This document shows positions 1 through 64,000 of a stretch of 64,000 nucleotides of DNA, piece after piece. This stretch comes from Hysterangium stoloniferum (taxonomy: Eukaryota > Basidiomycota > Agaricomycetes > Hysterangiales > Hysterangiaceae), in NCBI GenBank assembly GCA_015178975.1, contig WHVD01000090.1, forward strand, positions 124,001 to 188,000. The letters are read 5' to 3'. The number at the start of each line of letters is the position of its first letter. Positions within the stretch are counted from its first letter, which is position 1. The notes below the pieces were generated by a model. It was not told the origin of the DNA. It did not search any database and worked only from the letters and a program-made list of their open reading frames with translations. A program made the position numbers and the translations under genes.

Positions 1-1300
1 CTTTTGCAATTTTGTTCTCCCCTTGAAAAGGCCTTTACAATTTTATTACATCGGAATTTGGCATGCGAATTTTTCAAAGTGGGAAGGGGTATATGCCTGA
101 TGGCTTACAACATAGCAATTACATTATCAAAGATGCACATAGTATCCTTTTTTTAGATAATTGTTTTTACTTACTGTCATCATCATATATCATACTTGCC
201 ATTCTCAAGGAATATAGTTTGGTCCTATCAATGTCTGGACTTATGTCAATGTAAGGCTGCATTAGACAGCAGCCTTTCAGGGACAAGGGGTAGACTTTAT
301 AGTTGATGGCTTTAGCACCAGGCTCCAGCTCAATGGCATTGTCCCAAATCTTACATATTGGGAGAGTGTCAAAGGACTCCTTTGAGAAGACACCATGAAA
401 TTCCTATAGGTACTCTCTGACCTAAAATTGTGGTGAGCAGCTTCTGCCAGATGCTGTGAAGTGGTAGAACTCACTGCAATGGTTCTATTGAGGGAGGGGA
501 ACAGACAAGATTTGATCTCCTGGTTCATACAAGGGTGTGATCAGTTGAGAGTCCTCTGGATTTTCCAACTCTTCTGTAAGGAGTGGACAGGGCCCTTGCC
601 TACAGAGTTGGGCCTGGTATGTCTCCCTCTTCACTTCTTGTCAGCAGATGTGACACCAGTGGGTAAGTTTGACCTGTTTGGTCAGCCAATCAATCTCTGG
701 GTTGTGTTCCTTCTACCAAGTATATCCCAAGATTAGCTTTTGGTGACCCAGACTAATTACTGAAACTGGGGTATGCTAATGATGATCCCTGTAGCACAAA
801 ATCAGGTCAACCACTTCAGTGATGGATCCCACCTCATTCATGGTTCTATCTACATTGTGCACTGGGACAGGGTGAAGAAGCTTCTGAGTGGTAAGTTGGT
901 TCTCTTTTACAAACTCAGAATCAATGAATGGTCCTGTTGCTCCAGAATCTAGGAGGATAGACATCCTAAATACTTCAGCTGTATCTGTGGTTTGGATCAC
1001 CACCTTGAGAGACAGGGAATTGGGAGTGGCTGGAATGATGAATCAGTTTAGTAATTTTTACTCCCAATGAGGCTTTCTGATGTGAAGTTTCCTTGGTTGA
1101 GAGACAGAAGGATTAGGATCAAGTACAGCTGGCACCATTTGGGGGGACTGTGGTAAGGGTGTATTATTTTCTACACCCAAACACTCAAAACAATTATGTA
1201 CAGGCAGTGGAGGTGCATTTCTCATCCACTGCAAGGCCCAAAATCCTCTTCTACCTCCTCAACAGCTGCAGCACCTTGAACATCCATATTCTGTGCCATT
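1..1300 (-). pseudogene. Ty3/gypsy pol fragment (protease to RT start), cut by window edge
   Basis: Read on the reverse strand, 776-1003 encodes a retropepsin-like segment with the active-site motif LLDSGATGPFID. About 640-760 continues as a linker containing LILGYTW and HNPEIDWL, typical of the region between protease and reverse transcriptase in Ty3/gypsy polyproteins. About 280-420 reads as the start of reverse transcriptase, with FHGVFSKES and a segment ending AINYKVYPL. Several stops and frame changes separate these blocks, including one directly after GYTW, so the gene is dead. The rest of pol lies left of the window. The matching gag lies to the right and the 5' LTR at 2639-3459. Confidence 0.8.
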
Positions 1301-1310
1301 TCTGTAGTAT

Positions 1311-1702
1311 TGTAAGCTTGGCCACCTTACCACATACGTCATCACCAACCTCTCCCATCAACCACTCATTGTTCCGCCATTTGGTAGCACCCTTGTGCCT
1401 TATCATGCGGTCATCATCACCAACCTCTCCCATCAGCCACTCATTGATCCGCCACTTTATTGTTAAGTAGCACCCCTGTGCCTGATCATGCGGTTCCTTG
1501 TTCTTCCACCCCATTCACCTTGACTCTATATAAAAACCCCATATCTTATAGTGATAGAATATCTTCTCCTTGACCATTAATCCTTTCCCCACTCTTCCCT
1601 AGGGAACCTCGCATTCACCTTGTATCCTACTGATATGTAAAAATAAAGAAAACTTAGTCCTGTCCGTGTTGACCGAGTGAGGCTGATACCGACAGCCTTA
1701 CA
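1311..1702 (+). mobile_element. Solo LTR (392 bp), family shared with 43824-44223
   Basis: The element begins TGTAAGCTTGG and ends GCCTTACA, and is flanked by the 5-bp direct repeat AGTAT at 1306-1310 and 1703-1707. Its last 45 bp closely match the end of the solo LTR at 43824-44223. A TATA-like stretch (CTATATAAAAAC) near 1525 fits an LTR promoter in plus orientation. No internal region is attached, so it is a solo LTR left by LTR-LTR recombination. Confidence 0.88.
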
Positions 1703-2053
1703 AGTATGCACATCGGCTGCAGCTAACAACTGCTCTAACATGGACACCTCTTCCTCAACTGGGATAACCCCTGGAGGTGGTGCAGGCCTCCTTGGAGCAG
1801 TGATAGGATGATACAGAGGAGGGCCTGATGGCACTGAAGGCCATCCTGAAGTGTTGAATGCTTGGTTGGCTGCCTGATTGGCCTCAAAATAATGTGCTGC
1901 CTCATACCAGGCCAAAGGATCTTCATTGGAGGGAGAATCAGAACCCAACTCAGCAATGACTGTTCTTCTGGGAGGACATTCCTCACTAGCTGCACCCTCT
2001 ACTTCTCCCTTTGTTCCCCTTAATTCCTGAATGAGCAGGCCTGATATGTACAT
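1577..2053 (-). pseudogene. gag-like segment of the same Ty3/gypsy element
   Basis: A reverse-strand open frame, proline-rich in the middle, with the stretch EDPLAWYEAAHYFEANQAA. It lies between the pol remnant and the 5' LTR, where gag is expected. A solo LTR (1311-1702) interrupts its downstream side. If that LTR and one copy of its 5-bp target duplication are removed, the frame continues from LLAAADVH into a further acidic segment, so the insertion broke a once-continuous reading frame. No zinc knuckle was identified. The assignment as gag rests on position more than on motif. Confidence 0.5.
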
Positions 2054-2638
2054 ACATTGGGCCTATCCTATATAAACTGGCTGAGCTGCCACCTTTGCAC
2101 AGCATATCATTAATGGCCAAGCTTCAGGAGCCCCCCTATTTAGCTCATGGGCAGACTTCAAGCACAAGTTCAGACTGCACTTTTGCTGTTGGGACAAGGA
2201 GACTCTTGCCCTCCCCAAATTCAAGGGAACAGGCTACTTCCAAGGCTGCTACCCCATTGAGGATTATATTGATCAGTGTGAAGAACTGATTCCCTACAAG
2301 GTACACAGAGAGATGAGTGATTGTCACGAAGTTCAGAAGAGGCCTAGACAAACATCTTCAGGACCACCCCATGGAAGTTGTTCAGGGCAGCAGCATAAAT
2401 GCAAGTGTATGGGACAATACATAGGTGCCTGTGCTGAGATGGGGCTGGGAGCCTTTGTGGTGGTTGCAGGAGACATACAGGGTGTGGGGAGCAGTGCACA
2501 CAGGGGGAAACACCCCCTGGGGGTGTGCCAGGAGGGTCCTAACATGTTGTCACCAGAGAGTGCATTTTGAGGATGAACCTAGAAAAATAGCAGGTAGGGG
2601 TGGGGCATGCAACTTTCATCACATGGTGGTGCACCAAG

Positions 2639-3459
2639 TGTTAAGGGACATATGGAGCTTAGCAGAGGGTTTCCAGAGAAACCCCCAGATAATCTGGTAG
2701 GACATGGCTTCAGCTTATAGGCTGTGCCCTTGTGAGATCATGATGTCCAATTTCAAACAGGCAGATGGGAAACCTGGGGAGTCCAGGAGATAGTTGAGAG
2801 GTCAAACAGTCAAGAGGTTGAGTAGTGAATAGGTTGGGTTGTTGGGTGGTTGGAGCCTGTGGGCTCTGATGAGGTCAATAGAGTAAAATATATGCTAGAA
2901 TTACTGGGGGAGGACTTAGTCAATTTTCTGACCATATTGTATGTACAAACATCAGCTAGATTATATAGACTGTGGAATGTATGCAATACTAAATCCAGTA
3001 ATAATAAAACTAAAATAAGTAATCATGAAACAAGACAAGTAAACACCAAACTAGGTGTTAGGGATGGAGCAGAATGGAGGTGAGACATGACAGGTCGTTT
3101 GACCATAATGGGAACAGAGCAGGAGTGGGGTCTGAAACATGACAGGACATTTGACCATAATGGGAATGGGACTCAGTTAGAGAGCTGATGGGTTGTCTGG
3201 GTGGAATCTGGTGACTGGTGTGTGAAATGGAGTTGGACATAGATAGGTTAGATGTGTGTGGGTACCAGCAGAGTCAGGCATACACAGGTTTGATGTGTGT
3301 GGGTCCTGGCAGGTTGTCCAATGACTGGTACACAAGACACAGAGGGTCAGGTGCCTACAAGGTGGGGTCTGGAGCCTGGTGGGTTTTCTGGGTAACTGTA
3401 ACCTGGTATAGTGCATGTAGGATGGGGTCTGGAGCCCAGTGGGTTTTCTGGTCCTAACA
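2639..3459 (-). repeat. Ty3/gypsy LTR (821 bp), 5' LTR of the left-edge element
   Basis: This interval aligns along its length with the solo LTR at 38935-39763; both run TGTTAAGGG to TAACA. Immediate flanks (CCAAG and ATATG) do not match, as expected for one end of an element whose other LTR lies outside the window. On the reverse strand the next bases read CTTGGTGCACC, a plausible tRNA primer-binding site. It is therefore read as the 5' LTR of the reverse-strand gypsy element. Confidence 0.72.
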
Positions 3460-5062
3460 ATATGGAGGTTGTCCGTAATCATTATAATATCAAATGTTTA
3501 CTAATAAAAGCAAAATTGCTACAAAACTCCATCTTTAAATAGCAGTATCTATTCTGAGACTATTATATTGTTAACCACCAACCATAAGAAACAATTCTCC
3601 ATATTACATCCTAAACAATTCAGAGTCAATTAATAGAACCTATTGTATCTGGTTTTCGAAGTTATGTAAATACTTGCTAATACTTTTGTTGTTAATTTTT
3701 TTTTAAAAAGTTGTAATGTAGTTATTTCCCTGTAAAATATGTAAAATATTATTGGAAATTTTTCATACCACAGCTGTCTTTATTAAGTAAAACCCCCTAT
3801 ATATTCTGGGTATGTTGAATCAAGTAGAAATCTGTTCAGATTGACAGATCCATTCCGAAGTAATACATATGTATTTAGAGGTGCCAATGATATACATATG
3901 CATGGAATGGACTATCTAAAGGTATCTATTTTTTAAAAGTATTAGTGTTTCAAACTACTAATTTTTTTTATTGTCTACTCATGTCTGGAAAGATTCATTA
4001 GTTTGTAATGTATGAGAGAGTTTAAAACTTTTTAAAAGTTTTAAAAACCAAATTATGTTTGAATCACATCCCAGATGTTTAAATGACCTTTAGAGTATAT
4101 TAGAATTTGGTATACTTAATAGTTTTCAGATATCCTCCTATGTATATAAACTAGCTAGAATTGAAATCAAATCTAGCTTCAAAATCAGTGAATTGTTATT
4201 CATATATTAGTAATTGTTTTCACAGAAAAAGAACAGCTTGCAAAAACAGCTCTCAAAACCTTCTTTGTGAAGTAGGGTGCATATTCAAGTAAACTCTTGA
4301 CTTCAGTGGTTCTCTGATTAATATCAAATACTTAAATTATTTTACCTTGCAGTGATGACACAAATCAAATTTCTTTTGATTAAGTCAAATAATAATTGTA
4401 ATATATTCTACAAAACCAAATATAGAAGCTTCATTCAACAAAGTATAGATTCAGCCTGTCAATGAAGTGAGAGGCTAATACCAGTCATGAAGGCTCACAG
4501 ATGTTAATGTCAAAGAGTTTCAATGATCATGTAAGATAAGATTGAGAGCAGATTAATAATACAGACAACTAATGTACAATGGAGAGATTTTCTGACTGAG
4601 ATCCTTCACTCTTCTCATTGCCCTTTTATGCTTTCCATTGTTTACCTATGACTATGTTATGATTTAATAATTAAATTATTTGTGACATTGAAGTGAGACA
4701 TGTCAAAGATATTTGATATTGTCAAAGAAAGTCAAAGAAGAGTCAAGTTGAATTCATTGGTTGAATCAAAGTCAAAGTGTCAAGTTGAAGTATTGAAGAT
4801 GAGTCAAATGTTACCTTGAATATTTTTGTGACAATGGTGTGACTGTGACAGTTTTGACAAGCAAATTGAGTATTTGCACACTTTGATAGAGCACTGGACT
4901 CCTTTTTCCAGAAGATAGTATTAAAATAAGGCTAATACATCACACCAAGCACCATGATGTATGACTAAAAGCCCAGGCCCAAGGGCTTGGCTCAGGCTTT
5001 CAAAATCCTGGGCTGAGCCCTTGGGCCACCTGAGCTTGATGTGAAGGCTCAGCTTGGCTTGG
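3460..5062. other. AT-rich intergenic stretch, no gene seen
   Basis: No supported reading frame occurs here. The sequence is AT-rich, with short runs such as a near-palindrome AAAACTTTTTAAAAG around 4024. From 4690 to 4820 it is rich in a GTCAAAG / GAGTCAAG word. From 4960 to 5067 there is a low-complexity GGCCCAAGGGCTTGG-like segment that also resumes on the other side of Copia-1. Confidence 0.6.
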
Positions 5063-5067
5063 GCTTT

Positions 5068-5383
5068 TGTTGTGATATGAAGTCTAAAACAACAATACTC
5101 AGTCTCGTACAAAGTAAATGAGAACTATATTCTATAATGACTAACCTAAAACAACAATACTAGTAAAAGTATCAGCAACTAGTTATAGGCCATTATTTAG
5201 TGAATATCTACTGACCTCAGTCTCATACAAAGTAAATGAGAACTGAGGGGAAAACTTTCTAACTCAGACTTATAGTTTATAACTCCTTTTTGACATCGCA
5301 TACTTGAGTGTATGCAGAAGTTGTGGATCGTAGTGGATCCAAAATACGCATGTGACACAGACACGTCGCGTCATATTCCAACA
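5068..5383 (-). repeat. Copia-1 3' LTR
   Basis: 316-bp long terminal repeat matching 9616-9935 with a few substitutions and small indels. It contains a repeated internal word (TCTCGTACAAAGTAAA and variants) about 120 bp apart. Confidence 0.93.
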
Positions 5384-5390
5384 CGCTCAC

Positions 5391-8300
5391 TCACTGCACA
5401 TTTACAACGTTCCAAAGCCTTTTCAAACCCATTCCGGTCATGAACTTATCGAGTTTGACCTTCGCAAGTCCCTTGGTAAGTGCGTCCGCAACTTGTTCGC
5501 CCGTCGGAATGTACAACAGCTCCAGTTCCTTAGATTCCACATGATCGCGTATAAAATGATAGCATACACCGATGTGCTTCATTCGACTGTGAGCCTCCAG
5601 ATTTTTTGCGAGGGCTATGGCAGATTTATTATCCATGTACAGTGGTGTAGGTGTGTCTTGGACAAAACCAATCTCTTGCATGAAGTTTCTAAGCCATAAT
5701 GCTTCCTTTCCAGCATGTGCGGCAGCCATGTATTCTGCCTCGGTGCTGGATTGTGCAGTCGAAGATTGTTTCTTCGAACTCCAGCTGATAGCTCCTCCAG
5801 CAAGCAGAAATATGTAGCCAGTAAGTGAATGGCGGTCATTCTTGTCTGTTGCCCAATCTGCATCGACATAGCCGCTGACCTTTGTGTTCCCAGATCTTCT
5901 GTAAACGATCTCTAGGTCTGCAGATCCCTTCAGATATCTCAAAACTCACTTAACCGCTCTTTCGTGATCTTCTCCGGGATTTGCACAATGCTGGCTAAGT
6001 ACGCCCACTGCGAATGCAAGGTCTGGGTGAGTGCCAATCATGGCATACATGAAGGATCCTACGGCACTTTGGTAAGCCTTTACTTCAATCTCTGGGATGT
6101 TCAACTTGGGTAATGTGGTGTTTGGCTCGACTGGTGTTATGACAGCTTTGCAGCCCAACATTCCAAACCGCTCCAGGATGTCAAGAACATAGTGACGCTG
6201 CAATACAGACAATGTATGCGCTTTTCGATCTCGGGTTATCTCCATTCCAAGGATCCAATGTGCTTCGCCTAGGTCAGTCATTTCAAACTTCCTTTTTAGA
6301 TCTTCTTTGACCTTCTTGACTGTGTCCATAGAATTTGATAGAAGCAGGAGATCATCAACATATACAGCGACAATCACAAGTATGTCTCCCTTGTGTTTGA
6401 TGAATACTCCATGATCCAATTGACAGCGTGTGAAACCCAGGGCTTCAAATTCGGTGCGTAGTCATTTATACCATTCACGACTAGCCTGTTTGAGACCATA
6501 CAGCCCCTTCTTTAATCTCCAGACAGTATTCGGCTTGTGAAAGCCTGGAGGTAAGTGCATATATATTTGTTCTTCAAGATTTCCATCTAGGAAAGCTGTC
6601 TTTACATCCATCTGATGCATTTCCAGATCCAGTTCAGCCGCAAGAGCCAGGAGAGTTCGGATTGAGGTGAATTTCGCAACAGGAGCAAAAGTTTCATTGT
6701 AATTGATGCCCTCAACCTGGGTGAAGCCCTTTGCCACAAGCCTGGCCTTATATCGAAGAATCTCTCCATCTGGACCACGTTTCAACCTAAAAACCCATTT
6801 GCAGTCAACAATTCGACGTCCCTTTGGTCGCTCTACTTCATCATACAGCTCTGTCTTGATGAAAGATAGAAGCTCCTTTGTACATGCAGCCTTCCATTGA
6901 GGTGCATCAGGTCGTGACATTGCATCTTGATAAGTTTCTGGTTCATTCAGGATTGATCGTACAGTGTTAGCTTGCACATCGCCCACTGACTCAGTGTTTT
7001 TAGATCCATATGAGGATACAAAATATCGCTCATCATCATCACGAATTGGAGCCTTGTGGGTGCGATTTGGGTGTGAATTTTCATTCACTGCAGGTGATGG
7101 AGGTGGTCCTGATGTTGAGGGTTCTGGTGATGTTATGTTTGGCAAAAGTGAGTCGTCATCATTGTCATCATTATCTGATGTGCTGAAATAACTTTCATGT
7201 GGCTCATCACCATATTCACCTTCATCATCTGAATCTTCGACTTCTAGTAGATCGGGTGTGTCATTGTCATGCTCGATTGATTCGACTGGTGTGATGGCAC
7301 GGGCGACTTCTATATTGGTCATTGTAGGGGATACCTCAACTACAACCCGTTCTGGTCCTTCTACCATGTCTTCGACGAATACAACATCTCGACTCTCATA
7401 TACCTGACCAGTTGTACGGTCAATACAATGGTAAGCTTTTTTGTCCTTCACATAACCAATAAAGGTACATTTGATCGTCTTCCCATCAAGCTTTTGACGT
7501 TTGTTTTCAGGGATGAGTACATACGCCATACAGCCAAATGTTCAAAATCGACTGATGTCAGGTAAGTTTCCAAACCAAGCTTCATGGGGTGTGGAATCTG
7601 ATAGTGCACGTGTGGGGACAACATTTCTGATGTGGCCTGCATACTCTACAGCATCTGCCCAATAGGAATCAGGTAAGTTGGCATCTTTGAGCATTGAGCG
7701 AGAGCTTTCCACTAGTGTTCGGTTCATCCTTTCAGATACGCCATTTTCTTGTGGTGTGTATGCATTCGTCTTCTCGTGTTTGATACCTTTGGAATCGAGG
7801 TATGTTTTGAATTCCTTTGATATATATTCACCGCCACCATCTGATCTGAGTCTAACCACTCGTGCTCCAGTTTCAACTTCGACTCTTTCGACAAAAGTAG
7901 TAAACTTGGCCAGTGCCTCTGATTTCTTCTTCAAGAATCCAATGTCTACCATACGACTTGCATCATCAATAAATGTGATGAAATATTTGTAGCCGGTATG
8001 TGATTCTGTTTGCATCTTGCCACATATATCTGAGTGGATGCATGCTAGAATAGTTGTTTTTCGATCATCTGTTGCTTTCGGAATGGGGGTTCGGGCTTGT
8101 TTGCCATGGAGACAAGGTTCGCAGGGTGAGTTGTCAGTCATTTTGCATTTAACAAGTGACATTCCTGTTACCATGCCTTTTTGGACCATTCTAAGGACTG
8201 ATTTGACACTGATATGGCCTAGGTGTCGGTGCCACAATTTTATGTCACCTTTTGACTCCTTAGCAACTGTGGTGAGTGCTTTAGGTTCCATTTCGCTTCC

Positions 8301-8789
8301 TGGTATAATCCTACTGATGTGGATTTGTTCGGGTAGCATGATATCGGCATGGAGAATGTAGATATTTCCTTCCAGATGAGCTTCACCAACAAGTACGTTT
8401 TGGATATTGTATATGCGGCACATCTGATCTGGTTCAAAAGCGACTCGCAGGCCATTTTGGGTAAGACTCGAGACTGACAAGAGATTTCCATGTAGATCAG
8501 GTATGTGCAGTACCTTTTGTACGATACCAGTTATTCTCTGATTTCCAATGGATAGCTTGAGTTTTACTGAGCCTTCTCCCTTTGCAACAATGAAGCTATT
8601 GTCTCCCAACCAAACTTTTATTGGTTCGTCCAATTTGTGGGAAGTGGTAAACCATTCTCTGTGCAAGCTCATTGCAGCTGATGCTCCAGAATCTACTATC
8701 CATTTTTGGTGGATATCTCGATTTTCAGACCGTTCGTGAGCCATGAATAATTGTATCGGCTGGCTTATCGACATTTTGGTTTGTGCCAC
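5391..8789 (-). pseudogene. Copia-1 pol (protease-integrase-RT-RNase H)
   Basis: Domains in order from the reverse-strand 5' end: aspartic protease (WIVDSGASAAMSLH); GAG-pre-integrase (LWHRHLGHISVKSVL); integrase core with acidic residues in HSDICGKM, FIDDASR and a GVSERMNRT motif; a hydrophilic linker; reverse transcriptase (KARLVAKGFTQ, MDVKTAFLDG, YVDDLLLL); and RNase H (VDADWATD, STEAEYMA, DNKSAIALA, VADALTKGL). Three TGA codons interrupt pol: before TFGCMAYV (about 7541), after REWYK (about 6461), and before VLRYLKG (about 5944). Each falls where the family usually has arginine, consistent with CGA-to-TGA change. The tail ends at 5391, next to the 3' LTR. Confidence 0.9.
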
Positions 8790-8859
8790 TTTTGCTGTTG
8801 CTTCAGAAGGCTTAGGTGTGTCGGGTTTGTTGTCTTTTGACTCGCTTTTGGGCTTACGA

Positions 8860-9574
8860 CATTCACCAGGGTGCTTCCTGCCACAATTGTCACATTTTTT
8901 GTAATCCTTCTTTTTCTTCTTCTCTTTTCCAGAAACTGATGCATCTTTAGACTTCTGGCACTTGTACAGAACTTTGCTAGGAATGCAGCTTGTGTAGCTG
9001 ATTCTTTTCGGTGGGATTCCTTGGCAAGAATTTTTGCAATGATGTCTTCGGTTTTCTGGTCTTCGAGTGACATTAAGATGGTCTGAAGAGTAGAGTAGGA
9101 ATGTGGGAGTGAAAGGATGATGGCAATGGCAACAAGATTGTCTTTTACTTCGTTTCCGAGTGCTCTAAGCGATCAAGCAGTGGACCACATTTTATTCATC
9201 TGCAGTTCGAGGGCTTCTGTATCGATTAGACTGCTTCGGAACAGTTTGCCAATAAGGTAGGCGACTTTTTGAGTCCCTTTTCCTTCATATCTAGCACATA
9301 GCTTTTCCCACACTTCCATTGCAGACTCGAGGCCAATGACTCCATTCAAGGGTTCATCTTTCAGAGTCAGTACAATCTGGGCTCTGGCTTCCTGGATTTT
9401 TGTCTGATCTGTTTCAGTGCCGTCAAGGGCTTTTGACAATCCACGAACTTCAAGAACAGTTTGGGTGCGATATTTCCATGACTGGAAATTTGAACCAGTG
9501 TCATCTAAGTATGGGATGTCATAGAGACGAGAGGAACCCTTCTCGGTGGAATTTGTGTTTTGGGAAGTTGACAT
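8860..9574 (-). pseudogene. Copia-1 gag
   Basis: It starts at 9574 with MSTSQNTNSTEKGS and contains the copia Gag signature around NFQSWKYRTQ and VWEKLCARYEG. One in-frame TGA sits at about 9173. A frameshift near 8970 is needed to reach a Cys/His knuckle-like motif (CDNCGRKHPGEC, about 8859-8894), which lies in the pol frame. The knuckle spacing (C-X2-C-X3-H-X3-C) is shorter than the usual C-X2-C-X4-H-X4-C. Gag would package element RNA in virus-like particles. Confidence 0.82.
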
Positions 9575-9601
9575 TTCGAATGTGCAGTGAGTGCGCTAGC
9601 G

Positions 9602-9615
9602 GGGGCCCTATAACC
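9602..9615 (-). promoter_or_regulatory. Copia-1 primer-binding site
   Basis: On the reverse strand the LTR end ...ACA is followed by GGTTATAGGGCCC. The same element position in Copia-2, Copia-3 and TRIM-1 reads GGTTATGGGCC. This is nearly complementary to the initiator-tRNA-Met anticodon arm, a half-tRNA priming mode known for some copia elements. The match is by inspection. Confidence 0.6.
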
Positions 9616-9935
9616 TGTTGTGATACGAAGTCTAAAACAACAATACTCAGTCTCGTACAAAGTAAACGAGAACTATATTCTATAATGGCTAACCTAAAAC
9701 AACAATACTAGTAAAAGTATCAGCAACTAGTTATAGGGCATTATTTAGTGAATATCTACTGACCTCAGTCTGTCTCGTACAAAGTAAACGAGAACTGAGG
9801 GGAAAACTTTCTAACTCAGACTTATAGTTTATAACTCCTTTTTGACATCGCATACTCGAGTGTATGCAGAAGTTGTGGATCGTAGTGGATCCAAAATACG
9901 CACATGACACAGACACGTTGCATCATATTCCAACA
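9616..9935 (-). repeat. Copia-1 5' LTR
   Basis: 320-bp long terminal repeat, partner of 5068-5383. It ends at the GCTTT target duplication on the right. Confidence 0.93.
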
Positions 9936-10016
9936 GCTTTGAGGGCTCAGCACCCTGGACTTTCAGGCTTTGGGCCAGGCCTTGCAAACCACTAGGTAGG
10001 ACTTGGCTTCAGCTTA

Positions 10017-11623
10017 CAGTAAGCAAAAAAAGGGTTGCAATGTTCAGTAAATTTCAACTCAAATGCTTATAACTCTAGAAATAAATTAGCTAAAATTAGG
10101 GAAAAATATAAGTTAGAAAGCCCTGTTTCTGAACTTTAACATGATAACCAAGTTTGTTCAAAAATATTCACTCATTGTTGAGAGATTAAATATTTTGTAC
10201 AGGAGTATCATTGCAACCCTTTTTTTGCTTTCATTCTGTAGATGAAAGGGCAGGGTTGTACTGGTGTTTCTGATCCATTGTTAGGTTGTATTTGATTGTG
10301 TGATCATGTGACATGTTCAAAACATTCAACACATGACAAACAGACCACAACAGTCTTGTTGATTCCAACATGCAGCCTCTTTCTACTTCTAAATGCAAAC
10401 ATATCCTCTCCCTCTTGGATTCTGGTCATTCTGCCCACCAGATCTCATCATCCACTGGTCTACACATTAGTACCATCTCTAGACTTCACAGAAAACACCA
10501 TCCTTCCCTGCAGAAGCCTACTGGTGGATGTCCTTCCAAGCTTTCTGAGGCTGATAGTCACTATGCCCAGTATCTCATCACCTCAGGGAAGGCTGAAAAT
10601 GCCTCTCAGATCACCCAGATCCTTCAGAACACTATCAACCAGTCTCTCACATCCCAGACAACTCAGAACCACCTGAAGTTAGCTGATATGAAAGCTGTGG
10701 TAAAGGCCAAGAAGCCCCTTCTTACCAAGAGGCATAGGAAGGAGAGGATGGATTTTGCTCTGGCTCATTTGGATTGGACTATAGAGGACTGGAAGACTGT
10801 TGTATGGTCTGATGAGACCAAAATCAATAGGCTCGGGTCAGATGGGAAGAGGTGGGCTTGGAAGAAGGCAGGGGAGGGTCTGAGTGATAGGCTTGTGAAG
10901 GAGACTGTAAAGTTTGGGGGTGGATCTCTGATGATGTGGGGCTGCATGCTGTGGGAAGGAGTTGGGTATGCATGCAAGATTGGAGGATGGATGGAGAGTT
11001 ATACACCAAGATTCTGCAAGATGAAATCCAGGAAAGCCTTGCCTTCTATGGCAAGAATCCCTCCACTATCATCTTCCAGCAGGATAATGATCCCAAGCAC
11101 AAGTCCAAGAAAGCTACAACTTGGTTTGAAGATCATGGATATAAGGTCCTTCCTTCGCCAGCACAGTCTCCTGACCTCAATCCTATTGAACATCTCTGGG
11201 ATCATCTGAAAAGAAGCTAGGAGAGCATGAGAGGGCCCCAGAAGGGATATTGGAGCTGTGGGAGAGGGTACAAGTAGAGTGGGACAAAATAATGCCAGAG
11301 GTGTGCCAGAATTTGATTGAAAGTATGCCTAGGAGGGTTGCAGCAGTGGTCAAGGCTAAAGGAAGTCATACCAAGTACTAGAATGCATAGCTTTATGTTT
11401 ATAAAATGAAAGCAAAAAAAGGGTTGCAATGATACTCCTGTACAAAATATTTAATATCTCAACAATGAGTGAGTATTTTTGAACAAAATTGGTTATCATG
11501 TTAAAGTTCAGAAACAGGGCTTTCTAACTTATATTTTTCCCTGATTTTAGCTAATTTATTTCTAGAGTTATAAGGATTCGAGTTGAAATTTACTGAACAT
11601 TGCAACCCTTTTTTTGCTTACTG
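10017..11623 (+). mobile_element. Tc1/mariner DNA transposon with ~218-bp terminal inverted repeats
   Basis: The ends are CAGTAAGCAAAAAAAGGG and its reverse complement, flanked by TA dinucleotides at 10015-10016 and 11624-11625, as expected for Tc1/mariner target duplication. The inverted repeats span about 10017-10234 and 11406-11623. Each inverted repeat is itself bounded by inverted copies of GCAAAAAAAGGGTTGCAAT. One transposase-like gene lies between them. Confidence 0.93.
10370..11381 (+). pseudogene. Tc1/mariner transposase, frameshifted
   Basis: It starts at 10370 with MQPLSTSKCKHILSLL, giving an N-terminal helix-turn-helix region (HSAHQISSSTGLHISTISRL). The DDE catalytic triad is visible as VVWSDETKIN, FQQDNDPKHKS and SPDLNPIEHLW. 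Two single-base indels break the frame. One is near 10980, between GYACKI and the ELYTKILQDE segment. The other is near 11212, just after WDHLK. A final segment ends at the TAG at 11379-11381. Without these the protein would be about 335 residues, normal for Tc1. The enzyme would cut at the terminal inverted repeats and insert at TA. Confidence 0.88.
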
Positions 11624-12129
11624 TATGTGCTGCACTTTCACATGATTGTTGTGTATGATGTTGACAGCATAGTGAAAATGGACAAAGTTTATTTATGATG
11701 ACTAAGCTACTGTAAAGTATGAAATAGCCAAGGGTTGAGATGCATCAACGGCTTGCAATACAACATACTCTAACATGTTGTGTCCAATTTCTGACAGAGT
11801 GAATGGGAAGTCTGAGGAGTCTGGGAAGAGGGAAGGATGGTAGGTACAAGAGGAAGTTGAGATGGGAGGTCCCAAAGACTCCTAGTCAGAGGGCCCATGG
11901 GCTCCAAGGATATGCTGGGACAAGTTTCACTGATAGTGTACTGGGGAATACTAAGTTGATTTTCTGATTGGATTGTAACTACAAATTAGTCTAGTTTATA
12001 TAGACGAGTCATACTGCAATCCCAGCAGAATGGATAAACAAACAAATGGAATGGAAGATGAGGAATGGGCAGGGATGAGGGTCAGGTTCCAGTGGATTCT
12101 GGATCTTGATACTAGTCCAGAAGATGGTT

Positions 12130-12793
12130 CAGAACCATATTTAGAAAATACTTTGTGGAGTTCCAGGAAACAGATCTTCACACTCTGAAATATTATGTAA
12201 CAATCAAGCAGCAATCATCCTGTCTAAAGATCCACAGTTTTGTTGGAATATTAGTGTGATGTGTCTGTGTCACATGACAGTGTTTAGGTCCACTATGGTC
12301 CACAACTGCCAGATGGGTATGCGGTGTCAAAGGTTCTATATACTATACTTCTGAGTTAGAAAGGTTTTCCCTCAGTGCTCATTTACTACGAGACTGAGGT
12401 CAGTAGATATTCAAGATAATGATGTTCTATAACTGATACTGATTTATTATTAGTACATTTGTTATAGGTTAGCAATCATAGAATATAGTGCTCATTTACT
12501 ACGAGACTGAGTACATTTGTTATAGGTTAGCAATCATAGAATATAGTGCTCATTTACTACGAGACTGAGTAATTTGTTATAGCTTTGTATTACAACAAGT
12601 TTCATGCCCAAACAAAGCATATTTAAAGAAAATATCATTTCCTTCATGATGATTTAGTGGGGAAAGGATAAGCTGTAATCAGATATGTCTTGACTGACAA
12701 CATGGTAGCAGAAATGCTTACCAAGCCTCTTACTCATGATAAGCATTGGAAATTCGTCCATGTGATGGGACTAAGGTCACACTCAAGTGGGAG
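12130..12793 (+). pseudogene. Ty1/copia RNase H C-terminal fragment, interrupted by a solo LTR
   Basis: Before 12240 the plus strand encodes NQAAIILSKDPQF. After 12598 it resumes HAQTKHI and continues with KYHFLHDDLVGKG, VLTDNMVAEMLTKPLTHD and VHVMGL, the standard end of copia RNase H. The solo LTR at 12241-12597 sits between Q-F and H, and its removal restores the frame exactly. A polypurine run (GTGGGAG) at 12787-12793 adjoins an LTR start. Confidence 0.75.
12241..12597 (-). mobile_element. Solo LTR (357 bp) related to the Copia-1 LTR
   Basis: It runs TGTTGGAATA to TACAACA with target duplication AGTTT at 12236-12240 and 12598-12602. It resembles the Copia-1 LTR as read in Copia-1's own orientation. 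An internal block of about 59 bp ending ACTACGAGACTGAG is tandemly duplicated, giving three copies of TAGTGCTCATTTAC. Confidence 0.85.
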
Positions 12794-13064
12794 TGTTAAG
12801 AAATAAAAGTATATTCAGTGTGCGCTCACCATGTCTCACCATCTCATCAATACATAAGTATGAGATGTGTCCTGTTTGGTTTTGTTTGTCATTTTTTTTT
12901 CTTTTCCCTCAGTCGTTTATGCCCTTCGTGCGACTAAGGTATGTTGAACAAGTTATCATTCCGTGTTTGTTCCTCACATTGTATCAGCTAGTTTTTGATA
13001 GGTACATAATCGAAACCAGTCGTTTATGCCCTTCGTGCGGCTGAGCTAGTGTTTGGTACCAACA
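12794..13064 (+). repeat. Probable 3' LTR of the copia remnant
   Basis: It begins TGTTAAGAAATAAAAG directly after the polypurine run and plausibly ends TACCAACA. It contains two copies of GTCGTTTATGCCCTTCGTGC about 108 bp apart. The end is inferred from the TG...CA pattern only; no second LTR is present to confirm it. Confidence 0.5.
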
Positions 13065-13242
13065 TGTGTCCATAGTTATGTCCCTTCCACTTTTCATTCC
13101 AATATTGAGATCCTTCGAGTGTATCGCTGTCTGGAGTACATGTAAGCCCTCAATTTAAATTATAACAGTACCAGAAACCCACAGCGAAGGTTCTTAGGAT
13201 AGTCCAAATAAATGAAAGCACGACTGTGCGTTGTGGGTCTAG

Positions 13243-13477
13243 TGTAATCCTGGTGCCCCCAGTCTTACGCACGGACCCTTTAGTTTTACATTCTCGTTTC
13301 AATCAACACGTGATTACATAATCACGTGTTGCACCGTATAAGTAGCCGGGAAGTTTTCAGGACCTTAGATCTTACCGTATGCTGCACTTGCCTGTATCTT
13401 GTTCTGCTCTGGACAATACACCGTGGTCCTGTCAACTTGTGTGACCGCCAGTGATCCCAATTGACGACGAGATTACA
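13243..13477 (+). mobile_element. Solo LTR (235 bp), TRIM-2 family
   Basis: It runs TGTAATCCTGG to GATTACA with target duplication TCTAG at 13238-13242 and 13478-13482. It matches the LTRs of TRIM-2 (53933-54148 and 54793-55008) apart from about 19 extra bases. Those bases create a perfect 13-bp-armed palindrome at 13304-13331 centred on CA (arm CAACACGTGATTA). Confidence 0.9.
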
Positions 13478-13608
13478 TCTAGCGTCCTATGATGCAGTTT
13501 GCCTAAACACCCCCAGCAAACTGTAAATATTAAATTTGCCACATCGAAAGGAAGGGCTCGATTTAACATCCTTCTTTCAAAACAATGTATTTTTACGCTT
13601 AAAAAATA

Positions 13609-13956
13609 TCATGAGATGGATAAATTGGTCGAAAATCGAGGAAGAAAAAAAATGATTTGGGACAGATTGGCTACACCCTCCTCGAACCTCGCCATCCTCT
13701 CCAATGCGACAGCCACGCGCCATGCACAACCTCCCAACGCTAGCCGCTGCACTGTGCGTATATCACTGAAAAGAGTCTCTATGTTCTCCCGAATCCATCT
13801 GTGATTTGTACTTCTTTGAGCGGAAAGATTTTCACCTTCGACAAACCCGAGTCCCTCCCGATAAGCATTCAGCAACCAAACAGCCAATCTTCCCACCGAC
13901 GAAAAGTCTGTATGGGAACCTAATACAATCATTTTGACAAGTTGTCCTTCGACCAA
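13609..13956 (-). CDS. Unrecognised open frame, possibly a gene fragment
   Basis: A 115-residue reverse-strand frame containing SVGRLAVWLLNAYREGLGFV and WIRENIETLFSD. It looks amphipathic and cellular in composition, in a stretch with higher GC than the transposon zones. No known family is recognised and no neighbouring exon could be linked. It may be one exon of a lost gene or a chance frame. Confidence 0.3.
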   Translation of the reverse strand: MVEGQLVKMIVLGSHTDFSSVGRLAVWLLNAYREGLGFVEGENLSAQRSTNHRWIRENIETLFSDIRTVQRLALGGCAWRVAVALERMARFEEGVANLSQIIFFLPRFSTNLSIS

Positions 13957-14426
13957 TCAAATGCGTAATCACAGTAGTCGCAAAGGTGTATTTTCACCAT
14001 TCCCCAGAAGTCCTCAATGATGCCGTGTCATCAAGAGTATCCGTCAGTTCTTCGGAGATGGAATTCAGCAAGAGGGAAGGGCAGGATGATGTCTGCAGGT
14101 TTGAACACGGGCAGCAACAGCTTTCGGATCTTTCTTGGCCATTTGGCAGGAAGCATGGGAGCTTTACCTCACTATACAATTTTTTCGAGAAATGTACTGT
14201 ACTATAATCACTAGCCGAATAAATTTGCGTATTTTTACCGGGACATGGAATGGTTCAACTCAATAGTCTCTTACAATCTTGTAGGTCTATCGCATTACAC
14301 ACGCCATGAAACCCTACATCTTGAAATTATAAAATGAGAGGCTGTTACTAGCGGGGTTCCTCGAGCATAATGGCCTAAATGAGATCATGACAAAAAATCG
14401 GCATACAAAATTGATGAAATATCTAT

Positions 14427-14924
14427 TTATTTTGAAGAAAAAAAAAACATGTTGTGGCACTTGCGTGTGGCAGCACAACACCCTGCGTGGCACCTTCCTA
14501 TAAGGGGGAGAAGGGCATGTATGAGTTTATGATGACAATGAGGTATTGGGCTTGTCATGGGAAAGGAGGGAGGCCATTCCCTGAAGAGTCGAATCATCCT
14601 GAGGGACATCATACTGTTCCAATGTTTTCGAGCCCGTCTTCCCTGCACCAAACAGCTCCTCACCTCCTGTAATGACTGTGAGATGCCAACATAGCGGAAT
14701 GCCCTCCGGCCGACAATGGCAACCTCGCACGTATTTCTCGTCTCTTGATGCCCGTCTCCCCGCCCCCGTGCCAATGGAGGTTGTGGAACCAATGACAATA
14801 GATAATGATCGCTTTCTTCATTCATCTCTCCCTGATTCCAGTCCCAGTATTCCAAGAAGACATTAAACCGACAATGTTCGGGTTCTCCCATTGCAAAAGA
14901 CCACAAGAAATTCTCGTTGATCAT
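14427..14924 (-). pseudogene. Unknown block, copy 1 (paralogous to 15838-16925)
   Basis: The reverse strand of about 14427-14924 is similar in order and content to plus-strand blocks at 15838-16130, 16323-16520 and 16780-16900. Shared features are a GEMNE / GGMNEG-type segment and, in an overlapping frame at about 14540-14620, LEQYDVPQDDSTLQ, SLLSHDKPNTS. The counterpart at about 16795-16880 reads LEYNVPQDYPTLR, SLLPHDDSNTS. The longest frame (166 codons) is not the frame that looks conserved. Function is unknown. Confidence 0.35.
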
Positions 14925-15182
14925 ACAGAAAACGCCGGAAAGATCGCATATTTTAACGTCCTACGTCAACAAGTTTAAAAATTTGCCGGCGCAGTGGGTA
15001 GTCGTGTTGATGAGCCTGAGCCGGAGCCTGCTGACATCATCCGCCTGTGGTGGAGCAGGAGCCAGTGTAAGCAGTGCAAGGAGGTGCGGTATTGTGTGGA
15101 CGAGGGTGATGATTTGAGCATGGATTCCCCAGCTTTGGAGGCGGGGAAGTAGGTTGTAATGTATGTGTGCAGGCACACGTGG
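14925..15182. other. Short unassigned stretch
   Basis: Between the unknown block and the UBA-like fragment. A plus-strand frame around 15010-15148 reads EPEPADIIRLWW and QCKQCKEVRYC before a stop. It could be an exon remnant, but no family is recognised. Confidence 0.3.
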
Positions 15183-15617
15183 CTATTCGCTGGACCATTC
15201 GTAAATTCCATATCCTCCATAGTTGCTATCTACTCCAGAGACGGTTCGGGCCCACTGCCACTTGCCACCGCAACTTTTGAGACGCCATGGAAGGCGGCAT
15301 GGAAGGATCATCGTTATATGTAACCACAAAAGAGAGACGGTAAAACGGGTGTCTAATACCATTAACGTTCCACCAGGAAGCGCCATATGCCCAATCAACC
15401 ACTCCATAGCCACGTCCATGGCACCATTCCGGGTAGCAAATAATGCTTGTTGACAGCGGCCGGTAGGGGAAAGAGGCAGCGCTAAAGAGTGGGAGGGAGG
15501 GATTTTGTAGGAAGGGCCGGAGTTAGCGAGGCGGGAATGTAGGATGGAATCAAGGGTAAAAGATATGGAATGGGAGGGAGCGGGGAAAAGTGGCAAGACA
15601 GATGAACTCGACAACAT
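15183..15617 (-). pseudogene. Fragment with UBA-like segment (USP5/UBP14-type?)
   Basis: A reverse-strand frame contains CQQALFATRN followed by AAMEWL-like DVAMEWLIGHM. This resembles the UBA fold found in USP5/UBP14-type deubiquitinases, where the pattern is C..AL.ATGN..VEAAM.WL..HM. Only about 30 residues fit. Flanking residues are low-complexity S/P-rich and no catalytic Cys or His box is visible. It is best read as an isolated exon or retrocopy piece. UBA domains bind ubiquitin, but no working gene is supported here. Confidence 0.35.
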
Positions 15618-15837
15618 AATTCAGAATCAAGTGAATACGAACGGGAATAGGCTAGGGAAATAAGTGCAGACCAATAAACGCTCACCACAATTACCATCCT
15701 AAAGCGAAGTCTCACCCAGTTCCGGTCCAAAGGCAGGGTGTTAGTCCGAAAAAGGTTCGTCATGATTAGGCCGTTTGAGGGGAAGGTGTGCAAGAAAAAG
15801 GAGGAAGATCAGTGAAAGTCGCAAAATGTACAGGTCT

Positions 15838-16925
15838 GGACATTGACACAAGACTTTGAGAAGATATACGAAGAACTCTTCCCCATCTTGCTGTTTCATC
15901 ATCCACAATTCCTCGTGGGCCCTTCCGATAAGGGAATTGAACGTTGTGGGTTTGATCCCTTCTCGGAATACGGGCGGTGGAGTCGGGGAGGAATGAACGA
16001 GGGGATCACCGTCGATATCATTGGTTCCACGCCCTCACCAGGACTCGGGCGGGGAAGGGGACACGCGCATGAGGATACGGAAAATGGGTGCGAAAATGTG
16101 ATGGGCGGCCTGAGAGGATTCTGCCATTTTGGCATCTTATGGTCAATGCAGGACGCGAGTTTAAAACTCACATGTCTGCCACAACACGCGCCTCACACAG
16201 CGGACACCCACGCTCAAATCGCCATGTTCGTCCGCATGATACCCAACCTACTTGATTGCATACACCTCTGCTCATTCCGAAAGCAGAAGATGTCAGCATG
16301 CTTCGCCTCATGAGACATATTTTTGGTGTTGATGCAAGACTTTCAGAATATAGGCGAAGGACTTTTTCGTTTCTTGCTGTGTCATAGCCAAAAGTGCCTT
16401 TCTGCCTTTTCCAATGAGAGAATTGAAAATTGTTGGTTAAATACTTTCTTAGAATATGGGCGGGGTGAATCAGGGAGAGATGAACGAGGGAATCGCCGCC
16501 ATTGTCATTAAATCCACGTCCCCATGGGCACCGGGCGGTAGGCACATCATGGGAGTGAGAGGGAAAGTTGGAGCGAGGCTGAGAGTCTCAACGTGAAAGA
16601 GGAGTCCGTCTCAAATTTTGCACATGACAGTTAATAAGGGGTTCGGGGAGCTTTTCTGTGCAGGTACCGTGGGGTAAAAAGGATGGGAGGTAGTATGTGC
16701 ATAAGGCTGGAAGTGTAAAGACTGATTGGAGGGTGGATGCCGTGGAGCAGCTGTTTCCCACATTTCTGAGTCCTGTCGGTCTTGGGTGGAAGAAGTGCTC
16801 GAGTACAACGTACCTCAGGATTACCCGACTCTTCGGGCAGTAGACTCCCTCCTTCCCCATGATGATTCCAACACTTCAGGGGTTTTCATAAACTCTTCGT
16901 CAGTCCCCTCGATCATAATAGACTA
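15838..16925 (+). pseudogene. Unknown block, copies 2 and 3
   Basis: Segments 15838-16100 and 16323-16515 share an order of similar short segments: an ...GAC/GTT-GATGCAAGACTTT-like start, GAATA(C/T)GGGCGG, then GATGAACGAGGG and a GTTCCACG-like end. The part from 16780 to 16900 continues the similarity to reverse-strand 14540-14640. The block is therefore present at least twice in inverted orientation about 1 kb apart. Frames such as 15843-16313 are open but the copies are not conserved in one frame along their length. No function can be assigned. Confidence 0.35.
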
Positions 16926-16975
16926 TGTTAGAGCTGTAGTATCATACTCTAACACTCCCACCTGATGAAACAGCT

Positions 16976-19900
16976 CTATGCTAGTCCCAATAGTTTTCTC
17001 AAATATTCCACCTCTGGCTTAGCCAATGGTTTTGTTAATAAATCTGCAGGCATCTCTGAAGTAGGTAGATGAACAACTTTAATCTTCCCACTATCAACCT
17101 CCTGCCTTAACCAATATGTCCTCAAATTAAGATACTTCATTTGACCATGGTGTTCAGGATCTCTGGCAACTGCCATAGCAGATTGGTTGTCAAGGTACAA
17201 AGTGGATGCAGTCTTTTGAGGATATCCCCATTCCTCAAACAAGTTCTGCAACCATAATACCTCTGCACCTGCTGATACTGCTGCAATGTACTCTGCTTCA
17301 GTAGTGGAGAGAGTAACAATAGTTTGCAGTTTACGCTGCCAGCTAATGGCTCCAGTGCCCATTTTAACCACATATGCACCAGTAGATTTTCCAGTGGATT
17401 TATCCTCCATGATGACCATCTGAATAGGACACAAATAGTTCCTTGTCATTACTAGGGCCATAAGTCAAACCCAAGTCAAGAGTGCCTTTGAGATACTAGA
17501 AGATGTGTTTTACTGCTAGCCAATGAGCCTTTCCTGGATTGTGATTGAATCTAGCCAATATACCAACAGTGTAAGCAATGTCTGGATGAGTGGCAACAGT
17601 GAAATACATAAGAGACCCAACAGCATGGATATATAGAATGTCCTTCATATATGCAATCTCCTCAGGGAACACTGGAGCCTGGTCTTTACTCAGTTTCAAG
17701 TTAGGCACCATAGGATTGCAATCAGCAAGGCCATAATGCTGTAACATGTCCAAAATATATTGCCGCTGTGATAAAGTAATTGTTTGCTTCTTCCTGTCTT
17801 TTTCAATGCCAACACCCAATAAGTAAGTAATTGGACCAAGATCATGCAATTTGAAGTGGCTCTTTAAATCATCTTTGAGCTTCTTGATAGCCTCCTTAGA
17901 TTTGGATGCAATAGTCATGTCATCTACAAATACTGGCATAATGACTTTGACATCACCCTTTTGGAAGACCCAAATACTATGATCACATAGTACCTGTTTC
18001 ATGTCATCTACAAATACTGGCATAATGACTTTGACATCACCCTTTTGGAAGATCTAAATACTATGATCACATAGTACCTGTTTGAAACCCAAGCTGAGCA
18101 AGACAGCATTCAACTTCTTGTGCCAGATATGTGGTGATTGATGTAAACCATAAAGTCCTTTTAAGAGAAGTAAAAACTCATCATGAGCACCTTGGTGAAA
18201 ACCCTCAGGTTTTTGCAAGTACACCTCCACTTCACGTTCACCATTTAAGAATCCAGAAGAAATATCTAAACTCTCAAGTTCCATATCCTCTAGTGCAGCC
18301 AAAGCTAGGATAGCATATAAGGTGGCCCATTTGGCAGTAGGAGCAAAGGTATCAGTGAAGTCAAATCCTGGTTGCTGTGCATAGCCTTTGGCAACAGGAT
18401 GTGCTTTGAACTTGTCAATTGAGCCATCCTTTTTATGCTTTATTACAAATACCCAATGAGAGCCAATAGCTTTATGACCCTCAGGTAATTTGGCAAGGCA
18501 AAAGGTGCCATTTTCAAGCAAAGATTGCATTTCAGCATATGCAGCATCATACCACTTGTCAGCATCAGGACTTTGCAAGGCCTCTTTGAGATTCTAGGTG
18601 CATTATAATTGGCACTACCCTTGTAAGCAAACTCAAAGGCCTCGTCTACAGAGATATAGAGATCTCCTTCACTGGGACTTAGAGCTTCCTCTTCAGACTC
18701 AACTGGTTGAGGAGAAGCTGGTACAGAATCCTCTGCTTTATCACTGGACTCAACTACAGGAGTGGATTCTCTATAGTTGTGGATATTGGCAGGGTCAACT
18801 TGCCAGAAGCACTTAGGAAGAACTCTGTTTCTGGGTGGATTGCGATGTGGTTGAGGGGGAGAACTTGTTGAATACTCAGAAGTAGAATCAGAGCTAGAGC
18901 CTGAATCAGGAGCCAAAGCATTACCCTGATCATCTCCTACCTGATTTGGTTCCTGTGGAGCTCCCACCTGAGTAGACCCAGAGGGGCCAGGAATAAACAT
19001 ATCAATGAATTGTTGGTTATCAGGAAAAACCTTAGGAATAGGTGATGGTGTAGTCTACTTAGATAGTCCTGGCAAAACTCTCTCATCAAAAACAGTGTTA
19101 TTACTGACTATAATCTTTTTAGTCAGTGGATTGTAAAATAACCAACCCTTATAATCTGAAGGATATCCAATGAAGACACACTTTTGTGTGTGAGAGCCAA
19201 GTCCAATACATTGATCCTTCTGCACATGTACATAGGCAGTGGATCCAAATACCCGAATATTTGACACATTTGGTTTTCTACCATGGAAAGTAGTATAAGG
19301 CACAGAGTGCTTAAGAGCAATAGTAGGGGAGCAATTGTGTACATAAGTATGTAATTGCAAGAACAGCATGTTCCCAAAAAGGAGGACGGTGGGATTCAGT
19401 CAAAATTGAAGTGGACCCTTCTTCCAGTGTCCTATTAAAGCGCTCAGCCACACCATTCTGGTGAGGCTCACTTCGGACAGTATGCTGCTGACTAATGCCA
19501 GCATTTGCAAGGGAGGCATCAAATTCCTTTAATATATACTCTCCACCCTTGTCATCTCTAAAGATCTTAATCATCTGGCTAAGTTTATTTTCAACACTGG
19601 CCTTGTATATCTTAAAAGCCTCAAATACATCACTCTTGTTTTTGAGTAATGTAGTCATAGCATAGCATGAGGCATCATCAATGAAGGTTACCCAGTAGTG
19701 AAACCCTTCCAGAGTTTGTGTAGATAATGGACCATGAACATCACTGTGAATGAGTGCAAGTGGTTTAGTATAGCATGTTGTCACCATCTTATTAACCATT
19801 CTGTTCTGTTTACCAGCTAAGCAAGGTTCACAAATAGGATCTGCAGCAATCTGAGAGTCAATCTGAATACCAGTGACCAAGTCCCCTGCCATAAGCTTCT

Positions 19901-20523
19901 TTATATCAGTATGATTCAGATGACTGAAACAATGATGCCAAAGTGTAGAGTCTAATGGACAGGTTGTAACAAGACCAGCATAATCTGTCATAGATATTGT
20001 AATTCCATCTAAATAGGCCTGATTCTGTTCATTGACTGTTGCAGTGAAATCCAAAACCTTCTTCTGATAGAAAGACATCATGAAACCAAAGATAGAAACA
20101 TGGTAGTTCTTTTTCTTTGTCAAGTACAAGACTGAGAGTAGATTGCTTGTGAGATGGGGAACATGAAGAACTCTTTGAAATTCCAAAATTATATTTGCCT
20201 TTGCCTTTAGGCTTAAACTGCACAGCTCCTATTCCTGCAGACATAATGATATGTCCATTTGCAACTTGGATAGGAATTTGAAATGGTTTATAGCTTGAAA
20301 ACCAGTGATGATATGGTGTCATATGGGAAGATGCACCTGTGTCAGCTGTCCAATCAGAACTAGTATGAACAAGGAGAGCACAAGATGGATCAGAAGGCTC
20401 AGGAATGCAAGCACTTGCATTACCAGCAGACTCTGGGTATTTCTCTTCTGAGACTTTATCAGAGACACTAGCATGTGCTTTGGCTACCTTTCTCTTTTTA
20501 TGCTTCCTCTTCTTCTGCTCCAC
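16976..20523 (-). pseudogene. Copia-2 pol
   Basis: Domains on the reverse strand: protease (WTADTGASSHMTPYHHW, near 20340); GAG-pre-integrase (LWHHCFSHLNHTDIKKL); integrase (IHSDVHGPL, FIDDASCYAM, PHQNGVAERFNRT); reverse transcriptase (AHPVAKGYAQQPGF, FVDDM); and RNase H (STTEAEYIAAV, DNQSAMAVA, MPADLLTKPL). The frame is broken into at least five pieces near 17480, 18054, 18600, 19050 and 19350. The RT active site lies inside an 84-bp tandem duplication (17917-18084). The integrase and RNase H portions remain easily recognisable. Confidence 0.85.
17917..18084 (-). repeat. 84-bp tandem duplication across the RT active site
   Basis: Two adjacent 84-bp copies start at 17917 and 18001 with ATGTCATCTACAAATACTGG. 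The unit equals 28 codons and contains the FVDDM catalytic box, so the box occurs twice in the same frame. One copy has a stop where the other has a tryptophan codon (IWVFQ versus I-stop-IFQ). Confidence 0.85.
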
Positions 20524-20559
20524 TTGTTTTAATGCCTTCTTCTGTGCAAATTTGTAAAG

Positions 20560-20898
20560 ATGGCCATTATTCTGTATATGACAGCAATGCTTGCAAACAG
20601 TGCAAGTAGAATGTGCCTAGTGAAGTTTCAACCACATATTATTAGGAGCATCATTAATATCAATATGACTGCTCTGGATAGATCCAATAGAGTGCCAAAT
20701 AATACCACTGCTTTGTTGGAATGTTCCAACCAGTTTAACATCATTGGGCTGTTTTTCTTTTCCAAGGACAATGGAAAGGCAATTCTCCATATAAACCAAT
20801 AAGATCATGATTCCAATCCTCATAATTTGACTCTCCCAAAATAACACTATGGTGCTTGTAAGTATTGTTGGATGCCATGATAGATCAATATCCACCAA
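20560..20898 (-). pseudogene. Copia-2 gag remnant
   Basis: The reverse strand shows a gag-like start, with LGESNYEDWNHDLIGL reached in one frame and then lost. It is followed by a Lys-rich segment entering pol. Most of a normal copia Gag (about 300-400 residues) is missing between these parts, so an internal deletion is likely. Confidence 0.5.
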
Positions 20899-21469
20899 GA
20901 ATTTAACTGTGAATCAAGAAGGACTAATTAATTGGAGAAGCAGTTGTAATGCTGCCTTGCTCAACAGGGTTACTGTGATGTTGCAAGGAAGGTAAAAACA
21001 CAGGCTCACTGAAGTGTACTATGCCAACAGTTCAAATCCAATGTATATAAAAAGACCCTGTGATAAAAGATAAAATGATGTGGCAGAGATGCAGACAACA
21101 CTGGAAAGTTCCAGAAATGGTAGGAGGGAGTGTGACAGATGAGTCACAAGGAGTCACAATAGTGACAAAAATACTTTAAAAATGGAAGTTAGGAGAACAG
21201 GTTTTAGATTTGGAGCATGGGAATATGGTTCCTTATATGGTAACCAGCACTAAGTGGGCACTTAATAAGTGAGAAAATGTGCACAAGGGCAGGGGGGTGG
21301 GATGAGTGCAGAAAGTGACCAAGGCAAGTCCAAAACCACAGAGATACATATGACCACAAATAAGATCCAAATGCAATGTAAAGTGTTGTGGATAATAGAT
21401 GTTGTCAAAAAAGATGTGGGAAGTGATGGATTGCACAGATAGCAACTAGATGTAGCAGTTTAGACACCA

Positions 21470-21481
21470 GGGCCCATAACC
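21470..21481 (-). promoter_or_regulatory. Copia-2 primer-binding site
   Basis: On the reverse strand, GGTTATGGGCCC directly follows the LTR end ...CAACA. This is the same sequence as in Copia-3 and TRIM-1. Confidence 0.6.
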
Positions 21482-21992
21482 TGTTGAAACAGTCGAATAA
21501 CACTTTGCAGAACACCCCTGTGAGTGTGATTGGAAAGTAAACACTAAGGAGACTTTCCCACACCCACAGTGGACTATACTACTAGGTGCTTATCTAAGCA
21601 CCTAGACAGTAGTTACTGACCTAAGGTAACTCACTCAATACTGCACCTACAGTGCTGGGATGGGGACTGCCCATTACAGTGTCAACTTACTTGAATGGAC
21701 TCAGTCGCGCTTGGATGGCCAATTCTTCTTCCAATCTTGGCAAGATCAGGTGTTAGTTAGACAATTCAATTTTAAGTGTTGCAACAACAATTGACACAGT
21801 ATAATAGCCTTTAAGACTGGATTTTGCTATAAATTATATACACTGGGATAACCCCTCTCCAAGAAAATTTAAGATCCTTAGTAGAACCTTATTTTATATA
21901 AGCCCCAACAATCATCCATTGAATCCTTATAAGAGTTAAAATTAGTTAGGGATCTTTTTGTTAGATTGAGTAATGCTAGCAGTGCTTCCCAG

Positions 21993-22061
21993 GGTCAGGT
22001 GGTGTAATGGTTAACACCTCTGCTATATATGCAGCCCTGGGTTCAATCCTCAGTCTGGCCA
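21993..22061 (+). ncRNA. tRNA-like sequence in TRIM-1 LTR 1
   Basis: A 69-nt cloverleaf-like segment. It has a 7-bp acceptor (GGTCAGG with TCTGGCC), a D arm GTGT...ACAC containing a box-A-like TGGTGTAATGG, and a T arm with box-B-like GGTTCAATCC. It is three bases shorter than the copy in LTR 2, after the anticodon stem. Confidence 0.6.
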
Positions 22062-22083
22062 TTCATTTTCTACACTTTTAACA

Positions 22084-22095
22084 GGTTATGGGCCC
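22084..22095 (+). promoter_or_regulatory. TRIM-1 primer-binding site
   Basis: GGTTATGGGCCC immediately follows the LTR end TTTTAACA. It is the same as in Copia-2 and Copia-3 and nearly complementary to the initiator tRNA-Met anticodon arm. Confidence 0.6.
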
Positions 22096-22272
22096 TGCTG
22101 TGTACTATAGGGCATGGTTCCTGTGTGTGGAGTGAACAGCTATATTTGTGTGTGGTATAGTGGACAAGTCTGGACAAAAGAGCCAGAGAGGACCTATATC
22201 TGCTTATAGTATAGTTGAGTGCTAGCATTAAGGGAGTGTGTTAGATTGAGTAATGCTAGCAGTGCTTCCCAG

Positions 22273-22344
22273 GGTCAGGTGGTGTAATGGCTAACACCTC
22301 TGCTATATATGCAGAAGCCCTGGGTTCAATCCCCAGTCTGGCCA
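22273..22344 (+). ncRNA. tRNA-like sequence in TRIM-1 LTR 2 (complete cloverleaf)
   Basis: 72 nt fold by inspection into a full cloverleaf. Arms are: acceptor GGTCAGG/TCTGGCC with discriminator A; D stem GTGT/ACAC; anticodon stem TCTGC/GCAGA with loop TATATAT; variable AGCC; and T stem CTGGG/CCCAG with loop TTCAATC. Boxes A and B of a pol III promoter are recognisable. Position 33 is A instead of the near-universal U and no CCA-adding context can be judged, so it is not called a functional tRNA gene. Confidence 0.65.
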
Positions 22345-22467
22345 TTCATTTTCTACACTTTTAACACTTTTGAGGATCCTAAAAAAATTGGAACAAGGGC
22401 TTTTCCTGGTGATAGCATTGTAATCCTGCCTGTTTCATGACAGGCACATACTACTGACAACTCCACT

Positions 22468-22690
22468 CACCAGGATAACCCCCCCTCTCTAAAATTTTTT
22501 AGGATCCTTAGTAGAGCTGTATTCTATATAAACTCCAATAGTCATCCATTGAATCCTTATAAGAGTTAAAATTGATTAGGGATCTTTTGAGGATCCTAAA
22601 GTTTATTAGATTCTAAACCCTGCAATCACATGTTAGATCCTTAACCGATTTTAACTCAGTTCTGGATCTTTTAAGTCCAAAGCAAATCTA
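22468..22690. mobile_element. CACTA-like MITE M2
   Basis: It starts CACCAGGATAACC. It then follows M1 and M3 through GGATCCTTAGTAGAGC, ATTGAATCCTTATAAG and AGGGATCTTTTGAGGATCC. The right end is degraded and uncertain. Confidence 0.55.
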
Positions 22691-23420
22691 GCGCGCGCCT
22701 TACGTAATGCAAAGCGCTGTAATAACATTTCTGAGTTAGATTCAAATACTCAGAATTGTTTATACAGAGAAACGTTGTGGGGTATGTGGTGGGCTTACCC
22801 CCCACCGGTTCACCCTTCCTTGTAAAGTGATGATCCACTGAGATTTTGCCGCCGCTTGGACACTGCTTAGCAACCTTGTGCGTCTTTGTTCGGCGAGTGA
22901 ATATATGGATTCAATGGCTCTAACGCAACTTCCATCTCGTGATCCAGTGTTACACCGAAATAACACGCGGCGCTTTCTCAGCTTGAAGAGTGATGATAAA
23001 TTTGATATATCAAAGCTAGGATTCGAGTGCCCCATTTAGACAAAAGAAGTCCGACAAACGCGAAATCATCCACTACTGGTACCCATCTGTCAATTTGTGT
23101 CCTCCCATTTCACCCATATCTTGGTCATTTTGGCTTCAATATTTTTACGCAAGTCAATTGTCTACACAATATGAACTGTTTTAAATCTTGCCGCGAATTT
23201 AAGCCCAGGAAATTCCTAAAATACACTAGGCAATTGCCAAATACCCTGTTGGGCTTCGCCCTGCCTTTCAGTTGCCATCTTTTGGCGTTACAGATCAGCA
23301 TGTCCTGATCCTTCCTCATAATCTCAACTGCATAGCCGGCCATGCTGTGTATTCTTGAGATGGGATATTAGAGAGCTTGCACTCAAATGCCAAACCTGTA
23401 TTCCCAAACCCTGCTGTGAA
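22691..23420. other. Upstream region of the DUF6533 gene, no supported gene
   Basis: A reverse-strand frame at 22760-23035 contains RAIESIYSLAEQRRTRLLSS but matches nothing I recognise. The remainder probably includes the promoter of the gene at 23421; no clear TATA box stands out. Confidence 0.4.
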
Positions 23421-25241
23421 ATGTCCCTTTCAGATCCGAGTCGTAGTGCGAGTTTCTCACCTGCCGTGATCGAGGAGTTCGACGTCATTTTCACTGCACG
23501 AGATGCTTCTAAGTATATGTGTGGTCGGTCAATCCGGTCATTTTTACAATAATCGAACAATAACATTGTCCCCAGCTGCAGGAGCGGTGATCCTTATCTA
23601 CGACCATCTTTTGTTATTATCTATCGAGGTATTCTGGATGGGGAGGCGACCTGCTAGTAAAAATGATTCATTGAATGTCATCAGATTAATGTCATCTGGC
23701 GTGCGAGCTGGAATTGGTGGAAGTTTTTGGTTCTTTATAACCGGTACTCGATGCCACTATACATGTTTCTCGCACTTTACGGTATGGGAGGTTCTGATCC
23801 ACTGATAATCCCACTTCACTTAATCAATATTTTGTCTTTGGGCGGCAGAAACGAGTGGAATATCGGCTTCGAACCTCTCGGCTAGTGTAAGCTTGATTAT
23901 ACTTCATAAATCTCGAAATTGGAATCTCATTACATTGGCAGCTGTAAGCACTTTCAGGGGATTGGAACGTATGAATGGCACCCCGCTTATCATTATTTTT
24001 ATTGCAGCTGCAAAGCCTGGTTTCTTAGTATAGGCATCTTCCAAATATCTACTTCCATTACCGCTAATGGTGAGAGTTTTAAACTTTCTTGTCGCTTAAG
24101 AAATTCAAATTTACATACCACACGCTTAAACATGAAGCCTTCGTCATGCAACGGATATACGCCTTATGGAACTTCAAGAAGTCAGTATTGTGCTCAATGA
24201 TACTGGTCTGTATCATTGTATACAGCATAGTTTTGGGGTTACAGACTCGGAGTGAATGTTCGTTGCCATTCGACCTGTGTTCACCCTTGGTTTACCCATT
24301 ATGATTCTCCAGTAATAATCAATAATATAGTCCGTAAGTTTAACTTGAAAGATCAATCGTCTGATGATAAGCAGTATGTGGCAATGTAGTAACTTGCTGT
24401 TTCGTTTAGGTTCCTCTTTTATTTCCCCTTGGAGCCAACCCTCGGTGAAGATATGCAGTATAGCCAAACGTTTTCCCACTGGTCCCGAAATTTTTTCTCT
24501 CCCTGTACGTCAGTTACATCATTATGATTAATTCTTTTTGCACTGTCTTGGCTAACCTTGCACAATGGTTGAATTAATTCTCACCGAGATTCTGTTTGAC
24601 ATATTTCTGGTCAGTCTCGGTATATGGAATGCCTTAGATAGGCCACGAACAGCACAAACCACTGTGTTCAAACAACTTTATCGCGATGGTGCAATCTATT
24701 TCTTTGTATGTACTTACGTCATTGGTGCGGATCAACTTGCCATACTAATCAACTCCCTGTATCATAAAGCTCAGCACATGTGGGTATTAGAGCGAGAATT
24801 GCACATAAAAAATCCATTGGTCAGTTGTTATAAACCCTTTTCAGCGCTTCGTCTTCTGAATGTTTTCATATTGGCGAAAGCTGACGTGAGCGTTCAGTCC
24901 AACGAGTTCGATATATGTAACTAACTAATTATATTCGTTTCACAGATTGCGTATACCCAGTTGGCAATCTTGTTTGTTCAGATCCACTATCCCACACATT
25001 TGTACTGACCCTTGTTCATAGTTTCTTCTGGGCCGTAATGATTACTATTCTCCATCGAATGCTACTCCTTTCCAACAATGAAATTCTGAAAGCACGGACA
25101 AAAAACACAAGTCATCATGATACTAGATTGGTAGATCAATCCACGCTATTCTTACTTAATTTTCCACAAGTCGTACAAACGGGAGAGAACAGGCCGAGAC
25201 CAGCAGAGCTTATTTACTCAAATTATCTCGACTTCTCTTGA
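23421..25241 (+). CDS. DUF6533-family multi-pass membrane protein
   Basis: The start ATG at 23421 gives MSLSDPSRSASFSP. An intron at 23524-23575 (52 nt, GT-AG) joins to AGAVILIYDHLLLLSIE, the family's N-terminal helix with its YDHLL signature. Later exons, in several frames, encode LVLYNRYSMPLYMFLALYG (about 23725), CKAWFLSIGIFQ (about 24020), FVMQRIYALWN then a hydrophobic helix (about 24145), and FKQLYRDGAIYFF (about 24675). All are landmarks of this Agaricomycete-rich family of roughly seven-helix membrane proteins of unknown function. The exon join near 23660-23715 does not keep frame with the obvious sites, and 24300-24560 is poorly explained. Exon edges and the 3' end are therefore provisional and a decayed copy is possible. 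Confidence 0.7.
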
Positions 25242-26274
25242 TGATTCATGTGCCCGGTTCCACTTCCTTCGTCAGACCTACCAACAAATTCCTTACGTAG
25301 ACTGCACCTCCAAGTGATAAGTATCTAGGAAAGGTAAAACGACCATAATTCAAGAACTAATATGAAACTCTGCTTGCCCTGTTGGCAAAATAAACACTGT
25401 TACTGCGAATTCACAATAAGACGCATCTGAGAGGAAATTACACCAGACTTTAAAGAGAGATAGATCGAGTATCATGGCGTTGCACTACCAGTCCTTAGAT
25501 GTTGCAGACTGTACATGTGGGAAGAAACCACCCGTAATGGTCATATTTCTCAGTGATGATGCAGCTTTCGTGACAGCAGAAGAAGTGGGTAGTTCCGGCA
25601 GTACTTGGATAGTATCCTCAATGTGTCACTTCATTCCCTTGGCTGCCACTGACAGTGTGTGGATAGTGTCTGTCTTCCGTGTAGGCCGGCATAGGGGTTT
25701 GGAAGGGCTTTGAAGCAGAAGGCATAGTCCCATAACCTGAAGAGATTATGTGCAGATTCTATAGATGATACACTCAGTGATTTGGAAAATCACTATGTAT
25801 TATACCTATAGATGATAAACTACAGAACGTGTAAGTACTAAAGTACTAAATATAACTGGGATATTTGTCTAACATACCTCAGTGATACGGCAAATCACCG
25901 AGGTCCAGCCTCGTCTAATGCGGAATATAGCTGAGAGATTAGCTGCAGGGAGTGGAAGCGCTAAGCGGGAAGACTCGCCGCTCGAAAGGGCGGGTCCCCG
26001 AATGTATTTTACACCTCTCTCGATGCTTTATTCTGATTCATATGCTATTTTATCTGAACTAAATTAGGATGATTTGTTTCCATAGTGATGCTTGTATCTG
26101 AGGGCGGAGGGGTGGGTGAATTAAAACGCGAATTGTGCCAAGGTTACAAGAATTCAAGGAATACAATCATCAAAGATTGTGTCGTGACTGTGTCGTGAGT
26201 GATAAGCTCAAACGATAAGATATCGGCTGTCAGGAACCGACACCTTTGTAACAAATACGTTACGGTACATTTAG
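25242..26274. other. No supported gene; small hairpins
   Basis: An open frame at 25474-25713 (about 80 codons, starting MALHYQSLDVADCTCGKK) is unrecognised. Hairpin-like repeats occur near 25770 (CTCAGTGATTT/AAAATCACT) and 25877 (ACCTCAGTGAT/ATCACCGAGGT). They resemble those at 26664, 42888 and 63278. Confidence 0.4.
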
Positions 26275-26411
26275 TGTTAAATTATGTAACACTAGCACTG
26301 TTTCCCAGGGTCAGGTGGTGTAATGGGTAACACCCCTGCTATATGTACAGTATATGCAGAAGCCCTGGGTTCAATCCCCAGTCTGGTCATTCATTTTCTA
26401 CACTTTTAACA
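26275..26411 (+). mobile_element. TRIM-1 family solo LTR (137 bp)
   Basis: It runs TGTTAAATTATG to TTTTAACA with target duplication TTTAG at 26270-26274 and 26412-26416. It matches the TRIM-1 LTRs along its length. Confidence 0.88.
26309..26389 (+). ncRNA. tRNA-like sequence in the solo LTR, with extended anticodon loop
   Basis: It has the same acceptor, D and T arms as in TRIM-1, but the anticodon loop is 9 nt longer (around TATATGTACAGTATAT). This resembles a short intron-like insertion. Confidence 0.5.
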
Positions 26412-26820
26412 TTTAGTGAGCTAATGTAACTGGGAATATGACAGGTTGAGATGAGATGGACTTTGACCTCACCCGAGTATAGCAGGGACCCTCGCAAATG
26501 CACGGGGAGCTCTATTAACACATAGCTACATATATATACAATAGGAACAATGGAATCCTAATGAGGAAAACAACAAGGATGTGAGACAAGAGGACAATGG
26601 GGAAAAGGAACAAAAGAATATGAGCTTGTATGATGCTCGAAATCCAACATGACAGTCACAGCATACCTCAGTCAATATGAATATGTAGTTCAACTGAGGT
26701 ATGGAGCTGTATGTAAGTACAGTAGTTAAATAGGTTACTGCCAATATGAGAGTGAGACAGTTGTATACATGTTTAAGGTATGATACGGCTTGGCATGGTC
26801 ATGTAAGCTTGACATAGACT
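26412..26820. other. No gene seen; hairpin at 26664-26701
   Basis: The only structure noted is the inverted repeat TACCTCAGT ... ACTGAGGTA at 26664-26701. It shares its arms with the hairpins downstream of both HEAT arrays. Confidence 0.4.
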
Positions 26821-27155
26821 CAGGTGCTAGAGCCTATTTCAACAACCTTTATGTAAGCAACAATGATGATAGCAACTCCTTCCCACCACATCTCAGTGAC
26901 ACTATTCTGAGCTCTGGCAAAGGTGCCTAGGGTGTTAACAATGAGGTCCCCATGGATCTTGAACAGAAGGCTAAAACTTTTTTTTTTTGACCTCTACATG
27001 CATTTTATGATCAAAGTGAGTGTTTTTGCAATTGGCACATCCCAGGTTTGGCTGCTTTGTAATAAAGTCACATGATAAATTGCACTGGCAGAAAGTGATG
27101 AACAAGTGCAAAAAAAAGCAAAGAAAAAGCCCAGGAAATCAAAGCAGACTGTGCC
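26820..27155 (+). pseudogene. Transposase-like remnant, 5' part (split by Copia-3)
   Basis: The plus strand reads DSGARAYFNNLYVSNNDDSN, then ILSSGKGA and NNEVPMDLEQKAKTFF. This resembles large ORFs of basidiomycete DNA transposons, though I cannot name the family. A Lys-rich stretch follows up to the Copia-3 insertion at 27156. The counterpart continues at 38410. Confidence 0.35.
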
Positions 27156-27332
27156 TGTTGAGGAACAAAGACACCGCACATATTCCCTTTGTTCTTTTAT
27201 CACGTGACACATACTTAGTGATTATTTATTTCATGTATATACAATATGTAGTTCGGTTAGGGCGGAGTTATACCAACTAACAACGTGTAAACAGACCACA
27301 GTAACAATGATAATAGGGGTTACTTTTTAACA
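27156..27332 (+). repeat. Copia-3 5' LTR
   Basis: 177 bp, TGTTGAGGAACAAAG to TTTTTAACA, partner of 38228-38404. Confidence 0.93.
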
Positions 27333-27343
27333 GGTTATGGGCC
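27333..27343 (+). promoter_or_regulatory. Copia-3 primer-binding site
   Basis: GGTTATGGGCC directly follows the LTR. It is shared with Copia-2 and TRIM-1. Confidence 0.6.
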
Positions 27344-27431
27344 TATTGCATTAAAGTCCCTCTACTACATCCATTTTTTTTCCATTTCGCCACTTTTCAT
27401 CCTGGCATCCCCACCTAATCACTGCCTGCAA

Positions 27432-28200
27432 TGTCGTCGGCTTCTTATGTCCCATCAGTCCCTCTCCTCTGAACATCTATCACTTACACAGAAACCAAGC
27501 TCGATAAAGCTGAGGGCAATTACACCGAGTGGTATCGTAATGCAAAACATTATCTCACCATTATTGGTCTCCTTTCTTATGCCCTTGGTACCGCCCTTTC
27601 CCCCAATCCTTCCGACCCTATCGCCGTCCACAATTGGCATTCCAACGACACTCTTGCTCATCCTCTGATCCTCTCAACTCTTTCGAGGACTGAGTGGGAC
27701 TTTGCTGAGCCTTTACAAGGTGCTCAGTCCTGCTGGGACGCACTCTTGATTCGTCATTGTAATGAAGGCCTTATTCGTCAGGTCCAACTGATCCAGGAGG
27801 GTCTTACACTCCAATGCTCCAAATCCACCTCTTTATCCACCACTGCATCTCAAATCTGTAAAGCTATCTCTCATGCATTCGAGATGGGACAGCTTACCGA
27901 GGATTTATTCAAGTGTATTGCACTACTCAACTCGCTCACCGACTTTCCTCACCTGCATTCTATCATCACTTGAGACTTATCGGAGTCCTCCACCTCCACC
28001 CCATATCCATCCTCCCGCATTCTCACCCTTCTCGAAAATGAACAGTGTATCCTTGAGTCGGACACCAAGTGTGCTGCTTCCTCTGATGACATTGCCCTTG
28101 CCTCCCAGGCTCTCCCATCAAAGTGCAATGTGGTCTCCTGCAGCAACTGCAAGAAACCGGGCCACATTGTCACTTACTGTGTCTCGCCTGGGGGGGGGGA
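27432..28200 (+). pseudogene. Copia-3 gag
   Basis: It starts MSSASYVPSVPLL, then a TGA, then continues in the same frame with TETKLDKAEGNYTEWYRN and LLSYALGTAL. After a second TGA it reaches a classic zinc knuckle CSNCKKPGHIVTYC (C-X2-C-X4-H-X4-C). Both TGA codons stand where CGA would read through. At 28190-28199 a run of ten G shifts the frame into protease/integrase, where PGGGMAGKTIEE follows. The knuckle is the RNA-binding part of Gag. Confidence 0.8.
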
Positions 28201-30365
28201 TGGCTGGCAAAACGATTGAGGAATCCAAGGCAGCCAGGTGCAAGGACCAAGACAGTAAGAAGTCTGGGGGTACCACCTCCTCACCTGCAGGGAAATTCCC
28301 CATCAGTATTAAAGGAGCAGATGGACAGGTCTTCACTGTGTACATGGACACACCCCTTCCATCCAACCCAGCATTCACCAGTGTGGCCATCGCAAACCCC
28401 TCTACCCCTATCTCCCTATCTGATACAATAGAATACGCTGGCTGGATCGCCCTGGAAGATGACCTACATGTGACGGTCGATTGGACAACACAAACACAAC
28501 CAGTGGACATGACTGCTCTCACTCCATCTACCATTCGCCCTCTATCTCAGACCACTGCCACACCCCTCTCCTGTGACACACATCCTTTTTGGTTGGACAC
28601 GGGTGCAAGTGTTCATATCACACCTGACCACAATGATTTCAAGTCCTTGCAGCCTATCCACCCACGTTCTGTTAAGGGCCTTGGGGGGTTGTCAGTCACA
28701 GCCATTGGAATAGGGGATGTCCACCTCTGCATTGGCAGGGGGGCCCATATAGTTCTTCATGATGTTCTCTATATTCCCACTGCATCTGTTTGGCTTGTCT
28801 CCATCTGGTGCATCACTAGAGAGTCAAAGGTTATTGCACACTTTAGTGAGTCTTCAAACTGGCTCACAAACTCCTCTGGTGCAACCATTGCATCTGGATC
28901 CCTATTGTCACACAAGAACCTGTACTCACTATCAATCCAATCTGCCATGGTGGTACATGCTCTTTTCACCCATGGGGCTCCAGACCTAGCTACTTGGCAT
29001 CGATGCCTAGGTCATACCAATTACCAGTCTATCACAGATATGATCAACAATGGTATTATCAAAGGTATGCCAACATCCATTCGCCAGCATCCTCCAAAAT
29101 GTGACTTTTGCATTCTTGGAAAACAGACCAAAAATTCTGTACCAAAAGTCCAAGCACAGGGGGATGGGCATAAAGCCACAAGGCATTTAGAGAAAGTCTG
29201 GGTGGATCTGGCAGGCTCTAATGATGTGGCATCCCGCACAGGATCATTGTATATAATGAACATTGTTGATGATTATTCAAGCCACCCCTGGTCCATTCCT
29301 CTCAAAAGCAAGAGTGATGCTTTCTCTGCATTGCAGACTTGGGAGCTTGCCCGTGAAGTAGAGACTGGTCTGAAAATTGGTACTTATAGGACAGACAATG
29401 GGGAATTGAAAACTAATCAAATGAGGCAGTGGTTGGAATCTCGAGGTACTATGCACCAATTTACTGCACCTTATACCTCTGCACATATAGTCATGTTGAA
29501 CGTCTGCACCGGACACTGATGGGCAAGGCCTGTACTATGCAGATATATGCAGGTTTGCCTCCCCAGTTTTGGGAGGAGTTCTACCTAACTGCTGCACATG
29601 TACATGCAAAAACTACAACACACCAACTGCATGGTAAGACTCCTTGGCATGGCCGCACTCCAGATCTCTCTTACTTGCGGGAGGCTGGATGCTGTGCCTT
29701 TGTCCTCATTCTTAGTAAACATAATCCCAAAATTTATGAGTGCTCTATAGAATGCATCCTTCTTGGATATGAGCCCAATATGAAAGCTTATCGATGTTAT
29801 GACTGCAAATCTAACCAGATCTATGTCTCCTACCATGTTAAATTCCTTGAAAGTCATGAAGGCCATCCTCGCTTCCCTCCCTCCAACACCCCCAAGCATC
29901 CACTACCTGCATCTAATCCCACTTTGCCTGTGACCACTTTACCATCCCCTATTGATGATCCTGATCCCATTATCACTACACCTCAACCAATTTTGCCTCT
30001 TGCACCAACACAGTCTGATGCTACTCCTATAACCACTGAGCCTATTGTTGCTGATCCAGTTCTTCTCCCAACTGGGGATGACACTCGCCGTTCTTCTCAC
30101 CTTGCCACACGCATTCCTGACCTTCCCTCTTGGCTTGAAACAGCTGTTCAAGACTCAATTGCAAGTGCAGCACGTGTTCGTGCACAACAGGAGCAACACC
30201 GTCTTGACCTTTTACAGCTACATAACAATCCCCTCCCACCAGTTGATACTGTTGATGCTGATATCCTGGCTGCAATCTCAAATATTCCTACATGTGATGG
30301 ATCTGCACCATATGAGGCAGACCCCCTCACATGGGAAGAGGCTCGTAGTTCTCCCCATGGAGAAG
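28200..30365 (+). pseudogene. Copia-3 pol, part 1 (protease, integrase, linker)
   Basis: Protease active site FWLDTGASVHITPDHNDF (about 28590); GAG-pre-integrase TWHRCLGHTNYQSITDM; integrase core with VWVDLAGSN, IVDDYSSHPW and TYRTDNGELK. A one-base loss near 29497 shifts the frame before GHVERLHRTLMGKACTMQ. The linker is Pro-rich, followed by WEEARSSPHGE, where the sequence is cut by the insertion. It continues at 36679. Confidence 0.88.
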
Positions 30366-31041
30366 TGTAATGTATTCAGGGGATTCTCTTAGATAGCTCA
30401 ATATATGCTATAGTGTCACAGAGCTTCAACAATAAAACAAGCAAAGGTCCAGTAATTTAAATACTGATAGATTAATGAGCTGCGCTATTAAGCTTAAACA
30501 ACTCAAATCAATGCTTATTTTGATTATTGAAAGGTTCAATAGAACTGTGTATGACTCTTTTAGCAATAAAAGAACTATTCCTTGAGAATAGGGACTAGAA
30601 GCTGAATATATGCGCAGTAACTTAGCAGAGACTTGATATAAAGCGTCGGATTCTTGTATGCTTATTTGTAGCCATTAATAGTTATTTAACAAGGTGTTAA
30701 ATAATGTATTAATAGAGAAAATAATTTGTATTGGATTATCTGAGTGCTTGTACTTGATTAATTCAATAAACTTAGGGCTGGGCCTTGAATAATCTAGTAT
30801 TGGCAGGGAATTTCAGTAAGGATACTTAGATACTTATTAGGTTTATTATGTAATTAATAAGCCTAAAGGGTAGCTGTGAGGCTGGGGGAACTTAGATGAT
30901 TAGCTAAGTCCAAGAGTTGCTGACAAAGATTCAAGATGCTGCAAGTGTAGGTGCTTGCAGTTAGTGTATCAGACTAAGGCTATTATTGTCCTTAGGATGA
31001 TTAGATAAGCTTCTGAGCTGTGCAGTAATATGTGTGAGATA

Positions 31042-31226
31042 TAGTGTCAAGTGCCACACGATCCCTGGCATGCCGGGAGTAGTTCGGCACTCAACGTCCA
31101 GCTGAGCATATGTAGGATTCGCATGCCTTGTGTTCTCATACAACGTCGCTGTCGACCCTCAGTCCTTTCTGTTTTTCTCATCACTGACTTCTGATCCTTA
31201 TTCCTACATATCTACACATTTAATTT
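31042..31226 (+). repeat. Ngaro-like split direct repeat A1
   Basis: 185 bp from TAGTGTCAAGTGCC to CACATTTAATTT. It matches A2 with scattered transitions. Confidence 0.88.
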
Positions 31227-31239
31227 TTAGGGCTCACTC

Positions 31240-32810
31240 GATGACATCTGGATCCCTACCTCAAGGCGTGTTCGCCCACTTGGGTATCAACCTGAACCCT
31301 GAAGGGCACCTGCCCCACCCCGAAGCAGGACCAGAACCTCCTCTTTCAGCGACAGCTGGTATCCCATGTTCCCCAGTCATCACACATCTCGAGTCCACCA
31401 GCAACGATCAGGGAGATCGCCAGTCCTCCCCCCCTCACAAGATTGATCAACTAGAGGCCCAGATCACGCAATTGGCTGCACGACGAGACCTATTGTTGGC
31501 TCAAGGCAGACCAGATGTCCATGGCAGCAGGGTCCTTCCAGACATCTCACCAGGTGTGATGAGATTATTCACTGACCCGGATACGATCCAGCTGGCCAAC
31601 ATGCGGGCCTCCATGGATGGCGACACTAGGACCACCAAGAAGGCAGCGGTCCCTGATATAATTCCAGGATTCAAGGCCAACGCCTTAGAGATCCGTGAGT
31701 CCATCTATCTCTCTCTTTGGCCCAATCGGACACAGCCGCAGCACTCTCAGTGTGCAGCATCATTCAGACAGCTCAGGGGCCGGCCTGTAGGCTGGCACCC
31801 CATTACAGACAGTCCACCACAGGGAGCTGCTGGCACCTGGGAGGAGCATGAGTTAAGCCGTCATGCGGCTGGCCTGCAGAGTCCCATGGCAATCTAACGG
31901 ATGCCAGGCTCTGGGCCAGTCATACAGCGCGATCCCCCCCCCCCTTTTCTGTTGCTTGCTGCACCTTCTATTCATTATTATACCTTGCGTCAAGGGCCAA
32001 CCAGCTCATTTTTATTGTATCATTCACAGCCATTCCTCGGAAGGTAGAGGAAGCCTTTAGGAACCTACATTATGTCCCTTATACAGCCCTCACTACGGAG
32101 GCGCGGTGGAAGGCCGAGAGAGGCTTGGAAGAATTCACCTTCTCACCTTCAGGCAACATCGTGGCCAAAGGGCTGGACCGCGATAACGAGAGGAGCATCT
32201 CCATCATTGACTGGCTCTCAGCAGCAGCAGCAGCGGTCGACCGTACTAGGATTCACGGGGGTGACACCAGAGCTGATGCGCTTTCGGCCCACCACGCAGT
32301 GGTGACAACCATTGCGAAATCCCATAGCTGGGAAGTGGCCATGGAATACGATGTGCAACAGCGTGAAGAGCTGCCCGTAACCCGACCCACGACTTGAGCT
32401 GCCTGGACACCAATGCCCTGACAATCATCTTGACATGGGCAGCACTGCAGGCATCAAGATCCGGCACCACCTCAGTCTCCCCAGCGAAACGCCTCGCGCC
32501 AGCTGGGCCACCACCCCTCTCCACTTCTCCTCGAAAGAGGCCTCGCACAGATGGGGAACGTTCACATTGCTTTCGGTGTGGGACACAAGGGCACTTTCCA
32601 GCTGACTGCACAGCAAAACTCACATCAGCAGGGAAGAACGCTGCCCCAATCGCCCGGGATGCCAGAAACAAGCACGCCTTGGCATCCCCCGATGGAAAGC
32701 AGTTTTGTTTCAAGTGGGCAACAGGAACACAGTGCCGGTAGGGTGACACCTGCACCAATGCACACATGTGCAGCATCTGCTTCGAGCCAGACCACGGAGC
32801 AGCAGCCTGC
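31240..32810 (+). pseudogene. Ngaro-like gag
   Basis: The frame starts MTSGSLPQGVFAHLG (31241), with a short coiled segment IDQLEAQITQLAARRDLLL. It breaks near 31890 and 32396. Later pieces include PRKVEEAFRNLHYVPYTAL and a knuckle CFRCGTQGHFPADC (about 32568). A Cys-rich CSICFEPDHGAAAC follows after KQFCFKW and a stop (about 32700-32810). Basidiomycete elements of this group often have such a paired knuckle and CCCH-like tail. A run of ten C lies near 31935. Confidence 0.7.
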
Positions 32811-32984
32811 AAGCACCTCTGACCCAAGAAGGGTCATGACACCGCTTGATCCAATCGAAGCGGCACGTACATTAAGTAAATACGGTATACTTGACAGGTG
32901 GGAATACATTATCTCAGGTTTAATCAACAGCTTCGATATTGGGGTAAAGGACTGCATACCACACACTGTCATTTTTCGAAAATC

Positions 32985-34462
32985 ACAAATCCTCTTCATT
33001 AGACACGGACTTTATATACAAGTACATAGCAAGTGAACAAGGGGCTGGACACTACTCTCAGGGCTTCACCCCAGCAGAGCTAGAGCAGATCATCGGCCCA
33101 TTGCAGACCTCCCCACTGGGCCTCATCCCAAAACCAAACTCCAAAACTTACCGCCTAATCCAAGACCTTTCCTTTCCTCGGGGAGACCCAGAATACCCTT
33201 CCATAAACAGTGGAATAAATTCAGATGACTTCCCCACAGAGTGGGGCACCTTTGCGGACGCCGCAACACTAATCTTATCCTTACCGGATGGCTGCGTAGC
33301 AGCCACATTCGACATCTCTGCCGCATACAGAGTGACCCCCATAAGACCAGATCAACAGAACACTTGCTGCATTTCGTGGGACGGCTTGGTATACGTCGAC
33401 CGAGCAGTAGCATTCGGTCTGGCCTCCAGCGCTGGAGTTTTTGGCAGCATTGCAGATATGCTGATAGCGCTGTATCGGAAGGCAGGCTTCGGAAGGCTAC
33501 TCAAATGGGTGGATGACTTCCTAGCCATTCACCTTCCAGGTCAGATTTGGACAGAAGAGGACTTCATCACCTTGTCCGCCCAATTCGGGGTCCCATGGAG
33601 CAGAAGCAAAACACGACCATTTGCAACAGTGCAGAAGTACATCAGCTTCCTATGGGACTTGAACTCCAAGACAGTTGCTGTGCCACCAGAGAAACTACAC
33701 GCAACCCTCACCTTGATCGTGCAGTGGATGGCAGAGGGCATGCAGTTCTCAGCAAACAATGCGGAGAAGCTACATGGGAAACTGGTGCACTTGTCGGCCA
33801 TCTTCCCATGGATCAGGCCCTTTCTCCAGTCCATCACGGCATTTGCAAGCGGTTTTCATTCTCGCAGAGCACACCTACTGCCAACCCCGTCAGTGCGAGC
33901 AGATCTCTCCTGGATCCAGTACATACTCCGGCATCTGCCAAATGAACTCCCAATTCCATCGCCCAACGTAGTAGACATCGGCTGGTGGGGAGATGCCAGC
34001 TCATCCTATGGGATAGGCGTCATTGTCGACTGCCATTGGGCCGCCTGGAAATGGGCTCCCAATTTCAAAGTCGGCCCTCACTGCGAATGCGATATTGGGT
34101 GGGCAGAAGCGGTAGCAGTAGAGCTGGGCCTGAGATTGGCACTGCAGAATGGCTTGCTGCACCATCAACTCCCTTCTCATTCAACGTTCTTGGTGCGCTC
34201 CGACAACAGTGGGGTAGTCGCCGTTATAAACAAGGGTCGTTCCCGCAGCAAGGAGACAAACAAGGTCCTAAAAGAGATTTACCGCCTACTAGCCACCCAC
34301 CGAATACATTTGAAAGCCATTTACATACCCTCAAGAGACAATGTGTCGGACGCCCTCTCGCGAGGTCACATCACCGAATTTCTCAGGGGTTTCCCGAAGG
34401 CAAACACCCACGCCGAGATGGATATTCCCATCCATTTGCGTCATCGGATCCAATCATCGTAG
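32985..34462 (+). pseudogene. Ngaro-like reverse transcriptase and RNase H
   Basis: The RT portion shows SPLGLIPKPNSKTYRLIQDL, a central ATFDISAAYR and the catalytic LLKWVDDFLAI box. RNase H carboxylates are visible in DIGWWGDASSSYGIG, WAEAVAVELGL, LVRSDNSGVVAVIN and SRDNVSDALSRG. The main frame from about 33000 to the stop at 34460-34462 is long and intact. Upstream (32860-32985) it needs frame changes, so the N-terminus is lost. A recombinase frame overlaps the 3' end, as is usual for this group. Confidence 0.85.
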
Positions 34463-35654
34463 CACTGGCATTGCTACCAGCACCATTTACCCAAGCAGTG
34501 AATATATCATCATCTAATCACGGGCTCCTAGCCCCATCCCCACTGAGACCTCCATGCAAAGCAGCAGAGAGGCTGTTCAAGTGGAGAGGCGTCAACACAC
34601 CCCCACCCGCTACTATACAGCACCCGGTCCTCCAATTAATCACAACGATTGCGTCAGAGGCCTCTTTAAAGGAACCCAAAGCCTACGGCGCTGGCCTACG
34701 AAAATTTCACATCTTCTGTGACATCTTCTCGATTGCAGAAGTGGACAGACTACCGGCGTCCTTCCCAGTGATTCATTCCTTTGCTCTCTGGGCAGCTGCA
34801 GACCCGTCCTTTCTCGGAGATGGCCTGGCTGCGGGAACCAGATTCGAGACAATCTCCGTCAGCATGACAAGAAAATACCTTTCATCAATCAGGGCATGGC
34901 ATATAGCACAAGGCTGGCCACCACCGCTGTCCGATGAGGAACGCACAAAATTGAATGGTCACTACGAGGATTGGAGAACTTACAAGGCACGGCACGAAAA
35001 CGACCCCCACGACCCCCAGTACAATTGAGGATGTTATTCGCACTGAAGTCAATCCTGGACCTGAGCGATGCATTCGACGCATGCATTTGGGCAGTGGCTT
35101 CATGCGCCTTCTGGGGATTAATGCATTTTGGCGAGGTTACCATGACATCCAGACCACACTTTGACACCACCAAACACCTAAAATGAAAGGACGTTCTAAT
35201 TAGTCGTGACAACGATGGAAAACGCTACGCACGTTTAGACCTGCCATCAGCGAAGACAGCCAAAGTCGGAGAGATTCAGGCAGTATTTATAACGGACCAA
35301 CAGGGAGTCTGCCCGATTGATGCCTTGATCAATTTAGCCAAGGTTGTCCCAGCAGGACCAGACGATCCTTTATTTTGCTGGCGAGACAACAAGGGAGAGG
35401 TCAGACCAATAGTTAAAAAGGCAGCACTCCACCGGATTAATTCAGTCCTCCAGGCTTGTGGATGGGGAACAACCTTTGGCCACTCTTTCCGCATTGGCGG
35501 CACCTCCTTCTTCTTAGCGCAAGGAGTTGATCCCGAGATAGTACGACTAGCGGGCAGATGGAAATCCTTAGCATACGAAACATACATAAGGGCCTTCGAG
35601 CAAATTGCATCACGGCACATATCGAACCTGTCTGCCAGAAATGCGGCTGCCTAG
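34430..35654 (+). pseudogene. Ngaro-like tyrosine recombinase, damaged
   Basis: The N-terminal core-binding part (LFKWRGVNTPPP to TRKYLSSIRAWHIAQGW) is followed by a frameshift near 34950. The catalytic domain then begins GLENLQGTARKRPPRPP. Box A reads FWGLMHFGEV, where His replaces the expected catalytic Arg. After a TGA at about 35184, box B reads HSFRIGGTSFF (H-X-X-R present) and the nucleophile segment GRWKSLAYETYIR. The enzyme would integrate circular DNA by strand exchange. Here it is inactive three ways: frameshift, stop and Arg-to-His. Confidence 0.82.
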
Positions 35655-35706
35655 GTTGGGTGAGTGGCGTAGTCTCGCCGCGGTAGTAGGCAGGCCTTTT
35701 GCGGGT

Positions 35707-35805
35707 GAGCGGCGAGTCTTCCCACGCACACGCGGAGAGCTAATGCTCTTCCTCTACCCAACCACTCAGCTCTTCACTGTCTAGTCCGTAATAGTCGACG
35801 CTGGA
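35707..35805 (+). repeat. Ngaro-like split direct repeat B1
   Basis: 99 bp ending GTCGACGCTGGA; it matches B2 and abuts A2. Confidence 0.85.
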
Positions 35806-35990
35806 TAGTGTCGAGTGCCGCACGATCCCTGGCATGCCGGGAGTAGTTCGGCACTCAACGTCCAGCTGAGCATATGTAGGATTTGCACGCCTTGTGTTCT
35901 CGTATGACATCGCTGTCGACCCTCAGTCCTTTCTGTTTTTCTCATCACTGACTTCTGATCCTTATTCCTACATATCTACACATTTAATTT
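35806..35990 (+). repeat. Ngaro-like split direct repeat A2
   Basis: 185 bp, partner of A1 at 31042-31226. Confidence 0.88.
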
Positions 35991-36124
35991 ACCCACCCAC
36001 CCTAGCCCTTTCTTTAGACTGCAGCAGTAATCAAGTATCAATATTTCGATGTGATATATTTGCCATATTTAGCAGATTATACAGTAACGAGAGCTGTTAA
36101 TGCGTTATGATTACCCGCCCTCCC

Positions 36125-36223
36125 GAGTGGCGAGTCTTCCCATGCACACGCAGAGAGCTAACGCTCTTCCTCTACCCAACCACTCAGCTCTTCACTGTCT
36201 AGTCCGTAATAGTCGACGCTGGA
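36125..36223 (+). repeat. Ngaro-like split direct repeat B2
   Basis: 99 bp, partner of B1. It is separated from A2 by 134 bp of unique sequence. Confidence 0.85.
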
Positions 36224-36299
36224 TGATGATTTTATTGAACATGAAGGTTCAAGGCTGCGGTCCCGGGACGGAAGCAAACGATGAGTCGGCGGAATCTAA

Positions 36300-36402
36300 T
36301 AATGACTCGGGTAGTCACATTCGTGACTTGTGTGACTCAGGTAGTCACATTCGTGATTTGTGTGACTCGGGTAGTCACATCTGTGACTTGTGTGACATCC
36401 CG
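36300..36402 (+). repeat. Short tandem repeat with internal palindromes
   Basis: Three units of about 33 bp (GACTCGGGTAGTCACATTCG and variants), each holding the palindrome GTCACATTCGTGAC or a variant. In one frame they encode DSGSHIRDLC three times. Confidence 0.8.
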
Positions 36403-36678
36403 ACACCAGAGGCTTATCTAATAGGTCACATGACTCCAAAAATGCGCAAACTAGGCTGCAGCAAGGTGCTGAAAGGTAATAACTAAGTAAATAAAATATA
36501 AATAATTAGTTAAAAATTATAATAAATTAACTAAGATATAATAGCATAATATGAGTTCATATATGCTATTATTATGCGAAGTTAAAAGAATATAATAAAA
36601 ATACAATAAATTCGAGAAAATATTACAAAATTCAAAGAAAATTAACAGAAAATTATGAGATAAAGCTGATACCTCACA

Positions 36679-38195
36679 AGAAGCCTGGTGTATTAGTTAC
36701 CAGGAATAACTTCAGTCCTTACAGGACATGGGGGTGTATGAATTAGTACCAAGTTCTGAAGTCCCCACTGGTACTAAAATCCATAAAGGAAAACCAGTAT
36801 TCCGTGTCAAATGGGATGCCATGGGGGAGGTGATCCGTCGAAAAACCAGGCTTGTTTTCAAGGGTTTTGAACAAGTCTATGGGCGTGATTATGATAAAAC
36901 TACCTCACCTACTGCTCGAATGGAATCCTGGTGCCTTCTTCTACACATAGCAGCCCACTTTGGATGGGATGCACAGCAAATTGATGTTAAAACTGCCTTC
37001 TTGTATGGTCTGCTCCCAGATGATGAGGTCCAGTATATGTTCCAACCAGAAGGTTTTGAGGAGCCAGGAAAAGAGTCATGGATATGGAAAATTGTCCATG
37101 GTTTGTATGGCATGAAGCAGGCAGGTCGTATCTGGAATCGTACAATGCATGAAAAAATGTTGAGCTGGGGATTTACTCAGCTCTCCAGTGAATCTTGCAT
37201 ATACTACCGTCATACACCACTAGGAACTGTCATTACTGCAGTCCATGTTGATGATTTTCTATCCATTGCATCTTCCAAAGCTGAAAATGACAGGTTTAAA
37301 CAGCAAATGAAAGAGGTCTGGACCATTTCTGATCTTGGGACAGTCTGCTTTGTTGTTGGCATAGCAGTTGAATGGGACCGGCTGAATCATACTGTTAAAT
37401 TGTCCCAGACTGCTCTCATTGATCATCTTGTTTCTCAATTTGGCCAAACTGATGCCACTCCACTTTCTATCCCTATGGTTCCTGGCCTCAAACTAAGGCA
37501 TGTCATTAGGTCTTCCCTTCCTGCAGATGACCAGGACAACCTTTCCAGGCTTCCATACCGCTCCCTTGTTGGCTCCCTCCTATACCTTGCCATCTCAACT
37601 TGCCCTGATATCTCCTATACTGTCCAATAATTATCACAGTTCCTTGATTGTTATTCCTATGAACACTGGAATGCTGCCATCCGTGTTGTCCGGTATCTTA
37701 AGGGGACTTGTGCCCTGAAACTTCACCTTGGGGGCTCTGATGATTTAAAACTGGTGGGCTACAGTGACTTTGATTGGGCTAACTGTCTCGACACACGTAG
37801 AAGTGTGGGGGGGTTTGCATTCTCTCTTGGCTCTGGTGTCATATCCTGGAATGCTCGCAAACAAAAGACTGTTGCTGCCTCATCTTGTGAAGCTGAATAT
37901 ATTGCTGCCTTTTCTGCAGCCAAAGAAAATTCCTGGCTATGATCTGTCTTCCAGGGCATCAACCTACCTTTCAAGAATCCAACAACAATTCATTGTGACA
38001 ACAATGCTGCCATTTCTCTCTCAGAGGATCCACTACTACACGATCAAGTCAAGCACATTGATATCAAATACCATTTTATACGAGAACGCTCAGAGTCTAA
38101 GGTACTAAAGATAATCTAGCAGACATATTCACTAAAGCATTGGAAAGCCCACAATTTATATGTCTCTGAGGCTTCTTAGGTTTAAAATATGTGCA
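36679..38195 (+). pseudogene. Copia-3 pol, part 2 (RT and RNase H)
   Basis: RT resumes with MGVYELVPSSEVPTG, KTRLVFKGFEQVYG, QIDVKTAFLYG and the active-site AVHVDDFLSIASS. RNase H follows with VRYLKGTCALKL, GYSDFDWANCLDTRRS, CEAEYIAA and DNNAAISLSEDP. Stops are a TAA after SYQE (36700), a TAA after ISYTVQ (37628) and a TGA after NSWL (37940). Each stands where CAA or CGA would keep the frame. A frameshift near 38100 precedes a degraded C-terminus just before the 3' LTR. Confidence 0.88.
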
Positions 38196-38227
38196 AATGA
38201 CAGGAGGAGTACTGCGGTGAGGAGGAG

Positions 38228-38404
38228 TGTTGAGGAACAAAGACACCACACATATTCCCTTTGTTCTTTTATCACGTGACACATACTTAGTGATTATTTA
38301 TTTCATGTATATACAATATGTAGTTCGGTTAGGGCGGAGTTATACCAACTAACAACATGTAAACAGACCACAGTAACAATGATAATAGGGGCTACTTTTT
38401 AACA
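38228..38404 (+). repeat. Copia-3 3' LTR
   Basis: 177 bp, partner of 27156-27332, followed by the GTGCC target duplication. Confidence 0.93.
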
Positions 38405-38409
38405 GTGCC

Positions 38410-38800
38410 TGGACTGAAAACCTCTGCAAATTCATGAGAAAGGCATCTGTCAAAGCAGTCTCAGATGAGGAGTCCATCACTCCAGTTCTCCTACACCCAG
38501 AATCACATGACACTCCCAATGTCTGGTCCTGTTACAATGGTGATGTTGATCCTGAGCTCCTTGATATCATTGGTGCCCTGGGAGGAACAGCCATGGTTGA
38601 AGACAAGAGCTTTGAGTCAGGATGAGAGGACCATGAGGAGGAAGAGGTTCTTGAGATCCAGGAGATCTCTGCATTGGAACAGTTCTCTTCCACCCTGCAG
38701 AAAGCACATGATTTTGCTCTTGCAGTAGAGAGGGAATGAGAGAAGGGCAGAAAGTGGCCAAAATGATACCATGGCAATTCAACAAGAACAAAGTGATGTT
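38410..38800 (+). pseudogene. Transposase-like remnant, 3' part (continues from 27155)
   Basis: After Copia-3 the interrupted frame resumes with CKFMRKASVKAVSDEESITP and WSCYNGDVDPELLDIIGAL. An acidic EDHEEEEVLEIQEI segment follows after one TGA. The family is not recognised. It is linked to 26820-27155 only by the clean target duplication of Copia-3. Confidence 0.35.
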
Positions 38801-38934
38801 TCCAGCAAACAGGTTGTGAGCTTGAAAAGAAAGGCTTCCACTTAGTGAAAGACTGGCTTCAGAAGACTTCTGCAGTACCCATCACTCACTGCCTGGGTGT
38901 TGAGCCAGAGAGTCTGAGAATGAATTCCAACAGG

Positions 38935-39763
38935 TGTTAAGGGTCATGCAAGGCTTAATGGAGGGTTTCCGGAGAAACCCACAGGAATTCCAGTAGGACT
39001 TGGCTTCAGCTTACATATAGGCTGCACCCTTGTGAGATCATTGTGTCCAACTTCAGACAGGTGGATGGGAAACCCGGGGAGTCCAGTGTGAGTGATAGGT
39101 CAGAGGTTGATAGGTCAGAGGTTGATAGGTCAGAGGTTGATAGGTCAGAGAATGATATTGAAGGACCTGTCAGAAAGCCCACAGGCTCTGACAATGTCAA
39201 GCATTTGAGAGATGGAGTGGGTATGTAAAGTAACTGAGGGGGATTTAGTCTGAAAACTTAGTTGATTTTCTGACCAGATTGTATGTACAACATTAGCTAG
39301 TTTATATAGACTGCAGAATGTATGCATTACCAAATCCTGTAATAATGAGATCCAAACAAGTAATCATGAAACCAGATATGTAAGTAAACACCAAATTTGG
39401 TGGGGAATGGAATGGAGTGGAGTGGAGTCTGAAATGTGACAGGTCATTAGACCATAATGGGAATGGGGCAGGAGTGGAGTCCAAAACATGACAGGTCATT
39501 TGACCATAATGGGAACGGGGCTCAGTTAGAGAGCTGACAGGTTTTCCAAACAGAGTCTGGTGACTGATGTGTGGAACAGGGTTGGGAATAGACAGGGATG
39601 ATGTGCATGGGGTCTGGGTGGATGTTTCAGTGACTGGTACATGGGATAACGAAGGTCAGGCATGGACAGGTCTGACATCTGGGTTCTGGCAGATATTCTG
39701 GTAAACTGATAACTGGTGTGTATAGGTAGTTCCCAGAGTCTGGCAGGTTTTCCGGTCATAACA
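38935..39763. mobile_element. Ty3/gypsy solo LTR (829 bp)
   Basis: It runs TGTTAAGGGTCATG to GGTCATAACA with target duplication ACAGG at 38930-38934 and 39764-39768. It matches the LTR at 2639-3459. It contains a 16-bp tandem word GGTCAGAGGTTGATA repeated four times around 39098-39150. Confidence 0.88.
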
Positions 39764-40490
39764 ACAGGGGGCAGTGCATGCCAATGGATTGTGTTAGGAT
39801 CCCAATCATTTAACCCCCTACAGCCTTGTTTTACCTTCCCACCTGATGGCATCCTACCATCAGTACCCCTAACCATGGTGTCACTGCCCACAGCACCTAA
39901 ACATTTGTTTCATGATGGTTTTCCCTTTTCATCATCCCATCCCATCTCTGTCCTGATGCTCTCCCATCACCCATTCTACTTGTAAATGTTATTTGCCACC
40001 TCATACCCTCTAGAATACTTTTACTACATTGTATTTAGTTCTATTCTGATCTCTCTCTACCTCTTCCTATGCTTCCTTTGACCCATCACCACTTCTGACC
40101 AGCCCTCTGATCACCTGTTACACCTTTGTGTAAGGCTCCTACCATTGTATGCTACTACTCCTTAGTTCTAATATTGACTTATATTACCACCATTTAGTCT
40201 TCAGTCTTCTTACTCCCTCCCTAATACCCTCTGAAATGTCATCTGCAAGCTGCAACCCTCTACCTGACGATTCTTAGTATATTGGCCCTCCAATCAAGTG
40301 AGCTAAGTGTTGTCTTCAGTTCTTATCATACTACCCACTTTGTTTGAAATACTAGAGCACCTTAACTGTTTGTATGAGGGTGCAACACATAAGTTGAAGC
40401 CAAGCTCCACCTATTATATAAAGTCAGATCCCCCAACTAATATGATGTCTATCATCAGCCCTCTGACATAGAGTCTTCTTTTACCCCTCT
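39764..40490. other. No supported gene
   Basis: CT-rich sequence without a coherent frame. A reverse-oriented gypsy-LTR-like word (AAGTTGAAGCCAAGCTCC) occurs at about 40391. It is probably old gypsy debris. Confidence 0.4.
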
Positions 40491-40499
40491 TCTTAGATA

Positions 40500-40944
40500 T
40501 TAACACCACTCTGACACACCTGCTATCTTCACTGGGTCCATCTTGGTACAACCATGGGAGATAATGAGTCCCAAATATTTGATCTTGGTGTTCTCAAACT
40601 TGCACTTCTCAGGATGTGCATAAGTAGAGGTTGTGATGTTGTAATCACTCCAAGACTAACTGCAGCACTTGGTGATGTTCCCCTAGAGTCTTAGTGTAGA
40701 TCAGGATGTCATCCAGGTATACACACCACTCCTTCTCAAATCAGGTCTGCAAAATATCATTCATCATGGTCTGGAAGGTGGCTGGGCTATTATTGAGTCC
40801 AAAGAACATTACCAATGGTTCAAACACCCCCATATTGGTGTGAAAGGCTTCCTTCCACTCATTGCCTTCCTTCATGTGAATAGTAGAGCATGTAGGATGG
40901 AGTCTGGGAGCCTGGAGGCTGGCAGGTTTTCCTGTTCCTGACAT
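40500..40944 (-). pseudogene. Ty3/gypsy reverse transcriptase fragment
   Basis: The reverse strand reads NEWKEAFHTNMGVFEPLVM, FFGLNNSPATFQTMMNDI, then VYLDDILIYTKTLGEHHQVL, the RT core with the catalytic YLDD. Stops and small indels follow. At its right end (about 40878-40941) it abuts a piece of gypsy LTR (GGTTTTCCTGTTCCTGACA), so it is a chimeric, rearranged remnant. Confidence 0.8.
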
Positions 40945-41334
40945 CAGGGGCCAACAATAGAGATTGTACTAGTCAGGAGGCCTAACTCTATAACTATAGT
41001 GGAGCTTGGCTTCAACTGATGTGTTGTGCCCTCACATGAACTGTCAGGGTGCTCTGGTATTTCAGAACAGAGCAGATAGTATGATATGAGTAGAGGGTCA
41101 CAGCTTGCCAAAGACCACTCTCCAAGAATATAGCAATGAGAGGGGAAGGCAAAAAACTAAGAGGGGCTAATCTAAGTCAATATTCAAACTGAAGAACTGT
41201 AGTGTACATGGAAAGAGCTTTATACTACATTGAGATGGGTGATCAGAAGGCCAATCAGAGAAGTGAAGTGTAGGATGATGATGAGGTGGGGAGCAGTAGA
41301 AACTAATGTATGGTACTAAGAAACAATATTAGGG
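40945..41334. other. Debris left of the truncated HEAT array
   Basis: It contains another gypsy-LTR-like word (GGAGCTTGGCTTCAAC, about 41004) but no gene. The HEAT homology begins abruptly at 41335, exactly at an exon start. Confidence 0.45.
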
Positions 41335-42652
41335 CTGAATTTCGAGCCGCCATTACGCCTGCCATTCGCGACATTATTGCACTGTTGAAGGACTCCGACC
41401 ATTCCGTTCAATCAAGCGCAGTGTCGGCCCTAGCGAAGTTTTCAGAACAAGGTGCGGTGTATGATAATGGGATGGGAATCCACCTGATATTTGACCACAG
41501 CCGAATTTCGACCTGCCGTTGCGGGTGCCATTCCCGACATTGTTGCACTGTTGAAGGACTCTGACTATTTCATTCGATCGAGCACAGTATCGGCCCTGGC
41601 GAAGATTTCAGAGCAAGGTGCGGTGGGTGATAATGGATCAGAATCCAGCTGACATTTTACCACAGCCGAATTTCGAGCCGCCATTGCCCCTGCCATTCCC
41701 GACATTGTTGCACTGTTAAAGGACTCTGACGAGGTCGTTCGATCCCGTGGAGTATCGGAACTGGCGAAATTCTCAGAGCAAGGTGCGGTGGGTGATAATG
41801 GGATCAGAATCTTGCTGACATCTTACCAAAGCCGAATTTCGAGCCGCCATTGCTTCCGCCATTCCCGACATTATTGCACTGTTAAAGGACCCTGACGAGG
41901 ACGTTCGATCAAGTGCAGTATCGGAACTGGCGAAATTTTCAGAGCAAGGTGCGGTAGGTGATAATGGGATCGGAATCCGGCTGACATTGGACCACAGCGG
42001 AATTTCGACCCGCCATTGCGCGTCTCATTCCCGACATTGTTGCCCTGTTGGAAGACGCATATTTTGAAACTCGAACAAATGTTCTGGACCTGCTCGTTCA
42101 GCTAGCAGCCCATGGTGTGTGCATTGACACACAAGTCAACATCTCCTCAATGTTTTCAAAGATTCCTTTCGCGAAGCTATTATTGGTTGTAAATTAGAAC
42201 GTCACTGTATATCCCTTGTCAATAACGACGACGACGAAGTCGTTTCAAATGCTGGAAAATTGTTTGTAGCTTTTGCTCAATATGGTAAGCGTTAATTCTT
42301 TCCACCAGTGACTCCTTTTACCGTCTTTCAGGTTACTTTACAGACATCAAGCTGCACATAGTCATCTCTGCATTGTGCCACTTATATTTACCTGAACCAC
42401 CTCTGCAACATCGTGGCACGCTGATTGAAATCCTCTTGAAATCTAGTAAGTGTTTACCTCATCGAGTTGTGAAGAATACCGATCTTGGTAGCTTGTACAA
42501 GCCATGCCATTCTTGAAGTTGCTCATATTATATCCTTCATTATACATTTCATGGAGGATATTTCTGCTGAGCGCATTCGGGCTTTCATCGTGCAAATGGA
42601 TAGACACGGACTATTAACAACATTGTTGTCTCACATAGTTTGTGAGTGGTAG
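41335..42652 (+). pseudogene. HEAT-repeat array copy A (5'-truncated) with C-terminal exons
   Basis: Five 117-nt exons (41335-41451, 41501-41617, 41666-41782, 41832-41948, 41998-42114) each encode one 39-residue HEAT unit of the EFRAAI..AIPDI.ALLKDSD type. They are separated by 48-49-nt introns. Three C-terminal exons follow (42162-42284, 42332-42445, 42492-42652) with GT-AG introns of 46-47 nt, ending at TAG 42650-42652. No N-terminal exons or promoter precede it; gypsy debris abuts the first exon. The last exon reads nine codons past the stop of copy B. Confidence 0.85.
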
Positions 42653-43256
42653 AATGGTGACAACTCCAGTCCACCGTTGTATGGTTTACGCCAGATCCAC
42701 ATGTAATTGCTACATTGACCCATTTGTTGTTCCCTCATATATTCCTTGCGTCCCTTCGGAGTTTTTGGAAATATCACGAATATCCAATGCACAGACCTAC
42801 GATCTGACAGTCACCGCAAAACCTATGCCTGTGACCAAATATAACTTTTAATATGAATGAAAAGCGAAGGAACTACGACAGGTGCCTTACCTCAGTCGAT
42901 ACGAACACTGGAATCGACTGAGGTATTGAGTATTTAGGAAATCGGCAACAATGGATACTATGTCGACAAAAGCAATGTTGGGAACAAAGAAAAGGAATTA
43001 ATGCCTAAGACATGATCGAAAGTACATGTCATTCTAAAATCACACGTAACTTGCCACCGAGACGATCCGATCGTGTTGTTGTCACGCGTAAGCCCTAATG
43101 CTCGCGGTGGGTTTAGGTTTTCAACCAGAGGAAACGAACTGTATATCTCACTAAAAAGTGTTATACGTACTCAAATCCCTAGCAGGAAATGCGAGCTTCG
43201 AATTCAGAGCCTGTTGGCTGTTCATGGCTAATCGGACGAGATCTGTGATTCGGCAC
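42653..43256. other. Flank shared with copy B; hairpin
   Basis: No gene. A perfect inverted repeat TACCTCAGTCGAT / ATCGACTGAGGTA (42888-42900 and 42913-42925) is conserved at 63278-63315 in copy B. Confidence 0.6.
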
Positions 43257-43694
43257 TGTAAGCCTGGCACCCCAGGCATACCAGTGGACCTTTAGTTACT
43301 TATGTAATCATCCTGTTTTTCCCGCTGCCCACCCATGTATCCTGTTCGTTAGTTCGTCGAGTAATACACCGTGGTCCGATCAACTCGTGTGACCCGGACC
43401 CAGACCCTAAACCCTAAAATTTTAGGATCCTTAGTAGAGCCGTATTTTATATAAACTCCAATAGTCATCCATTGAATCCTTACAAGAGTTAAAATTGATT
43501 AGGGATCTTTTAAGGATCCAAACGTTCGTTGGATTCTAAACCCGCCAATCACATGTTGGATCCTTTAAATCGGTTACATAAGGATCCGATGACTGATTGG
43601 CGGAGTTTATATAAAATATCCTCTACTGAGGATCCCCAAAATTTTTGGAGCAAGGGCTTTTCCCGGTGTGAGCCTATTTGACGACAGGCTTTCA
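43257..43694 (+). mobile_element. Solo LTR (TRIM-2-related), interrupted by MITE M3
   Basis: It runs TGTAAGCCTGG to GGCTTTCA with target duplication GGCAC at 43252-43256 and 43695-43699. Copy B has the uninterrupted GGCAC at 63564-63568. Internal words such as AATACACCGTGGTCC match the TRIM-2 LTRs. Confidence 0.82.
43393..43668. mobile_element. CACTA-like MITE M3 (276 bp)
   Basis: It has inverted arms of about 50 bp around GGATCC (AAAATTTTAGGATCC and GGATCCCCAAAATTTTT) and ends TTTTCCCGGTG. The 3-bp TGA is duplicated on both sides. The left end reads CCCGGACCC and is less conserved. Confidence 0.75.
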
Positions 43695-43823
43695 GGCACA
43701 TTATCTACCATGCTGTGTACCACCTGGGTATAGTTAATGTTGGTTATCACATGGAAATGTACAATTAGGTCGGCGCATACCTGTAGCTAGTTATTTTACC
43801 CTGGCTAATTATCATACTGCTGT

Positions 43824-44223
43824 TGTAATCCTGGTGGCCTTACGACAGAAACATACGTCACACCAACACTGACCGCTCACCTATTGTCTCCCCGATCATC
43901 CCTCTTCTGGTGGCCACACCATCCCGCTCGCCTATTGTCGCCGGGATTGCTCCCCTTTTTTCGTCTCACTGCCCCGATTGCAATTATTAATTTCCCGTCT
44001 CCGCGATCACTTCCCCCTCGAACAACATTTTCCTTGTGCCTTGGTGCCTTTGTTCTCCGATTGTTCCGCCGGAAGAAGTCCTTTACGAGAATCTTTTAGT
44101 AGCTACTCTCATAGAAAAAGAGCTCACCTATCACTTACTGTCTTACTGTATATCGTTACAATTCGCAATCAGATAACATTGTCCTGTCTGTTGCTGAGTG
44201 AGGCTGATACCTACAGCCTTACA
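43824..44223 (+). mobile_element. Solo LTR (400 bp), family of 1311-1702
   Basis: It runs TGTAATCCTGG to GCCTTACA with target duplication GCTGT at 43819-43823 and 44224-44228. The empty site with a single GCTGT is present in copy B at 63670-63674. Confidence 0.93.
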
Positions 44224-44228
44224 GCTGT

Positions 44229-44891
44229 ACACCGAATATCGTCGATTAGGGATATAAAGGTACTGAGGAAGAAAGGGGAGTCATCATGCCTTGGTTTTTA
44301 CCATGTTCAGATGCCGCAGACAGGTTGGCCTTAATCGACCTCACCCAATCAATAACAGACGGGACAATGTAATATCTTTAAGCGGCGGAACGGTAGGGTG
44401 AATACAGCTGGTACGATAGATGCACTGCTACGATGGTTGAATGGCTACCCGAGGGATCAATAAACTTAGGTGGATACATTAGTGAGCAACTGTATCATCA
44501 AGGGTCGAGGAGTCAATTACGGGAAAGTGAGTGATCAAGGAGTGAGGTCAATGTGGTAAGCTGCCAGGGAACACAGGGACTTTTGACCAAGAATGGGTAG
44601 GACGACTCGCCACTTAGGATATATATGAGAAAGAAATGTATTAATTTTATTAGGTGCTTGGAATAGACAAGCCAGAACAGCGACTAGTCCCAATAAGCAC
44701 ACAGTACAATGATGAAGAGGTGAAAACATGGTAATCAACTTCAAGGAGGCGGTGTGAACATTTTTCATGCCATAGGGGGAGAGATTAGAAAAAGAACTTG
44801 CCCTCATCCGATTCAGCCCAAGACCGGGATCGGGAATGATATATCACACAGCCATACGATCTCCATCTGCCTCATCCATCGCCCCGATGTA
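44229..44891. other. Duplicated flank, then intergenic
   Basis: 44229-44574 continues the similarity to the right end of the window. 44575-44891 shows no supported gene. Confidence 0.5.
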
Positions 44892-45763
44892 TCAAAAACG
44901 AAGAAAAGAATCAACGACAACGCCAACCAACGCGGCGAACGCAAAAAACTTAGCAGGAAGGACGACCGCCTCTCTTTGCACTTCCGCGTTTTCCACGACG
45001 TGAACGCCGCCTTCCAGCCGGCCCAACGCGAGGTCCCTTCCGGATCATTATTCACGAGGCGCAACATGTCATCCGCGGCAATAGTCATCCAAGTAGCAGC
45101 AGCTTCAACTTCCAAAGCGCCGACCTCGAGACCGAGATGTACGATATCGAGGGCCAGCACTCTAGGGAAATCGACATGGACCTCGTGCCAGAGCCGAGCC
45201 GCGAAGCGTTGCAGGTTGAGACATCCCTGGCGGGCTTTGACGACTGCGAAGAGGTCGGGTGCGGAAGAGGGCTTGGGCGCATCACCGGCTAGGATATCCT
45301 GAACAATTTGGGATGTATCACTGACAGTAGGAGGGATATTCGGCCCTTCGTAACCAACATGTCAACATTTGAGGGTCGGTGACTGAAGCGCCACCCACTC
45401 ACCATTCCAAATATCCTTGGCCACGTCGCCTAATAGCGGCAAGGTATTCCACCCCACTTTCACATCCCTCACAACCCACTGCTCCCCCGCCTCACTAGCT
45501 TTTGCATCCTTCAAAAAGGTGACAAGCCTCTCCTGGACGCCTTCGTCACCTTCCTCTGCCAGCTTATAAACCCCATCCCACAGCGCCCAGAAGAAACTAT
45601 CAACGCCCGCCGTATCACGTCTATGTGTCGTATCGGTGTCGTTGGCGTTTGCTATGCATTGGAGTGAAAGAGCGATGGCAGTCGAGGTAAGTGATTCGAT
45701 GGGGATGGTAGAGTCGCTAAGGGCCGCCAGAATGCTTTCGACAACTTCAAGGGTCGTCGACAT
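44892..45763 (-). CDS. Fungal DUF3632-like protein (tentative)
   Basis: The ATG at 45761-45763 gives MSTTLEVVESILAALSD. Exon 1 runs to LGDVAKDIWNG with AL WDGVYKLAEEG and VQERLVTFLKDAK on the way. An intron of about 58 nt follows (GTGAGTGGG to GTTACGAAG on the reverse strand, about 45348-45405). Exon 2 encodes FAVVKARQGCLNLQRFAARL, EVEAAATWMTIAADDML and EGTSRWAGWKAAF. The pattern reminds me of the DUF3632 family, widespread in fungi and of unknown function. The C-terminus looks best in another frame (VENAEVQREAVVL, ending at 44892), suggesting a small indel or missed intron near 45000. Confidence 0.55.
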
Positions 45764-46580
45764 GTTGCGGAGAGTGTGGTGATGATGGTGGAAAGAGGGA
45801 GAGTTGTGAGAAGGTGGTCAAGTTGCGAGTGAGTTCTTTTATATGTGTAGAAGGCGCCAGGGGGGATACATGTGGTCCCAGCGTTTGGCAACGTATCGAT
45901 TTCAGGTATATGAGGCAAGCGAGAGCCCCTATAGGAACCTATAATTATAATTTACTTTACTGTCAACAATGACGATGGAGGAGCTAAAATGGTACATACG
46001 GACAGATAACCTCCCAAGTCGATTCAAAGACGGGTTTGAGGCATTCTAACAGATTTTGAGTACTCTAGTACTCCATTATCACTGAGACGTCATAAAAGAG
46101 GGCTAATTTGAAGTTTAGACTGAGAGAGACATGATAATGATGGTCGTGAAAGCATTGTAGACGCTTAGGTGAAAGAGACGCCTCTTCGGTCACTCTTATG
46201 TAATCGCTTTACTTCAGTTTGATGTTGACTTTATTTTTTCCTCTTTTCTTTTGTAGAGCCGCATGGAGGACGATGGGGAAAATAGGATAACCGTCCCAGT
46301 GTGTCGAGAAGACTTAACCTGTGGCCGACCATGTTATTAGTGCCTGCGAGTAACTAAAAAATAGGCCTCCGAAAAAACAGTCGTTTCAAGTGATATATCC
46401 AAATATAAGAACTATACAACCACTGATGTAGATATAAATAATCCTTGCAGCCCTTCGCTTTCAACGTGCTAAGTGTGTAGTATCAGCCCAAGACATTAGC
46501 TGGATAACCTGATTCTTCAATGTTACTTATTGTCGAGTGCATAGAATAACTATTTTCTGGGGTATATATAGCCGAAGCCC
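45764..46580. other. Intergenic, no gene seen
   Basis: It probably holds the promoter of the reverse-strand gene ending at 45763. No repeat or reading frame is supported. Confidence 0.5.
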
Positions 46581-46581
46581 T

Positions 46582-47826
46582 TCAGTCCTGGGGTTCGCCT
46601 TGTGCAGCCATCGGCCGATCTACCAAGGGTGTCGCAATTCTCGACAGAGGCTCGCTCATCTCTTCACGACAGTAATCCACGTAAGGCTGGAAGCCATACC
46701 TATCCGTACAATCTAAAACTGTCGAGAGTATTGAAGAAAGAGCGAAGATTCCTCCTCCTTGTCGGAGCGAATTGCACAGAGCTTCAGGATCTGACCTATG
46801 GTCAGGTAATGCACCGACGGCTCCCAGAACATCCCAGGTAAGTTTAAACCATATCTCCGTAGATGTAGGCTCCATAATCACGGGTGAGGAAAAAACACTC
46901 TCAGTGTAAACGAAGGATATACCTTAGCACATCAAACATCAGTTTGACAATGCCGTCGCAAATCTCATGACTATTGGCAACCCATTCCCAATCGGACCAT
47001 TCCCTCAAATTTTTGATATCCCCTCGGAATCTAGAGTCCTGCCCTGCACATAAACTGAACAGCTCCACTTCATAGAGTATTCGGACCCTGTCGGGGTTTA
47101 ATTCAGCGGTGTATCTGCAACCATAAATTCTACGCGGGGATACTGGAATAAGTCGTACCTCTCACCACCACGGCGCTTCGCCAAATCCCACAGCATCGAA
47201 ACTTCATCGTTTGATAGCTGCCTCGTCCCCAAAAGCCTCTTAATTGTCATACATAGAATGTGAAAATGTATTGCCTCTTTCGAATCGGTGTACCCAGGTG
47301 TTTCGGGACTATATATGACGTGTCGTCCCGGCACAACACTGATATAAACGCGCAAGCCGCTTGATCTCCATGAATCTCCAGGGGGACCTTCATGAGCGCG
47401 TCAAACTCGGACTTGTTCGGGGGAATTGTTAGTTAAAGCGGACACATATGATTTGCAACGCTCGGTAGTGAGGCGGTAAGAGGCGGACTGCCAAGAGTCG
47501 ACCCGCCACGCGCTGTTAAGTGTCTCGAGTGCGCGCCGTTGAACAGCGGTAGAGTAGTAATCCCTGAAAGGGAAGAGAGAGGGGCAACAGTGATCAGGAA
47601 GTCGAGAGATTTCATGTATATCAATAACTTACTGCGTCATTTCCAGTGTATTTTGCAGCATCCGCGAGAGCTTTCGCCCACTTTTCATAAAAGATAGCGG
47701 CATGGTCTGCTTCTTGCCTAGCCAACGATACTGGAGCTGCAACCTCGCTTTATAATCGCCTGCTCTGTCACAGGTTGGTGGCTCATCTGTGTGGGCCATA
47801 GGCATCAGGGATATACAACTTTGCAT
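46582..47826 (-). CDS. Unrecognised spliced gene
   Basis: Several reverse-strand exons can be linked. About 47629-47826 includes HAAIFYEKWAKALADAAKYTG in one frame. 47152-47355 contains HFHILCMTIKRLLG and MLWDLAKRRGGER. After a 46-nt intron (GTACGAC to TTGCAG, about 47105-47150) the exon reads YTAELNPDRVRILYEVELFS and EWVANSHEICDGIVKLMFDVL (to about 46930). A last exon ends EMSEPLSRIATPL at 46582. No domain is recognised; the protein looks soluble and helical. Intron phase agreement supports a real gene, though the 5' join is uncertain. Confidence 0.5.
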
Positions 47827-47929
47827 ATTTAATTTAACAACATGTTCTTTATATTCCAGATGTCATGGATGGTATGATTAATCTCAATCCAATGCCTTAC
47901 AAAGGATTCAAACATTATTCTACATTTTG

Positions 47930-49200
47930 ATGGTACCTCCTGTTAGCTTAGTACCAAGTCATCTGGTACAACTATCACTTGTAGAAACTCACTTCCACAA
48001 AGGAATCTTACTCCTTATATATCTATTTGGCTCAGGCTGAACATATCCTCATCACACATTGCATACCCACAATTGAAACTGTCTTGGATATGCAAATTAT
48101 CAAGCTATTCACAATATATTCAATAGTGGTCTCCTCAAAGGTGCAACACTAACCTCTTTGATAGCCTTTTCTAAACGTGACTACTGCATTCTCAGGAAAC
48201 AGAGTAAAATACCTGTTACAAAGGAATGGGAGGAGGGAGTGGGCCATAGAGGAATGAGAAAGTTGGAAAAGTGTGGATATATTTATCAGGACCTAATCAT
48301 GTCACTTCATGTGGTGGATTCAGCTATGCTATGAATAAAGTAGATAACTACTCTAGCTTTACTTGGACAATCATACTTAAACTAAAAGGTGACACCTTTA
48401 CCCAACTTTAAATTTGGGAATGTGCTTGAGAAGTTGAGACTGGATTAAAAGTCAGAACATATACATAGAATAGATAGTGGGGAACTTAAAAGCCATGAAA
48501 TGTCAAATTGGCTAGCCTTGTGAGGGACAGACCACCAATATACTTCTCCCTACTTATGCAGCACATATCAGGCATGTGGAAAGAGTACAGTACACCTTGA
48601 TGGCAGAAGTAAGAACCATGCACAGGTTTGCCTGCATATCTATCGGACAAATGCTACCTCACCACTTCCCATCTGCATGTTAAGACAACTACCAAGTCCT
48701 AAAAAATAGAAAACTTGGGAACTGTGGTATGGCCAACCCCCAGATTATTCCTAGATGTGTGAAATTAGCTGTCAGTCATTTGTCTTAATTCAGAACAGAA
48801 TGAACCCTAAAATTTACGAATAGTCCATCAAATGCATTCTTGTTGCATATAATGGTAAATCAAAAACATACAGATGACCCAAAAACACGACAAATTTGTG
48901 GTTCTAACCACATTTGATTCCTGGAGAGCCATGATGGACATCCACATCTCCTATGATAGAGCATAGTGTTGAGGCAAGTGATACCCCCAATTGAACCTAC
49001 CCCCCCTAATATATATTCCCCCTATCTGCCCACCGAGCTTCCCACTGATCCTTCTCCAATATTACCACAACACAAACCATCTCCTGTCCCAGTACCAATC
49101 AACGATCAACCCCCCATTGACTTTCAAAGTCCCACTACAGCTAGACAGCCAGTTTGACTGGAAGGGTAGCTCGAAGATTACATATGGACAGCTTCACTTG
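47930..49200 (+). pseudogene. Degraded Ty1/copia gag-pol remnant related to Copia-3
   Basis: The plus strand shows integrase pieces in several frames: RDYCILRKQSKIPVTKE, KLEKVW followed by SGPNHVTSCGG, NKVDNYSSFTWTI and EVETGLKVRTYT. Downstream are ILVAYNGKSKTYR-like capsid-linker and Pro-rich linker pieces. The order and wording follow Copia-3 (LEKVWVDLAGSNDV, IVDDYSS, EVETGLKIGTYR). Stops and indels are frequent, so this is an older insertion. No LTRs were found. Confidence 0.75.
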
Positions 49201-50200
49201 CTTACAGGCCCCCACCATCATCTTGCTGCATGGACATCGACAAACGATCCAGCAGGCTTCCCTGCTGGCCTAGGTCCATGACCTGTCAGCTTTGGTGATC
49301 ATTGATCTTGGGTTAAAGCCTCCCTCTCCTGACAGGTGTACCGCCCAACTGTATACTACCCACCATTGGGTCTCAAGATTCTCGGAATTTCAATGCATGC
49401 ATAGGATGGCACGAATTCATCACCTTATCACTCCCTTTGGCTCTCAGGCTCAGTAGTAGACTCCTAAACTTTAACTCTGGAAGGGTGAAATGGTAGGGGT
49501 AGCGGTATCCCCCTGATGACAGCTTTCGTCGGCTTGAAACCATTACAGTCAATTCCCCCTAGCCACCCTCTACCTTAGCTGACAAAGTTCAATCTTCGGA
49601 GACAAGTGATTGCGGCGAGTGATAAGGTGGTGGTCTGCCCAGCAGTGCTATGGTGGATGCTGGTGACCTTGCGTTGTCATGGTCACCTTGCTATTGTCGC
49701 TACGGATAATTACACTGTCTACTACATCATTTCCAAAGAATCACTTAGGATATTAGTATCAAAAATCTGTAAAGTTATAGGTATTTACTCCCTCTTTTAT
49801 TCTCCAGCGAGAATACTCCCATTCGTACTCACGGCCACAACTATCTTTCTGTATTTTGAAACTGGATGTGTATAGGGTGTGGATGCATATAGGGTAGTGC
49901 CTGGAGTCCGGCAGGTTTTCCAGTTGTAACAGTACCCTCCCTTTATGCCGAAGTCCCAAAGAGGCTCTAGAACTTGATAAGGTTTGTCAGTTACATGCAT
50001 GTGTCAGAAAGTCATGTCGGTTACATGTATGTGTCAAAGAGTCGTGTGATCTGGAAGGTAAGGTTCAGACACGATGAGCCTATATGAAAAATCGAAATAA
50101 TGAAATTTCTTCTTCTTTATTACTTTATTACCCCCATCATCAATGGGTCCCAAACCAACTCCTTGCAGAGCAATGCTGCTGGGTCCTCCACAGGCTCCCC
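49201..50200. other. No supported gene; gypsy LTR end at 49868-49925
   Basis: Unassigned sequence. At 49868-49925 the end of the gypsy LTR family is visible (GGAGTCCGGCAGGTTTTCCA then GTTGTAACA). It lacks the rest of the LTR. Confidence 0.45.
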
Positions 50201-50224
50201 ATATTGGGCTCCACTCACTGCTGC

Positions 50225-51380
50225 CCAGATCTTGGTGCAGTGGAATGAGCAGTGTTGACAAAGGGAGGAAGTGGAAAAGCAAGCCAAGGAGGCTGAGGAG
50301 AACTTGGACAGGGAGTCCCAGGCGGCACTGGTCATGGAAAAAGAGGCTGAGGAGGAAAGGAAAAGAGATGAGGAGGAAAGGAAAAGAGATGAGGAGGAAA
50401 GGAAAAGAGATGAGGAGGAAAGGAAAAGAGATGAGGAGGAGGAAAGAGAAAAGAGATGAGGAGGAAAGGAAAAGAGATGAGGAGGAAAGGAAAAGAGATG
50501 AGGAGGAAAGGAAAAGAGATGAGGAGGAAAGGAAAAGAGATGAGGAGGAAAGGAAAAGAGATGAAGAGAGGAGGAAAGGAAAAGAGATGAGGAGGAAAGG
50601 AAAAGAGATGAGGAGGAAAGGAAAAGAGATGAGGAGGAAAGGAAAAGAGATGAGGAGGAGGTGGCGTGGGTTGCTGTGGAGCATGCCAAGGCAGCTGCAG
50701 AGAAGGCCACAGTTGCCGTGGGAAAGGTAAGTCTCAGTGATCCACAAAGTTGAATCTACTGACTCTGCCTTTTTAGTGCAAAGTGGTAGAGGTTGAGTCA
50801 GAATCTGAGGGGGAGCTGGAGAGCCCCCAAAAGGTAAGTCTTGGGTCCATGGGGTATTCTGGGGACTAACCATGTCAACAGAAGGCAAGAAAAATAGTCC
50901 CTGTCTGCTTGGAAGTGAAGAATGACCTGCGGTGTTCCAGTTGCAATGACTGGAACACTGACTGCCATCGGAAGTCCAGGTGGGGACCAGGCTGTTGGCA
51001 ATGTGCACACCTCAAAGTAAGGTGCTCACTTGCTCATGAGCCCATAGGGTCCATGGCATGGGAAGTGGGTGGACTAGTGGAGAGGCCTGGGGCCTTGGAG
51101 GAGGTCTTGGTGCAGATAGCTGTGGGCATAGAGGCCCAGAATGAGTTGCTTGAGAAGAGCAACCAGTGCAGCAGGTCATGGCGAAAAAAATCTCCTGGGA
51201 CTCCACATGGAGTTCTTGCCCTTTTTGGCAAAGTATGGCAGTTATGTCTATGTTGAGCTGCAGGACAGGAGTTCCGAGGAGCCTGGTGAGGATGAGGACA
51301 GGGTTCCCAAGGAGGTGGAAGAACTCCTAAAAGAGCCTAAAGAAGTTCAGCAGAAACATAGCCCCATAAATGTAGATTGA
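50225..51380 (+). CDS. Coiled-coil plus Cys-cluster protein, frame-damaged
   Basis: Exon 1 (to about 50728) encodes WNEQ, a stop, then REEVEKQAKEAEENLD and a charged coiled coil built of the heptad EEERKRD. Introns at about 50729-50776 (GTAAGTCTC to TTTTTAG) and 50835-50880 (GTAAGTCTT to CAACAG) lead to an exon with a Cys pattern CSSCNDWNTDC, then CWQCAHLKVRC. A further segment is YVYVELQDRSSEEPGEDEDR. I recall similar proteins near retroelements in mushrooms, but this is unverified. The repeat tract changes frame within itself and the exon near 51180 has an indel, so a working protein is doubtful. Confidence 0.5.
50349..50662 (+). repeat. 21-bp tandem repeat (heptad EEERKRD)
   Basis: About 14 copies of GAGGAGGAAAGGAAAAGAGAT. 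Two irregular units (near 50437 and 50562) change the reading frame. Confidence 0.92.
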
Positions 51381-51559
51381 AAAATAATAAAGTTTAATAA
51401 TTTTTTTAAAATAAAAGGAAAACATGAAAAGCATAAAAGTCCATGGGAAGATCTGCTAGGACTTGAAGACATGTCAGAAACCTGTAAAAGCAAAGAGAGA
51501 CATAGGGTGACAGGGAAAAATGAAAATGAATCCAATGTAACATGGGGTCCATGGAGTGC

Positions 51560-52570
51560 GGTCAGAGAGAGGATAGTGGTCCAGGTTTGAGTGGGTAAGC
51601 TGTCTGAAAGTCAGTAACAATCTCCATGGCATTACTGAGTTCTATGGCCAAATCCATGGAGTCTCTTCATCAGTGCCCTCATAACCTGCCCACTTGACCA
51701 AGTAAAGCAGTTTACAAGTGCATCGACACTTATCTATTTTTAAATCTAAAATTTGTGAGATTTCAAACTCAGGTTCTCCATCAATAATGACTGGAGGGGG
51801 TGGAGATTGCATGCAATCTGGGATAGTGTTAGCAGTACAAGGTTCTAACATAGAAACATGAAATACCAGGTGTACTGTGTGCATGCTATCCGGAAGCCGT
51901 AGAGTCCATGAAACTGAACCTACTTGTGCTATTATTTCAAATGGACCTAAATATTTTTCAGTGAGTTTCTTTGATGGATGGGTAGTCCAGAAGAATTGAG
52001 CTTTGACAAAAACACAATCACCAATTTTGAAGTTGGGTGGTGGAATCCAGTTCTTGTCCACTGAACACTGATATTGCTCTTGGGCGGACATAATTGCAGC
52101 CCAGAGTTCCTTGTGGAGCTCGTGGAGGTCTGTGATGAACTCTTGAGCACAGGCAGAGACAAGATTCCATTCCGGGTATACTGTAATATTTGGATTGTAT
52201 CCTTTATTTGCAAAGAACGGAGAAACACCAGTAGTGGCTGAAGGTGCATTGTTGTAAGCAAATTCTGCAAGTGGTAACAAGGATTTCCAATTGTCCTGTT
52301 GATAGTTGGAATATACATGGAGGTATTGTTCCAATGTCTGATTGACACATTCAGTTTGTCCGTTGCCTTCTGGGTGATATCTGGATGTGAAGTGTAATTT
52401 CATGTCCAAGGATTTCCCAAGGGATCTAAAGAAGTGAGATACAAACTCTGATGGGGCAGAACTCTGTGCTTGGAAAATATATTGATAATGAAAGGTTCTG
52501 CTAACTGCATGGATGTGATGGTATCATGCATAGGGATGAATATACCTTGTTTTGAGAATCTGTCAACAAC
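51560..52570 (-). pseudogene. Ty3/gypsy integrase C-terminus with chromodomain
   Basis: From 52570 the reverse strand reads the integrase core: FSKQGIFIPMHDTIT, then after a frameshift EFVSHFFRSLGKSLDMKLHF, YHPEGNGQTECVNQTLEQYL, AYNNAPSATTGVSPFFANKG and the GPFEIIAQVG barrel segment. A chromodomain-like end follows (EFEISQILD, LLYLVKWAGYEGTDEETPW). A frameshift separates it from a final ELSNAMEIVTDFQTAYPLK. Chromodomain integrases (chromoviruses) target insertion to heterochromatin. RT and upstream parts are missing. Confidence 0.88.
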
Positions 52571-53441
52571 ACCATTTTAAACATCAGAACTGAGTCTCAA
52601 AGTAAATTAAGAGCCCTCCAGCACACATACTGATATGTATTATGAAGAATAGATGGAAAGTTATATCTATTTATGCTAGTCAAATGCATTTTTGAGGCCA
52701 TTTTGAGGTGTTCACGGCAGTCGCATGGAACTTTCCCATGGCCCATTTATATTGACTATTGTGGGCATTTGAAGTTCACAACTGACTCAGGCCATGTCTT
52801 CACAGTATGCACAAGACCTTAGCTGCGCCGAAAAGATGTTATTCCGGAGGATACGGGGCGGCCTGTTCAGTGTTTTCCATTATCGACATGAATTGACTGT
52901 GAGGAGCCTGTGGGGTAGAGCTAACTTTGGGCAGATAGACTCATAAAACAAGATGTGATACACACCTCAATCCAGGCCTTCTCATGACCATGCACACGAT
53001 GGTATGGCAATCACTATCCTACCGTGTTTTGAACTCCCCGCTCTCTTTTATTCCTATATAATGAGGCATTGACCAGGAGACTGTGAAGTGACATTGTGAT
53101 GGGAGTTGTCAATCCAACAACATAACGACCGTGACAGCAATCACCATTGTACGATCCAGTGACAATTATAACTCACCTCTGCATCTGATTACACAAGCGG
53201 GATATAAATGGGAAAAAGGGGAAGAAATCAATGCTAACAGAACGTATGCATGTTCAACAAAGATCGCCAGTGAACTCACCGACAACTCAGAATGGAAATT
53301 CTGCTATATAAAGGTTGTTTGTTTAAAAGGACCAGAATAACTCCTCATCTTCCCCCTCGAAAAATACAACATGAATGACTATGTATGAAGGACGGTCCAT
53401 ATGTCTTCTCCTGACAAAAATATCACAAGTAGAACATACGT
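52571..53441. other. Flank of the MITE, with a stray DUF6535 5'-end copy
   Basis: At about 52783-52840 the bases around ATGTCTTCACAGTATGC match the start codon region of the DUF6535 gene (55607). They encode MSSQYAQDLSCAE versus MSAQYSQDLTSAE, after which similarity stops. No other gene is supported; the frame at 53131-53340 is unrecognised. Confidence 0.5.
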
Positions 53442-53443
53442 TA

Positions 53444-55222
53444 CAGCTGTTCCGGATACATAGTGCGGAGTTTGAAAATCAATAAAAAAAATTCCGCTTT
53501 TGTCTCAAAAGTAAATTGCCTTGTAACTCCATAACAGGGAGGAAGTAAGATATATTACTTTGTATTAACCATATATATATATGGGGCAAGCTATTCCTAT
53601 ACTCAGAATTTCTTATTTCCTGTTATTTAACATTTGGACCTCTGTCAAAGAATCAGCTCCTCTGCCACAATTGAACACTTATGTAGGTTGAAACCCAGGG
53701 AGAATAATATGATGTATTATATATCAAAGTCTAAATGAGAATTGATGCTTATAAAGTATGGAATGTAGGGAACGGTGACACTTATATGCTGCATTAGTGT
53801 AGGTCTGGCCTTTCCCTACATTCTGTGCTGTATGGGCAACCATTCTTGTTTATACTTTTATTTATGATATACAATATTATTCTCCACAAGTTTCAAACCA
53901 AAAAAGTGTGTGATTGTCGCGGAAGAGCTGATTGTAATCCTGGTGCCCCCAGTCTTACACACGGACCCTTTAGTTTTACGTGATTACATAATCACCATGT
54001 TGTATGGTATAAGTAGCCGGGAAGTTTTCAGGACCTTAGATCTTACTGTACGCTGCACTTGCCTGTATCTTGTTCTGCTCTGGACAATACACTGTGGTCC
54101 TGTCAACTTGTGTGACTGCCAGGGATCCCAATTGACGACGGGATTACACTTTTTTTTTGACACCGGCCATTTGTTATTTCTCATCCAGCACTTCGTTGTG
54201 TTTGGCCCTCCAGACCCTTGGCTCTTTCGTTCCACTGGATCTCATTCATTCCTTCCAAAAGAAAGAAACTTCTTACCTTCCTGGTCAAACCTGATCTGCA
54301 TCACCACCGTTCACTCGTCAGACCGCTCGTTCACATTCCCTAGGGTTCCACACTCCCTTGTCCCGTACACACTCGCAACCTCGCGTATACGTGCCACTGC
54401 ACACCCTTGCAAGTGCTCCCCGTACATGCACATACATCCACGCCACTGCGCACCCTTGCACACTGCACACGTACGTGCGCACGCACACCCATCCACGCTG
54501 CCGCACACCCTTGCACACTGCACACATACGGGCACCCCCGCATGCCCCGCACCATAGTCGAGCACCTGCATTTTGGAGAAATGTTTTATGTGAATAATTG
54601 ATGATTAGAAGCCGTTATTTTGGACCCCCTTGTTTTTTTTGTTTGTTTTTTTTAGTGCCGTATCAATTTCCGTCGCTGCCGTGTGTTTTTTTGGTCGGGA
54701 TACAGACTCCACCACCTGAAGCTCCGCATTAACAGAGGAGGTCCAGCAGGGTTGAATCTGGGGTGGTGGGTTGGTTTTTGTGTGGGGAGGGGTGTAATCC
54801 TGGTGCCCCCAGTCTTACGCACGGACCCTTTAGTTTTACGTGATTACATAATCACCGTGTTGTATGGTATAAGTAGCCGGGAAGTTTTCAGGACCTTAGA
54901 TCTTACCGTACGCTGCACTTGCCTGTATCTTGTTCTGCTCTGGACAATACACCGTGGTCCTGTCAACTTGTGTGACCGCCAGTGATCCCAATTGACGATG
55001 GGATTACACTGATTCTTTAACAGAGGTCCAAATGTTAAATAACAGGAAATAAGAAATTCTGAGTCCAAGAATAGCTTGACCCATATATATATATATAGTG
55101 AATACAAAGTATTATATCTTACTTCCTCCCCATTGTGGAGTTACATGGCAATTTATTTTTGGGACCAAAGCGGAATTTTTTTATTGATTTTCAGACTCCG
55201 CACTACGTACCCGGAAAACCTG
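53444..55222. mobile_element. Hairpin Tc1/mariner-type MITE, split by TRIM-2
   Basis: The outer ends are CAGCTGTTCCGGATAC and GTACCCGGAAAACCTG, flanked by TA at 53442-53443 and 55223-55224. The inverted repeats are long (about 53444-53661 and the right arm up to 55222), including words such as TGTTAAATAACAGGAAATAA. Removing TRIM-2 and one CTGAT restores the right arm GAGCTGATTCTTT. The original MITE was about 700 bp, with a 270-bp loop and no coding capacity. Confidence 0.85.
53933..55008 (+). mobile_element. TRIM-2: 1076-bp non-autonomous LTR retrotransposon
   Basis: Two 216-bp LTRs (53933-54148, 54793-55008) run TGTAATCCTGG to GGGATTACA. The target duplication CTGAT is at 53928-53932 and 55009-55013. 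A polypurine run GGGGAGGGG abuts the 3' LTR. The 644-bp interior lacks gag or pol and contains a degenerate repeat of about 57 bp rich in CACACCCTTGCACACTG. Its start (TTTTTGACACCGGCC) resembles the leader of gypsy elements, so it is probably a gypsy derivative moved in trans. Confidence 0.9.
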
Positions 55223-55224
55223 TA

Positions 55225-55606
55225 ATAGCTGTTTTAAGAAGAGGTTAACGTAAATGGGCGTCTCCCAAGAAGTGCCACAATTCAACAGCGGTCTTCGCGA
55301 AGGCGGTTTACCTCAAGGAACGTGCGTTACAGACAGAATTGAGTACGGCTTGAGCCTCTTTTTTTTTGTTTGACCCAAGCTAGGGCACAGCAAAGTTTTC
55401 TGCAAAAAGTACAGCCTACAAGGCTACTGGCAAGGAACGCTGTCGCGGTAGAAATAGAAGAGGATAATAGATGCCAAATAACCTTTAGTCAACGCGCGCC
55501 ACTCGATGGCCAACGTTGATTCTCGTGCACGGCCTGATTTTGGGCGTTCATCCAAATGAAGCACATTTCCGTTCTTGCCGTTGGAATCCTCCAACCGATT
55601 CAGACC
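55225..55606. promoter_or_regulatory. Upstream region of the DUF6535-HEAT gene
   Basis: The 380 bp between the MITE and the ATG contain no gene. No definite TATA or CCAAT box was found. The MITE/TRIM nest sits directly upstream. Confidence 0.4.
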
Positions 55607-57291
55607 ATGTCTGCGCAGTATTCACAAGACCTTACCTCCGCCGAATCACAGATACCGTTCGTCTCAGGTATTAAATCAGAGTTTACACTTATTCTAAACT
55701 GAGGCACACAAAAGAGGCAGAAGGAACAACCAACCGTCAATCATCGCCCACTTATATTCCATCAAGCCCAGAATCCAGTGCCGATAATAGCTTAGAAAGC
55801 GAGGACGAAAACCCGTATAGCAAGTATGTTGAATCCGATTCAACCATATGGTCATTATACCTGAAGGAAACGGGAGAAGAGGACAAAGAGCTTGTCACCT
55901 CATTGCAAGTCGGTGTCGACGAGCTTCTCATATTTGTATATTCAATACGTTTTCCTTTATGGATATTTAATTAATTCACAGTTTTTCAGGCCGGTTTGTT
56001 TGGAGGGATTCTTACCGCGTTCCTGATCGAAAGTAGGAAGGATTTGCAGGTAGATCCTCTTCGGGAAATCCTTCAGGCGCTTCAAAATCCCCTCGTTGTA
56101 ACTACCTCTCAGCCTTTTCAAGTCTCCAAATCATCCCTTGTTGTCAACTATTTGTGGTTCACTAGTCTCGGTCTGACTCTCTTCAGCGCGCTTTGTGCTG
56201 TACTTGCAAAAGAATGGCTGGCGAAGTATATTCCTGTATCCCCCGGAAGTCGCTCAAGTGATGCACGCCAACGTCACCTTCGTGCTAGGAGAGCACGGCA
56301 ATGGCGTCTCGAGTCAGTTGTTACTGGAATCCCGCTTTTGATTCAACTGGCTCTCTTTCTTTTCTGTGCAGGTCTCGTCTTATTCACATGGAATAACAGC
56401 GTAGCTTTGGGTGTTCTTATGCTTATTTTGACCATATTGGCAATCGTGTTATATATACTTGGCACCGTTTTTCCCTTATTTTCCCCCGCTTGTCCCTTTC
56501 AGACAACAATGTCAAGGTTTTTCCCAGTTGTCTCTGCAAGCGCAAAGCATGAAACATCTACATCAGGCTACTGTGGTTTTTTTTTACCAACAAGGACGTA
56601 TACATTCAGTATTTCTGAATGGCTACACCGCCTTTCTCGGTTCTTGGTCGAAATGCATCGCAAACCTCAACGGGCCGAACTTGAAGCTGATATCCTGGCA
56701 TGGGTAATTGAAAAATCCACATCGAAGGAGGGGATTCACGAGGCACTTAGGGCGGTAGCAGGTGCTAAACAATCTGAACAGTTGCGGATTGCCTTGTGCC
56801 AACGGGCTGTCACGGAGAAATTGTGCAAAACTTTGGAGAACTGCTTTGACACCGCGGGCGTCGTCACTGTCCGTGATGCAGCACTTGCGGAAGTTTCTCT
56901 CCTTGCAATGTCACGATTCCTATCGCCGCCAACAGACAAACTCAAGGACAAAGAGTACCTTACGCCCTTCAAAACACTCCTAGATAATGGGAGACCATTA
57001 CATCGGTTGGACAATTTAGATCCTTGTGTAAAGACGTTGGGGTGGGCGGTTCATATTGGGATTTGGGTAAATATGGATGTCGACAACCCAGAGGTGCCAA
57101 CAGGCCCACACATTGAAACGGTGGCCAATATGGGTGCAGCACCATACGAACGAAGGACATTGATGATGGCGGTTATGGATGGAGCATTGTCAGAAAAGAA
57201 GGGCTTACGTACAACATGCGAAGGGTTAATGGTGGCATATTCGCATCTTAGTAGGGACTTTTTCCATGGCTTCGGGAAAGAAACTGATTGA
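55607..57291 (+). CDS. DUF6535-domain membrane protein (N-terminal part of the HEAT gene)
   Basis: The ATG at 55607 gives MSAQYSQDLTSAES. Intron 1 is 55668-55714 (47 nt) and intron 2 is 55936-55989 (54 nt); both keep frame. Exon 2 encodes an acidic tail and WSLYLKETGEEDKEL. Exon 3 opens with AGLFGGILTAFLIES, the DUF6535 signature and first membrane helix. Further helices follow at YLWFTSLGLTLFSALCAV, IQLALFLFCAGLVLF and VLMLILTILAIVLYILG. The later part is soluble and helical. The frame ends at TGA 57289-57291, directly followed by TAA. Reading past both, the same frame continues sensibly to the splice site at 57341, so the gene was probably once joined to the HEAT exons. Function unknown; I infer a membrane anchor for the HEAT array. 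Confidence 0.82.
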
Positions 57292-60017
57292 TAAGCAGCG
57301 GATTGCCGGAGAATGCTCAAAGAAAAAGGTTTCATACCTGGTAAACTATGGAGTTGTCATAAGTTAAAACACACCTACCTAATGTATTATCATAACAGGG
57401 AAACAAAGAGAGTGGATGAAGAAAGTGATTGAAAAAGCAGATGATCCTGATGAGCGATTACTTTTGGAATGTGGTGAGAAGATGCCAAGTGGAAAAGGGA
57501 TGCGATATAATATTCACCGATGTTCAGCTAGATTCCCAACTGGCATCGTTGGTGCTATTCCCAACATTGCTGCACTGTTGAAGGACTCTGACAACTTCAT
57601 TGGATCAAGTGGAGTATCGGTCCTGGCGAAGTTTTCAGAGCAGGGTACGGTGTGATAATGAGATCGGAATCCACCTGACATTTGACCACAGCCGAATTTC
57701 GAGCCGCCATTGCGCCTACCATTCCCGACATTATTGCACTGTTGAAGAAGTCCGACCATTCCGTTCGATCAAGCACAGTATCGGCCCTGGCGAAGTTTTC
57801 AGAGCAAGGTGTGGTGTATGATAATGGGATGAGAATCTAGCTGATATTTTCCCGCAGCCGAATTTCGAGCGGACATGGCGCTTGCCATTTCCGACATTGT
57901 TGCACTCTTGAAAGACTCCGACGGTTCCTTTCGACCAAGGACCATGTTTGAACGGTGGAAGGAACACAGCAAACATTATTTTAGATCAAGAACAGTATCG
58001 GCCCTGGCAAAGTTTTCAGAGCAAGGTGCGGTGTGTGATAATGGGATGGGAATCCGGCTGACATTTGACCACAGTCGAATTTCGAGCCGCCATTGCGCCT
58101 GCCATTCCCCACGTTATTGCACTCTTGAAGGACTCCGACGATTCCATTCGATCAAGCACAGTATCGGCCCTGGCAAAGTTTTCAGAACAAGGTGCGGTGT
58201 ATGATAATGGGATGGGAATCCAGCTGATGTTTGACCACAGCCGAGTTTGGAGCGGCCATTGCGGATGTCATCCCTGATATTGTTGCACTGTTGAAGGACT
58301 CTAGCTATTATGTTCTATTACGTGCAGTATCGGCTCTGGCGAAAGTTTCAGAGCAAGGTGCGTTGTGTGATGATGGGATGGGAATCCAGCTGACATTTGA
58401 CCACAGCCGAACTTCGAGCCGCCATTGCGGGTGTTATTTCCGATATTGTTGCACTGTTGAAGGACTCTGATTATTCCGTTCGATCAAAGACTGTTTTGGC
58501 CATGGCGATGGTTTTAGAGCAAGGTGCGGTGTGTTATAATGGGATGGGAATCCAGTTGACATTTGACCACAGCTGAATTTCGAGCGGCCATTGCCCCTGC
58601 GATTCCCGATATTGTTGCACTGTTGAAGGATTCTCACACGCCTTTTAGTTCAGGGGCAGTATCAGCCCTGATGGAGGTTTCAGAGCAAAGTACGGTGTGA
58701 GATAGTGAGATGGGAATCGGGCTGACATTTGAACACAGCCGAATTTCGAGCCGCCATTGCCCCTACCATTCCCGATATTATTGCACTGTTGAAGGATTCT
58801 GAGAAATTCGTTAGATCAGGGGCAGTATCAGTCCTGGGGAAGTTTTCAGAGCAAGGTGTGGTGTATGATAATGGGATGGGGATCCAGCTGACATTTGTCC
58901 ATAGCCGAATTTCGACCCACCATTGCACATGCCATTCCTCGCATTGTTGCACTGTTAAAAGATTCTGACGAGTTCGTTCGATCAAGCACAGTATCGGCCC
59001 TGGCCATTGTTTCAAAGGAAGGTGCAGTGTGTTGGAATGGGATGTGAATCCAGCTGACATTTGACCACAGCCGAATTTCGAGCCGCCATTACCCCTGCTA
59101 TTCCCGATATTGTTGCACTGTTGAAGGATTCTCACACGCCTTTTAGATCAGTGGTAGTATCAGCCCTGATGGAGGTTTCAGAGCAAAGTACGGTGTGAGA
59201 TAGTGAGATGGGAATCGGGCTGACATTTGAACACAGCCGAATTTCGAGCCGCCATTGCCCCTGCCATTCCCGATATTGTTGCACTGTTGAAGGATTCTGA
59301 CAAATTCGTTAGATCAGTGGCATTATCGGCCCTGGTGAAGTTTTCAAAGCAAGGTGTGGTGTATGATAATGGGATGGAAATCCAGCTGACATTTGACCAC
59401 AGCCGAATTTCGACCCACCATTGCGGATGCCATTCCTGGCATTGTTGCACTGTTAAAAGATTCTGACGAGTTCTTTATATCAGAGGCAGTATCGGCCCTG
59501 GCGAAGTTTTCAAAGCAAGGTGTGGTGTATGATAATGGGATGGGAATCCAGCTGACATTTGACCACAGCCGAATTTCGACCCACCATTGCGGATGCCATT
59601 CCTGGCATTGTTGCACTGTTAAAAGATTCTGGCGAGTTATTTAGATCAGAGGCAGTATCGGCCCTGGCGAAATTTTCAGAGCAAGGTGTCATGTGTGATA
59701 ACAGGATGAGAATCCAGCTAACATTTGACCACAGAAAAATTTCGAGCCGCCATTGCCCCTGCCATTCCCGATATTGTTTCACTGTTGGAGGATTCTGACG
59801 AGGTCGTTAGATCACAGGCAGTATGGGCCCTGGGGAAGTTTTCAGAGCAAGGTGCGGTGTATGATTATGGGATGGGAATCCAGCTGACATTTGATCACAG
59901 CCGAATTTCGACCCACCATTGCGGATGCCATTCCTGGCATTGTTGCACTGTTAAAAGATTCTAACGAGGTCGTTAGATCAAGCACCGGATCGGCCCTGGC
60001 AGAGGTTTCAAAACAAG

Positions 60018-60557
60018 GTGATCCAATAAATCTTGTTGAAAAATTTGTCTCAAGTCTCCATAGGGGAGTTTCTCCCTCTCGTTAGGGTTAGAATACGCGC
60101 GGCTATAGGTTTCTCTGACCAAACGCGACCACCCCTGCGTGAGTCATCTTGAAACCCACTTCGAAGGCTGCACATCCCCTCTTTTTCCCCATCTCATTCT
60201 GATCCATATCGCGGTAATCTAGGAAATACGCAAAATATACCACACTTCTCTGGATTGTCAACCCGTCCTCTGTCGTCAACTGTAGATCTCTTCCATAGTA
60301 CCGATAATATTTCGCGTCGTGAAGACATCAAGATCATTCAATGCCTAACAATGACATGTACGTGAAGAGAGGTCATATATTGTTCATTCGCTGATTTCTT
60401 CACCACTTTCAAGCTCGGAATTTTGACCTTCCCTTATCCAGGTTAGACCTCACAGTGCAAAAAGGAAAGTTAGCTCTAGGAAAGCTGGTTACTGCTCTAC
60501 ATATGTTTAGTCCGTGCAACAATTCCTTATAAATTGCCGTGATTCATGGACTTGCAG
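60018..60557. other. 540-bp interruption of the HEAT array
   Basis: After unit 15 the usual intron is replaced. The frame would read GDPINLVEKFVSSLHRG and stop at 60083-60085. The array resumes at 60558 after TTCATGGACTTGCAG. It may be an old insertion, a long intron (GTGATCC to TTGCAG), or a gene end and a new gene start. No transposon signature was found. Confidence 0.5.
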
Positions 60558-60674
60558 ACGAATTTGAATCCGCCATTACCCGTGCTATTCCGGACATTCT
60601 TGAACTGTTGAAGGACTCTGACAATTCTGTTCGATCAAGCACAGTATCGGCCTTGGCCAAGGTTTCAGAGCAAG

Positions 60675-60723
60675 GTGTCATGTGTGATAACAGGATGAGA
60701 ATCCAGCTAACATTTGACCACAA
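60675..60723 (+). other. Ex-intron retained in frame (lost splice acceptor)
   Basis: Here the intron end reads GACCACAAATTTCGAG instead of GACCACAGCCGAATTTC, a 4-bp loss removing the AG. The unit becomes 162 bp, a multiple of three, so the former intron reads through as GVMCDNRMRIQLTFDHK into the next HEAT unit. Confidence 0.75.
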
Positions 60724-61879
60724 ATTTCGAGCCGCCATTGCGCCTGCCATTCCCGACATTATTGCATTGTTGAAGGTCTCCGACCTTTCCGTTCAATCAG
60801 AGACACTATCGGCCCTGGCGAAGTTTTCGGAGCAAGGTGCGGTGTATGATAATGGGATGGGAATCCAGCTGACATTTGACCACAGCCGAATTTCGACCCA
60901 CCATTGCGGATGCCATTCCTGGCATTGTTGCACTGTTAAAACATTCTGACGATTCCATTCGATCAACGGGAGCGTCGGCCCTGGCGATGCTTTCAGACCA
61001 AGGTGCGGTATGTGATAATGAGGTGGGAATCTAGCTGACATTTGACCACAGCCGAATTTCGAGCCACCATTGCGCCTGCCATTCCCGACATTATTGCACT
61101 GTTGAAGGATTCTGACTGGTTCGTTAGATTAAGCGCAATATCGGCCCTGGGGAAGGTTTCAGAGCAAAGTGCGGTGCGTGATAATGGGATGGGAATCCAG
61201 CTGACATTTGACGACAGCTGAATTTCGAGCGGCCATTGCGCCTTCCATTCCCGACATTATTGCACTGTTGAAGGAGTCTGGCTATTTTGTTGGATCAGAG
61301 GTAGTATCGGCCCTGGCGAAGTTTTCAGAGCAAGGCGCGGTGTATAATAATGGGATGGGAATCCAGCTGATATTTGACCACAGCCGAATTTCGACCCACC
61401 ATTGCGGATGCCATTCCTGGCATTGTTGCACTGTTAAAAGATTCTGACGGTTCCATTCGATCAACGGGAGCATCGGCCCTGGCGATGATTTCAGACCAAG
61501 GTGCGGTGTGTGATAATGGGAAGGGAATCTAGCTGACATTTGACCACAGCTGAATTTCGAGCCGCCACTACGCCTGCCATTCGCGACATTATTGCACTGT
61601 TGAAGGACTCCGACTATTCCGTTCAATCAAGGGCAGTATCGGCCCTGGTGAAGTTTTCAGAGCCAGGCGCGGTGTATGATAATGGGATGGGAATCCAGCT
61701 GACATTTGACCACAGCCGAATTTCGACCCACCATTGCGGATGCCATTCCTGGCATTGTTGCACTGTTAAAACATTCTGACGGTTTCATTCGATCAACGGG
61801 AGCATCGGCCCTGGTGATGTTTTCGGACCAAGGTGCGGTGTGATAATGGGAAGGGAATCTAGCTAACATTTGACCACAG

Positions 61880-64000
61880 CTGAATTTCGAGCCGCCATTA
61901 CGCCTGCCATTCGCGACATTATTGCACTGTTGAAGGACTCCGACCATTCCGTTCAATCAAGCGCAGTGTCGGCCCTGGCGAAGTTTTCAGAACAAGGTGC
62001 GGTGTATGATAATGGGATGGGAATCCACCTGATATTTGACCACAGCTGAATTTCGACCTGCCGTTGCGGGTGTCGTTCCCGACATTGTTGCGCTGTTGAA
62101 GGACTCTTCCCATCTCACTCGATCAATCACAGTATCGGCCCTGGCGAAGTTTTCAGAGCAAGGTGCGGTGGGGGATAATGGGATCAGAATCGAGCTGACA
62201 TTTTACCACAGCCGAATTTCGAGCCGCCATTGCCCCTGCCATTCCCGACATTGTTGCACTGTTAAAGGACCCTGACGAGGTCGTTCGATCAAGTGCAGTA
62301 TCGGAACTGGCGAAGGTTTCAGAGCAAGGTGCGGTGTGTGATAATGGGATCGGAATCCGGCTGACATTGGACCGCAGCGGAATTTCGACCCGCCATTGCC
62401 CGTCTCATTCCCGACATTGTTGCCCTGTTGGAAGACGCATATTTTAAAACTCGAACATATGTTCTGGACCTGCTCGTTCAGCTAGCAGCCCATGGTGTGT
62501 GCATTGACACGCAAGTCAACATCTCCTCAATGTTTTCAAAGATTCCCTTCGCGAAGCTATTATTGGTTGTAAATTAGAACGTCACTGTATATCCCTTGTG
62601 AATAACGACGACGACGAAGTCGTTTCAAATGTTGGAAAATTGTTTGTAGCTTTTGCTCAATATGGTAAGCTTTAATTCTTTCCACCTGTGACTCCTTTTA
62701 CCGTCTTGCAGGTTACTTTACCGACATTAAGCTGCACATAGTCATTTCTGCATTGTGTCACCTATATTTACCTGAGCCACCTCTGCAACATCGTGGTACG
62801 CTGATTGAAATCCTCTTGAAATCTAGTAAGTGTTTACCTCATCGAGTTGTGATGAATACCGATCTTGGTAGCTTGTACAAGCCATGCCATTCTTGAAGTT
62901 GCTCATATTATATCCTTCATTATACATTTCATGGAGGATATTTCTGCTGAGCGCATTCGGGCTTTCATCGTGCAAATGGATAGACACGGACTATTAACAA
63001 CATTGTAGTCTCACATAGTTTGTGAGTGGTAGAATGGTGACAACTCCAGTCCACCGTTATATATGGTTTACGCCCGATCCACATGTATTCGCTACATTGT
63101 CCCATTTGTTCCCTCATATATTTCTCGTGTCCCTTCCGAGTTTTTGGAAATATCACGAATATCCAATGCACAGACCTACGTTTACTGTTGATCTGACAGT
63201 CACCGCAAAACCTATGCCTGTGACCAAATATAACTTTTAATATGAATGAATAGCGAAGGAACTACGACAGGGTGACTTACCTCAGTCGATACGAACACTG
63301 GAATCGACTGAGGTATTGAGTATTTAGGAAATTGGGAACAATGGGTACTACGACGACGAAAGCAATGTTAGGAACAAAGAAGAGGAATTAATGCCTAAGA
63401 CATGATCGAAAGTACATGTCATTCTAAAATCACACGTGGTTTTCCACCAGAGGAAACGAGCTGTATATCTAACTACACAGTGTTATACGTACTCAAATCC
63501 CTAGCAGGAAATGCGAGCTTCGAATTCAGAGCCTGTTGACTGTTCATGGCTATCGGACGACTCGGCACATGCTGTGTATCACTCTGGGCGTTGGTTATCA
63601 CATGGAAATGTACAATTAGGTCGACGCCTACCTGTAGCTAGCTATTTTACCCTGGCTAATTATCATACCGCTGTACACCGAATATCGTCGATTAGGGATA
63701 TCCTGAGGAAGAAAGGGGAGTCATGCCTTGGTTTTTGGCATGTTCAGATGCCGCAGACAGGTTGGCCTTAATCGACATCACTCGATCAATACCAGACAGG
63801 ACAATGTAATATCTTTAAGCGGCGGAACGGATGACTACAGTACGATAGATGCACTGCTACGATGGTCGAATAGCTACCCGAGAGATCAATAAACTTAGGT
63901 GGATACATTAGTGAGCAACTGTGCCATCAAGGGTCGGAGGAGCCAATTACGGGAAAGAGTGATCAAGGAGTGACGTCAATATGGTAAGCTGGCCAGGGAA
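61880..64000 (+). repeat. Segmental duplication, copy B (partner 41335-44574)
   Basis: It contains the last four HEAT units, C-terminal exons, hairpin and 3' flank. The similarity reaches the window edge, so the true right end is unknown. Confidence 0.88.
63009..64000. other. 3' flank of the HEAT gene
   Basis: No gene. It holds the hairpin TACCTCAGTCGAT/ATCGACTGAGGTA (63278-63315) and the empty sites GGCAC (63564-63568) and GCTGT (63670-63674) corresponding to the two solo LTRs in copy A. Confidence 0.6.

What the first reader, a model, noticed from the sequence alone, without database searches (positions are those of the whole stretch)
57645..62377. A protein-repeat array grown by copying an exon-plus-intron cassette
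Nearly every 39-residue HEAT repeat is exactly one 117-nt phase-1 exon followed by a near-identical 49-nt intron (166-bp period). Because 49 is not a multiple of three, splicing of every unit is required. At least 23 such introns in about 5 kb look as conserved as the exons, implying recent unequal exchange or gene conversion. Coupled to a DUF6535 membrane part, this is a plausible variable recognition receptor. By analogy, fungal NLR repeat domains also undergo concerted evolution. That role is inference.
Basis: partly seen in the sequence, partly recalled or inferred. Interest (0 to 1): 0.92.

Follow-up and report, generated by a model that had tools for sequence, protein, structure and literature searches.

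The report
HEAT-repeat gene built from exon-intron cassettes
A truffle-like fungus carries a large family of membrane-anchored proteins whose binding arm grows and reshuffles by copying a repeat together with its own small intron, a gene layout known from spider silk but here in what looks like a recognition protein.

Summary
The window's gene (DUF6535 membrane part plus 26 HEAT units) spliced by hand gives 1,759 residues before its stop. Twenty-three exons are exactly 117 nt, phase 1. There are 24 short array introns, 22 of 49 nt and 2 of 47 nt. It belongs to a large family in Hysterangium stoloniferum.

Splicing is strongly supported without RNA. Over 527 units in 25 arrays, exon lengths are multiples of three in 512; the 15 exceptions lie in four decayed arrays. 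Elsewhere 105 of 473 introns changed length out of frame.

Introns diverge slightly less than silent exon sites. Array-private intron bases, block duplications and near-identical patches between genes show cassette-level exchange.

Two corrections. This array is mostly old: its introns are about 86% alike, hardly more than between genes, with recent patches only. One unit lost its 3' splice site and can read through in frame, so not every unit needs splicing.

Variation tends to fall on residues equivalent to the randomised surface of alphaRep binders, with dN/dS above 1 in this subfamily only. A recognition role is plausible but unproven. No NLR domain was found. Homogenised repeat introns are known in spidroins, so: new variant of a known kind.

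The parts
55608..55716 (+). Probable 5' end: ATG at 55608 and a first intron before 55717 (not verified)
   Evidence: Read by eye and the frames; left out of the gene model.
55717..55935 (+). Coding exon, start of DUF6535
   Evidence: gene model; Pfam PF20153 residues 45-208, E 4e-47 in the spliced protein.
55990..57250 (+). Main DUF6535 exon: hydrophobic helices, then a helical region
   Evidence: Hydropathy peaks at residues 59-88 (two overlapping), 128-146, 187-205 and 211-229; exon dN/dS .48 among 6 intact close copies, 15 pairs.
57299..57340 (+). Linker exon
   Evidence: phase 1 both sides.
57399..57644 (+). Linker plus first HEAT repeat
   Evidence: followed by a 47-nt intron.
57645..60017 (+). 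Repeat block A: 14 HEAT exons (13 of 117 nt, one of 168 nt) and 14 short phase-1 introns
57858..58025 (+). HEAT exon with a 51-nt in-frame insert
   Evidence: unit 217 bp here; units of 211 or 214 bp in other arrays imply inserts of 45 or 48 nt.
58472..59291 (+). Patch near-identical to a paralog on another contig (L017, C212)
   Evidence: 5 differences in 820 nt, denser outside; a window this clean in 0 of 20,000 even shuffles (ends chosen after seeing the data).
59230..61072 (+). Patch near-identical to an inverted paralog about 100 kb away on the same contig (L015)
   Evidence: 5 differences in 1,843 nt, 0 of 20,000 even shuffles; the long intron inside differs by .002 against .038-.058 for most other close paralogs.076 for L021.
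60018..60557 (+). Long mid-array intron (540 nt), a landmark of the family
   Evidence: 22 copies of 519-543 nt in 21 of the 22 arrays (the truncated copy left out), none in L018; also in L039 and L040. No Rfam match.
60558..60836 (+). Fused exon of two HEAT units with a 45-nt exonised intron remnant (60675-60719)
   Evidence: Unit 162 bp, 3' AG lost, in frame; same in L015 and L017.
60837..62377 (+). Repeat block B: 9 HEAT exons of 117 nt and 10 short introns, two of them GC-AG
62378..62494 (+). Terminal HEAT-like exon
   Evidence: 117 nt but diverged.
62495..63008 (+). C-terminal introns and exons to the stop codon (TAG 63006-63008)
   Evidence: no Pfam family over its cut-off.
41334..43164 (+). 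Truncated 3' copy: 4 full units plus terminal exon and C-terminus
   Evidence: A public gene model (P0103, BU17DRAFT_68699) shares an exact 77-residue peptide with it across the 49-nt intron 41949-41997; the main gene lacks that peptide.

Best explanation
This is one member of a large DUF6535-HEAT gene family of Hysterangium stoloniferum. Each HEAT repeat is a 117-nt exon followed by a phase-1 intron of about 49 nt. Because both ends of the cassette have the same phase, any whole-cassette gain, loss or swap keeps the frame. Unequal exchange and gene conversion, inside and between arrays, therefore change unit number and reshuffle units without breaking the protein, and carry introns along with exons (shown by sequence comparison). 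Splicing of the short introns is inferred from constraint patterns and gene models, not from RNA. The product is most likely a membrane-anchored protein with a long cytosolic HEAT solenoid whose concave face varies, working as a variable binding arm, possibly for nonself recognition (inferred; about 45% likely). Gene anatomy and cassette exchange: about 95% likely.
For: Spliced, the model gives 1,759 residues before the stop, and HEAT_2 scores 238 bits. Exon length is a multiple of three in 473 of 473 units outside four decayed arrays, while 105 of those 473 introns have frame-changing lengths; 251 broken exons were expected if indels fell evenly per base. The decayed arrays show the contrast: 15 of 54 exons out of frame. 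The least diverse columns of 359 introns are G1, A36 (branch site of CTGAC), A48, G49, T7 and T34. Intron divergence is .65-.75 of dS in pairs chosen by total distance. Exchange. Units are more alike within arrays than between (0 of 500 label shuffles, exon and intron). A Mycena albidolilacea homologue with the same 39-residue period has its own repeat consensus (aa distance within it .295, within the window array .327, between .532). Variable sites.
Against: No transcript data. Public gene models of the species are fragmentary; a crude motif count in 12 of them finds 37 spliced and 6 retained junctions. dN/dS above 1 holds in one subfamily only. Residues 9 and 34, outside the alphaRep set, are also variable, and 27 and 31, inside it, are not, in the pooled units. 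The window array is hardly homogenised as a whole. Six of 17 paralogs tested have a broken main DUF6535 exon (L012, L013, L014, L015, L020, L021), although their 122 array exons stay in frame, so the whole protein is not always kept. Two of 467 exons of 117 nt hold a stop (L013, L026). Six of 473 units lack AG at my boundary; three are the in-frame 162-bp type, three (L013, L026, L030) are not in frame. Pairs chosen by exon similarity (up to .05) put introns above dS.045 against .028, a choice that lowers exon values. The 5' site GTGCGG is not a strong fungal consensus (recalled).
Confidence: 0.72

Rival explanations
1. Same gene anatomy, but the HEAT arm is an ordinary scaffold. Homogenisation is a neutral by-product of tandem repeats, and the variable sites are only relaxed surface positions.
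For: Pre-chosen alphaRep-equivalent sites in the second subfamily give dN/dS 1.04 (.82-1.28), and 1.15 (.98-1.34) over all. Arrays stay in frame in genes with a broken DUF6535 exon.
Against: dN/dS 1.41-1.64 in the window's subfamily at sites chosen from other data, and 1.47 (1.18-1.86) at the alphaRep-equivalent sites. The spacing pattern ranks 1 or 2 of 27 registers in all four sets.
Confidence: 0.35
2. Introns are selected in themselves: they space and extend homology so that exchange happens in register, and so drive homogenisation.
For: The short intron is kept at 24 of 26 unit boundaries here. Its consensus is the same in the 10 close arrays printed and differs by one base in five of six second-subfamily arrays and two in the sixth, while the single-copy long intron differs by about .20. 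The same idea was proposed for Argiope silk genes (PMC9779670, passages).
Against: Consensus stability also follows from a star-like history. In the oldest array (L040) introns diverge as fast as third positions.260 and .268. Breakpoints were not shown to lie in introns.
Confidence: 0.15
3. Introner-like elements inserted separately into every repeat.
For: Similar short introns in very many copies: a 32-nt core occurs 158 times exactly, 0 in the control.
Against: Same site and phase in every unit. Six of six isolated-looking core matches examined lie beside HEAT unit sequence (L033 only a fragment). Intron and exon distances are correlated.
Confidence: 0.02
4. A decayed satellite-like array whose apparent introns are not spliced.
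For: No RNA evidence; four other arrays (L022-L025) are clearly decayed.
Against: Frame kept in exons only; splice signals and branch A are among the least diverse intron columns; an intact long open frame only when spliced.
Confidence: 0.03
5. The near-identical patches between arrays are assembly errors, not gene conversion.
For: Repeats are hard to assemble; no reads could be checked here.
Against: The two array patches contain scattered differences, and a third patch lies in non-repeat 3' sequence (62.3-63.1 kb at 99-100%, then about 97%).
Confidence: 0.07

Closest known systems
Repetitive homogenised introns of spider silk genes (Argiope MaSp2; flagelliform spidroin)
   Same: Regular small introns delimit repeat units; introns are homogenised with exons, more alike within than between genes; intergenic conversion (PMC9779670, passages read).
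   Different: Structural silk, not a folded solenoid; introns there average 97.6% alike within a gene, here from 74% (L040) to 97% (L026); here variable surface sites are superimposed on the units.
Podospora NWD/HNWD allorecognition genes (HET-D, HET-E, WD40 repeats) and fungal NLR repeats with high internal conservation
   Same: Repeats exchanged within and between family members, repeat number polymorphism, a few hypervariable codons, intact repeats even in pseudogenes (PMC1805685, PMC4986451, PMC12222747, passages).
   Different: No NACHT or NB-ARC found here; DUF6535 membrane part instead. The word intron occurs 0, 0 and 1 times in PMC4986451, PMC12222747 and PMC1805685, so per-repeat introns are not the theme there. 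The window array averages 64% aa identity, below their 85% criterion.
alphaRep and designed armadillo repeat proteins
   Same: Among the best PDB sequence matches; natural variability is enriched at positions equivalent to alphaRep's randomised 18, 19, 22, 23, 26, 30.
   Different: Those are laboratory libraries; here units are 39 residues and natural, and two of the six positions (27, 31) vary little in the pooled units of this genome though they do in Mycena.
Teleost piccolo-b zinc-finger exon arrays
   Same: A symmetric exon amplified 8 to 16 times, probably by unequal crossover (PMC3484663, passages).
   Different: Large phase-0 exons, single-exon events, no near-identical short introns described in the passages seen.
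DUF6535-HEAT 'armadillo-type' proteins of Mycena and other Agaricomycetes
   Same: P0001 of Mycena albidolilacea: 39% identity over 90% of the protein, same 39-residue period.
   Different: Its exon layout could not be seen; its repeat consensus differs (AEFRESIRPSIPQIVEFLKDN).

Membership tests
HEAT-repeat proteins (Pfam HEAT_2, HEAT) | Tandem HEAT units above Pfam cut-off | tested here: met
   HEAT_2 238.1 bits (cut-off 27.7), HEAT 197.2 (23.5) on the spliced protein.
DUF6535 (PF20153) | Match above curated cut-off | tested here: met
   160.7 bits (cut-off 23.9), full length 1-177.
Fungal NLR / STAND receptors | NACHT or NB-ARC nucleotide-binding domain | tested here: not met
   None up to E 1 in the parts outside the repeats (HMMER filters drop most weak hits); none among the 25 of 30 families shown for the whole protein.
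Fungal recognition repeats with high internal conservation | Repeats at least 85% identical in protein | tested here: not met
   Window array mean 64%; highest of 20 arrays L026 83%, L031 80%.
Fungal recognition repeats with high internal conservation | Exchange between repeats and loci with repeat-number differences | tested here: met
   Among paralogs only. Among strains not testable.
Fungal recognition repeats with high internal conservation | Positive selection at a few surface codons | tested here: inconclusive
   Above 1 in the window's subfamily, not in the other; counting method, not codon models.
Genes with repetitive homogenised introns (spidroin type) | A short intron at the same place in nearly every repeat | tested here: met
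   24 of 26 unit boundaries here.
Genes with repetitive homogenised introns (spidroin type) | Introns more alike within a gene than between genes | tested here: met
   17 of 20 arrays, but marginal in the window array (.141 against .149).
Introner-like elements | Same intron in unrelated genes or sites | tested here: inconclusive
   Only 6 isolated-looking core matches were examined, all beside HEAT unit sequence; 100 of 158 core matches were listed.
Cell-surface or membrane receptor | Membrane topology, ligand, signalling | not testable with these tools
   Hydrophobic helices and charge pattern only.

The most novel reading that the evidence does not exclude
A basidiomycete recognition system without any NLR domain. 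Dozens of membrane-anchored HEAT arms are diversified like a natural alphaRep library: phase-symmetric exon-intron cassettes are the unit of recombination, introns act as frame-safe spacers that travel with the exons, and selection tunes the concave face.
Probability: 0.33. Interest if true: 0.82.

Novelty: new variant of a known kind. Interest (0 to 1): 0.62.

Why it matters
It joins two phenomena so far described apart in what I could read: homogenised per-repeat introns (silk genes) and shuffled, selected recognition repeats (fungal allorecognition). If confirmed, it offers a natural test of whether introns help or merely accompany repeat homogenisation, since arrays of different ages sit side by side in one genome. 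It would also point to a new class of variable proteins in mycorrhizal fungi. In practice, the public models of such genes that I saw are fragmentary, so comparative surveys may miss them.

Tried and rejected

Circularity to note: L022-L025 were set apart after I saw their frameshifts, so the full count is 15 of 527, and 0 of 473 is for the rest. Units outside 145-185 bp (long-intron, inserted and edge units) were not in that table. Variable residues 22, 23, 24, 28 were chosen from the same data; searches use sites chosen elsewhere. The alphaRep mapping (23, 24, 27, 28, 31, 35) rests on a recalled alphaRep consensus; the paper passages gave position numbers only. Patch ends for one search were chosen after seeing the differences.
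Full report
WHAT IS THERE. The array is real and regular. Reading the unit as a 117-nt exon plus a 49-nt intron, both phase 1, I built a gene model from 55717 to the stop at 63006-63008. It has 32 exons and gives 1,759 residues; the true first exon is not verified. The protein is DUF6535, then 26 HEAT units, a terminal HEAT-like exon and a C-terminal part without a known domain. Of 26 unit boundaries, 24 hold a short intron (22 of 49 nt, 2 of 47 nt), one holds a 540-nt intron, and one lost its 3' splice site.

THE ORGANISM AND FAMILY. Public proteins named Hysterangium stoloniferum lie on contigs whose lengths equal those of seven contigs of this assembly, including the window's own (349,138 bases). 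One unit alone gives 501 matches genome-wide, and DUF6535 gives 75; both are lower bounds. Units were measured in 25 arrays: 23 in the table, counting the window's truncated copy, plus L039 and L040. Many others were not fetched.

IS IT SPLICED? No RNA was available. Four results agree. First, of 527 units measured, 512 exons have lengths divisible by three. The 15 others are all in four decayed arrays (15 of 54 units there). In the other 473 units none is broken, although 105 of their introns have frame-changing lengths; evenly spread indels would have broken about 251 exons. Two of 467 exons of 117 nt hold a stop. Second, in 359 introns the least diverse columns are G1, A36, A48, G49, T7 and T34, that is the donor G, the branch site of CTGAC, the acceptor, and a T at +7. 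Third, HEAT_2 reaches 238 bits in the spliced protein, against 29 bits in one unspliced reading frame and nothing in another. Fourth, the public model of the truncated copy in this same window (P0103) shares an exact 77-residue peptide across the predicted intron 41949-41997. Across 12 public models of the species a crude motif count finds 37 spliced junctions and 6 retained ones, so annotation is poor. The unit at 60558 is a natural exception: a 4-base loss removed the acceptor, and the 45-nt remnant is in frame and stop-free. L015 and L017 share it. Three further units (L013, L026, L030) lack AG at my boundary and are not in frame; they may be misplaced boundaries or real defects.

HOW SIMILAR ARE INTRONS AND EXONS? 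Within arrays exons differ by .174 and introns by .106 on average; between arrays .206 and .129. In disjoint pairs chosen by total distance, intron divergence is .65 to .75 of dS. Pairs chosen by exon similarity up to .05 give the opposite.045 against .028, as that choice lowers the exon values. Arrays differ in age. L026, L027 and L031 are strongly homogenised (intron .034 to .063). L039 carries five private intron bases at 86-95% of its units, which shows that introns spread within an array. L040 is old (intron .260, third positions .268). The window array is in between and weakly homogenised (intron .141 within.149 to others). Introns are more alike within than between arrays in 17 of 20 arrays.

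HOW DOES IT CHANGE? Aligning units between paralogs shows that the window array shares its first six units, the long intron and its end broadly in order with its close relatives, but its middle is a mosaic. Units 7-10 match L017 units 22-25 at 98-100%, and units 11-19 match L015 units 8-16 at 99-100%. The exact patches are 58472-59291 (5 differences in 820) and 59230-61072 (5 in 1,843). Even shuffling of the differences never gave a window so clean in 20,000 trials. The 3' end, 62.3-63.1 kb, is again 99-100% to L015. L026 repeats three units exactly five units on, and L031 shows similar blocks; no such run at 95% was found in the window array. Exon-unit counts listed range from 19 to 39 outside the decayed arrays (11-17), some cut by region edges or truncated. 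L017 contains two long introns, as if a block including it had been duplicated. Within single arrays intron and exon similarity are only loosely tied (5 of 18 arrays at P<.05), so exchange also breaks up units.

WHAT MIGHT IT DO? In 418 pooled units residue diversity peaks at 23 and 24 of the 39, then 9, 28 and 34. Designed alphaRep binders vary positions 18, 19, 22, 23, 26 and 30 (PMC3754942, passages), which I equate with 23, 24, 27, 28, 31, 35 here. Diversity at those sites exceeds the rest in both subfamilies, in the Mycena homologue and in the window array (permutations 109, 173, 10 and 371 of 20,000; rank 1 or 2 of 27 registers). In this genome 23, 24, 28 and 35 carry the signal; 27 and 31 vary little in the pooled units, though they do in Mycena. 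dN/dS at the six sites is 1.47 (1.18-1.86) in the window's subfamily, 1.04 (.82-1.28) in the other and 1.15 (.98-1.34) over all, against .68 for the remaining residues over all. Sites chosen from the other subfamily or from Mycena give 1.41-1.64 in the first and 1.09-1.18 in the second, where the intervals include 1. The main DUF6535 exon has dN/dS .37-.50 among intact copies. Hydrophobic peaks and a positively charged loop between the second and third membrane helices (10 K/R, 3 D/E) suggest that both ends and the HEAT arm face the cytosol (inference). The picture is a membrane-anchored variable binding arm. The analogy with Podospora NWD genes is close in dynamics, down to intact repeats in genes whose other part is broken (here 6 of 17 paralogs; there PMC1805685). 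The family is nevertheless not NLR by the domain test made here.

KNOWN OR NEW? Homogenised per-repeat introns are known in flagelliform and Argiope silk genes (PMC9779670, passages). Shuffled recognition repeats are known in fungal NLRs. DUF6535 occurs in one paper of the library, in an expression table. I found no paper joining the two phenomena (searches; open-licence papers only, listings and passages). Hence a new variant of a known kind.

Noticed in passing
   Followed up: partly
60018-60557: The long mid-array intron has AATAAA within its first 16 bases in 21 of 22 copies, a possible poly(A)-like signal right after block A; an in-frame stop follows if it is retained (by eye). A short isoform with block A only is conceivable. 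L039 and L040 lack it.
   Followed up: partly
L012, L013, L014, L015, L020, L021: Main DUF6535 exon broken by stops or frameshifts while the array exons stay in frame, as reported for Podospora pseudogenes.
   Followed up: partly
L022, L023, L024: Three decayed copies with nearly the same layout (17 units each) near one contig end (C475) and on two small contigs (C414, C318); possibly haplotypes or recent duplicates.
   Followed up: no
61335 and 61667: Two array introns use GC instead of GT at the donor; 9 of 473 units do so overall.
   Followed up: partly
50339-50659: A 21-bp tandem repeat of 14.8 copies, open on both strands.
   Followed up: no
36700-38200 and 51642-52523: Fragments that read like copia-type and gypsy-type retroelement genes (by eye).
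   Followed up: no
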